NCBI GenBank assembly: GCA_903915225.1
Contig: CAIWSB010000012.1
Coordinates: 1-40,545, forward strand
Origin: an uncultured Candidatus Woesearchaeota archaeon
Lineage (GTDB): Archaea; Nanobdellota; Nanobdellia; Woesearchaeales; B29-G15
Length of the DNA: 40,545 nt
Direction of reading: 5' to 3'
Shown here: one piece after another, positions 1 to 40,545 of the stretch
Layout: every line of letters begins with the position of its first letter
Position numbering within the stretch: the stretch's first letter is position 1
Notes under the pieces: model-generated
What the model saw: only the letters and a program-made list of their open reading frames with translations
Told to the model about the DNA's origin: nothing
Database searches by the model: none
Made by a program: the position numbers and the translations under genes

Positions 1-60
1 ACCAATACCTTCACTTTAACCACCCCAGAAGGCTGGAAGCAAAGCAAGGATTTATAGTTT
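1..60. repeat. 60-bp direct repeat, copy 1 (second copy at 3904-3963)
   Basis: The first 60 bases recur almost unchanged at 3904-3963. Differences are confined to a few bases in the middle. Read on the minus strand, both copies contain a TATA box (ACTATAAATCC) followed about 25 nt later by a GTG start (GTG GTT AAA GTG AAG GTA). The repeat is therefore the promoter and first codons of a small gene. In this copy the gene would run leftward out of the window, so it cannot be judged. The end of the broken radical SAM gene (stop at 52-54) lies inside this repeat. Confidence 0.85.
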
Positions 61-1533
61 ATCCTTCATGAATGAGCCCCAGGAGATATGCCTGGGGTAA
101 TATTGTCTTGATCTAAGGTATATCTTGCTTCTCTTCAGCCCAAGAATCGCCCTTGCGAGCATGTGAAATTGTATCCCTGCATAGAAGACAATGTCCCATA
201 CCATCTGAGGAACCAGATTGAGTGTATATGCCCTCCCCCCTTTTCGTCCAGGCTTGTTTTTAAACCAGCCATGGATGTATCTCATCACCCAGGTTATCGA
301 AGCCAGCTGGGCCTCGCTCAAGGCACTTGTCCTTACCACCATGTATTCGTCTGTCCAGTAATCAAAGTTTTTTTCTACAATGGAAAAATCAGAGTAGGAA
401 GGGTTGTCAAAAAACCAAGTCCCCGGGTAGGGCTTAAACCCAAACACCTGTTCAACACACCCCATCTTGCTCAACTGCGTCATTAGATGAAAGGTTTCAA
501 AAACTGTGCTCCAATTTTCACCAGGGATACCTATCATGAAACTTGTTAAAGGCACCATACCCTGTGCAAGGGTCTTCTCAATTGTTTCAAACATTGCCCT
601 CTCGGAGAATTTCTTGGAGACCTGTTTCCTTAGTTTCTTGGAGCCGCTCTCAATACCGACGTATATATAATCTAGCCCGATTCTCTTTGCCCATTTAATC
701 ATCTCTTCATTTAATTTTTCCTCAATCTTAAAATAAAGTTGGGATTTTCTCGGAAGGTGAATTCCTCGCTTAACTAGAACTTGGCACAATTCTATGAACC
801 TCTCCGGTTCGTCATTCATGGTGCAGTCAACAAAATATATCCCCTTTAAGTTCCCATCATCTTTAATCACCCTTAACTCATCTGCAATGTTCTCAGCAGA
901 ACGCCACCTAACCCCTGGACCGCAACTTTTTGGGAATAGGCAATAGGGGCACGCCTGCTTGCAACCCCGTGAGCAGCAAAATGGAGTTTTTATTGATTTG
1001 TGGCTTCACTCGGGAAACGGGAGCATATCTAGGTCCTGGACCAAGAGTAATCCCTGTACCTCTTTTATCACTTCTTCTTCCCTATAGACCAGTCCAGGGA
1101 TGGAATCAAGGGAGCCTTTTCCATTTTTAAGGTAATCAAGGAGCATAACCAGCTTCAGTTCTCCTTCCCACCGAATGACGAAGTCAATTTGAGGATTTTT
1201 GGTCATAAAAGAAGAAGTGTAGAAAGACACATGTGGCCCACCAAGGACAACGGGGGTGTTGGAGAGCCCTTTTAGAATCTTTGCTAGCACCAGCACATGA
1301 TTAATAAAGTTTGTAAGAGCGGTTATCCCAATGAGCTTGGGTTGCGCCTCATTGAGCAGGGCCCTTAGCTTTTCAGGTGAGTTAAAATCACCAAGAACTA
1401 CGAGTCTGGTGCTGAAGCCCTTTTGTCTGGCATAAGAGGCCAGGTAACCAAGGGAAAGATTATCATAGCGCTTGCTATCCTGCCAATACTCAATGGATGG
1501 GTCTATCAGCAGAAGGTCACATCTCTTACTCAT
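52..1533 (-). pseudogene. B12-binding-type radical SAM protein, interrupted by an in-frame TGA
   Basis: One continuous reading frame of 494 codons is broken once, by TGA at codon 176 (positions 1008-1006). The N-terminal part (175 residues) looks like the cobalamin-binding Rossmann-type domain of B12-dependent radical SAM proteins (LLLIDPS near the start, VVLGGPHVSF, then EGE). After the stop the same frame continues with the cluster motif CKQACPYC at codons 191-198 and the rest of the radical SAM domain. In both intact relatives (2141-3613 and 5575-7044) the residue at the TGA position, two after FPFP, is Arg, so a CGA to TGA change explains the break. The Gly usually before the EGE motif is also replaced by Trp, which may be further decay. 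Promoter: TTTATACTAAA about 26 nt before the ATG, so leaderless. Other genes here use TGA as a normal stop. Confidence 0.85.
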
Positions 1534-1902
1534 AACCTTAAAAGAATATTATTTAGTATAAATACCTTTCCCAAACCTTCGTCTACAAGCTCGATTGGTC
1601 TTTGGGAATATCCCTGCAAGAAGCAAGCAGAGCCTGATTCTCCAGAGCTCAGTAAAGCCTTGCCCACCCCAAAAATCAGCCATGCTGGCGCCGAAGCCGC
1701 TCCTGACCCCAAGCCCTCGGGCTGGCTCCCTAGACAAGGATGTTAGGCAAAAATAACCCTAACATATATTATTAGTAGGAATCCCTAAAAACAATTAACA
1801 CGAAAGATTCTTGAGATGAAACAAAAGAACACTTCTCAAAAGAAGTTCACCCCACCATCAGCCGGGCAAGTAATAATTATCTAATCATTTATTCCGGCCT
1901 TT
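1534..1902. other. Gene-free stretch with promoter and an inverted repeat
   Basis: This stretch of 369 bases holds the promoter of the broken radical SAM gene at its left end. A perfect 8-bp inverted repeat lies at 1740-1747 and 1758-1765 (ATGTTAGG / CCTAACAT, 10-nt loop). A GC-rich patch (about 1615-1735) gives short open frames on both strands, but their residue composition is not protein-like and none has a promoter or ribosome binding site. I see no further gene. Confidence 0.5.
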
Positions 1903-2031
1903 TCAGCACAATATTCCCTTCTTGTCAATCTCAACGGCTATTTCATCCCCCTTCTTCCAGCCTTTAGCCCGGACAATCTGGTTAGGAAGGTTCAGAAAGA
2001 ACTGGCGATCATTCATCATTTGGATTTTCAT
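1903..2031 (-). CDS. Short AbrB/SpoVT-type DNA-binding protein (antitoxin-like), probably frameshifted at its end
   Basis: A 42-residue protein, MKIQMMNDRQFFLNLPNQIV and onward, ending KKGDEIAVEIDKKGILC. It matches the swapped-hairpin AbrB/MazE fold: a basic start, a hydrophobic strand with LPNQIVRAKGWKKGDE and then IAVEID. The family usually ends with a strand such as GNIVLKRPE. Exactly that is encoded one frame over, immediately before the stop (GNIVLKRPE then TAA), so one base seems to have been lost in the GGG run and the last strand is changed. An AT-rich box (TATTAATC) lies about 25 nt upstream, as for a leaderless gene. Such proteins are usually antitoxins or small autoregulators; no partner toxin is visible next to it. 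Confidence 0.6.
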   Translation of the reverse strand: MKIQMMNDRQFFLNLPNQIVRAKGWKKGDEIAVEIDKKGILC

Positions 2032-2123
2032 AGGGCATCACATTAAACAAAAGATTAATAAGTACTTTAATAATTATGTATAACAAGAACGAGATATCAA
2101 TTACCGCATTACCAGGGAGATAT

Positions 2124-2140
2124 GAATCCCTCCTCCCGCA
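2124..2140 (+). repeat. Copied 3' end of tRNA-Leu next to a radical SAM gene
   Basis: Seventeen bases, GAATCCCTCCTCCCGCA, are identical to the last 17 bases of tRNA-Leu (5550-5566). No tRNA body precedes them. In both places a minus-strand radical SAM gene ends within 10 bases to the right (stop at 2141 here, at 5575 there). The tRNA end was therefore copied or moved together with the 3' flank of the radical SAM gene. Confidence 0.85.
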
Positions 2141-3613
2141 TTAAAAAAATGTTTTTGTTGAGTTCTGCATGCGCCAAGGATCTTGAATGGGGTTTACTCT
2201 CAAGTAATAGAACAGCATTGATTGCAGCATCTTAAGCTTTGTCTTAAGCAGTATGCTGCTTGTGGCAAACAAAATTAATCCCCAAAAAAGAGAATTAGAG
2301 TTTTGATTGAGTTTTTGCTTGCGCAGCAGTAAATCATATTCCAAGGCCCATTTATTTAGCTCTTCCCCGGTTGTATTTGGAGAGCTCACACCAGACCCTC
2401 CACAATTAAGATGCAAAACATCAGCAACTTTAAAGCCTTCCTTAAGAAAAATCTCTCTTATGTCTGAGCCGGGCCAGGGTTGGACTAATAAAGGAATAAT
2501 TGACACGTTATGAATGCCCTTTACTGCTCTGACAAGCTGCATAGAGTTATGTTTAACTTCTTGTATTGATTTCTCAAATCCAGTGTTTAGAATCTGATAA
2601 AAATTAATGCTGCCATTAAAGGAAGATTGACTGATTATTCTGAGAAGCCGCCGAGTGTCTTCAATCTTATCCTCTAACATGAATATTTTTTTTCCTTCTT
2701 CGCTTAGAGTCTCTATTCCTACACTAATTTCTATAACATTCATTTTTCTCAAACTATCCATAACCTCAGGATGATTCAGGAAAATCGCCCCTGAAACTTT
2801 TATTGAGGATTTCATGGTGTAGAGTTTCTTTGAGATATATTCCCCGAAAAATTTTTGGAAATATGGATAAGAGATAATGGCATTATCATCCAAAAATTTC
2901 AAATATTTTACTCCTTTTCTTTTGAGGGTAACTAATTCAGCGATTACATTTTCAACTGATCTTGTGCGGTATTTTCTACTGTAGAAGTTTTTTATCGAAC
3001 AAAAAGAGCAATTGAAAATGCAGCCACGGGAAGTTGCAACTGAAGCAGATCTAAACCTAATCTTTCTTATCGGGAAAGGGAAAGAGTCTAAGTCTTGAAT
3101 CAGCTCTCTTTTAGGGGTGTATTGAGAAGTACCTTGCCGAAGAAATGCTATTCCCCTAATATCATCAAAATGATTTGAACCAATGAGTATCCGCTGAACC
3201 AATTCAAGAAAAGTCTGCTCGCCTTCACCAACCACTAAAAAATCAACTTTATTGCCTAGTGTTTTAAAAATAGATTCAGAAGAAAATGTTGGGAGATAAC
3301 CACCCACTATTACTTTTGTTGACGGGGAAACTTTTTTTATGTATTTTGATATCTTGATTAAGGCATTGAATTGCCAGAACATTGCAGAAATTCCAACAAT
3401 TCTGGGCCTGAATTTTCTGAAGTAGTGCGGAAAATCTTGCCATACGCAGTCCACTATTTGGCTTTTTAAACCCAAATTTTTCTGCAAGTAACTTGCAATA
3501 TAACCTAAGGAAAGCGAAGAAGCATATCTCTGCTTTAAAAAACCATCAAACGTGACCAATGGGTTTACTAGTAGAATCATCTTATTTCTTTGGTTATTAC
3601 TATAACTCACCAT
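2141..3613 (-). CDS. B12-binding-type radical SAM protein
   Basis: A 490-residue protein. The N-terminal part (about 1-170) resembles the cobalamin-binding domain of B12-dependent radical SAM enzymes (ILLVNPLVTFDG, VGGYLPTF, GEGEQTF at about 129-135). The radical SAM core follows, with the iron-sulfur cluster motif C198-x3-C202-x2-C205 in SRGCIFNCSFC. Members of this superfamily do methylations or rearrangements on unactivated carbons; the substrate here cannot be read from sequence. It is a close paralog of the 489-residue protein at 5575-7044 along its whole length, including promoter and leader. The start ATG at 3613 has no ribosome binding site. A TATA box at 3686-3697 implies a leader of about 45 nt whose last bases (AATCTAACAAAATGG) are nearly the same in the paralog. 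Confidence 0.85.
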   Translation of the reverse strand: MVSYSNNQRNKMILLVNPLVTFDGFLKQRYASSLSLGYIASYLQKNLGLKSQIVDCVWQDFPHYFRKFRPRIVGISAMFWQFNALIKISKYIKKVSPSTKVIVGGYLPTFSSESIFKTLGNKVDFLVVGEGEQTFLELVQRILIGSNHFDDIRGIAFLRQGTSQYTPKRELIQDLDSFPFPIRKIRFRSASVATSRGCIFNCSFCSIKNFYSRKYRTRSVENVIAELVTLKRKGVKYLKFLDDNAIISYPYFQKFFGEYISKKLYTMKSSIKVSGAIFLNHPEVMDSLRKMNVIEISVGIETLSEEGKKIFMLEDKIEDTRRLLRIISQSSFNGSINFYQILNTGFEKSIQEVKHNSMQLVRAVKGIHNVSIIPLLVQPWPGSDIREIFLKEGFKVADVLHLNCGGSGVSSPNTTGEELNKWALEYDLLLRKQKLNQNSNSLFWGLILFATSSILLKTKLKMLQSMLFYYLRVNPIQDPWRMQNSTKTFF

Positions 3614-3688
3614 TTTGTTAGATTTCCATTCCAGCCAGTGATTCCTCTAGATTCATATTAAACCCCCCTTATTTCATGGACCTTGTTT

Positions 3689-3705
3689 TATATAAAACTT
3701 ACGGC
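3689..3705 (-). promoter_or_regulatory. Promoter of radical SAM gene, shared with its paralog
   Basis: The 17 bases TATATAAAACTTACGGC (plus strand) are identical at 3689-3705 and 7104-7120, 73-76 nt upstream of the two radical SAM starts. On the minus strand they read as a purine-containing BRE-like element followed by TTTTATATA, a normal archaeal TATA box. Confidence 0.7.
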
Positions 3706-3706
3706 C

Positions 3707-3926
3707 TCAAAAGAAAGAATGGCTCATGGGGATTCTCCTGCCAATCCCAAATGCCTTTCTCGTGACTTTAATGCCTAGTGGAGCCGCTTGTACTCATTAA
3801 TGCGAATTAGCCTGTCAAGTTTGTCAACAGCCTCTTTGGGTTACCTTTTGTAAAACTCTTCAGGCGAGATGTCAAGCTCCCCTCTTTTGCTAGCTTGTCA
3901 TTCACCAATACCTTCACTTTAACCAC
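3707..3926 (-). pseudogene. Degraded small gene of unknown function
   Basis: Reading from a GTG at 3926 gives VVKVKVLVNDKLAKE. After a one-base shift it continues as ELDISPEEFYKR, stop, PKEAVDKLDRLIRINEYKRL, H, stop, ALKSRE. After another shift it ends KAFGIGRRIPMSHSFF and TGA at 3709-3707. Two shifts and two stops in about 75 codons mark it as dead. Its promoter (ACTATAAATCC) and start form part of the 60-bp direct repeat. The same C-terminal end, KGFGIGKSIHMNHSLF, survives upstream of the other radical SAM gene at 7123-7171. The pairing of this small gene with a radical SAM gene was therefore an old unit, later copied. The function is not recognised. Confidence 0.65.
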
Positions 3927-3963
3927 CACTAAAGAAGGGAAGCAAAGCCAGGATTTATAGTTT
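3904..3963. repeat. 60-bp direct repeat, copy 2
   Basis: Second copy of the sequence at 1-60, same orientation, 3.9 kb apart. It carries the TATA box and start codon of the degraded small gene at 3707-3926. The two copies bracket one intact and one broken radical SAM gene, the AbrB-like gene and the tRNA-Leu fragment. Confidence 0.85.
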
Positions 3964-3968
3964 TGGTC

Positions 3969-4160
3969 TTAGAAGAGAATTAAAAATAATTTATCTTCAA
4001 GGCATCGGCTTTTTTGGCAGCTCCGCTCCTCCTGCGGAAATCCGTAGGGACCGCCAGATACACCGGAGAATTTCTGAGTGTCCATCGGCTGAGGCCTCTG
4101 TACGTCCCCTACCCTGGCGGCGCCACGGTCACTAGAAGAAGCAGTTTGTTCCATATTCAC
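3969..4160 (-). CDS. Doubtful 63-residue hypothetical protein
   Basis: An open frame starting with GTG that overlaps the stop of the gene at 4157-4477 by the four bases GTGA, the layout of translational coupling. The protein (MNMEQTASSSDRGAARVGDV and onward) is rich in Ser, Gly, Pro and Gln and would be disordered. I recognise no family. It may be a genuine small tail gene or only an open frame behind 4157-4477. Confidence 0.25.
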   Translation of the reverse strand: MNMEQTASSSDRGAARVGDVQRPQPMDTQKFSGVSGGPYGFPQEERSCQKSRCLEDKLFLILF

Positions 4161-4477
4161 GCCCCCTTGAGTGCAACAAGCCTTCTGCTCAGCTCAAATA
4201 TGTGGGAGAGCTGTGACTCGAGCGTGAGGCTGCCCTGAAATAATTGCGACTCATCCTTCCTTGCGCTAGTTAATTTGGATATGAGCGAGCTGACAAAGTT
4301 GAGGTGAGCCTCCAGGGTTTCCTTTGAGGAGTACCTGCCATTCTCCAGGTAGTCTGCAATTGTGGCTATGCTGCGCCTCTCCGCATCGCTAAGAACGTAT
4401 CGGGTTGAGCTTCTTGTTAGCTTCCCTATGATGCAGTTCCCGTCAACATCGTAGCGCCATTCGTCGACTCGTGCCAT
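4157..4477 (-). CDS. Small helical protein of unknown function, divergent from TrmB-like regulator
   Basis: A 106-residue protein, MARVDEWRYDVDGNCIIGKL and onward, with a basic N-terminal part and long amphipathic helices from about residue 30 to the end. There is no membrane segment and no recognised family. The start is set at 4477 rather than the ATG 24 nt further upstream, because a perfect Shine-Dalgarno sequence, GGAGGTGA, lies 7 nt before it (4492-4485). It is transcribed away from the TrmB-like regulator at 4608. The shared intergenic region carries a palindromic element that recurs in front of the AAA/kinase-like gene at 14107, so it is probably a target of that regulator family. Confidence 0.6.
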   Translation of the reverse strand: MARVDEWRYDVDGNCIIGKLTRSSTRYVLSDAERRSIATIADYLENGRYSSKETLEAHLNFVSSLISKLTSARKDESQLFQGSLTLESQLSHIFELSRRLVALKGA

Positions 4478-4515
4478 GGATCTCTCACCTCCGTGTGCCA
4501 TGTGTATATAAAAGA

Positions 4516-4532
4516 GTTTTAGTTAAATTAAG
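4516..4532. promoter_or_regulatory. Candidate operator of TrmB-like regulators, copy 1
   Basis: GTTTTAGTTAAATTAAG at 4516-4532 differs by one base from GTTTTAGTTAATTTAAG at 14125-14141. Both lie between a divergently transcribed gene and a TrmB-like regulator, and both are beside a TATATA box. The core TTAGTTAAATTAA matches its own reverse complement at 10 of 13 positions, as expected for a dimeric winged-helix protein. Confidence 0.55.
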
Positions 4533-4607
4533 TATTCCTGATAAAAAATATTAAACAGTGATATAAAAACCGAAACCTATTTAAATAATCAAAGACCACA
4601 AAATGAT

Positions 4608-5444
4608 ATGCTAACCCCTGACATCAAGGATAAGGTGCTCGCATTTGTCAGGAAAGAGCCGAGGACGATGAATGACATTGCCAAGCTCATCGGGAGGTCG
4701 TGGCTCACAGCAGATTCCTATGTGGCGCGCTTGAGGGAGGACACAGGGCTTCTGGAGGTAAAAACATTCAGGGGCGGGACAAGGGGTGCGTTAAAGGTTG
4801 TTTACTGGAATTATGTTGAGAGCCTTGGGAACGAGGAACTAAAGAAGGAATTGTTCGAGCGGATAAGGCTGGGGCAAAAGAAACAGGACTTCGATTTCCT
4901 GGATATATACCAATATGTGGACAAGTCCAAGAAGAGATGCTTCAGTGAGACGTACACAAACGTGCACGTCTCAAAGAAGCAGAACCTGGTGAGCCTCTTC
5001 AACTCAGCTGAGCATGAAATCCTGTGCTTCGCGGGCAACCTCTCTTGGATAAATGTTATTGAAGGAAAGAACAAAATAAGTAATGTCCTGGCAGAAGTTG
5101 CTGAGCGTAAGATACCAATAAAGATAATGGGGCGTGTTGATCTTGCCTCTGTGAAAAACGTGGACAGGATAGGGGCAATCAACTCGGGCCTGGGGCGAGA
5201 GGGAATGGAGCTACGGCACCGCAGGCAGCCGCTGCGCGGCTTCATAATTGACAGCAAAGTTGCGAGATTCAAGCTCGAGGAAGAGAAGGCAGGACTGGAG
5301 CAAGGGGAACTTGAAAGCAACACCAGGATTTTCTTTGAGATTTATGACCCAGAATGGATTGAGTGGCTCAAGAAAGTGTTCTGGGCCCTTTACAGGACAG
5401 CAGTGCCAGCCAAGAGAAGGATTGATGAGCTGGAGACTGTGTGA
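4608..5444 (+). CDS. TrmB-like winged-helix transcriptional regulator
   Basis: A 278-residue protein. Residues 1-70 form a winged helix-turn-helix (DIKDKVLAFVRKEPRTMNDI, then a wing ending in GALKVVYWN). A linker follows, and then a C-terminal domain like the phospholipase-D-fold effector domain of TrmB regulators. That domain ends in RHRRQPLRGFIIDSKVARFK (about 203-222) and a final IFFEIYDPEWIEWLKKVFWA segment. The catalytic HKD motif of true phospholipases is absent, so it is a sensor, not an enzyme. TATA box CTATTTAAATAA is 26 nt before the ATG: leaderless. It is paralogous to 14210-15049 over its whole length. The ligand is unknown. It probably controls itself and the divergent gene through the palindrome at 4516-4532. 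Confidence 0.8.
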   Translation: MLTPDIKDKVLAFVRKEPRTMNDIAKLIGRSWLTADSYVARLREDTGLLEVKTFRGGTRGALKVVYWNYVESLGNEELKKELFERIRLGQKKQDFDFLDIYQYVDKSKKRCFSETYTNVHVSKKQNLVSLFNSAEHEILCFAGNLSWINVIEGKNKISNVLAEVAERKIPIKIMGRVDLASVKNVDRIGAINSGLGREGMELRHRRQPLRGFIIDSKVARFKLEEEKAGLEQGELESNTRIFFEIYDPEWIEWLKKVFWALYRTAVPAKRRIDELETV

Positions 5445-5482
5445 AAAAGTTTATAAAACGGCCATCCTTCGTGAGCTAGCGT

Positions 5483-5566
5483 GCGGGGGTAGCAAAGCGG
5501 CCAAATGCGCAAGGTTCAGGGCCTTGTCACTTAGTGTGTTCGTGGGTTCGAATCCCTCCTCCCGCA
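5483..5566 (+). tRNA. tRNA-Leu (CAG)
   Basis: Acceptor GCGGGGG pairs with CTCCCGC, and the anticodon stem CAAGG/CCTTG encloses loop TTCAGGG, giving anticodon CAG. A long variable arm, as in Leu tRNAs, precedes the T arm with TTCGAAT. The second pair of the T stem (T-T) is mismatched. No CCA is encoded; the discriminator is A. TATA box TTTATAAA at about 5450 lies 30 nt upstream. The last 17 bases recur at 2124-2140. Confidence 0.92.
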
Positions 5567-5574
5567 GTTTTTTC

Positions 5575-7044
5575 TTAAAAGAAACGTTTTGTTGAATTCA
5601 ACATGCGCGATGGGTCTTTTGTAGAGCTTACTCTAATATAATATGAGAACAGTGCCCAAGCCATCTTCAGCTTTGTAATTGGTCGTATGCTGCTTGTGAG
5701 GAAAAAAATAAGTCCACTAAAAAAAGAATGCGGTGTGTAATGCTTTCTTTGTTTCCTTATCAGTAGTTTATACTCCACGACCCAATCGTTGAGTTGCTTC
5801 TCACTTATGAATTTAGAGGCCACACCGGATTCTTCCATCTTTAGGTGAGTGACATCTGCAACTTTTAGCCCTTTCTGGATGAACATCTCCCGTATATCTG
5901 AGCCAGGCCATGGCTGTATCAGGGCAGGGAGAATTGTGATATTTTTAATTCCTTTAACTGCTTGAAGGAATTTTATTGAGCTATCTTTAACCTCATCTAT
6001 TGATTTCTCAAAACCTGTATTGAGTATCTGGAAAAAAGTGATGTTGCCTTTGAATGAAGATCTCCTTATTATCCTTATGAGCTCTGATGGGTCCCTTATC
6101 TTATCCTTAACGCGCAATAACTCCCTTGCTTTATTATCCATTGTCTCCACACCCACCGCAAATCCCCGCACATTCATCTTTCTCATCTTGTCAAGAATAT
6201 GCGGATGGCTTAAAATCAGAGAGCCCGAAACAGACATTGAAAACCTCATAGTTTGGAGGTTATTTGAGAAGCATTCGCGATAAAACTCATTGAAAAGGGG
6301 GTACGAAACAAAAGTATTGTCATCTAAAAATTTCACATATTTAACTCCCATGCGCTTAAGCGCAATTAGCTCTGAGATTAAGTTCCCAACAGATCTTGTT
6401 CTATACTTCCTGCCATAAAAATTCTTTATAGAACAAAAAGAGCAATTGAATGGGCAACCCCTGGAAGTTATAACTGAAGCACAACCAAATCGAATATCTC
6501 TATCCGGAAAAGGAAACAAATCCAAGTTATTTACTATTTCCCTTGATGCAGAAAAAACAGGATTTCCATTATTATAGTACGCAATCCCATGTATATCCTC
6601 AAAATGGTTTGAGCCTCCAAGGATTCTCTGGGAGAGTTCAAGAAAAGTTTGCTCACCTTCTCCCAACACCAAAAAGTCAACCTTACTGCCAAGGCTATCG
6701 AATATTATATTCGGAGAGAATGTGGGAAAGTAGCCCCCAACCACAACCCGAGTGGATGGTGACACTTTTTTAGTGTATGTAGCAATTTTTTTAAGTGCAT
6801 CAAATTGCCAGAACATTGCAGAAATTCCAAGAATTCTTGGCTGGAATTTTTTGAGGTAATATGGAAAATCCTCCCATACGCAATCAACCCTCTGACTCTC
6901 TAACCCCCCCTTACTCTTCAAATAACTCGAGATGTAGCCTAAAGATAGCGGGAAACCGTATCTAATTTTTAAAAGACCATCAAAAGTTACTAGTGGATTT
7001 ACAAGCAAAATCCTGTTATTTTGTTGATCCAAAGAATTTACCAT
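5575..7044 (-). CDS. B12-binding-type radical SAM protein (paralog)
   Basis: A 489-residue protein, roughly two-thirds identical by eye to the protein at 2141-3613. The N-terminal cobalamin-binding-like domain has ILLVNPLVTFDG, VVGGYFPTFS and GEGEQTF (about 128-134). The radical SAM core has C197-x3-C201-x2-C204 in SRGCPFNCSFC, then a C-terminal helical extension. Substrate unknown. It is the last gene before tRNA-Leu, convergent with it and only 8 nt away, so the two transcripts run into each other. The leader of about 45 nt ends in the same sequence as in the paralog (AAATCTAGCAAAATGG). No maturase, transporter or peptide substrate gene lies beside it. Confidence 0.85.
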   Translation of the reverse strand: MVNSLDQQNNRILLVNPLVTFDGLLKIRYGFPLSLGYISSYLKSKGGLESQRVDCVWEDFPYYLKKFQPRILGISAMFWQFDALKKIATYTKKVSPSTRVVVGGYFPTFSPNIIFDSLGSKVDFLVLGEGEQTFLELSQRILGGSNHFEDIHGIAYYNNGNPVFSASREIVNNLDLFPFPDRDIRFGCASVITSRGCPFNCSFCSIKNFYGRKYRTRSVGNLISELIALKRMGVKYVKFLDDNTFVSYPLFNEFYRECFSNNLQTMRFSMSVSGSLILSHPHILDKMRKMNVRGFAVGVETMDNKARELLRVKDKIRDPSELIRIIRRSSFKGNITFFQILNTGFEKSIDEVKDSSIKFLQAVKGIKNITILPALIQPWPGSDIREMFIQKGLKVADVTHLKMEESGVASKFISEKQLNDWVVEYKLLIRKQRKHYTPHSFFSGLIFFLTSSIRPITKLKMAWALFSYYIRVSSTKDPSRMLNSTKRFF

Positions 7045-7383
7045 TTTGCTAGATTTTCATCCCCAAAAATAATATTACCCCACGTATTTTATTAATCTAG
7101 TGATATATAAAACTTACGGCATTCAGAATAGAGAATGATTCATATGAATACTCTTGCCAATCCCAAACCCCTTTTTAGTGGTGCTAGGCACGGCCCTATC
7201 TTGCACAATCCTCTTAATATAGTTATATATCATTCTTGGTATTTTTCAATGCATCCTGGATCACTGAATATCCACTAGTAGTAAGATTAGGGAGAGCCAG
7301 AAAGCTTAATAAACTTCAACTGGAATGGAAGTCTTAACAACTTATTAAAGAAAGGGGCCATTATTAGGTAAGAGGCGATACAA
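7045..7383. other. Intergenic region with two promoters and a gene remnant
   Basis: From left to right: leader and promoter of the radical SAM gene (7104-7120), the C-terminal remnant of a small gene (7123-7171), then about 200 bases with no recognisable gene. A TATA-like box (CTTAATAAAC, near 7305) and the partial Shine-Dalgarno GAGGCGAT before 7384 belong to the beta-propeller gene. Confidence 0.5.
7123..7171 (-). pseudogene. C-terminal remnant of the small gene seen at 3707-3926
   Basis: In frame it reads KKGFGIGKSIHMNHSLF then TGA, aligning with KAFGIGRRIPMSHSFF at the end of the degraded gene at 3707-3926. Both stand just before the conserved radical SAM promoter. Nothing of the N-terminal part remains here. 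Confidence 0.55.
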
Positions 7384-9522
7384 ATGAAACAAAAACAAGC
7401 AATACTCATTTTGGCATTAATAGCAGTTGTTCTGGTTGTGGCGTCATGCACGCCAAAGCCATCCATAATACCGCCTGCAGGCGGGGCCGGTGACACCCAG
7501 GAGCTGAAGAAGTTTGGCTCTGTTGCCGAGCTCAGGGAATTCCTCAAGGATGCCCAGGATTACTCAGGCAACGGCTATATGATCAAAAGCGCCGTGAGTG
7601 GGATGTTCAGAGAATCCTTATCAGTAGCGCCTACGGCAGCCATGGACATGGCAGTAAGTGGAGGGGGTGCAATTGACTATTCACAGACAAATATCCAGGT
7701 TGCCGGTGTTGACGAGGCTGACTTTGTCAAGAACGACAACAAGTACATCTACACTCTGAGCAACAATAAGCTTGTCATCGTGGATGCATTCCCTGCTAAC
7801 GAAGCAAAGGTTGTGTCTGAGACTGTGATTGACGGCACGCCGCAGCAGCTCTTTGTTGGCCAGAACCGCCTTGTTGTGTTTACCCAAGACTACGAAGAGG
7901 TTTACAGAATCTCCGAGTATGATTTTATACCTAGACCTACAAGCACTTCGCTCACCCATGCTGTGGTCTACGACATAACAGACAGGGAGAAGCCAAAGAA
8001 GCTCTTTGACTACAACATCCCGGGCAACTATTACCAGTCTAGGATGATTGGGGATTATGTATATTTCATTGTCAACGACTATGTCAGGTACCAGCCGCTG
8101 TACCTTGACACGCCTGTGATAAAGGAGACCAAAAAAACTCTGATAAGGCCGGACATATATTACTTTGACAACCCGGAGTCCAGCTACAACTTCAACACAG
8201 TGGCTGCATTCAACATGCAGGGCGATGAGGAATCCATTGAAGCCAAGACCTTCATGATGGGCTACTCAACAACACTCTATGTGTCTGAGAACAACATATA
8301 CCTCGCCTACCAGAAGAACCCGCCCTACATCTCATACCAGCAGAATGAAGAGGAGAGCTTCTTCACGGTGGTGGTACCTTTACTGCCATCTGATGTTCAG
8401 GACAGAATAAACAAAATTAAGAATGACAATTCGCTCAACTCATACGAGACTTGGGACAAGATTTCCAGCGAGCTTGAGGACATGTACAACAACATGGACA
8501 AGGCAGAAAAGGAAGATCTTGTCACTAAGATAGAGAAAGCAAAGGCAGAGTACGACCAGAAGATTGAGATTGAGCAGCGCAAGACCGTAATCCACAAGAT
8601 TGGTATTGACAAGGGCTACATTGAGTACAAGGCCAAGGGCGAAGTTCCAGGGTATCTGCACGACCAGTTCTCCATGGATGAGAACGACGGCAACCTCCGG
8701 GTTGCGACGAGCGTCCAGCTTTGGACCAGGCAAGGTGACTCGGCGTCGTTCAACAATGTTTACGTGCTAGACAAGAACATGAAAAACATCGGCGCCCTGG
8801 AGGGGCTCGCAGAGGGCGAGACTATTTACTCAACGCGCTTTGTGGGTGACAGGCTTTACATGGTCACCTTCAAGAGGATCGACCCATTGTTTGTGATTGA
8901 CCTCTCGGACCCTGAGAACCCAGAGGTGCTGGGAAAGCTCAAGATACCTGGATACTCGGACTACCTGCACCCATATGACGAGACCCATATCATCGGCATT
9001 GGCAAGGAGACTGAGGCAAATGAATGGGGCGGCGTATCGACGTCGAGCTTAAAGCTGGCTCTCTTTGATGTTTCAGATGTCGAGCACCCAACGCAGCTTG
9101 CCAAGTACGAGATTGGCACTGAAGGCACGGACTCAGAGGCCTTGAATGACCATAAGGCATTCCTCTTTGACAAGAAAAAGAACCTCCTTGTAATCCCAGT
9201 CCGCGAGGTAAAGGACAGGCCGCACTCAACAGAGGGCTACTGGACCTGGAACGTCTGGCAGGGCGCATATGTCTTCGGCTTGACAATTGAGGATGGCTTC
9301 GAGCTCAAGGGCAAGATAAGCCATCGCGACTCTAGCCTTGAGGAGAGCTCATGGTACTATAGCTCACCCTGGGCCGTAAGACGTTCACTGTTTATGGACG
9401 ATGTGCTCTACACTGTCTCAGACAAGCTCATCAAGATGAACTCGCTGGATGACATCCAGGATGAGATTGGGGCAGTGAAACTCCCATACAATGAGACCTA
9501 TTATCCTCGCCCCTACTATTAA
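7384..9522 (+). CDS. Secreted beta-propeller lipoprotein
   Basis: A 712-residue protein with a lipoprotein signal (MKQKQAILILALIAVVLVVA, then S-C at the lipobox VASC). The mature chain resembles the archaeal/bacterial beta-propeller family (Pfam Beta_propel): the entry motif QVAGVDEADFVKND at about 105-118, then repeated blades with D-x-x-x-P-x-K/V-L turns (DITDREKPKKLFDYNIPG, DLSDPENPEVLGKLKIPGYS). A charged helical insertion at about 335-405 interrupts the blades. The family is extracellular and of unknown biochemical function. A partial Shine-Dalgarno (GAGGCGAT) precedes the ATG. It stands alone, followed by a strong terminator hairpin. Confidence 0.85.
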   Translation: MKQKQAILILALIAVVLVVASCTPKPSIIPPAGGAGDTQELKKFGSVAELREFLKDAQDYSGNGYMIKSAVSGMFRESLSVAPTAAMDMAVSGGGAIDYSQTNIQVAGVDEADFVKNDNKYIYTLSNNKLVIVDAFPANEAKVVSETVIDGTPQQLFVGQNRLVVFTQDYEEVYRISEYDFIPRPTSTSLTHAVVYDITDREKPKKLFDYNIPGNYYQSRMIGDYVYFIVNDYVRYQPLYLDTPVIKETKKTLIRPDIYYFDNPESSYNFNTVAAFNMQGDEESIEAKTFMMGYSTTLYVSENNIYLAYQKNPPYISYQQNEEESFFTVVVPLLPSDVQDRINKIKNDNSLNSYETWDKISSELEDMYNNMDKAEKEDLVTKIEKAKAEYDQKIEIEQRKTVIHKIGIDKGYIEYKAKGEVPGYLHDQFSMDENDGNLRVATSVQLWTRQGDSASFNNVYVLDKNMKNIGALEGLAEGETIYSTRFVGDRLYMVTFKRIDPLFVIDLSDPENPEVLGKLKIPGYSDYLHPYDETHIIGIGKETEANEWGGVSTSSLKLALFDVSDVEHPTQLAKYEIGTEGTDSEALNDHKAFLFDKKKNLLVIPVREVKDRPHSTEGYWTWNVWQGAYVFGLTIEDGFELKGKISHRDSSLEESSWYYSSPWAVRRSLFMDDVLYTVSDKLIKMNSLDDIQDEIGAVKLPYNETYYPRPYY

Positions 9523-9551
9523 ATTTAGTAGGGAAATTTTTCTTTTTTAAG
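9511..9551 (+). terminator. Hairpin terminator after the beta-propeller gene
   Basis: A perfect 8-bp stem CCCTACTA / TAGTAGGG with a 7-nt loop is followed by AAATTTTTCTTTTTT. The stop codon of the upstream gene lies in the loop. A hairpin plus T-tract is unusually textbook-like for an archaeon, where T-runs alone usually suffice. Confidence 0.65.
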
Positions 9552-9586
9552 TAAAATTTTTAAATAAAGTTTGAAGTATAGTATTT

Positions 9587-10093
9587 ATGAAAAAGATTTT
9601 CCTGGTGATTCTTGTAAGCATAATTATTGCTGGATGCAGCAGCAAGGCCCCTGAGCCGGTAACAACCATAACAACTATTGAGCCAATAATTAAATTTGCC
9701 CTGGTGCCTAGCACAGAGGGTATTGAGGTTGTGAACCAAGGGACTTCTGCTGGAGCCACATTCAACCTCAGTTATACGGTGAGCTGGTTTGGTGTGGTGG
9801 GGGAGGAGATAAAGGAGGCCTCTTCGGAATTCAAGAAAGGTTTTTCTGCTCCATTAAACCCAGGTGAACGGGTCATGCTCACAAGTCTTGGGAGCTGCTT
9901 GCCCGCGTCACAGAAGGGTCAGTACAGCCTTTACAAGTGCGTGCTGAAGCTGAGTAGCAATGGTGTTGCGCTTGACGAGAAGGCAGTATTTGTTAGCTAC
10001 GCCCAAGGCCAGAACCCCTGGGAGGATGATTTCCAGCAGGTGGATGAATCAGACTACGAATCTGTGCGTGATTACCTCACCGGAAAGATTTAA
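9587..10093 (+). CDS. Small lipoprotein of unknown function
   Basis: A 168-residue protein with a clear lipoprotein signal peptide (MKKIFLVILVSIIIAGC, lipobox IAGC), then a Thr-rich linker. The beta-rich domain that follows has two Cys (SCLP and YKCV) that could form a disulfide. No family recognised. TATA box TTTTTAAATAAAG lies 26 nt before the ATG, so the mRNA is leaderless. Its stop overlaps the promoter region of tRNA-Thr. Confidence 0.75.
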   Translation: MKKIFLVILVSIIIAGCSSKAPEPVTTITTIEPIIKFALVPSTEGIEVVNQGTSAGATFNLSYTVSWFGVVGEEIKEASSEFKKGFSAPLNPGERVMLTSLGSCLPASQKGQYSLYKCVLKLSSNGVALDEKAVFVSYAQGQNPWEDDFQQVDESDYESVRDYLTGKI

Positions 10094-10121
10094 AAACCGC
10101 CCCTCTTTTCCGGGGATAGCT

Positions 10122-10194
<73 letters not shown>

Positions 10195-10263
10195 GTTCTT
10201 AGCTTATTTTCTTAGAAACAAATAAATATTCCAATTCTCAAAGTTTACCAAGGTGATACATTT

Positions 10264-10749
10264 ATGGGAGAAGAACAAGAAGAGATTGGGATGATGCAGC
10301 GAGTTGATAGGGTAATGCAAGTTTGTGACGCAATCCGGCAAAGGCACAAAAATGATTTTCCACTCAAGGATTACCCAAACCTTAAGAATGAAGTTATGGG
10401 GCTGTTAAACGAACATTTTTCAAGGCAAGAGCGCCTGGATATTCTAGTAAACCAGTTAGTCAAAAAACTCCACGATGACATTGAAAAGCTGATATGGGAG
10501 CAGACAGATTTCACTAAAGATGAGAGAGAGGCTGCTGAAATTCTGAGACATATGGCCCTGAACTGGAAGACCCTTGAAGGGTGGAGTGCTAGCAAGAATA
10601 CCACTGTTTATTTGATTGAAGAGTGGGTCATGATACCTGGGAAAAGGCTGAGAGTGCTGATGGGCAAGGAGATTGACTTATCAAAGGCCATGAAAAGAAT
10701 CTGCCAATTTATTGAGGCCACTGCAAAAGAGATTGACCAGGAGGAGTAA
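10264..10749 (+). CDS. Helical cytoplasmic protein of unknown function
   Basis: A 161-residue protein, MGEEQEEIGMMQRVDRVMQV and onward, predicted by eye to be all-helical, acidic and soluble, with no membrane segment or recognised motif. A good Shine-Dalgarno, AAGGTGAT (10249-10256), precedes the ATG. A TATA-like box (AAATAAATATT) lies at about 10218. It is convergent with the DHH phosphoesterase gene, the two stops being only 5 nt apart. Confidence 0.65.
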   Translation: MGEEQEEIGMMQRVDRVMQVCDAIRQRHKNDFPLKDYPNLKNEVMGLLNEHFSRQERLDILVNQLVKKLHDDIEKLIWEQTDFTKDEREAAEILRHMALNWKTLEGWSASKNTTVYLIEEWVMIPGKRLRVLMGKEIDLSKAMKRICQFIEATAKEIDQEE

Positions 10750-10754
10750 ACCCC

Positions 10755-13448
10755 TCACAAACTTGGATAATCCCTTATGTTCTTCGGCCAGTTGAAGACA
10801 TGGCTGTCACCTTCAAATGTAAGGCTGACAGTTAATTTCTCATCATCCCAGTGTATCTTGGCCTCTGGCTGCTTCACTTCCTTGACAACAGGCCTCATGC
10901 CGAGGTTTGGCAGCGAGTCATTGATATGAAACTTGCCATCCCAGCACGGCTGGTCAATCAGGAAAATGTATGATCTGCATGGCACAACCAGGTCTGCGTC
11001 AGGCTCCCAGTAGCGCCAGAGATAGGGGTTGCCATATTGGTTTGGAGAGCGAACCTGGCGAGGAATACCAGTTGCCATATCTATCTCATCAGGATGTATC
11101 AATCCTGGAGAGCCCGCAGGCACAACAACCTCGCGGGGCGTTCCAACAATTTGTTCACCCTGAACCTCGGGGTGGTCGATGAGCCATTTCCTGCCAACTA
11201 TTGCAGAGTCTAAGAACTCAACAAAGTTGGAGCCCTGCAAGGATTCAACCATCTGAACATCGCTTTTTGCCTTTGCATCAGCAAGAATTTGCCAATACTC
11301 AGAAAGGCTTAGTAATCCTGCCCCAAGCTTTCCCGCAATCTCCTTTGCCTCTGGGTAGGTTATGCGGTTGATTCTGCCTTCTATATCTGTTGACAAGGCC
11401 CCTGTGGCTTTTTTCAATTCACCAGTGAGCCTCTGGAAATCCCGCTTTACCCACACGTCAATAGTTGGGGAATAGAAGTACCTGTTGAATGCAGCCACAA
11501 CTGGCTCTAGCACAGGTGCAGTTGCCTTTCTTGAGAGCTGCAGGCCAGTGCCCCAGAAATCAAGATAATCTTGGCCGAGCTCGAGCTGTGTGCCGTTGAA
11601 GTGGAACCTGACAATCGCCTCAAGCACATCCCTGGTTGTCTGCTTGAATTCTTCTGAGGCCTCATCGTTGAATACAAAGTACAAACGCTCACGGTTCACG
11701 GTCTTATGGTCGTTCTTGTAGTCTGTTATCTTCAGCAATGTCATGGGGAGGTGCTTTGAGGTGTTGTTCTCATGGCCCATCTTGTAGAGCCCCTCAATCA
11801 GCTCTGGCTTCAGCGCCTCGCCATGCTGCCCGAAACCTTCGCTTATCTTAGCGACTGCAAACCCAAAGCCCCAATCTTCTTTGTAATCTCTCCTGAAAAG
11901 CACGCTGGCATCATTTGTGTTCAGAAGACGCCCCATTAGTTCTGAGTAGAATGTATTATCATCTCTAACGCCAGCCTCACGGGCAAGGTAATCCATTATG
12001 ACCTTATCCCCAGGCGTCATCTTGTGCTCAACCCTGTTCTCAGTATCCATTAGGGTTGCACCGTACAAAACTTTGGCCAACCTGCCCTGAATCTTGAGGC
12101 CCATGCCAAGGTATTTCCTGGCAATTAGCGCAGAGCATGAGCCCCACATCTCCATTGTCTTGGGGATATTGCGTTGCTTGGCTGCCTCAGTGGCCACGTG
12201 ATGGTCAATTATTGTGTTGAAGTATTTCTGGACCTCAGGCTCGCGGTTCTGGTCAACTGAAATCCAGCGTGCCAGGCCAGAGGATTTTGCCTTTGTATAA
12301 ATATCTGAATCTGAAACAAGAACGCTGGAGCCCAAATCCTCCAGCAGGTGCAACACCTCTTCTGGGAGTTTTGAGCCCTGCACTACTGGCACATAAGCAG
12401 TTCTGGAACCGTTCATCAGGTGGTTCCTGTATGCCTCAAACAGACAAGATATGGCTGTGTCTGTGTCAGGGTTCTTGTGCCCCATGACAAAAACAACGTC
12501 CTGGCCCTTTTCAAGCGCGTTCTCAAGCAGTGACTTGGATGAGCTTACAAACTCTGCAAAACCTTCGTAGGTGAGCTGGCCTTCAACACCAGACAAACTC
12601 TTCATTACATCTGCAATATCATTCTCTAGCCCGTAAGCTCCCAGGGAATCAAACAGGCGCTCCCTGATTGATTGTATAAGTGGCTCCATGGAATCTGATA
12701 ATAATTGGCCGTACTGCGAAACAAAATCAAGAAGCTCAGGTGGCTTGCCAGCTGCAAGCAGTGATTCAACCTTTGAGACAATTGCCTCATCAATCAAAGG
12801 TTTAATGGGTTCATAGCGTGCTTCGCGCAGCATGAGCTTCGGCTGCCTTGAGTTTACTGGAATCCCCAAATCAAATGAGGGCTTGCCCACTGAGGTTACA
12901 TAACCTCGGATTGGCGCAACTGCACCCAGCTTTGTAACAGTAAGGTCAGGAGCCCAGTATTTCCATGATTTTGCATACTTGCCACGCTGGGTTTCAACAA
13001 CAACCGGCTCGCCTGTTGCAGGGTTGATGTTGTTTTCCGGATCAAACCAGCCGGGCCTGCCGCTCGGCTGAACTGCAACCTCCTCATTTCCAGCATATTT
13101 ATACTGGGAGGCAACCAGTGGATGATCAATGAAAGTGCTCTCACCAAGATATACCCTATCAAGCCATTCGGCATATCTGATGGAAGTGAGCTCGGAAACC
13201 ATGTCCTTATCGCCTGAGGCCCTGGCGTCATCCAAGACTTTCCAGTATTGCCTGGGGCTAAGCATAACCCCGCCTAGGGCCTCAAGAATTCTTTTTGAAT
13301 CATCAAAGTCAATGTTGCATAGGCGCCCCTCACCATCCCAATCTATTACTACACCCCCAGCTACATCCTTCACCCTAGAGGAGATGGCGAGAGGCTTTCT
13401 GGAAACATAAAGCCCTGTGGAGGGGGAGTAAAAAAACTCCTGCCTCAT
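10755..13448 (-). CDS. DHH-family phosphoesterase (manganese pyrophosphatase-like) with a duplicated flanking domain
   Basis: An 897-residue protein. The core (about 315-560) is a DHH domain like family II inorganic pyrophosphatases: GHKNPDTDT at 323-331, the DHH triad at 415-417, D468 in LMDTEN, and a DHHA2-like C-terminal part with a conserved KITD segment. Family II pyrophosphatases are Mn/Mg-dependent and about 310 residues long. Here the core sits between two copies of one extra domain of about 170 residues. Copy 1 (about 50-215) has SPRQYWKVLDDARASGD, FIDHP, PGWFDPENNINPATGEP and KYWAPD. Copy 2 (about 695-862) has SLSEYWQILADAKAKSD, LIDHP, PGLIHPDEIDMATGIP and RYWEPD. The role of this domain is unknown. 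The gene overlaps the stop of the upstream P-loop gene by 4 nt, so the two are coupled. The substrate could be pyrophosphate or a nucleotide. Confidence 0.8.
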   Translation of the reverse strand: MRQEFFYSPSTGLYVSRKPLAISSRVKDVAGGVVIDWDGEGRLCNIDFDDSKRILEALGGVMLSPRQYWKVLDDARASGDKDMVSELTSIRYAEWLDRVYLGESTFIDHPLVASQYKYAGNEEVAVQPSGRPGWFDPENNINPATGEPVVVETQRGKYAKSWKYWAPDLTVTKLGAVAPIRGYVTSVGKPSFDLGIPVNSRQPKLMLREARYEPIKPLIDEAIVSKVESLLAAGKPPELLDFVSQYGQLLSDSMEPLIQSIRERLFDSLGAYGLENDIADVMKSLSGVEGQLTYEGFAEFVSSSKSLLENALEKGQDVVFVMGHKNPDTDTAISCLFEAYRNHLMNGSRTAYVPVVQGSKLPEEVLHLLEDLGSSVLVSDSDIYTKAKSSGLARWISVDQNREPEVQKYFNTIIDHHVATEAAKQRNIPKTMEMWGSCSALIARKYLGMGLKIQGRLAKVLYGATLMDTENRVEHKMTPGDKVIMDYLAREAGVRDDNTFYSELMGRLLNTNDASVLFRRDYKEDWGFGFAVAKISEGFGQHGEALKPELIEGLYKMGHENNTSKHLPMTLLKITDYKNDHKTVNRERLYFVFNDEASEEFKQTTRDVLEAIVRFHFNGTQLELGQDYLDFWGTGLQLSRKATAPVLEPVVAAFNRYFYSPTIDVWVKRDFQRLTGELKKATGALSTDIEGRINRITYPEAKEIAGKLGAGLLSLSEYWQILADAKAKSDVQMVESLQGSNFVEFLDSAIVGRKWLIDHPEVQGEQIVGTPREVVVPAGSPGLIHPDEIDMATGIPRQVRSPNQYGNPYLWRYWEPDADLVVPCRSYIFLIDQPCWDGKFHINDSLPNLGMRPVVKEVKQPEAKIHWDDEKLTVSLTFEGDSHVFNWPKNIRDYPSL

Positions 13449-14107
13449 CTAAGGGTCACCTTCAGCTTCGCAACTTCAACAGGGTTGTAGAACTGCATGC
13501 AGCTGTGAAACTCCGGCTCCATATCTCTCTTTGCCTCAGCCAGCAGCAGCTGTGCACGAGCCTCAAGCCCAATGTCCGGCACATACTGAACCTCAAACCT
13601 AAGAAGCTTGCTGTAGCGTTCGTAAACCTCCTTCAATTTTTTGTGAACCTCCATTGCTTCTTCTCGGGTCTCATGCCTCGCACGGTCATTCTCATAGCTC
13701 GTTAGCGGCTCGAGTATGTATACCTTGGAAATGCCTGCCTTCTCTATTGCCTCCGCGAGGCCCTCGGGTAACGCAATTTTACCCCGCTCGCAGTAAGCTA
13801 CTATATCTATCAATGAACGGTCAAGCCAAATTCTCCCGTTCCTTTCAGCAACAGAGTTGGGCATTGCCTCATTTTCCAACTGCTTTTCAAGAACGAGCCT
13901 TTCGAACTCTGGAAGGTTAGTATCTGGAAAAACTCCCTTGTAGCCTTTTCTCACTGCCTCCCTGCATTGCTCCCTATCAATAATAATCCTAGGGGCCTCA
14001 TCAATGAAGGCCTCACCTTTGAGTCTCAGCAGTTCACCGAGTGTTGACTTGCCGTTTCCGGGACCGCCGGAAAGCACGTATTTCCGAAGGGGGTTTGTTT
14101 GTTTCAT
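13445..14107 (-). CDS. P-loop NTPase, AAA_28/NadR-kinase-like
   Basis: A 220-residue protein. Walker A GGPGNGKST at about 14-22; then DEAPR (about 36-40), IWLDRSLID as a Walker B-like segment (about 92-100), and an Arg-rich lid (ENDRARHETREEA). This order fits the AAA_28/NadR-type nucleoside or metabolite kinases. The real substrate is not evident. It is the first gene of a two-gene operon whose second gene is the unusual DHH phosphoesterase, suggesting a kinase/phosphatase pair acting on the same or linked metabolites. Transcription is divergent from the TrmB-like gene at 14210, with the candidate operator at 14125-14141 between them. Confidence 0.75.
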   Translation of the reverse strand: MKQTNPLRKYVLSGGPGNGKSTLGELLRLKGEAFIDEAPRIIIDREQCREAVRKGYKGVFPDTNLPEFERLVLEKQLENEAMPNSVAERNGRIWLDRSLIDIVAYCERGKIALPEGLAEAIEKAGISKVYILEPLTSYENDRARHETREEAMEVHKKLKEVYERYSKLLRFEVQYVPDIGLEARAQLLLAEAKRDMEPEFHSCMQFYNPVEVAKLKVTLR

Positions 14108-14124
14108 TGAGCTGTATATATAGT

Positions 14125-14141
14125 GTTTTAGTTAATTTAAG
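14125..14141. promoter_or_regulatory. Candidate operator of TrmB-like regulators, copy 2
   Basis: GTTTTAGTTAATTTAAG, one base different from 4516-4532, and placed equivalently: just upstream of a TATATA box of a minus-strand gene and before a TrmB-like gene. The palindromic core is TTAGTTAATTTAA. Confidence 0.55.
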
Positions 14142-14209
14142 ACTTATTAGATAATAATTGTCATAGTGTTTTAGAAAAGCTTATAAGCACGCTCGATTTA
14201 AGAGGAGGC

Positions 14210-15049
14210 ATGACACTCAGCCAAAAGGAGACTGACCAGATTGTCAGGTTTGTCAAGAAAGAACCCAAAACAATACAGGAAATCTCAAAACTAATCAATA
14301 AAAGCTGGGTTACAACAGATGCATATGTGCAAAAGATTAAGGAGAGCACAGGGCTCATTTCTCTGCGAATATTCAGGCCTGGGACACAGGGTGCGCTGAA
14401 GGTAGTGTACTATAATTTTGCAGAGTCAATGTCCGGTGACAGTGTCAAGGAAGGGCTCTTTGAGCAGATAAAGGCCAGCCGCGAGAAAAATGATTTTGAT
14501 TTTTTCGAGGTCTTCCAGTTTGTGCCTGATGACAAGAAAAGGGTTTTCTATGAGGAATTCGAAGAGAAGAACATATCAACAAACCAGCACCTCGTGCCTT
14601 TGCACAGGCAGGCACAGCGGACAATATACTCCTTCTCAGGCAACCTCTCTTTCATTAATGTGATTGAAGATGGCGTGAAGATGACAGCTGTGTTTGAGGA
14701 GCTGCTGAAGAAAAAGATAATGATCAAGATAATCTGCCGCGTGACCATTGCATCAATGAACAACCTAGCAAAGATAATGCCCCTCTTGAAAAAATATCCT
14801 GAATACATTGAGATTAGGCACTGCTTCACACCCTTGCGCGGGTTCATAATCGATGATTCCATTGCCCGGTTCAAGAATGATGAATCACTCAAACTCTACA
14901 AGGCAGGCGAACTGCCAAAGAACATGAGGATATTCTACGAGGTGTTTGATAAGGAATGGATTTCGTGGATGCAGCAGGTGTTTTGGAATCTCTTTAGGCC
15001 CTCGCTGGACTACGACCAGAGGCTAAAGCAGCTCAAGAGGTTTTTCTGA
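14210..15049 (+). CDS. TrmB-like winged-helix transcriptional regulator (paralog)
   Basis: A 279-residue paralog of 4608-5444. Winged helix at 1-70 (IVRFVKKEPKTIQEISKLIN, wing GALKVVYYNF). The effector domain ends in RHCFTPLRGFIIDDSIARFK (about 204-223) and IFYEVFDKEWISWMQQVFWN. It lacks phospholipase catalytic residues. A Shine-Dalgarno GAGGAGG lies 3 nt before the ATG, and TATA box GCTTATAAGC about 27 nt further up, so the leader is very short. It probably represses or activates the divergent kinase/phosphoesterase operon and itself; the effector is unknown. Confidence 0.8.
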   Translation: MTLSQKETDQIVRFVKKEPKTIQEISKLINKSWVTTDAYVQKIKESTGLISLRIFRPGTQGALKVVYYNFAESMSGDSVKEGLFEQIKASREKNDFDFFEVFQFVPDDKKRVFYEEFEEKNISTNQHLVPLHRQAQRTIYSFSGNLSFINVIEDGVKMTAVFEELLKKKIMIKIICRVTIASMNNLAKIMPLLKKYPEYIEIRHCFTPLRGFIIDDSIARFKNDESLKLYKAGELPKNMRIFYEVFDKEWISWMQQVFWNLFRPSLDYDQRLKQLKRFF

Positions 15050-15090
15050 GCCCAAAACTTTATAAACCTGATTTTGAAACCAATAGGCAC

Positions 15091-15163
15091 GGGCTCGTGG
15101 TCTAGTGGCCATGACGTTTCCTTGACGTGGAAAAGGTCCCCAGTTCGAATCTGGGCGGGCCCA
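15091..15163 (+). tRNA. tRNA-Val (GAC)
   Basis: Acceptor GGGCTCG/CGGGCCC, anticodon stem TTTCC/GGAAA with loop TTGACGT (anticodon GAC), T arm CCCAGTTCGAATCTGGG, discriminator A, no CCA. TATA box CTTTATAAACC at 15058-15067. Cotranscribed with tRNA-Gly three bases downstream. Confidence 0.95.
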
Positions 15164-15166
15164 TCC

Positions 15167-15237
15167 GCGACGGTAGTTTAGTGGCATAATACGCCCCTGC
15201 CACGGGCGTGACCCGGGTTCGAATCCCGGCCGTCGCA
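15167..15237 (+). tRNA. tRNA-Gly (GCC)
   Basis: Acceptor GCGACGG/CCGTCGC, anticodon stem CGCCC/GGGCG with loop CTGCCAC (anticodon GCC), T arm CCGGGTTCGAATCCCGG, discriminator A, no CCA. Three bases (TCC) separate it from tRNA-Val; no promoter of its own. Confidence 0.95.
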
Positions 15238-15290
15238 TATTCTATACTACTTTTTCTTTGTTTTAATTCCATCAATCATTTTCAGATTGT

Positions 15291-15800
15291 TCATCTATTT
15301 GACCATCTGCTGGTCCAAGTGCCACTTGGCCTAAAGCCAAAATAGTAAAAGCGGCAACGAAATCCTCCGTCAATGAAACTCTTGAGGGCCTTATAGTGAT
15401 CTTCATACGCAAATTTATCTTTAACAGAATCAATGTCCCCAAGGTTTAGCAGGACAACTTGAGTTTTACCTTGCTCGTCACATGGAGTACCTATGGCTTT
15501 GCCAAAATGAACAGTAAAATGGTAAATCTCTTCTGGGTGTTTGGACCCTAGAAAATACTCTTTTAAAGATCCATTAGGATTAGTATAATTATCTCTTGTT
15601 TCAGTCCACCCATAAAGCAACAGATCAAGCCCAGTCTCCTCTTTGAACTCCCTAATTGCATTGATTCTAAATTCACTGGTTCTATCTTCCTTTCCACCAG
15701 GAAGGGCAAGCCCTTTTGGTTCAGTTAATCTATTCACTAAAACCAATTTACCATTATAGAGCGCGATTACATCATTGAAAAAGTTCCCTTCGGTTTTCAT
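15291..15800 (-). CDS. Nudix hydrolase
   Basis: A 169-residue protein with a Nudix box, GGKEDRTSEFRINAIREFKE followed by ETGL, at about 41-64. The catalytic REFKEETG part is intact. The first Glu of the consensus falls one residue out of register (Ser there, Glu next), a mild deviation. Nudix enzymes hydrolyse nucleoside diphosphates linked to another group; the substrate is not predictable. The C-terminal tail (RFYYFGFRPSGTWTSRWSNR) is aromatic and basic. The start is taken at 15800, because GGGGGTGAACGTC directly before it acts as ribosome binding site; the in-frame GTG at 15809 is part of that site. Transcription runs toward the tRNA-Val/Gly genes. Confidence 0.85.
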   Translation of the reverse strand: MKTEGNFFNDVIALYNGKLVLVNRLTEPKGLALPGGKEDRTSEFRINAIREFKEETGLDLLLYGWTETRDNYTNPNGSLKEYFLGSKHPEEIYHFTVHFGKAIGTPCDEQGKTQVVLLNLGDIDSVKDKFAYEDHYKALKSFIDGGFRCRFYYFGFRPSGTWTSRWSNR

Positions 15801-15944
15801 GACGTTCACCCCCAGTTTTCAAACGAATAAAAATGTAATGAACGCAAAGTTAAAAACTTTACGTAGAAAATACGCTAAAATACCCTAACCACATCCCAAT
15901 TGTTCTGCAAAATGGCCAATAAAGCCCTCAATTTGCCGTCCAAA

Positions 15945-16679
15945 TCACTTCTGCGACTTAAAGAACTCGACAGTGCCCCTCATCACTTGCAGCAAGGTTA
16001 GGTTTTTTAAGAAAATATGATCAGCCCCAATAATCTTTTCATAGCGGCAATTGGGAATTCTCTTAGCAATTATATCGGTGTTTTTTGGGTCGACCTTGCG
16101 GTCCAAATCCCCCTGATAAATTACGACTGGGCACTTGATTTTGGATGCAGCCTTTGGGACATTGTAGCGCGAGGCATCCTCATACAGTGAAAATGGGTAT
16201 TTGAGTTTGCCATCCATGAAAAAGCCATGTTTCTCCCACTCCTTAACATCAACTTTGGCCAGATGCGAGAGTGCCTCACCCAGATGGGTCGCTACGGGCG
16301 AGAGCAACGCAACTGCCCAAGGATTTTTGGCTTCAGATGCGGCCATTATTGCAGCAAGCCCACCAAGAGAAAACCCCAGAAACCCAACATGCCTGTGGGT
16401 CTTTTTCATTTGCCTATACGCGCGGGTTGCATCATCCTTAAGGTCTGTTGTGGAAATGTATTGGGGGTTAGGGTTCAATAACCTCTGGCTGTAGTAGGAA
16501 AAACGGAGTGTATCAATCCCAGCACGGTTGAGGCCTCGCTCCATTATCATGAATGAAGGGTCATTCATTGATGAGCCAAGCCCATGGCACATCACAATAG
16601 CATAGTCTGATTTGCCAGCTGATGAGTAAACGCCCTGCAGCTGCTGGCCTTTCGAGTTGGAGAATAGAACCTTTGCCAT
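15945..16679 (-). CDS. Alpha/beta-hydrolase
   Basis: A 244-residue serine hydrolase of the alpha/beta fold. MCHGLGSS (about 29-36) forms the oxyanion region, the nucleophile elbow is GFSLGG (about 100-105), the acid is in YQGDLDRKVDP (about 188-198) and the His in GADHIFL (about 219-225). No signal peptide. Related proteins are annotated as dienelactone hydrolase-like or as acyl esterases; the substrate is unknown. It follows the beta-CASP gene by 44 nt on the same strand and may be cotranscribed with it. Confidence 0.82.
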   Translation of the reverse strand: MAKVLFSNSKGQQLQGVYSSAGKSDYAIVMCHGLGSSMNDPSFMIMERGLNRAGIDTLRFSYYSQRLLNPNPQYISTTDLKDDATRAYRQMKKTHRHVGFLGFSLGGLAAIMAASEAKNPWAVALLSPVATHLGEALSHLAKVDVKEWEKHGFFMDGKLKYPFSLYEDASRYNVPKAASKIKCPVVIYQGDLDRKVDPKNTDIIAKRIPNCRYEKIIGADHIFLKNLTLLQVMRGTVEFFKSQK

Positions 16680-16723
16680 TTGAGCATAATAATAGGTATC
16701 TCCCTAAAAAGCTAACGGAGAAA

Positions 16724-18238
16724 TCAGTTGAGCTGGTATTCTTCGCCCTTCTGCATCACATGAACAATGTCCGGGCTGTAACCTGCCTTGATTATCTCGT
16801 CCCTTAACGCCCAACAAGCCGCTTTGTCTCCATGCTTGATATATATCCCCTTCGGAGGGTTGCGGCCATTATTGAATAAATGGTTGAGGTGCGCAAGCAT
16901 CTCAACACAGTCTGCATGCCCTGACAAGCCGCCCATCTCCATAACCTTGGCCTTCAGTTCAACCTCTTGATCAGTGAATGGTATCTTCGGCTGGCCCTTC
17001 TTCATCATGTCTGCACGTGTTCCAGGGGCGCAGTAGCCTGTCAGAAGCACAACGTTCCTGGGGTCTGAGATTGTTTGCTCAAGTATTGGTATTATCCTTC
17101 CCATGTCGCACATACCTGAGGAGGCAATCACTCCTATTGGTGTCTTACCCATTAACTCAGCTATTGTCTCAGCTGTCTCTTTTCCAGTCTTCTGGTGCAC
17201 AAGCTTCGGGAAGTAGAATGGATTATCATTGGCGCTCTGGAACTCTGCCATAGCCTGCCTGTTGAAATCCTCCTTGTGGGAGAGCATAATCCTCGCAACC
17301 TGATCTGCCATTGGGCTGCTGGAGTAGAATATCATATCATCTGGCAGCTGACCCTTCTGTTCAAGCTCGAAAAGGAAATTCCAAAGCATTTGTGTCCTCA
17401 TGATGCTAAATGCTGGGATCACAAGCACACCTTTGTTCTTTTCTGCTTCTCTTGCTGCTTCGGTGAGAGCTGTTAGTGACTCTTGCAGTGGCCTGTGGAT
17501 CCTATTGCCGTATGTGGCCTCAATCACAATGTAGTCAATCTGCTCATCAAAATCAGTGGTTGGAAACTTTACAAGTGGTATGTCCGCAACTGGATGCCCC
17601 AATATCTTGTAATCTGTCCTTCCAAGGTCATAGGCAAATAGAACGTTAATCTTCTTGCCGCCCTTGCTTATTTTGTACATAGTCTGGGCTGCACCGGGTA
17701 TGTGGCCGGCCTCATAGAACTTAATTGTGACGCCATCCCCTATCTCAATATCAGTCTCGTATGGGAATCCCGGCTCTTGCCCGTCAAGGGAGGCGAACAT
17801 TGCCATTGCTGCATTTACATCCTCACTTCTGAATTCAAATGGCTGCTTTGGCAAAGGCTGGCCCTTTTTAGGCCCGTATTGGAATGTTTTTCCAGCCACC
17901 ATCTTATTATGTATAAAAGGCCCGCTGGCCTCTTCTCTAAACTGTATCTTTGCAATGGCAGCTGTTTGATGAGTAGAATAGAATTTCCCGTTAAAACCCT
18001 TGGCAATCAATTCCAGGGTTCTGAGGATATGGTCGCCATGGCCATGGCCAAAGGTTGTGTTTTGTAAAGCCTTAATCTGCTCGGGTGTCAGGGGGAATGG
18101 CTTCTTTCCGTGCGTCATCTCGCTCCCTGCCTCGAAAAGGTAGGTTTCATCACCTACCATCACACGGAGCATTGAGCCAGCAACCTGCTCTGCAGCAACC
18201 TGTTCGACGATCCTAACAAGCCCGTTTTGGGTAACCAT
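16724..18238 (-). CDS. Beta-CASP metallo-beta-lactamase-fold ribonuclease-like protein
   Basis: A 504-residue protein. Metal-binding motif HGHGDH (about 64-69), a third His in EAGHIPGAAQ (about 193), Asp in FAYDLGR (about 215), the beta-CASP entry IEATYGNR (about 247), motif B SGHAD (about 450) and motif C KHGDK (about 478). These are the features of archaeal/bacterial beta-CASP nucleases (RNase J, aCPSF and relatives). No KH domains are present at the N-terminus, so it is not aCPSF1. An insertion of about 60 residues lies between the first two motifs. It most likely processes or degrades RNA. TATA box GTTTAAAAGC about 30 nt before the ATG; nearly leaderless. Confidence 0.82.
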   Translation of the reverse strand: MVTQNGLVRIVEQVAAEQVAGSMLRVMVGDETYLFEAGSEMTHGKKPFPLTPEQIKALQNTTFGHGHGDHILRTLELIAKGFNGKFYSTHQTAAIAKIQFREEASGPFIHNKMVAGKTFQYGPKKGQPLPKQPFEFRSEDVNAAMAMFASLDGQEPGFPYETDIEIGDGVTIKFYEAGHIPGAAQTMYKISKGGKKINVLFAYDLGRTDYKILGHPVADIPLVKFPTTDFDEQIDYIVIEATYGNRIHRPLQESLTALTEAAREAEKNKGVLVIPAFSIMRTQMLWNFLFELEQKGQLPDDMIFYSSSPMADQVARIMLSHKEDFNRQAMAEFQSANDNPFYFPKLVHQKTGKETAETIAELMGKTPIGVIASSGMCDMGRIIPILEQTISDPRNVVLLTGYCAPGTRADMMKKGQPKIPFTDQEVELKAKVMEMGGLSGHADCVEMLAHLNHLFNNGRNPPKGIYIKHGDKAACWALRDEIIKAGYSPDIVHVMQKGEEYQLN

Positions 18239-18420
18239 TGGGGGTAAGAAAATGTGATTGCTTTTAAACCTTTCGTTATTATACAGTAGTTACTAACCAA
18301 TCATACCGTCAAAAAGGCCTTACTTTGTTGTCGGAAAAATGAATGGTATGCCTTTGATTAAATTTCCACTTAAAAATATGTTGCATATTTTAACTATATA
18401 ATAGTAAATTATCCAATAGT

Positions 18421-18456
18421 TTTTTAAAAGAGCTCATTTTAAATCCAAACAGGGGG
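18421..18456 (+). promoter_or_regulatory. Promoter and G-run leader of array A
   Basis: TATA box TTTTTAAAAG at 18421-18430, then 27 nt from its centre to GGGGG at 18452-18456, then the GTG start at 18463. The G-run thus falls at the predicted 5' end of the mRNA and also acts as Shine-Dalgarno. The same layout occurs at five other places (21746, 22639, 24745, 26659, 34579). Confidence 0.6.
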
Positions 18457-18462
18457 ATTTAA

Positions 18463-19011
18463 GTGGAAGCTAAACGAATAGAGCGAAGTATATCGGAACT
18501 GGAGACATCTGTAGAGCCACCGGAGTTTCCCGCAATTCCAAGGTCGCTTTCAAACAAAATTGAGATTGTAGATGGCAGCAGAACTGCGATTTACACTGCT
18601 GAAATAAAGATAAGAGAAGAAAGCTATTATTATGGAATAATAACGGGATACATTTCCTTAGGAAGGTATGACCTGCTTGTTAATGCAAAAACTGAGCGGA
18701 AACTTGTGAGCATTTTTCCCTGGAAGGTAGAAATGAAACAGGTTCCTTATACTGAAGAGAAGCTCGTGTGGAATTACTTAACCCCTAACTATTGCACAAT
18801 TTTCAATTCAGATAAACCAGATCCAGAATACAGAAGAACACTGGCAGAGGGGATTCTTGGCAAATATAAAATTAAAGTGTCACCCGAACTCATCGCGCTA
18901 GCATTTGACCCAATTGAGCAGCAGATAGAGGAATGGTGCAAGAAATATAACGATATAGGTAAGAAGCGTGAAGAGATGATGACAATCAAAAGGGGGAAGA
19001 ACGGATGGTAA
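18463..19011 (+). CDS. ELM-family protein A1 (unknown function), first gene of array A
   Basis: A 182-residue protein, first of six tandem paralogs. I do not recognise the family; I name it after its C-terminal motif. A1 shows all the conserved parts: charged N-terminal helix (KRIERSISELETS, 4-16), NKIEIVDGSRTAIYTAEI (about 31-48), a Gly-rich strand pair leading to ISLGRYDLL, FPWKVE (where most have FPP), EKLVW, YRRTL, and the end motif SPELIALAFDPIEQQIEEW (139-157), followed by a basic tail. No signal peptide or membrane segment: cytoplasmic. It starts with GTG behind GGGGG. It overlaps A2 by 7 nt (ATGGTAA). Confidence 0.75.
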   Translation: MEAKRIERSISELETSVEPPEFPAIPRSLSNKIEIVDGSRTAIYTAEIKIREESYYYGIITGYISLGRYDLLVNAKTERKLVSIFPWKVEMKQVPYTEEKLVWNYLTPNYCTIFNSDKPDPEYRRTLAEGILGKYKIKVSPELIALAFDPIEQQIEEWCKKYNDIGKKREEMMTIKRGKNGW

Positions 19012-19508
19012 AGATTGAGAGGAGTATATCTGAACTAGAGCAAAGCATAAAGATGCCAGACCTGCCGCAGTCCATATCAAACTCAATTGAGGTTGTTGAT
19101 GGGAGCATATCTGCGGTTTACAGGGGAACATTTTCCAATTTTCAGCCAGTCTCAGGCCAGACTAGGGGGAGTATCTCTTATATCAATGGAACGGTTAAGC
19201 TTGAGAAATTTGCCCGCGAGAACCAAACAAGAAAAGAGAAGAGAATGGCTAAGCTTTTCCCTCCCAGATTCGAATATAAAACCGTCCAAACCCTTTCTGA
19301 AAAAAGAGTATGGCAACAGAACATTTATCAGATTCTGTTTAGTAACGGCAACCCAGAATTATCTTACCGTGCAATCCTGCAACGTGAAATTACCTTATCT
19401 TCCCAGGTGAAAGTTTCAAACGAGCTCATGGAATTGGTCTTTGGGCCGCTGGACAAGCAAATCCAGAATTGGTACAAGCAGAGGGAGGAGCTGCTCACTC
19501 CGAAATAA
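19005..19508 (+). CDS. ELM-family protein A2
   Basis: A 167-residue member of the array. N-terminal helix KIERSISELEQSI, then NSIEVVDGSISAVYRGTF, a Gly-rich hairpin, LFPPRFEYKTV, EKRVW, SYRAIL and the end motif SNELMELVFGPLDKQIQNWY. Its start codon lies inside the last codons of A1, so translation is coupled. It is followed by A3 after one base. Function unknown; soluble. Confidence 0.75.
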   Translation: MVKIERSISELEQSIKMPDLPQSISNSIEVVDGSISAVYRGTFSNFQPVSGQTRGSISYINGTVKLEKFARENQTRKEKRMAKLFPPRFEYKTVQTLSEKRVWQQNIYQILFSNGNPELSYRAILQREITLSSQVKVSNELMELVFGPLDKQIQNWYKQREELLTPK

Positions 19509-19509
19509 G

Positions 19510-20064
19510 ATGGAAACAAAAATCGAGAGGAAAATAGAGGACCTGGAGCAGAAGATAGTCACACCGCAACCTCCCACCAAGCCATCAGATAGTGTAATCC
19601 CATCAATGTTTTCCAACAGGATTGAAGTGACGGACGGAAGCATAACTGCAATCTACATTGGCATGTTTTCCCATCTGAATTACTTCAATAATAGGGATGA
19701 AAGTAATCGCCACAAGAGAAGAATATCAATATGGGGCAAAGCTAAATTAGTTCGTTTAGAGATCTGTCCAAAGACCGAAACTATCCAAAAGCTCACAAGC
19801 ATTGTCCCACCAAGGATAGAGAAGGAATACAAGAATTCCCTTGGTGAGAAGCAACTCTGGGAAGCCAAATTAGGGGGATATCCTGATTTAAACATTAATG
19901 GATCTACCCGCCTGAATTACAGAAAACAGCTTCAGGAGAAAATTGCCAAGAAATACTATGTAAAAGTCAGTGACGAGCTCATGTCCCAGGTTTTCAACCC
20001 ATTGGACCAAAAGCTTGTTGATTGGTACAAGTCCGAAAATGCAAGAATGGGGTGGAACCTGTAA
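19510..20064 (+). CDS. ELM-family protein A3
   Basis: A 184-residue member. The start is set at 19510 (METKIERKIEDLEQ) because it aligns with the starts of A4, A5 and A6 (METKxE) and directly follows the A2 stop; an open frame extends 69 nt further upstream but overlaps A2. Conserved parts: NRIEVTDGSITAIYIGMF, VPPRIEKEY (FPP varied to VPP), EKQLW, NYRKQL, and SDELMSQVFNPLDQKLVDWY. The stop overlaps the next ATG by one base (TAATG). Confidence 0.75.
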   Translation: METKIERKIEDLEQKIVTPQPPTKPSDSVIPSMFSNRIEVTDGSITAIYIGMFSHLNYFNNRDESNRHKRRISIWGKAKLVRLEICPKTETIQKLTSIVPPRIEKEYKNSLGEKQLWEAKLGGYPDLNINGSTRLNYRKQLQEKIAKKYYVKVSDELMSQVFNPLDQKLVDWYKSENARMGWNL

Positions 20065-20612
20065 TGGAAACAAAGGTTGAGAGGAAAATCTCAGATCTGG
20101 AGCATAAGGCATCTAGTCCCGAGACTCAATATATTCCAACTCTGCCCGCTGAAATGAGGAACAAGGTGGAGATAACAGATGGCAGCATAACCGCCATTTA
20201 CATTGGACGATTTTATTCTTTTTACTATGGAAAGGACAGACGTTTAATGGATGGAGTAATGAAAGATGTGTCTCATGTTAGTGCAACTGTCTCTTTGTCT
20301 AGATATGAATTATCACCATACACACAAACCAAAAAAAAGCTTGTGAGGGTGTTCCCTCCCAGATATGAGAGGGAAAATGTCCCGATGGTGCGTGAGAAGC
20401 TCCTTTGGAGAATCAAAAAGTGGTTTTACGATGAAATTCCATTGTTTACTGGCGGAGTAAGCACCTCATACCGAACCGTCTTAAAGGAAAAAATAGAGAG
20501 AAAACACAAGGTTGTTGTCACAGACGAGCTAATGGAGATGGTCTTCGGGCCACTCGAAAAGCAGGTTGCTAATTGGTTCAGTTGTGTGAATGATTCAACA
20601 AAGGTTAAATAA
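20064..20612 (+). CDS. ELM-family protein A4
   Basis: A 182-residue member starting METKVERKISDLEHK at 20064, overlapping A3 by one base (TAATG). Conserved parts: NKVEITDGSITAIYIGRF, VSLSRYELSPYTQTKKKLV, RVFPPRYERENVP, EKLLW, SYRTVL and TDELMEMVFGPLEKQVANW. It is the closest relative of A5; both share SRYEL-PYT-T-K-LVR and ELMEMVFGPL, suggesting a recent duplication. Two bases separate it from A5. Confidence 0.75.
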   Translation: METKVERKISDLEHKASSPETQYIPTLPAEMRNKVEITDGSITAIYIGRFYSFYYGKDRRLMDGVMKDVSHVSATVSLSRYELSPYTQTKKKLVRVFPPRYERENVPMVREKLLWRIKKWFYDEIPLFTGGVSTSYRTVLKEKIERKHKVVVTDELMEMVFGPLEKQVANWFSCVNDSTKVK

Positions 20613-20614
20613 AA

Positions 20615-21136
20615 ATGGAAACCAAGGTTGAGAAGAAAATATCTGAACTTGAGAGAAAGACTATTTCCCTCAGGGCCTCACTTCCACACAATTTTGAGAA
20701 CAAGGTAGAGGTTACTGATGGGAGCGTGACTGCCATTTACATAGGAAGCTTGTATTTTGTAAAGCCAAAAAAGGTGGAAGACAGAATATATGTGTCTGGC
20801 GGCATCTCACTTTCCAGATATGAATTAATCCCATATACACGAACTACCAAAAGACTTGTCAGAATATTTCCCCCCGAGTATGAGAGAAAAACTACCCCGA
20901 TGCTCCGCGAGAAGCACCTTTGGGAGACGTTTGAGTACTTTTCCCCTAGTAATTATTCTCAACTATATACTAATGGGGTACCTAATGAGAAGTGCCGGGC
21001 TGCTATTAAGGAAAAAACAGAACGAAAGCACAAAGTCATTGTATCAGATGAGCTCATGGAAATGGTCTTCGGGCCCCTGGACAAGCAGATTGCCGATTGG
21101 TACCAAAAGGTAACTGAGCCGCAGAGGGTGAAATAA
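20615..21136 (+). CDS. ELM-family protein A5
   Basis: A 173-residue member, METKVEKKISELERKTISLR and onward. NKVEVTDGSVTAIYIGSLYF, ISLSRYELIPYTRTTKRLVR, IFPPEYERKTTP, EKHLW, then SDELMEMVFGPLDKQIADWY. Very similar to A4 outside the Gly-rich hairpin, which varies in length between members. Followed by A6 after 2 nt. Confidence 0.75.
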   Translation: METKVEKKISELERKTISLRASLPHNFENKVEVTDGSVTAIYIGSLYFVKPKKVEDRIYVSGGISLSRYELIPYTRTTKRLVRIFPPEYERKTTPMLREKHLWETFEYFSPSNYSQLYTNGVPNEKCRAAIKEKTERKHKVIVSDELMEMVFGPLDKQIADWYQKVTEPQRVK

Positions 21137-21138
21137 TC

Positions 21139-21687
21139 ATGGAAACAAAGATTGAGAAGAAAATAAGCGAACTCGAGCAGTCGGTGGTTATACCTGAAAG
21201 GCCAAAACTCCCAACTGAAATCAAGAATCTTATCGAAGTCACAGATGGGAGCGTAACTGCATTTTATTGCGGGAAAATCATTGGGCTTGCTGAAAGCACC
21301 AATCCATATAGCCCTGAAAGAATTTCAATCACTGCAACCTCGGTAGAGCTTACTAGGCTTGAGAGGAGTGTAACCAGTGAAGTGCAGAGGTATATACACC
21401 TATTCCCTCCCAGATTAGAGAAGAAGACCATTCAAAGGGAAGAGATGAAAAATCTCTGGGCTAGCCAATATTCATGGAACACGCCTTTGCTGATCCAGGA
21501 GAATGGTAGCGGTAGACTACAATACCGGGCTGAACTGGCAAAGAAGATACTTTCCGAGCATAAGATAAAGGTCACACAGGAACTGATGAACCTGGTCTTT
21601 GACCCATTAAACAGGCAAATTGAGGATTGGTATCTAGCAGTACAGGATTGGAAAAGGGAAAAAGAGGAATTGATGAGCCTCAAGTAA
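21139..21687 (+). CDS. ELM-family protein A6, last gene of array A
   Basis: A 182-residue member, METKIEKKISELEQSV and onward. NLIEVTDGSVTAFYCGKI, VELTRLERS, LFPPRLEKKT, NLWAS, QYRAEL, TQELMNLVFDPLNRQIEDWY and a charged tail. The array ends here; about 100 nt later the promoter of the lipoprotein gene follows. Function unknown. Confidence 0.75.
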   Translation: METKIEKKISELEQSVVIPERPKLPTEIKNLIEVTDGSVTAFYCGKIIGLAESTNPYSPERISITATSVELTRLERSVTSEVQRYIHLFPPRLEKKTIQREEMKNLWASQYSWNTPLLIQENGSGRLQYRAELAKKILSEHKIKVTQELMNLVFDPLNRQIEDWYLAVQDWKREKEELMSLK

Positions 21688-21745
21688 GCTGTATCCCAAT
21701 AAGCCTATTTTCTTTACTTTTATATAGTGGTGAAGAATAAAAAAA

Positions 21746-21783
21746 TTTATATATTCCAACCTCAATTCTAACCCAATTGGGGG
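21746..21783 (+). promoter_or_regulatory. Promoter and G-run leader of the lipoprotein gene
   Basis: TATA box TTTATATATT at 21746-21755 and GGGGG at 21779-21783, 29 nt from box centre, then TGTTAAT and the ATG at 21791. Same arrangement as in front of array A. Confidence 0.6.
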
Positions 21784-21790
21784 TGTTAAT

Positions 21791-22597
21791 ATGATTAAGA
21801 AAATATTAGCTTCGGCTATAGTTGCAGGGGGATTGCTTTTAGGGGGATGCACGTTTTTTTATGTTGAGCCGCCTCATTTTGCACCGGGGTATGGACCATA
21901 TGAAAACAAGGGCACGATAGGTATGCTCCCGAAAGCAGACAAGGAAGATGGGTTTGAGTTCTCAGCAGGAATCGCAGAAGATGGGGCGCTCCAGCTCTAC
22001 CTAACAAATGCCTATGACGGAAAGGTCAATGTTTATGAGGAAACCAGCAATGGTGCTTTCAATCTTGAAAGTGTCCTGACAACATTCCCACTGCAGCACG
22101 GCCATGAGGGCGTTGCTGCAGCTAGATGGGATTGGGACAAAGACGGCCAGATTGACTTCCTCAGAATGACTACCAATAACGGCAACGTGGTGCTTTACCG
22201 AAACCTGGGCGATGGAACTTACCAAGGGATTTACAACGGGCATCCATTGGTTGTTGCAAACCTGCCAAGCCAGCCATGGGATAGCCCAGTAGCAATGGAT
22301 GTTGCTGATTGGACATATCGTGGAGTTGCTGACTTTATCTTTGTGGCGGTGAGGCAGCCAGTATGCTGCAAAGGCATTGAACCTTCTGAGCCAATTGCCA
22401 ATGTCAAGCTCTACAAGAACGATGGGAACGGCAAACTCACTTATAGCGGGATAATAGCATCCTTCCCGCTGCCTGACATCAACACAAAGTTTGAGATTGC
22501 TGCTGTTGATAGGGACGGTGACCGCGACATAGACCTGCTGGTGAAGTTTGCGGACCAAGAGGATGTAATCCTGCTGGAGAACGTGAGCATACCCTAA
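21791..22597 (+). CDS. FG-GAP/VCBS-like secreted lipoprotein
   Basis: A 268-residue protein with lipoprotein signal peptide (MIKKILASAIVAGGLLLGGC, Cys at 20). The mature part has repeat blades of the FG-GAP/VCBS type with Ca-binding-like loops: DWDKDGQIDFLRM (about 115-127), DVADWTYRGVADFIFV and DRDGDRDIDLLVKF (near the end). Such proteins form small beta-propellers outside the cell, anchored to the membrane by lipid. Paralog of 32880-33695, with the same blade order (IDFLR..NGNVVLYRNLGDG versus VDFLR..KNIVLWRNLGNG). It lies directly after array A and before the MopE-like gene. Ligand unknown. Confidence 0.8.
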   Translation: MIKKILASAIVAGGLLLGGCTFFYVEPPHFAPGYGPYENKGTIGMLPKADKEDGFEFSAGIAEDGALQLYLTNAYDGKVNVYEETSNGAFNLESVLTTFPLQHGHEGVAAARWDWDKDGQIDFLRMTTNNGNVVLYRNLGDGTYQGIYNGHPLVVANLPSQPWDSPVAMDVADWTYRGVADFIFVAVRQPVCCKGIEPSEPIANVKLYKNDGNGKLTYSGIIASFPLPDINTKFEIAAVDRDGDRDIDLLVKFADQEDVILLENVSIP

Positions 22598-22638
22598 CCA
22601 AATAATCACCTCAATTTGTACCATTGCTGAAGGGCAAC

Positions 22639-22674
22639 ATTTATATTGAGGTTTACATTCATCGCTCTGGGGGG
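22639..22674 (+). promoter_or_regulatory. Promoter and G-run leader of the MopE-like gene
   Basis: TATA box ATTTATATTG at 22639-22648, GGGGGG at 22669-22674, then ATTTTT and the ATG at 22681. This leader decides the start: the open frame continues upstream to a TTG, but that lies before the TATA box. Confidence 0.6.
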
Positions 22675-22680
22675 ATTTTT

Positions 22681-24561
22681 ATGGCTAAACTTAGACTATT
22701 TGTACCTGTATTTATTGCACTTATTATTATACTATTACCTGCCATTAAGGCAGAAATATTCCCTGGCTGCGATGACGGAATCATGAACGGTGACGAAACC
22801 GGAATTGACTGCGGTGGTTCATGTGTGACTGCAGATCCAGAATTGTGTAATGGTATCGATGACAACCATGACTGTGCCATTGATGAGGGCCTGTTCTTAA
22901 CCTACTATCTGGATTCAGATGGCGACGGGTTTGGCAACTCAGCAATATCCACAATCGCTTGTTCGCAGCCTTTGGGTGCTGTTTTAGACAACACAGATTG
23001 TGATGATACAAACCCAAAGGTCTTCCCAGGCAACCAAGAAGTATGCAATTCTATTGATGACAATTGCGATAGCCAGATTGATGAGGGCGTAAAGGGAACA
23101 TATTTCAGGGATTTCGATGGGGACGGTTTTGGTAACCCAAGCGCATCAATAAGCTCATGCTCAAAACCCGCAGATTATGTTATTGACAATGCTGACTGCG
23201 ACGACTTAAAGGTCAACGTCCACCCTGGTGCCCAAGAACTCTGCGATGGCAAAGACAACGATTGTGATGGATTAACAGATGGTCAAGAAGGATTAACGCG
23301 CCAGTGCGGCACATCAGACTTAGCCGCATGCACATTCGGCACTGAAACCTGCAATGATGCTGGATCTTGGGTTGGATGCACAGCAGTTATGCCACAGGAA
23401 GATATTCCTGACAACGGCATTGATGAGAACTGCGATGGCGTTGACCAGCACTGTGAAATTGTTCAGCTATCGGGCGATTACAACACAAGAAGGGTTCCCC
23501 TTCAGGTAAACTGCGATTTGCAATACAAATCTATTCAATATTCAATAAATAACAAGCGGTTCATACCAGCATGCCCTAGGTGCAAGCAGTACAACGGGCA
23601 AATCACACCAGCAGAGGGCCAAAATAGCCTGACAGTTCTTATCCAGGGTTACAATGACCAAACCCATTCATACCCCGTGATGGAGTTTTTCGTGGACTCA
23701 ATCAAACCCACAATAATTAAAGTTGCCCCCAGCAGCGGTTATACAGATGGAGTTTTTACTGTCACATATTCAGAAGATAATCTGAAAACAGCCACGCTGT
23801 TCTATCGCGGGGTGGGTGGCGATTGGAAGCAGGAACTCCCAAGAGAGGATTGTCCAAAGGGTAAAAACAAAATCTGCCAAATCAAAGGAGATAATCTAGT
23901 TGATGGCATGGATTATGAATACTACTTCACTCTTGAAGATGTTGCAGGAAATAAGGCCCAGTCAAGGATATTTATGGTCAAGGCGGATGTGATCATCCCA
24001 GAGCTGATTATAGCCACACCATTCAACGGGGTTTACAGCACACAGGCTGTCCTCTTTGATTTGCTTTCAACAGAGAAGGGCATAATTGGATATATTGAGA
24101 ATGGGATTAAACCAAAGGAAGTCAAACTCTGCCAAAACTGTGCAGCGTTCAAGAAAAATGTGAACATGCAGGCTGGCTGGCATGACATAACACTGTTTGC
24201 CAGGGATAATGTTGGTCACATGGACACTGAAAACGTCAAGTTCTTGGTGGATTTCACAAAGCCCACAATCATATCATTAGATCCAACAAAGGGTTTTGCG
24301 AGTGGGGCATTCAATGTGAAGTACACAGAGATAAACTGCAACAAAATAAAAATCAGCATCATTGGCCACGGCCAAATTAGCATCAATAGGCAGGGCCACG
24401 AGGCCAGTCAGGATTTTGCCTGTGCATCAGGCCAAAATATTGTCGCAAGCCTGAATATGGATCTTTCTAGCTTCAAAGGCGAGAAGATTGATTACACGGT
24501 TACAATCAGTGATGCTGCTGGCAACTCTGCATCAAAGACTGCCAAGGGGTTAACAGTCTAA
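22681..24561 (+). CDS. Secreted MopE-like Asp/Cys-rich repeat protein
   Basis: A 626-residue protein with signal peptide (about 1-25, ending PAIKAE). Residues about 30-260 hold Cys- and Asp-rich repeats of the MopE type: NGIDDNHDCAIDEG, DSDGDGFGNS, DCDDTNPKVFPGNQEVCNSI, DDNCDSQIDEG, DFDGDGFGNPSASISSC, DCDDLKVNVHPGAQELCDGK, DNDCDGLTDG and a final degenerate unit ENCDGVD. MopE from Methylococcus binds copper; for most relatives only calcium or metal binding is inferred. The rest (about 270-626) looks like three Ig-like or cadherin-like domains, each opened by a KPTII segment (IKPTIIKVAPSSGY, TKPTIISLDPTKGF), with paired Cys (CPRC, CQNC). No C-terminal membrane anchor is visible. It is probably an extracellular, metal- or calcium-binding surface protein. 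Confidence 0.8.
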   Translation: MAKLRLFVPVFIALIIILLPAIKAEIFPGCDDGIMNGDETGIDCGGSCVTADPELCNGIDDNHDCAIDEGLFLTYYLDSDGDGFGNSAISTIACSQPLGAVLDNTDCDDTNPKVFPGNQEVCNSIDDNCDSQIDEGVKGTYFRDFDGDGFGNPSASISSCSKPADYVIDNADCDDLKVNVHPGAQELCDGKDNDCDGLTDGQEGLTRQCGTSDLAACTFGTETCNDAGSWVGCTAVMPQEDIPDNGIDENCDGVDQHCEIVQLSGDYNTRRVPLQVNCDLQYKSIQYSINNKRFIPACPRCKQYNGQITPAEGQNSLTVLIQGYNDQTHSYPVMEFFVDSIKPTIIKVAPSSGYTDGVFTVTYSEDNLKTATLFYRGVGGDWKQELPREDCPKGKNKICQIKGDNLVDGMDYEYYFTLEDVAGNKAQSRIFMVKADVIIPELIIATPFNGVYSTQAVLFDLLSTEKGIIGYIENGIKPKEVKLCQNCAAFKKNVNMQAGWHDITLFARDNVGHMDTENVKFLVDFTKPTIISLDPTKGFASGAFNVKYTEINCNKIKISIIGHGQISINRQGHEASQDFACASGQNIVASLNMDLSSFKGEKIDYTVTISDAAGNSASKTAKGLTV

Positions 24562-24744
24562 ATCCTTGGCGGGCAAGCATAGCTTTCGTCATCTTGCGGG
24601 ATATCTTTGCACCAAAAGCCTTACTGATAGCCTCCAGTTGGGACAAAGGATTGCCCAAAAATCTTCTGATTTTTACTACCTAATGGACATTAATTACTAC
24701 AATTAAGCACACAATCAGTGAAATTTTTATGCAGGATGGAGCAA

Positions 24745-24779
24745 GCTATATAAGTTTAATTCCATTCTCAAAATTGGGG
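24745..24779 (+). promoter_or_regulatory. Promoter and G-run leader of acetyl-CoA synthetase
   Basis: TATA box GCTATATAAG at 24745-24754, GGGG at 24776-24779, then TGAATGTT and ATG at 24788. Same layout as the array leaders. Confidence 0.6.
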
Positions 24780-24787
24780 TGAATGTT

Positions 24788-26515
24788 ATGGCACAAGAAA
24801 GTGTTAATTCTAGAGGACTTGAGGGAAAAGTAAATATGCCTGATTACGAGGCAGCATACAGGGGATTTGACTGGAAGGAAGTTGAGAAGGACTTCAGCTG
24901 GTACAAGACCGGCAAAGTAAATATGGCTTATGAAGCAATAGACCGGCATGCAGAAGGTGAAGGCAGGGACCGGATTGCACTGCATTATTCAGACGACGTA
25001 AGGGACGAGAAGTATACATACGGTGAGATGAAGGGGCTTTCAAACAAGTTTGGAAACGTTCTCAAGGGTCTGGGCGTAGGTAAAGGGGATAGGGTGTTTG
25101 TTTTCATGCCACGCTCACCTGAGCTTTACATCGGCGCCATGGGCATTGCCAAGGTGGGCGCAATACTGGGGCCGTTATTCGAGGCCTTCATGGAGGATGC
25201 TGTGAAGGACAGGATGCTTGACAGCGGCGCAAAGGCCATCATAACAACACCCGAGTTGATGAAAAGGATAAACAAGAACGCCCTCCCGGCGCTGGAGCAC
25301 ATAATTGTGGTTGGCGCAAAAGGCCCTCTGGGGAAGGGCGAAGTTAGCTATGAAGATGCAATGAAGAAGGCATCAGAACATCTCGATATAGAATGGGTTG
25401 ACAGGGAAGACCCATTGATACTGCATTACACATCAGGGAGCACTGGAAAACCAAAAGGCGTGCTCCATGTGCATAATGCGATGATTGGGCACTACATAAC
25501 TGCAAAATGGGTGCTGGACCTGCACAAGGATGATGTCCTGTGGTGCACAGCAGACCCTGGTTGGGTTACAGGCACTTCATATGGAATGTATGGACCGCTG
25601 CTCAACGGAGTTACAACCTTCATAAAAGGCGGAAGGTTTGATGCGGAGAAATGGTACCAAACCATTGAAAAGAACAAGATAACATTGTGGTTCAGCGCGC
25701 CAACCGCATTCAGGATGTTGATGGGTGAAGGCGACGACATAATTAAGAAGTATGACCTGAGCAGCCTGAGGCACATTTTCAGCGTAGGGGAACCGTTAAA
25801 CCCCGAGGTTATACGCTGGGGCGAGAAGGTTTTTGGCAAGACAATAAGGGAGAACTGGTGGATGACAGAGACAGGGATGATGCTGATAGCAAATTATCCA
25901 TCCATGAAAGTCAAGCCGGGGTCAATGGGAAAACCATTCCCAGGCATTGAGGCTGCAATCATTGATGATGATGGGAAAGTGCTTCCTCCAAACCAAATTG
26001 GCAACCTGGCAATAAAGGCAGGCTGGCCATCCATGATGAGGCAGATATGGAACAACCCGGAGAAGTATGCCGCTTATTTCGAGCACAAGCCTTGGTATAT
26101 TACAGGGGACTCGGCACACAAGGATGAGGAGGGCTACTACTGGTTCCATGGGAGGATAGACGATGTAATAAAGACCTCAGGTGAACGTGTGGGGCCATTT
26201 GAGGTTGAGAGCAAGCTGATAGAGCATCCTGCTGTTTTGGAGGCAGGGGTTATCGGCAAGCCAGACAATGTGCGTGGGGAAATAATTAAGGCATTTGTAA
26301 GCCTAAGGCCAGGTTACACGCCGAGTGATGAGCTGAAAGAAGAGATAAGGCTGTTCGTAAAGAATGGGCTCGCTGCCCATGCAGCCCCCAGGGAAATAGA
26401 GTTCATCGATAACCTGCCAAAGACAAGAAGCGGAAAAATCATGAGGCGAGTCCTTAAGGCAAAAGAGATGGGCTTGGATCCAGGTGACACGTCAACATTG
26501 ACAAATAAAGAGTGA
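24788..26515 (+). CDS. acsA: AMP-forming acetyl-CoA synthetase (acetate-CoA ligase)
   Basis: A 575-residue enzyme of the ANL superfamily: acetate + ATP + CoA to acetyl-CoA + AMP + PPi. Adenylation loop YTSGSTGKPKG (about 214-224), ENWWMTETG (about 356-364), ITGDSAHKDEEGYYWFHGRI with the hinge Asp, DDVIKTSGERVGPFEVE, and the C-terminal PKTRSGKIMRRVL with the catalytic Lys that is acetylated in regulated family members. The length and the EHPAVLEAGVIG block match AcsA more than acyl-CoA ligases, but propionate or another short acid is possible. The start is 24788; the GTG 9 nt upstream belongs to the ribosome binding site. Monocistronic: its own leader and a small hairpin after the stop. Confidence 0.85.
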   Translation: MAQESVNSRGLEGKVNMPDYEAAYRGFDWKEVEKDFSWYKTGKVNMAYEAIDRHAEGEGRDRIALHYSDDVRDEKYTYGEMKGLSNKFGNVLKGLGVGKGDRVFVFMPRSPELYIGAMGIAKVGAILGPLFEAFMEDAVKDRMLDSGAKAIITTPELMKRINKNALPALEHIIVVGAKGPLGKGEVSYEDAMKKASEHLDIEWVDREDPLILHYTSGSTGKPKGVLHVHNAMIGHYITAKWVLDLHKDDVLWCTADPGWVTGTSYGMYGPLLNGVTTFIKGGRFDAEKWYQTIEKNKITLWFSAPTAFRMLMGEGDDIIKKYDLSSLRHIFSVGEPLNPEVIRWGEKVFGKTIRENWWMTETGMMLIANYPSMKVKPGSMGKPFPGIEAAIIDDDGKVLPPNQIGNLAIKAGWPSMMRQIWNNPEKYAAYFEHKPWYITGDSAHKDEEGYYWFHGRIDDVIKTSGERVGPFEVESKLIEHPAVLEAGVIGKPDNVRGEIIKAFVSLRPGYTPSDELKEEIRLFVKNGLAAHAAPREIEFIDNLPKTRSGKIMRRVLKAKEMGLDPGDTSTLTNKE

Positions 26516-26533
26516 AGGGGAAGTAAATCCCCT
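26516..26533 (+). terminator. Possible terminator hairpin after acsA
   Basis: AGGGGA-AGTAAA-TCCCCT forms a 6-bp stem directly after the stop codon. No T-tract follows at once, so it may equally stabilise the mRNA end. Confidence 0.3.
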
Positions 26534-26658
26534 AGCTCTGAATACCTCTCGACATGCCCTTTTGCTAAACTATTTTAACCTCAAGTTTCCTTAATTTACT
26601 TATATTCCGAGATTGTTGGGGATTTAGTACCTACTGTGCAATGGTTAAATACCCAAAT

Positions 26659-26696
26659 CTTTTTAAAAGCCCCTTGTTTATCCAAGCTTAAGGGGG
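26659..26696 (+). promoter_or_regulatory. Promoter and G-run leader of array B
   Basis: TATA box CTTTTTAAAAGC at 26659-26670, GGGGG at 26692-26696 (28 nt from box centre), then AAACTT and ATG at 26703. The TATA box is nearly the same as that of array A (TTTTTAAAAG). Confidence 0.6.
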
Positions 26697-26702
26697 AAAC
26701 TT

Positions 26703-27134
26703 ATGGAACTAAATGGTAAGCTAGAAGACTATGAATCTGATGTGAAGCTGCAATCTGAGTTAGAGAATGAAGTTACTATAATTGATGAAAACGGTGCCAA
26801 GCACGTCTATTGTGGCGGGTTCTACGACTTAGTGTATGAGGGGAGAGTCATACGGGGAAATGTTTACCTATCTGCCGATACACACAAGTCAAAGGATAAG
26901 CATGCTGCTCAGCTGTCAATTTCTGCTCCAAAAATCAGCAATTGGTCTATAGATGATTCTGACGTTCAATATGAGATAATCCGCGAGGGATTGCCTTCGG
27001 TGGATTACAGGAACGCAATCGAGAGAATGGCATTTGAGGAGGGTAAAAAACCCACCCAAAGGCTGCTCGACTCGGTTTTTGCACCAATCGAGGCCAAATT
27101 GCTCGATGCCTATGCAAAGCTTTGGGGGAAATAA
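26703..27134 (+). CDS. ELM-family protein B1, first gene of array B
   Basis: The shortest member, 143 residues (MELNGKLEDYESDVKL and onward). The usual core is reduced: NEVTIIDENGAKHVYCGGFY, a Gly strand pair RVIRGNVYL, SAPKIS in place of FPPxxE, VDYRNAI and the diverged end motif TQRLLDSVFAPIEAKLLDAY. Cytoplasmic, function unknown. It opens the second array and overlaps the ribosome binding site of B2. Confidence 0.7.
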   Translation: MELNGKLEDYESDVKLQSELENEVTIIDENGAKHVYCGGFYDLVYEGRVIRGNVYLSADTHKSKDKHAAQLSISAPKISNWSIDDSDVQYEIIREGLPSVDYRNAIERMAFEEGKKPTQRLLDSVFAPIEAKLLDAYAKLWGK

Positions 27135-27136
27135 AA

Positions 27137-27631
27137 ATGGAATCTGATTCAAGAAGGAAGGAGCTGGAAGTCAGGATAAGGGAGCTTGAAAGCGGAATTC
27201 TCCCATTGGTAGGCAAGGTTCCATCAAGATTCAAGAATGAGGTTTATGTCAAGGATCCTGAGACAGGCCAGAGATGCGTTTATGTCGGCAGGGTCACATA
27301 TCTGCATTTAAATGAATATCATAGGCTTAAAGGGATTTACCGTTTGGAGAGGTACAATATTGAGACAGTCGTGAATAAGAAAAAGAACGAACCAGCAAAG
27401 AGTGTTGAGAAAAGGTGCAGGGTTTGGAAAACCAGGACTGAAGTAGGGACGACCCAAACCATTCTTGACGAGTCAGGCAGACTCAGTAATATCCCAAGGG
27501 AAGATCTCAAGAAATGGGCTGCTATTAGAAACGTCGTATTGACAGATCGCCTCTTGAATGAGGTTTTCAAAACCATGGAAGATGAAATAGTAAAAGGATA
27601 TGGAGCCATAATAAAAAACAGATACAGGTAA
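27137..27631 (+). CDS. ELM-family protein B2
   Basis: 164 residues from the ATG at 27137 (MESDSRRKELEVRIRELESG). This start is chosen because GGGGGAAATAAAA directly precedes it, and because an N-terminal helix begins there as in other members. NEVYVKDPETGQRCVYVGRV, then a Gly-poor hairpin and an end motif TDRLLNEVFKTMEDEIVKGY that has lost the PLD. This is the most diverged member of array B. Ends 3 nt before B3. Confidence 0.7.
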   Translation: MESDSRRKELEVRIRELESGILPLVGKVPSRFKNEVYVKDPETGQRCVYVGRVTYLHLNEYHRLKGIYRLERYNIETVVNKKKNEPAKSVEKRCRVWKTRTEVGTTQTILDESGRLSNIPREDLKKWAAIRNVVLTDRLLNEVFKTMEDEIVKGYGAIIKNRYR

Positions 27632-27634
27632 AAG

Positions 27635-28147
27635 ATGCAAGAACAGGACAGCAGGGAACTTGAAGCAAGAATAGACGAGCTTCAGCCAACTTTGCTTAAT
27701 GGGGCAAGCAAGAAAAGACGATACAGTTATGAGCTCCGCGTGCGGGACCCGAATTCAGGCAAGAGGAGCATCTTTATGGGTGAATTCTACCACATTTTCA
27801 TTTTTCGTGAAGTGATTATGTGCAAGGTAAGGATGGAAAGATACGACATTGACTCCCAAACCAAACGGGCTCTGACCTCAATTAAAGGGTTCCCTCCCAA
27901 AATAGAGTTTGCTGAGAAGAATGTTGACCAGAAGAAAAGGGTTTGGAGGATTTACGGGCAAAGGTGTGGCTGGGACACGGTAATCATCAACGCAGATGGC
28001 AGCATTGGCCGAGAATACAGGGAAGAGCTAATCCGAAGCGCGAACAAACGCGGGGTAATCCTCTCCCCAACGCTCATGGATAGTGTGTTCTCACCGATTG
28101 AGGAGAAAGTTCTGGCAGCATACTCCCCAAACACAGGTAAAAAATGA
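27635..28147 (+). CDS. ELM-family protein B3
   Basis: 170 residues, MQEQDSRELEARIDELQPT and onward. YELRVRDPNSGKRSIFMGEF aligns with the same part of B2; then VRMERYDID, GFPPKIEFAEK, KRVW, EYREEL and SPTLMDSVFSPIEEKVLAAY. It overlaps B4 by 4 nt (ATGA), so translation is coupled. Function unknown. Confidence 0.72.
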   Translation: MQEQDSRELEARIDELQPTLLNGASKKRRYSYELRVRDPNSGKRSIFMGEFYHIFIFREVIMCKVRMERYDIDSQTKRALTSIKGFPPKIEFAEKNVDQKKRVWRIYGQRCGWDTVIINADGSIGREYREELIRSANKRGVILSPTLMDSVFSPIEEKVLAAYSPNTGKK

Positions 28148-28620
28148 CAGAAATAAAACAACTCGAGAGCCGTTTGACCGTTCCCATGCCCAGGGAAAAT
28201 AGGGTAGTTATTGAGGTTGATGGAAATGCAAGGGTTTATGTGGGAAGGATAAATGAATGTTATATCCAAAATGGCGGAGTTTACTGTTCTGCAACGCTGA
28301 CTGCCTTCAAACTCAAAAGTGAATCTAAAAAAAAGATTATCCGCAGGGGCCTGAGGCTGGAGCAGGTGCTTGTCCCCGGCAATCACTTTGTTGTGGACTG
28401 GAATTCAATTGTGAATGATAATCTGTGCAGTGGTTATGCAGTCACTCCCAACGGGGAACTATGCAAGGGGGAAGGGTCTTACAGGAGAGCCATTGAAGAG
28501 GCACTAACTTACAAGTGGATTGTTGTCACACAGAAGCTGATGGATAAGGTGTTTGATCCATTGGATGAGCCGTTACTAGCATTTTTCAAGGACTATATGC
28601 AGAAGAGGGGTCCTAAATGA
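28144..28620 (+). CDS. ELM-family protein B4
   Basis: 158 residues, MTEIKQLESRLTVPMPREN and onward, then NARVYVGRINECYIQNGGVY, a short core with LRLEQVLVPG in place of FPPxxE, GSYRRAI, and TQKLMDKVFDPLDEPLLAFF. Overlaps B3 and B5 by 4 nt each (ATGA). Members B4-B6 share the pattern xxNGELCKGEGSYRRAI / KGQLANGEGSYKQRL before the end motif. Confidence 0.72.
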   Translation: MTEIKQLESRLTVPMPRENRVVIEVDGNARVYVGRINECYIQNGGVYCSATLTAFKLKSESKKKIIRRGLRLEQVLVPGNHFVVDWNSIVNDNLCSGYAVTPNGELCKGEGSYRRAIEEALTYKWIVVTQKLMDKVFDPLDEPLLAFFKDYMQKRGPK

Positions 28621-29096
28621 GCCTTGAGGAAAGGATTAAAGTTCCTGATTCCTTAGAAAATAGACTCAAATTTAAAGATGGGCGAAGATACACAGCGACT
28701 TTAACTGACTTTAGGATGAGCGGGGGTGCGATCTACGGTGATGTAACCCTTTCAAGAAGTGATATTGTGACTAAGCATAACAAGAGAGTTGTTCTGGTCA
28801 AAGATTTCCCGCCCCATTTTGAATCCAGATGGGTGCCCCATGAAGAATACAATTTCGACAATTCCTGGTATTGCCAAAGGGAACAATGCCTCCTAATCGA
28901 TTCAAAGGGCCAGCTGGCAAATGGAGAGGGTTCATATAAACAACGCTTGCGTGACGAGGGATTCAGAAAAGGTGTTGTTATTAAGGATGAGCTGCTGGAC
29001 ACAATATTCAAACCGCTTGAAGAACAACTGACATCGCTGTTTAAGGAATACACTGCAAAGCGCGATTCTGTAAGAATTGAAAAGGTGGAAGAATGA
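28617..29096 (+). CDS. ELM-family protein B5
   Basis: 159 residues, MSLEERIKVPDSLENRLKFK and onward. GGAIYGDVTLSRSDIVTKHN, LVKDFPPHFESRWVP, GEGSYKQRLRDEGFRKGVVI and KDELLDTIFKPLEEQLTSLF. Closest to B6: GEGSYKQRLRDE versus GKGSYRERLREL, and KDELLDTIF in both. Overlaps B6 by 4 nt. Function unknown. Confidence 0.74.
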   Translation: MSLEERIKVPDSLENRLKFKDGRRYTATLTDFRMSGGAIYGDVTLSRSDIVTKHNKRVVLVKDFPPHFESRWVPHEEYNFDNSWYCQREQCLLIDSKGQLANGEGSYKQRLRDEGFRKGVVIKDELLDTIFKPLEEQLTSLFKEYTAKRDSVRIEKVEE

Positions 29097-29569
29097 CTGG
29101 GTTGGAAAGACTCGAGGAGAAATTGGAAATGCCACGTAAACTGGAAAAGGAACTCGAGATAAAGGGAGATGACGGGATAGTGTATTCCTACTGGGGGTGC
29201 ATAGGATATATATCCATGAAAGATGGAGCAATTTACGGAACTGCCACGCTTAACAGGAGTGATTACAGGATTGGACAAAAAAAGAAGACTGTGCTGGTAA
29301 AGACACCGTTCCCGCACTTCGAACCGAGATGGGAACAAACAAAGGAGTTTGAGGGTACTGTATGGCGTTTGTCAGAGGATGACCTTTTGCTAAACAAGGA
29401 TGGGGAACCAGTAAAGGGCAAAGGTTCGTATCGTGAACGACTCAGAGAACTAGCTTTTAGTAGCGGCATCGTAATCAAGGACGAACTGCTTGACACAATA
29501 TTCAATCCATTGGATGAGCAACTGGCTAAGATATACAAGCAATATGTTGCAAAGCGGGATTCAAAATGA
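29093..29569 (+). CDS. ELM-family protein B6
   Basis: 158 residues, MTGLERLEEKLEMPRKLEK and onward. GAIYGTATLNRSDYRIGQKK, TPFPHFEPRWEQ, GKGSYRERLRELAFSSGIVI and KDELLDTIFNPLDEQLAKIY. It is the near twin of B5 and ends in the same AKRDS tail, evidence of a recent tandem duplication. Separated from B7 by 15 nt carrying GAGGGG. Confidence 0.74.
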   Translation: MTGLERLEEKLEMPRKLEKELEIKGDDGIVYSYWGCIGYISMKDGAIYGTATLNRSDYRIGQKKKTVLVKTPFPHFEPRWEQTKEFEGTVWRLSEDDLLLNKDGEPVKGKGSYRERLRELAFSSGIVIKDELLDTIFNPLDEQLAKIYKQYVAKRDSK

Positions 29570-29584
29570 GAGGGGCGAACCAAA

Positions 29585-30052
29585 ATGGGGCTTGAATCAA
29601 AAATAGAATTACCATATCAATTAAGAAATGAGGTCTCAATTGAGACAGATAGTAAAATCTCAAAATATGTTGGCATATTCAATTCCTTCAGGATGAAGAG
29701 GGGGATGATAATTGGCTCTGTTGAGATGTGGAGAAATGATTACGAGTTAATAAAAAGGAATAAGCATGTCCTCAAATTCCCATTTAAGATTGAATCCAAA
29801 GAGGAGACTGTTGACAGATACCTTGGCCTCAAGTGGATGCTGAAAGCAGATTATGCTTTGCTGAGCGTCAAGGGCGAGCGGGCAACAGGGGAGCACTCCT
29901 ACAGGAACAGGCTTTTCAATGAGGGGTTCAGCAAGAAAGTTGTGCTGGGTGAAGAGTTAATGGACCGAGTATTTGCTCCAATTGACCAGCAGCTTGTGGA
30001 CATATACAAGAAGTTCATGGATGAAAAGGGGACTTTAGATGGAACAAACTGA
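29585..30052 (+). CDS. ELM-family protein B7
   Basis: 155 residues, MGLESKIELPYQLRNEVSIE and onward. SKYVGIFNSFRMKRGMIIGS, VEMWRNDYELIKRNKHVLKF, PFKIESKEE, HSYRNRLFNEGFSKKVVLG and EELMDRVFAPIDQQLVDIYK. An AGGGGCG ribosome binding site precedes the ATG. It overlaps B8 by 14 nt. Confidence 0.74.
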   Translation: MGLESKIELPYQLRNEVSIETDSKISKYVGIFNSFRMKRGMIIGSVEMWRNDYELIKRNKHVLKFPFKIESKEETVDRYLGLKWMLKADYALLSVKGERATGEHSYRNRLFNEGFSKKVVLGEELMDRVFAPIDQQLVDIYKKFMDEKGTLDGTN

Positions 30053-30512
30053 ACCACTCGAAAGCAAGGTTGAATTCGGGACAGTGAGCAATGAGGTAGT
30101 AACCGGTGATAGCGAGAATAGAGTTGGTTATGTGGCAAGGGTTGACAAGATCTGGCTAGATAGCAAGAGTGTCAGAGGGCGCCTCACATTATGGAAATAC
30201 AACCAAAGAGAGAAAACTGTTCGGAGAATCGTCGCCTCAACTAACCCTCTTGAATTGAGAATGCTAAAAGTCCCCATTTCGAAAAGGAAAACTGAGTGGA
30301 AACAAACCTGCGGAGATGCTGAACTCAAAGAGGATGGTTTACCTGGAAAATACTTCATTATAGACGGGAAAACAAGCGACCATTACAGGCAATGGCTGGG
30401 TAAGCTTTTAGGCGTTTCTAAGAAAGTGTATCTATCTGACGAGCTGATGAATAGACTTTTCAACCCAATAGATGAGCAGATAATGGCTAAATACAAGGAA
30501 GTTGTGAAATAA
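30039..30512 (+). CDS. ELM-family protein B8, last gene of array B
   Basis: 157 residues, MEQTEPLESKVEFGTVSNEV and onward. GYVARVDKIWLDSKSVRGRL, TLWKYNQREKTVRRI, TNPLELRML, DHYRQWLGKLLGVSKKVYLS and DELMNRLFNPIDEQIMAKYK. Its start lies inside B7. The array ends 2 nt before the stop of the convergent membrane protein gene at 30515. Confidence 0.74.
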   Translation: MEQTEPLESKVEFGTVSNEVVTGDSENRVGYVARVDKIWLDSKSVRGRLTLWKYNQREKTVRRIVASTNPLELRMLKVPISKRKTEWKQTCGDAELKEDGLPGKYFIIDGKTSDHYRQWLGKLLGVSKKVYLSDELMNRLFNPIDEQIMAKYKEVVK

Positions 30513-30514
30513 TT

Positions 30515-31078
30515 TTATTTTTTCTCTCTCCTCAAGAAAAACACGCTAACTCCAACTGCTGCCAGCGCCATAATCAAACCCAATCGGTTTGAAACCACAG
30601 GTTCCAGTGATGCAACTGAATAGCCGGTGATATTTGGCGAAAAGAATGCGAGTGAGAGCAAGGCTAAAACTGAAATTATGCATCCAACTATCTTGCCACC
30701 AACTGATAGCTCAAGCCCGCTTGGTTTTCCCTTTTTGCCTTGCTCTTGCTGGGCTTTGTACGAGTCCAGAATTCCCACAATATATTTTTGGTTTAGATGC
30801 GACGGATCGTCAGGCTTATACTCTCTGTGAGGGATATCCAAAACAATTGCAGCTGTTCCTGGGCCGCTAAAATTAGGATCCGTTGAATAATATTTGGCTT
30901 CTTTTGGGTCTTTGTACGGGCCTCCAATTGAAGTGGGAGTCCCTGAATATTTCTTACCCTTGCCGGTTATTGACTCAAGCAAGGAATCAGGGGATTTTGT
31001 GAGAACAACAACTCTCACATGGCCTGCTTTTAGTGCTGGGAGCTCATCAATGGAGGTGGGTAAGTGTCTTATTGGCAT
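30515..31078 (-). CDS. Membrane-anchored protein of unknown function
   Basis: 187 residues from the ATG at 31078 (MPIRHLPTSIDELPALKAGH). This start is chosen because TATA box TTTATAAAT at 31101-31109 lies 27 nt upstream, giving a leaderless mRNA; an ATG at 31120 would lie before that box. A soluble N-terminal domain (about 1-125) with a beta strand VRVVVLTKSP and a Gly/Pro/Tyr-rich middle is followed by a membrane helix (VGCIISVLALLSLAFF), a short ITGYSV loop and a second helix (LGLIMALAAVGVSVFFL) ending RREKK. No family recognised. Convergent with array B. Confidence 0.65.
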   Translation of the reverse strand: MPIRHLPTSIDELPALKAGHVRVVVLTKSPDSLLESITGKGKKYSGTPTSIGGPYKDPKEAKYYSTDPNFSGPGTAAIVLDIPHREYKPDDPSHLNQKYIVGILDSYKAQQEQGKKGKPSGLELSVGGKIVGCIISVLALLSLAFFSPNITGYSVASLEPVVSNRLGLIMALAAVGVSVFFLRREKK

Positions 31079-31171
31079 GAAACAAAAAATAGGTATATTA
31101 TTTATAAATTTATCCAACATTCACCCTCGAATCACAATCTTTATAAACGCCCCATTTTTTTGGAGAGCTGT

Positions 31172-31270
31172 GGGCCCATAGCTTAGCCTGGTCAGAGCGC
31201 TGGTCTTATATGGCCACGTTTTGCTCACTAAGATAACCAGAGGTCCGGAGTTCAAATCTCCGTGGGCCCA
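31172..31270 (+). tRNA. tRNA-Ile (TAT) with a 24-nt intron
   Basis: Acceptor GGGCCCA/TGGGCCC, D arm GCTTAGCCTGGTCAGAGC, T arm CGGAGTTCAAATCTCCG, discriminator A: the body of an Ile tRNA. The anticodon stem CTGGT/ACCAG encloses 31 nt, so an intron is present. Removing 31211-31234 leaves loop CTTATAA with anticodon TAT, which would read AUA. Exon bases CTTA pair with TAAG of the intron, leaving 3-nt bulges TAT and ATA cut symmetrically, as the archaeal splicing endonuclease requires. TATA box TTTATAAAC at 31140-31148. Confidence 0.85.
31211..31234 (+). other. tRNA-Ile intron
   Basis: 24 nt after position 37 of the tRNA, the canonical archaeal site. The four-base helix CTTA/TAAG between bulges supports it; the helix further inside the intron is weak. 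Confidence 0.75.
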
Positions 31271-31273
31271 CGC

Positions 31274-31348
31274 GCCCCGATGGTGTAGTCCGGCCAATCA
31301 TTCGGCCCTTTCGAGGCTGAGACACGGGTTCGAATCCCGTTCGGGGCA
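31274..31348 (+). tRNA. tRNA-Glu (TTC)
   Basis: Acceptor GCCCCGA/TCGGGGC, anticodon stem CGGCC/GGCTG (one G-T pair) with loop CTTTCGA (anticodon TTC), T arm ACGGGTTCGAATCCCGT, discriminator A, no CCA. Three bases after tRNA-Ile, cotranscribed with it. Confidence 0.94.
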
Positions 31349-31370
31349 TCGCTTTTTGTAAAAAGCGATG
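31347..31370 (+). terminator. Perfect palindromic hairpin at the end of tRNA-Glu
   Basis: An 11-bp perfect stem, CATCGCTTTTT / AAAAAGCGATG, separated by only GT. It begins with the last two bases of tRNA-Glu. The T5 run inside could terminate an archaeal transcript. It may instead be the first helix of a downstream structured RNA. Confidence 0.45.
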
Positions 31371-31429
31371 GCAAAAACTCATGGGGAATGTTCCTGCTGG
31401 AAATTCCCCTGGTTGCTGTCGTTTTTTGC
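31371..31429 (+). ncRNA. Candidate structured RNA
   Basis: Nested complementarity: GCAAAAAC (31371-31378) with GTTTTTTGC (31421-31429), and inside it GGGGAAT (31383-31389) with ATTCCCC (31403-31409), with an asymmetric internal loop on the 3' side. No open frame crosses it. No C/D boxes and no ACA end were found, so it fits no family I know. It may be processed from the tRNA transcript or be only an AT-rich coincidence. Confidence 0.3.
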
Positions 31430-31495
31430 GGGTTTATCGTCAGGTTAATTTTGATATCTTCTCTATCAAATAAATAGAGTTAGAAATAAGAAAAT

Positions 31496-32107
31496 CTAAT
31501 ATTTCACATCAACTATCTCAAGAACTATGTCTGCCAACATCTTAAAGAGCACGAAAATTGCTAATATTTTGACACCGCCAAAAATTGCGAATATGAATGT
31601 AAAGAAAAGTGGCATAATCAGAAGAAAAGGAGTTAACATGATTCGACCGAAAGACATCGCATTCCTGAACTGTTTTTTCCCAATAAGCAGGCTAATTAAC
31701 AAAACTGCGCTGAGAAATCCCACACTAAGCCAATTAATTGGCAAGAAAGGTTTTGGTTCTATCAGAGAGGTTCCCACGGAAAGCATTTTGGGCATCATTA
31801 ATACCAAACTTGACACAAAAACCATCCAGATTCCAGAATGGAGTAGATAAACTGCTGAGATTATTGCTTTGAGGGGGCGAGATATATGTATGTCCCTGCT
31901 ATGTTTTTCCCATTTGGTCTTATAAATTCTCTTAAGCTTTAGGATTTGTATGAAGCCCCATGATATCATGATAATCGTTTGCACGATGTAAACCAAAAAG
32001 AGGGTTAATAGCTGCTCATATTGGTTCACAAATGCCAGGATGAACAGATTTGAGAAAATGATCCCCACAACTGGAAGAAGGAGTTTATTTCTCTTGCTAT
32101 CTACCAT
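31496..32107 (-). CDS. Integral membrane protein of unknown function
   Basis: 203 residues from the ATG at 32107, chosen because a TATA-like box (TTTAAATAT) lies about 26 nt upstream. About six hydrophobic helices: LLLPVVGIIFSNLFILAFV, LLTLFLVYIVQTIIMISWGF, a basic loop KLKRIYKTKWEKHSR, IISAVYLLHSGIWMVFVSSL, WLSVGFLSAVLLISLLIG, ILLTPFLLIMPLFF-like and KILAIFVLFKMLADIVLEIV. The layout resembles small uncharacterised archaeal membrane proteins (DUF6498-like), which I cannot confirm. It stands alone. Confidence 0.7.
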   Translation of the reverse strand: MVDSKRNKLLLPVVGIIFSNLFILAFVNQYEQLLTLFLVYIVQTIIMISWGFIQILKLKRIYKTKWEKHSRDIHISRPLKAIISAVYLLHSGIWMVFVSSLVLMMPKMLSVGTSLIEPKPFLPINWLSVGFLSAVLLISLLIGKKQFRNAMSFGRIMLTPFLLIMPLFFTFIFAIFGGVKILAIFVLFKMLADIVLEIVDVKY

Positions 32108-32176
32108 AATCAACTTTTGTGTTGATTAATATTTAAACCTTCTCATAATAATACGGCGAGAATAATGCTAACAAAA

Positions 32177-32506
32177 TTATTGAGAAAGTGGAGATAATTT
32201 TTTCGATAACCCCTTAAACACTGCCAACCTCTTCTCCCGGGAAAGTTGGAAGAGTTTTCTGTTAATCATGGCCTTTGAAATTGTGAAGATGTAGTTGAGC
32301 TTTATCACGCTGTTTTTAACAGCCCCATCGTCCCTTGTCAATGGGATGCCCTGCATCTTTGTGTTGCTGGTTATCCCAGCCACAATCACATTGTCATATT
32401 CTTCAAACAAAATTAACGCAGGCCTAAGTTTTACCTCAAATGTATCTGTGAACTGCACCTTTACAAGCACAATGTCCCCTGGCTCAGGCGTTTTCCCAGG
32501 CGTCAT
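32177..32506 (-). CDS. MazF/PemK-like toxin
   Basis: About 109 residues (from MTPGKTPEPGDIVLVKVQFT). The opening PGDIVLVKVQFTD..EVKLRPALILFE is the beta-barrel start of MazF/PemK endoribonucleases, with the conserved Arg-Pro-Ala. Then VIVAGITSN, where the family has a Thr/Ser catalytic site, and a C-terminal KLNYIFTISKAMI strand. Such toxins cut mRNA. It overlaps the antitoxin gene. ATGs at 32530 and 32515 are alternative starts; 32506 is chosen because homologs begin just before GDIV. Confidence 0.75.
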   Translation of the reverse strand: MTPGKTPEPGDIVLVKVQFTDTFEVKLRPALILFEEYDNVIVAGITSNTKMQGIPLTRDDGAVKNSVIKLNYIFTISKAMINRKLFQLSREKRLAVFKGLSKKLSPLSQ

Positions 32507-32708
32507 CTTCCTCATTTCCCCACAGCTCATTCATTTTAGGCTGCTGTATCTTATGCAAAAACTCATCGTACTGGTTGTTCTTTTTGGCATGTTTGTAGAG
32601 CTGCACCAGGATGTTAATCAGTTCATTATATGTTTGCCGGGGATACCTCCGGATTTCTTTCAAAGACTGGACAGTTGATTTTTCCAGTTGAATAGTTGTA
32701 GCAGTCAT
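32484..32708 (-). CDS. Ribbon-helix-helix-like antitoxin
   Basis: 74 residues. The N-terminal TATTIQLEKSTVQSLKEIRR, followed by QTYNELINILVQLYKHAKK, fits a ribbon-helix-helix DNA-binding domain (strand, then two helices). The acidic C-terminus (NELWGNEEDDAWENA) would bind and block the toxin. Located directly before, and overlapping, the MazF-like gene. TATA box TATATAA is 25 nt before the ATG: leaderless. Confidence 0.72.
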   Translation of the reverse strand: MTATTIQLEKSTVQSLKEIRRYPRQTYNELINILVQLYKHAKKNNQYDEFLHKIQQPKMNELWGNEEDDAWENA

Positions 32709-32710
32709 TA

Positions 32711-32735
32711 TATATCACCTATAGCTGGTATATAA
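32711..32735. promoter_or_regulatory. Toxin-antitoxin promoter with probable operator
   Basis: An imperfect inverted repeat, TATATCACC at 32711-32719 and GGTATATAA at 32727-32735, overlaps the TATA box and start region of the antitoxin gene. This is the position expected for autorepression by a ribbon-helix-helix antitoxin. Confidence 0.45.
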
Positions 32736-32879
32736 CTAAATGTTTATAAACCTTTTCATGGATAAGCCGAAAGATGGGAGAATTCCCCCAGAAAGGTAAA
32801 AAGTTATTAGTAAAAAGAGACTACATTTAAGGCAGTATTTTACAATATCTTTAAATAAATCAATGCCATCATCCTCTCA

Positions 32880-33695
32880 ATGGAAAAAACTCTTGGTACA
32901 AAAATCAGAAGATTATTCTTGACTGGAATTGCAGCCTCGACTATTGCCCTTGCTGGATGTACAATAATTATTGAGCCACCGACACCACCCAGCCCAATCC
33001 CGGATTTCGGGCCTTACCAATTTGTAAACACAATCCAGAATCTCCCTGTCTCAAGCTCAGGGTTTGGATTCTCTGCTGATAGGACCCCTTCGGGTACAGT
33101 TGAGTTATTCCTCACCCAAGCCAATCAGGGCACTGTTGAAAGGTATGAAGACACAGGAGACGGAGCTGCTGTTTACACAGGACAGGTGATGCAGTTCCCA
33201 CAGCTCCCTCTCGGCATGGATGTGGGTGAGGCCAGGAGCGACTACAACAAGGACGGGCTTGTGGACTTCCTGAGACTTGACCCGGTGAGCAAGAATATTG
33301 TACTCTGGAGAAACCTCGGCAATGGCAGCTATTCACCATATGACGCTTATGGCCAGCTTCAGGGAATTGCTTCCCTGGGTGACATAGACGCATATTCCCC
33401 TCTCGGGCTTGCTGTTGATGACTGGAACAGGGATGGCGTTGACGAGCTCGCAATCCTGTGCTTCCCTCAACTTACGACTCAGGGCATAATTCCAGTTCCT
33501 GCTCCCACACAAGCCAATATCTCATTGTATGCGAATGGTTCAATGACAAACATACTAACTCTTGAGCGACCTCAGGGGTTCACTTCAGTTGGGATTGCTG
33601 CAGTGGATTATGATGGTGATGGCGATGTTGACCTGCTGGTGAAATACCCTGACGAGAATTTTGCCAGAATTTATATGAATTTGAACAACTACTAG
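32880..33695 (+). CDS. FG-GAP/VCBS-like secreted lipoprotein (paralog)
   Basis: A 271-residue protein with lipoprotein signal (LFLTGIAASTIALAGC, Cys at about 27), then a Pro-rich linker. Blades with Ca-binding-like loops: DYNKDGLVDFLRLDP, DDWNRDGVDELAIL and DYDGDGDVDLLVKYP. Paralog of 21791-22597. Unlike that gene it is leaderless: TATA box CTTTAAATAAA lies 26 nt before the ATG and no G-run is present, so the two are probably expressed differently. Its last four bases overlap the stop of the convergent kinase gene. Confidence 0.8.
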   Translation: MEKTLGTKIRRLFLTGIAASTIALAGCTIIIEPPTPPSPIPDFGPYQFVNTIQNLPVSSSGFGFSADRTPSGTVELFLTQANQGTVERYEDTGDGAAVYTGQVMQFPQLPLGMDVGEARSDYNKDGLVDFLRLDPVSKNIVLWRNLGNGSYSPYDAYGQLQGIASLGDIDAYSPLGLAVDDWNRDGVDELAILCFPQLTTQGIIPVPAPTQANISLYANGSMTNILTLERPQGFTSVGIAAVDYDGDGDVDLLVKYPDENFARIYMNLNNY

Positions 33696-34459
33696 GCAAC
33701 GTAATAAATCCCTTCGCTGCTGCGCTTAACCATTTGAGAAGTGGGACCTTTTGTTATTATTTCCTTAATCTCCACTGGAACCTCTTTGAACATGAAGTGG
33801 TTTTTTGCAACCTCAACAAGTTCCGACTCGCGGTCGCAGTCCCAGTTCACAACATAGAAATCAACCTTTCTGGAAATCCATTCCGGCCAAACATACTGCT
33901 TGTAAGCCCTGTCAAGGTCCCGGAAGTACTGCTGCGGAACCATGTCTTCCTCGCTCCTAGCCCGTTTGTTCTTTCTTTCAAAGCAGGATTCGGGGCTAGT
34001 CTCCAGCCAGATGACCGACTTGTAGAGCTGGTCTCCCGAGAGCCGGCCATGGGTCCATGTAATTGCGTTTTTCAGCCAATCATACTCCTTTTGCGAGATA
34101 TTACCTGCCTCCTTCAGAAGCCCCCAGAATGCCAAATCTCCGAGCATGTCACGGTCAGAAACATAGTACTGGCCGCAGAAATGGCTATATGCCCTTTTCT
34201 GTGTTGTACGGGTGCCCAGGAGCCAAACCTGCATATCCATGAAAGCCCGCCTGTATTCCTCGTTTTTGGGATTGGCCAAGGCCTGGTAGAAGAGGTGAAG
34301 GAATGGATTGCTCTCCACATCCTCCATTATCATCTCAAGATTGTAATGACCAGATATTGAGCGCACCAGCGAGCTCTTGCCGCTGGCTATGTTGCCCTCA
34401 AATGTCAATGGGAGAAGTCCCGCGTGCAACTGTTTCCACATCTCTTTAACTTGGACCAC
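33692..34459 (-). CDS. Deoxynucleoside kinase-like P-loop protein
   Basis: A 255-residue protein. P-loop FEGNIASGKSS (about 19-29), the DR motif in YYVSDRDM (about 97-104) and the Arg-rich lid CFERKNKRARSEED (about 159-172), then YFRDLDRAYKQYVWP: the order seen in the deoxyadenosine/deoxyguanosine/thymidine kinase family. Such enzymes phosphorylate salvaged deoxynucleosides. The preferred base cannot be told. The start is GTG at 34459, about 25 nt after a TATATATA box; an ATG 18 nt further in is an alternative. Confidence 0.78.
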   Translation of the reverse strand: MVQVKEMWKQLHAGLLPLTFEGNIASGKSSLVRSISGHYNLEMIMEDVESNPFLHLFYQALANPKNEEYRRAFMDMQVWLLGTRTTQKRAYSHFCGQYYVSDRDMLGDLAFWGLLKEAGNISQKEYDWLKNAITWTHGRLSGDQLYKSVIWLETSPESCFERKNKRARSEEDMVPQQYFRDLDRAYKQYVWPEWISRKVDFYVVNWDCDRESELVEVAKNHFMFKEVPVEIKEIITKGPTSQMVKRSSEGIYYVA

Positions 34460-34578
34460 CAGGAGCAGAAATCACTGGGTACTATATATATCTTGTTTGC
34501 AACCAACTGGAGATGAATTCCTGTGATGCCAAGTTATTGACATCTAAATACCAATTATGCAGTAGTTAAAAGACCAAA

Positions 34579-34616
34579 GCTTTTTAAGCGGCATTTGATT
34601 AAATGTTCTCGGGGGG
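34579..34616 (+). promoter_or_regulatory. Promoter and G-run leader of the helical-repeat genes
   Basis: TATA box GCTTTTTAAGC at 34579-34589, GGGGGG at 34611-34616, then AATGTT and ATG at 34623: the same layout as arrays A and B. Confidence 0.6.
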
Positions 34617-34622
34617 AATGTT

Positions 34623-35609
34623 ATGGATCTAGAGACAATACTTGTAAGAGCAGAGAGCAAAGGCCTCAAGTCAGATGAGTTTAAGAGGCTTCTTCAGGAT
34701 AAATACATCACTCTGATGAGGGAAGGCCGCCTTAATGATGTGACTGCCTTGAATGAGCTCACAGGCATCGCGCCGGTTTATCACGAGGAAATCCTCCAGG
34801 AGGTTTATGCAAGATATCTCCGCGAGAGCAAATATGATGAGTTCAAAAAGCTTATCGGTATGTCGAGTGTCCAGCCAACTGAGCAGGTAATACAAGAGGC
34901 TTTTGAAACCGCTATTTTCACTCCGCAAGTTGATTTCTGGAAAGTAGAACAGTTAATGAATGTTACAGAAAGTGTTCCAGGGAATAAGATTGTTCAGCGG
35001 GCTTACCTATCTTTTGCGGAAAAAGAGGACTATTCTAGCTTAATTGAATTAAAACAAATAACACGTATCGAGCCTTGTGATGAGGTCTCGAAAAAGGTTT
35101 ATTCGCGAGATAAACTCCAAACTTTGAGATACAGGAGTATGTCTCCAAAGAACTTAATGGATATGTTGCTCACCAGAGTGGATAATGATGTGCTCTGCGA
35201 ATTAACAGAATATATCAATCTTACGGGGGTTAAGCCACCCTGCGATGATATCCAAAACACATATTTGAGCATATTTAAGACAGGGCAACTCAGCTTCATG
35301 TCAGAGTTTACACAAATTGTTAAGACTGAGCCATCACAGGAGACTATCCAAGCTGCATTGGAATATCTATTATCCCAAAGGGAAGTCCAGAAATTCTCAA
35401 ACATGCTTCTAGCGCTTAATATCAACCCAGACCGAGAAATTGTTCAGCAAGCCTACCGCAGCTATGCTCTTGGTGGATATGTTGGTGAAATAAAAGAGCT
35501 AAAAAACATCACAGGCGTCGAGCCAGATGAGAAGGTAACTGATGCACTTGTTGAAGGGCTTCTGGCTGACAGAAGGCGGAATTACACAGATTCAAGAGGC
35601 CCAAGGTGA
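34623..35609 (+). CDS. PPR/TPR-like helical-repeat protein 1
   Basis: A 328-residue protein built of about eight units of 32-36 residues, each with the pattern TGxxPxxxxVQxxYxxYxxxGxxxxIxxL. Examples: TGIAPVYHEEILQEVYARYL, TGVKPPCDDIQNTYLSIFKT, INPDREIVQQAYRSYALGGY and TGVEPDEKVTDALVEGLLAD. Paired helices with a Pro between units resemble pentatricopeptide or tetratricopeptide arrays, which bind RNA or proteins. I do not recognise the family. No signal or membrane segment. It overlaps the ribosome binding site of its paralog. Confidence 0.7.
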   Translation: MDLETILVRAESKGLKSDEFKRLLQDKYITLMREGRLNDVTALNELTGIAPVYHEEILQEVYARYLRESKYDEFKKLIGMSSVQPTEQVIQEAFETAIFTPQVDFWKVEQLMNVTESVPGNKIVQRAYLSFAEKEDYSSLIELKQITRIEPCDEVSKKVYSRDKLQTLRYRSMSPKNLMDMLLTRVDNDVLCELTEYINLTGVKPPCDDIQNTYLSIFKTGQLSFMSEFTQIVKTEPSQETIQAALEYLLSQREVQKFSNMLLALNINPDREIVQQAYRSYALGGYVGEIKELKNITGVEPDEKVTDALVEGLLADRRRNYTDSRGPR

Positions 35610-35614
35610 TTGTC

Positions 35615-36592
35615 ATGGATCTAGAAACACTGCTCGTCAAGGCTCGGGAAAGGGGCGTGAACGGCGAGGAATTCAAACGAAGGATACAGGATACTTACCT
35701 CACCCTTATGTATGAGGCGAAGCTGGATGACGTTTTGGCACTCGAGGAAATGACCGGGATAGCCCCGGCTTATCAGGAGGAGGTCATACAAGATGTTTTT
35801 GCCCATTATCTCAGTGATTCCCTTTTCGACCCTTTGAAAAGGCTCTGGGAGAAATCCAGGATTAAGCCGAATGAGTCAGTAATCCAGGAGGCATTCAAGA
35901 ACTACTTTGATAGCAGAAAGTTGGATGAAATAAGTAAACTTAAGCGGCTAACAAAGTCTGAACCTGAAGAGGGTATTGTTCAGCAGGCTTATTGCACATG
36001 GGTTGAGAATTTTGATTTTAGTTCCATTCAAAAAGTCAAAGACCTTACAGGGATTATGCCTTCAGACGAGGTGTCAAAAAAATTATACTCTTTATACGAG
36101 ATAAACGATGGGGGGTATTCTGGATGTAAATTCCGCCCGCAACGGACAATAAGCGACTTGAAGGATGGGCGGTATGATACTTCACTCCAAAATCTGAAGG
36201 AGATTGTCAATTACACAGGTATTATCCCTCCAGATGCGGATGTCCAGACGATATTTTTGGGCATACTTCAAGGCGGAAAATGGAATTTTTTCGATTACTT
36301 CAAGAATACAATATCTAAAGACCCATCTAACAAAACAATCCAAAAGGCGCTTGCCTTCCATCTCAAAAGAAGGGATTTTGAGCAGCTGGATAACATGCAG
36401 CATGTTTTGGGAGCCAAACCCAACGAGGAAGAGGTTCAGCAAACTTACGAGGAGTGCGCCCGTGATGGTTACCTCAGCGAAATAAAGGAGTTGCAAAAAA
36501 GAACTGGTTTTGAGCCAAACCAGAGGGTGACTGAGGCGTTGGTGGAAACAATTCTAAGTAATAACAGAGATGGAAACTCAAGAAGCGCCTAG
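35615..36592 (+). CDS. PPR/TPR-like helical-repeat protein 2
   Basis: 325 residues from the ATG at 35615 (MDLETLLVKARERGVNGEEF), the start that aligns with MDLETILVRAESKG of its neighbour and follows AAGGTGA. Same repeat pattern: TGIAPAYQEEVIQDVFAHYL, SEPEEGIVQQAYCTWVENFD, TGIIPPDADVQTIFLGILQG and TGFEPNQRVTEALVETILSN. The N- and C-terminal units are most alike between the two proteins; the middle units differ most. The stop overlaps the end of the convergent permease gene by 4 nt. Confidence 0.7.
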   Translation: MDLETLLVKARERGVNGEEFKRRIQDTYLTLMYEAKLDDVLALEEMTGIAPAYQEEVIQDVFAHYLSDSLFDPLKRLWEKSRIKPNESVIQEAFKNYFDSRKLDEISKLKRLTKSEPEEGIVQQAYCTWVENFDFSSIQKVKDLTGIMPSDEVSKKLYSLYEINDGGYSGCKFRPQRTISDLKDGRYDTSLQNLKEIVNYTGIIPPDADVQTIFLGILQGGKWNFFDYFKNTISKDPSNKTIQKALAFHLKRRDFEQLDNMQHVLGAKPNEEEVQQTYEECARDGYLSEIKELQKRTGFEPNQRVTEALVETILSNNRDGNSRSA

Positions 36593-37362
36593 GCGCTCTC
36601 AACCCTTTCAAAGAAGAAAGCACCCAGCTTGACCATTATCAGTGAGAAGAACAACAGCACAAAGAAGTCCAATGGCATGGGGAATGTTGAGATGCCGAGC
36701 AGTGCCCCGCGCATTCCATCCACTCCATAAGTCAGAGGGTCCAGATAGGAAAGAGTTCTGAGCCATGTTGGAAGGTTGTTGATTGAATACATCGCACCGG
36801 AAAGGAAGAAGAGCGGGAAAATCACAAAGTTGACTATCAGGTTGAAGCCGAAAGTGTCCTTCATTTTTGCTGCAAACACAAGGCCCATGCCAATGAAGGC
36901 GACAGCAATGAGTATCATAAATATTATAGCAGAAAAAAAAGCCAGCACGCTGGGGATTCTCATGCCAAATATCAACGAGATTAGCAGTATCAAAACTGCC
37001 TGCATCAATCCGGTTGTCGTGCCACCCAGAATTCTGCCAATTACTATTGAAATGCGGTTCACAGGTGCAACCATAATCTCTTTCAGGAATCCAAACTCCC
37101 GGTCCATGAGCAACGAAAGCCCGGCAAAGGTGGATGAGAAGAGTAGCCCCATGCCAATTATCCCTGGCACCAGGAAAACAGTATAAGTTGTGCCGGCGGG
37201 TGTGCCCGGAAGAGCCATGTTCTTTAGGCCAAAGCCTAGGAAGATTAAAAACAACAGCGGAGTCATAAGTGAGCCGATTATCCTGGAGGGGGACCTGAAG
37301 AGCTTCTTTAGCTCCCTCACCCAAAGCACATACACTGCTGCAAAATGGATTACCTGCCTCAT
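36589..37362 (-). CDS. ABC-2 type transporter permease
   Basis: A 257-residue permease with about six membrane helices (GSLMTPLLFLIFLGFGLKNM, TVFLVPGIIGMGLLFSSTFA, LMQAVLILLISLIFGM, VLAFFSAIIFMILIAVAFIG, FNLIVNFVIFPLFFLSGAMY, LDFFVLLFFSLIMVKLGAFF). The signature LMDREFGFLKEIMVAPVNR fits the DrrB/NodJ-type ABC-2 family. It follows the ATPase gene after 2 nt, as the last gene of the ispD operon. Exports a small or lipophilic compound of unknown identity. Confidence 0.85.
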   Translation of the reverse strand: MRQVIHFAAVYVLWVRELKKLFRSPSRIIGSLMTPLLFLIFLGFGLKNMALPGTPAGTTYTVFLVPGIIGMGLLFSSTFAGLSLLMDREFGFLKEIMVAPVNRISIVIGRILGGTTTGLMQAVLILLISLIFGMRIPSVLAFFSAIIFMILIAVAFIGMGLVFAAKMKDTFGFNLIVNFVIFPLFFLSGAMYSINNLPTWLRTLSYLDPLTYGVDGMRGALLGISTFPMPLDFFVLLFFSLIMVKLGAFFFERVESA

Positions 37363-37364
37363 TC

Positions 37365-38360
37365 TTATCTCCCTCTCGCCCTCATCACTGCTTTATACAT
37401 ATCAATTGGGCTGCCCTCCTGCTCACGAATCACACGGCCAGTGAAATGCAGGAAAACATCTTCCAGCGATGGCTTTCTCAGGTTTACTGATTTTATCTTT
37501 AGCTTCATCTGCTGCCCGAGCTCAATTAACTCCGGAATCCTTTTTTCACCATGGCTTGTGGTCACAGCGACAAAGCCGTTGTACGTCCTTATGGTTCTTA
37601 CCCACTTGAGTTCCTTGAGTTTTTTGGCGAGCTTCTCTGACTTTCCCCCATCAATCTCAAGCCGGACGACATCACCGCCCAAGACATCCTTAAGCTTCTT
37701 GGGAGTGTCAAGAGCAACAATTTTTCCATGATCAATTATAGCTATCCTATCGCAGAGGAAATCTGCCTCTTCCATGTAATGAGTTGTGAGTATAACAGTG
37801 ACGCCGGAATCGCGGTTCAGCCGTTTTATGTAATCCCAAATGTGCCGCCTGGTCTGGGTGTCAAGCCCAAGAGTAGGCTCATCCAAAAACAGAACACGGG
37901 GCTTGTGAATCAAACCCCTAGCGATTTCAAGCCTGCGCTTCATTCCGCCAGAGTATTTCTCAACCAAAAAGTTCCCCTTGTCTTCAAGCTCAACCAGGCG
38001 CAGAACCTCGTTAATGCGAGCCACGCGTTCCTCCTTCTTAAGCCCGTAAATCATGGCATGAAAATAGAGGTTTTCGCGACCAGTTAGCTTGCCATCAAGA
38101 GCAGGCTCCTGGAAAACCATGCCAATGGAGTTGCGCACCTCATTCTTGTTTTTAGAAATGTCAAAACCGTCAATATAAGCCTTGCCGGAGGTTGGCCTAA
38201 TTAGTGTGGAAAGCATGTTTATTGTGGTTGTCTTGCCTGCGCCGTTCGGGCCCAGAAGGCCAAAAAGCTCTCCCCGCTTTACTGAAAAAGAAATACGGTT
38301 TACTGCAGTGAAGCCATTAAACCTCTTAACCAGGCTCTCTACCTTGATTGCATCGGCCAT
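37365..38360 (-). CDS. ABC transporter ATP-binding protein, DrrA-type
   Basis: A 331-residue ATPase: Walker A GPNGAGKTT (about 38-46), Q loop VFQEPALDG, signature YSGGMKRRLEIARG (about 140-153), Walker B VLFLDEP (about 160-166), D loop LGLDTQTR, and the switch His in LTTHYMEEAD. The C-terminal extension of about 100 residues, with LEDVFLHFTGR, is typical of drug-resistance exporters of the DrrA group. Its ATG overlaps the stop of ispE by one base (TAATG). It forms the exporter with the permease downstream. Confidence 0.88.
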   Translation of the reverse strand: MADAIKVESLVKRFNGFTAVNRISFSVKRGELFGLLGPNGAGKTTTINMLSTLIRPTSGKAYIDGFDISKNKNEVRNSIGMVFQEPALDGKLTGRENLYFHAMIYGLKKEERVARINEVLRLVELEDKGNFLVEKYSGGMKRRLEIARGLIHKPRVLFLDEPTLGLDTQTRRHIWDYIKRLNRDSGVTVILTTHYMEEADFLCDRIAIIDHGKIVALDTPKKLKDVLGGDVVRLEIDGGKSEKLAKKLKELKWVRTIRTYNGFVAVTTSHGEKRIPELIELGQQMKLKIKSVNLRKPSLEDVFLHFTGRVIREQEGSPIDMYKAVMRARGR

Positions 38361-39175
38361 TAGTCCTCAAAGAAGTAGGAAGTGGTAAATAAAGCTTGTG
38401 ATGTGCTAACTTCTCTGGTTTTTACGACGGGGCGAACAAGATAAATATCCCCGTTGAAACCCGCCAGTGGCGCTATTGCTGACATGCCTTCTCCGTGGGA
38501 GCCAAAGCCGGCAAATACTGTTGGGCCAGAGCCAGACATGCCCACATCTCTTGTAAACTTAAGGAAATGGCTTTCGAGCATGCCCACATCAGGGCAGAGC
38601 TCTTTTGCAATCTCAATAAATGGTTTATTACAAATATCATAGCGTTTGTACATCTCAGCTGTGGAAAGCCTCATGTGGGGCCGAGCAATTGCATAGAATT
38701 TTGGGAGCGCAATGGTTCCCGGTTTTACAATCTCTCCCCTCCCCTCTACGAATGCTGAGCCAAAATTAGAGAGAAAGTAAGGAACATCGCTGCCTGCGGA
38801 GAGCCCAATTTGTATGATATCAGAGGTTGATAGGCTCAATCCAAAGAGTTCATTGAACCCAACAAGCACTGCTGCAGCATCACTAGAGCCGCCGCCCATG
38901 CCTGCAGCCACAGGGATTGATTTGGAGAGATGTATCTCTGCTGGGAGTTCTTGTCCGATGTGTTGCTCCAAGGCCGTCTTTACCTTGCAAATAATATTAT
39001 TATCTATAATAACCCCGGTAAGTGAGGAAGCCTTTGCTTTTGTTAACGTGATTAAGTCAAAAAGGTCAACTGCCTGGAAAATTGAGCGGATATCGTGATA
39101 GCCATCCTCCCTCTTCCCAATTATGTCCAATGTTAGGTTCAACTTTGCAAATGCCTTAATTTCGACTCTGTTCAT
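38360..39175 (-). CDS. ispE: 4-diphosphocytidyl-2-C-methyl-D-erythritol kinase
   Basis: A 271-residue GHMP kinase starting MNRVEIKAFAKLNLTLDIIG. The N-terminal AKLNLTLDIIGKREDGYHDI (about 9-28), with catalytic Lys and the GYH motif, is characteristic of IspE. Then the ATP loop PVAAGMGGGSSDAAAVL (about 96-112), GSDVPYFL (about 136-143) and SGSGPTVFAGFG (near the C-terminus). It phosphorylates CDP-methylerythritol, the fourth step of the MEP isoprenoid pathway. The start is 39175: the open frame extends upstream but overlaps ispD in another frame and is not conserved-looking. It overlaps ispD by 20 nt. Confidence 0.88.
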   Translation of the reverse strand: MNRVEIKAFAKLNLTLDIIGKREDGYHDIRSIFQAVDLFDLITLTKAKASSLTGVIIDNNIICKVKTALEQHIGQELPAEIHLSKSIPVAAGMGGGSSDAAAVLVGFNELFGLSLSTSDIIQIGLSAGSDVPYFLSNFGSAFVEGRGEIVKPGTIALPKFYAIARPHMRLSTAEMYKRYDICNKPFIEIAKELCPDVGMLESHFLKFTRDVGMSGSGPTVFAGFGSHGEGMSAIAPLAGFNGDIYLVRPVVKTREVSTSQALFTTSYFFED

Positions 39176-39848
39176 TCTCTTCCTCCAGCAATGAAGTTGC
39201 AATGAGAATATCATCGGGCGTGGTAATCTTGATATTCTTATAATCACCCGGAACAATTGCCACATGGGTGCCGGTAAACTCAACAAGTGATGCATCGTCT
39301 GTTGCATTCGAGCCAACCCTCCGGGCACAGGTGTGGGCGTGCTTGAGGATTTCAAACCTGAATGCCTGTGGAGTTTGGGCAAGCCAAATCTTATCCCTTT
39401 GAAGGGTTTTCTCCACAAAAGCAGCCCCCAGCTTCACAGTGTCCTTTGCCCGCACTGCTGCAAGGGCTGCTCCGTGCTCAATTGCTGCCTGCAAGGTTTT
39501 TTCAACAAGGTCTTGAGAAACCAAAGGCCTTGCCCCATCATGCACCAGCACATAATCCGCAAAAGGAATCTTTGAGATGGCGTTGTATACAGAATCCTGC
39601 CTCCTCTCGCCGCCTTCCACAATTTCAACAACCTTGGAGAAGCCAAATTTGCCAATCAGATGCTCAATATCACTAATATGTTCTGGCCTCGAAACCACAA
39701 TTATGCGGCTAACCTTTTCAGAGTCCTGAAATGGCTGAATAGCATATGCCAGTATTGGTTTTCCAAAAATTGGGAGTAGACATTTGTATTCATTCCCAAA
39801 TCGCTCGCCCCTGCCTGCAGCAAGAACTATTGCATAACACTCCCCCAT
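39156..39848 (-). CDS. ispD: 2-C-methyl-D-erythritol 4-phosphate cytidylyltransferase
   Basis: A 230-residue nucleotidyltransferase. AIVLAAGRGERFGNEYK (about 6-22; the Lys is kept although the usual Pro before it is not), VVSRPEH, GGERRQDSVYNAI (about 79-91), VHDGARPLVS (about 101-110), ATDDASLVE (about 184-192) and GDYKNIKITTPDDILIA (about 202-218) are IspD motifs. It makes CDP-methylerythritol from MEP and CTP. Related enzymes make CDP-ribitol, but the adjoining ispE supports the MEP role. First gene of a four-gene operon, leaderless (AT box about 25 nt upstream), divergent from the receiver gene. Confidence 0.88.
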   Translation of the reverse strand: MGECYAIVLAAGRGERFGNEYKCLLPIFGKPILAYAIQPFQDSEKVSRIIVVSRPEHISDIEHLIGKFGFSKVVEIVEGGERRQDSVYNAISKIPFADYVLVHDGARPLVSQDLVEKTLQAAIEHGAALAAVRAKDTVKLGAAFVEKTLQRDKIWLAQTPQAFRFEILKHAHTCARRVGSNATDDASLVEFTGTHVAIVPGDYKNIKITTPDDILIATSLLEEENEQSRN

Positions 39849-39911
39849 GCCATATAATAATGTAATTTAGTTTAAATAATTGACGAAAGCCTGCCTCGAG
39901 AATCCACGAAA

Positions 39912-39952
39912 TCTTTATATATACGATTGGTTGTATGTTCCAAAAAGGAGGT
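39912..39952 (+). promoter_or_regulatory. Promoter and Shine-Dalgarno of the receiver gene
   Basis: TATA box TTTATATATA at about 39913-39922. GGAGGT at 39947-39952 lies four bases before the ATG at 39956 and decides that start over an in-frame ATG 21 nt upstream. Confidence 0.65.
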
Positions 39953-39955
39953 AAA

Positions 39956-40318
39956 ATGGTAAAGGTTCTTGTGGTGGACGATTCAAGTCTTACTAGAGCC
40001 ATTCTCACAAAGACCCTTATGGAAGCAGGCCACAGTGTGGTTAGTGCTGGAAATGGAAAAACTGCCATGGATGTTTTCACAGTTGAGCGCCCTGAACTGG
40101 TGCTGACTGATCTTATGATGCCCGAGATGGATGGCATTGAGTTGGCCAAACTAATTCGCGCCCGAGACAACAAGGTCCCAATAATTCTTCTAAGTGCAGA
40201 ATTCAACAAGGAGATTAAGCTAAGGAGCGAAAAGGTGGGGATAAACGATTACCTTTTCAAGAATTTCGAGAAAAAGGACCTTCTCAGGAAAGTGGAGACG
40301 CTGTTGGAGAGGAGATAA
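39956..40318 (+). CDS. CheY-like response regulator receiver
   Basis: A 120-residue single receiver domain. VLVVDDSSLTR (about 4-14) with the acidic pair, phospho-acceptor Asp in LVLTDLMMPEMDG (Asp near 53), the Ser of ILLSAE (about 80-85) where Thr/Ser is conserved, and the Lys of YLFKNFEKKDLL (about 100-111). No output domain, so it acts through protein contacts. No histidine kinase is in the window. The stop overlaps the next ATG (TAATG), so it is coupled to the membrane protein that follows. Confidence 0.85.
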   Translation: MVKVLVVDDSSLTRAILTKTLMEAGHSVVSAGNGKTAMDVFTVERPELVLTDLMMPEMDGIELAKLIRARDNKVPIILLSAEFNKEIKLRSEKVGINDYLFKNFEKKDLLRKVETLLERR

Positions 40319-40545
40319 TGGAGTACATCCCCCAAAAAGAGATTGAGAAGAGGCACTACAGTACATTCCGCTATGTTTACATAACACTCATACTAATAAT
40401 TCTTTTAATAATCGCAACAGCGGCGGTCCTGATTAACCAAGGCTACAAACCTACTGTTGCGCTATTTGAGAGTTTCCACATTGTTACCCATTTCCCCCAG
40501 TTCAGCTCCAACTCTGTGCTCATTTCGCTGTTCTCAATAATAGGG
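40318..40545 (+). CDS. Membrane protein, N-terminal part (runs off the window)
   Basis: 76 residues are visible, MEYIPQKEIEKRHYSTFRYV and onward. One clear membrane helix (YITLILIILLIIATAAVLIN) precedes an extracellular or pore-like stretch, and another hydrophobic segment begins at the window end (SVLISLFSIIG). The start overlaps the receiver gene stop. Two-helix ion channels begin this way, but too little is present to name it. Confidence 0.6.
   Translation, partial: MEYIPQKEIEKRHYSTFRYVYITLILIILLIIATAAVLINQGYKPTVALFESFHIVTHFPQFSSNSVLISLFSIIG

Follow-up and report, generated by a model that had tools for sequence, protein, structure and literature searches.

Family II pyrophosphatases (PPases; PRK05427/NF003877), among them the S. 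gordonii (1k20) and B. subtilis (1wpm) enzymes, are proteins of about 310 residues in which a DHH domain precedes a DHHA2 domain, and they carry the motifs GHxNPDTD, DHH, the Asp of SDT, DxK and SRK. The CBS-PPases (CBS/DRTGG-containing; PRK14869) join large, possibly regulatory domains to such a core: a CBS1-CBS2-DRTGG block that binds adenine nucleotides is inserted within DHH, and their activity has been proposed to be controlled through the mobility of DHHA2 (PMC10742508). PPX1, a cytosolic exopolyphosphatase (2qb6), and Prune have the same DHH-DHHA2 fold, enlarged relative to that of the PPases. A separate group of proteins, the variable proteins of diversity-generating retroelements (DGRs; TaqVP 5vf4, Mtd, nanoarchaeal AvpA) together with FGE/EgtB, has the C-type-lectin (CLec) fold.

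The window, i.e., the whole stretch of 40,545 nucleotides that was analysed, encodes on its minus strand (10755-13448) a protein with the layout CLec-DHH-DHHA2-CLec (CLec by predicted fold), whose frame and length of 897 aa were verified; at least eight further full-length members, at 43-54% identity, came from one scan of GTDB genome contigs, so that the layout is conserved in nine genomes. The protein has the domain order and the motifs of family II PPases in common with them, and it differs from them by its two CLec flanks, by VDQN and MDTENR in place of the canonical motifs, by an enlarged DHHA2 and by its score with the family model; its length, first remarked on in a preliminary description of this DNA, is indeed unusual. 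Like the CBS-PPases, it adds large, possibly regulatory domains to a family II core, but here they flank the core instead of interrupting it: CBS had no match in any member, and the alignment contains no insert at the place of the CBS-PPase insertion. PPX1 has no CLec flanks and is less similar in sequence than the PPases are. Unlike the CLec DGR proteins and FGE, the flanks are paired and fused to an enzyme, with no retroelement, hypervariable region or sequence match.

This is a new domain architecture on a known kind of enzyme, and it is apparently undescribed in the family libraries and papers searched: the literature search returned no paper that pairs "family II pyrophosphatase" with "C-type lectin", and none that combines DHH, inorganic pyrophosphatase and Omnitrophota. 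As a second mode of embedding a family II PPase in extra domains, distinct from the CBS insert, it would offer a new handle on the control of phosphoanhydride hydrolysis, and it places the predicted CLec fold in what appears to be cytoplasmic metabolism.

Layout and catalytic core

Regarding the layout, the protein begins and ends with homologous sequence: when residues 1-300 were compared with 641-897 by BLASTP, residues 3-217 aligned with 655-861 (70/217 identities, 32%, E 5e-32), the end-to-end repeat had a local score of 279 against a best of 68 among 1000 shuffles, and profiles of the N and C flanks from the nine genomes matched with a profile-profile probability of 100 and an E-value of 1.2e-48. 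The homology is thus stronger and longer than the preliminary description had claimed, and the limits given there, 50-215 and 695-862, are too narrow N-terminally in each copy. The N flank comprises residues 3-215 (12804-13442, minus strand, as for all features of this gene) and the C flank residues 656-865 (10854-11483); a helical linker (residues 216-316; 12501-12803), delimited by the secondary structure of the model and by conservation, joins the former to the core and is the least conserved part of the protein (0.43-0.56 across most of its length).

As for the core, the DHH domain (residues 317-500; 11949-12500) is matched by Pfam DHH with an E-value of 3.8e-6, slightly below the gathering score, and by the NCBIfam manganese-dependent pyrophosphatase model (NF003877) with an E-value of 1.1e-15, its 57.8 bits falling far short of the equivalog cut-off of 283 bits; together with the PDB matches to family II PPases, these hits cover residues 319-524. 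The divergent DHHA2 domain (residues 514-655; 11484-11909) is detected by its Pfam model in just one member (E 0.15), and it was located by its motifs and by the structural match of the core. In the alignment with PPases of related genomes (DPANN, Patescibacteria), seven of them canonical and one CBS-type, six motifs are in register: GHKNPDTD (motif I, GHKNPDTDT, residues 323-331; 12456-12482), VDQN (motif II, canonical VDHN, residues 398-401; 12246-12257), IDHH (DHH at residues 415-417; 12198-12206), MDT (motif IV, MDTENR, canonical SDT, residues 467-472; 12033-12050), DYK (residues 521-523; 11880-11888) and SRK (residues 639-641; 11526-11534). The core is therefore a complete DHH-DHHA2 pair (residues ~317-655); the earlier reading of an intact DHH core, with both GHKNPDTDT and DHH, was correct as to the motifs and too short in extent.

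All the metal-ligand motifs of family II PPases are present (GHxxPDxD, the D of VDxN, DHH, the Asp of SDT), as are the DxK and SRK motifs of DHHA2. Among the nine members, GHKNPDTDT varies at its two T positions only, the G, H, K, N, P and both D residues being the same in all. The catalytic machinery is judged intact from the homology to family II PPases. The family has nonetheless fixed some changes, VDHN to VDQN and SDT..SPTTT to MDTENR..KMT, with MDTENR invariant in the nine members, and its DHHA2 is longer than the canonical one and carries T, N and E residues that are conserved. Judging from these motifs, substrate specificity is uncertain, and PPi may not be the substrate, since the canonical SDT..SPTTT and VDHN are altered; because the equivalog cut-off is missed, membership of the PPases proper is not claimed, and the activity is a prediction by homology.

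In the AlphaFold2 model of the whole protein (mean pLDDT 82, with low confidence at 400-433, around the DHH motif), the best structural matches of the core are yeast PPX1, which has the best Foldseek E-values and a TM of up to 0.65, and family II PPases, with a TM of 0.73 to S. gordonii 1k20 over 355 columns (both normalised to target length). NrnA, DhhP and RecJ are weaker matches, so the pyrophosphatase-like character proposed earlier for the core held when these comparisons were run, family II PPases and PPX1 being structurally closer than NrnA and RecJ. An NrnA/RecJ-type phosphodiesterase, with cyclic dinucleotides or short oligonucleotides as its substrates, would agree with the DHH superfamily and with those weaker matches, but it is very improbable, given the far lower TM values, the assignment of SRK and DYK to DHHA2 and not to DHHA1, and the absence of a DHHA1 Pfam match in every member.

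A substrate larger than PPi, as for PPX1 and Prune, deserves some consideration, although we find it doubtful: the enzyme would not be a PPase, it would act on a nucleoside polyphosphate, short polyphosphate or phosphorylated metabolite, and the flanks would form part of the substrate site. The rank of PPX1 in Foldseek points this way, as do the invariant MDTENR and the conserved T, N and E of the enlarged DHHA2, which replace canonical signatures, and the nucleotide kinase neighbours described below; the GHKNPDTD and SRK motifs, however, are of PPase type, and PPases rank above PPX1 as matches to the core in sequence searches.

Flanks with a predicted CLec fold

The preliminary description had proposed a domain search with each flank alone and a structure prediction. 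By sequence, neither Pfam nor NCBIfam nor PHROGs has a family that fits the flanks at a meaningful E-value, there is no significant PDB match, and no CLec/FGE family was found in any member at E up to 1 (Pfam, NCBIfam). The structure of the N flank, predicted alone from 18 flank sequences, is confident (pLDDT 90.8, pTM 0.89), and its best 50 PDB matches are all of the CLec fold, going by their descriptions; they include TaqVP, Mtd, FGE, EgtB, SenA, CalU17 and animal C-type lectins. Each match is weak (the best E-value is 0.021, and probabilities reach at most 0.90), so the weight rests on the unanimity of the 50 and not on single ones. Among viral predicted structures, phage proteins matched with an E-value of 2.5e-4, and the lower ranks repeatedly contain entries for tail collar fibre, sulfatase-modifying-factor and C-type lectin proteins. 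In the full model, the strands and helices of the C flank follow one another as they do in the N flank. Both flanks are thus predicted to have a C-type-lectin/FGE fold, at fold level, which partly resolves the label of unknown domain that they had been given: they are unnamed in any library, and their fold can be named.

It is plausible that the flanks bind a regulator or ligand. A membrane or cell-wall ligand, also considered earlier, is less likely, since neither a signal peptide nor a transmembrane segment was evident when the N-terminus was inspected, and cytoplasmic-type kinases are the operon partners. The presence of TaqVP and Mtd among the fold matches, and of CLec variable proteins in Nanoarchaeota (PMC5006420), recalls DGR targets, in which case the flanks would be variable recognition domains and the core their effector; this is scarcely credible and is largely refuted, because an RVT_1 search found no reverse transcriptase in the window genome and conservation along the protein is among its highest in the C-terminal part of each flank (0.84 and 0.83).

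Distant stand-alone relatives of the flanks (~150-290 aa), of weak similarity, occur in four other genomes of the window's class, and their occurrence suggests an origin of the flanks by recruitment from an archaeal CLec-like family. Given the CLec variable proteins of Nanoarchaeota (PMC5006420), such a source is plausible, but sequence searches gave no link; the stand-alone relatives have no sequence match to solved CLec proteins either. Three of these four small proteins (L028, L029, L030, L031) end in an (L/I)GVR motif.

Distribution and evolution

By record title, the eight relatives come from Nanoarchaeota (two), Woesearchaeota, Micrarchaeota, an unclassified archaeon, Patescibacteria, Omnitrophota and an unclassified bacterium (L009, genome G106, of the same phylum as the Patescibacteria member); their number is a lower bound, since the scan used patterns from single sequences. 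The gene is rare, as profile searches found full-length members in 1/99 relatives (the window genome itself), in 1/285 genomes of the phylum of the Omnitrophota member, in 2/287 of that of the Patescibacteria member, in 1/301 of that of the Micrarchaeota member and in 2/298 of that of L003. It is single copy in each of the nine genomes.

The window genome is of the same class as that of the Nanoarchaeota archaeon L006, and in the tree its sequence groups with the Micrarchaeota one (support 97/94), while the bacterial L009 falls among archaea; horizontal transfer across phyla is therefore likely. The N flanks and the C flanks each form a single, separate clade (100/100), which places one duplication event, and with it the sandwich architecture, before this spread. 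DPANN archaea, Patescibacteria and Omnitrophota thus share the gene sporadically, a pattern that points to its exchange between lineages of small, often host-dependent cells. Viral contigs and phage and plasmid collections contained no members, and with zero matches there a viral or plasmid origin was rejected.

In L005, the upstream Ogg gene ends in a stretch of some 50-odd bases that recurs, imperfectly, at the end of the CLec-PPase gene (1106-1164 and 3973-4031), and the two C-termini agree (LDELDLLFWS..TG..LK); the repeat is a possible trace of insertion by recombination.

Gene neighbourhood and proposed function

In the window, the stop codon of an upstream gene for an AAA_28 P-loop kinase-like protein (13445-14107, minus strand; Pfam AAA_28 E 1.9e-22, and a weak match to the thymidylate kinase phrog_2107, E 1.3e-6) overlaps the start codon of the enzyme gene (ATGA). 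NDK genes overlap the start of the CLec-PPase gene in L002 and L004 (E 1.6e-35 and 3.1e-24), L006 has an AAA_28 gene on the opposite strand, 1.3 kb off, and L003 has a fragment whose suggestive match to AAA_28 (E 0.019) is restricted to the C-terminal end of that family. Elsewhere, the gene sits between Ogg and EndoIII genes (L005), has no adjoining kinase (L009), begins its contig (L007) or is embedded as a unit within a giant frame (L008). The tie to nucleotide metabolism is thus recurrent, not universal.

The window genome also encodes a short family I PPase, and the Pfam model detected no other DHHA2 protein in it; hence, bulk PPi removal need not fall to the CLec-PPase. PADLOC matched neither the enzyme nor its operon partner, and a defence system was set aside.

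On balance, the protein is probably a divergent family II PPase-type phosphoanhydride hydrolase with two CLec domains, and an accessory to a housekeeping PPase. Metal ions held by the DHH-domain motifs would activate a water, and the Lys and Arg of DHHA2 would bind the phosphoanhydride that this water cleaves; the substrate would be PPi or else a diphosphate linked to a nucleotide and connected with the co-encoded nucleotide kinase. The CLec domains, which enclose the enzyme core and would derive from one old duplication, may control the enzyme or determine its location by binding a ligand or partner. One way would be to limit how far DHH and DHHA2 can move relative to each other, a mechanism like that proposed for CBS-PPases; since one CLec domain precedes DHH and the other directly follows DHHA2, ligand binding or CLec pairing could open or close the cleft. 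The gene would pass by horizontal transfer between ultra-small or symbiont-type lineages of archaea and bacteria. Against this proposal stand the score of 57.8 versus 283 bits, the altered SDT..SPTTT and VDHN, the E-values of at least 0.02 for single CLec matches in PDB, neighbours that vary by genome and the low model confidence around the DHH motif. A new, horizontally spread regulatory or signal-processing hydrolase of ultra-small prokaryotes is unlikely on the present evidence; in it, the two CLec domains would respond to a metabolite or partner and thereby gate an active site derived from a PPase, whose substrate is a nucleotide that the co-encoded kinase makes or consumes and not PPi.

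The whole 13-kb Omnitrophota contig L039 (1-13044, minus strand) is taken up by a single open frame that runs off either end and codes for 4348 aa. It connects seemingly unrelated modules (pseudouridine-synthase-like, TPR-like and the CLec-PPase-CLec unit) through a hydrophobic linker, G(I/F/L)GE(I/V)xT, that is repeated three times; the product resembles a polyprotein, and the literature search found no paper linking Omnitrophota with one. In the window, fourteen mutually homologous tandem ORFs of ~143-207 aa form clusters of 6 and 8 on the plus strand (18463-21687 and 26703-30512), and the two members that were scanned had no Pfam match. Finally, two proteins of near-equal length that share one layout, B12-binding plus radical SAM, are encoded 2 kb apart on the minus strand (2141-3613 and 5575-7044).
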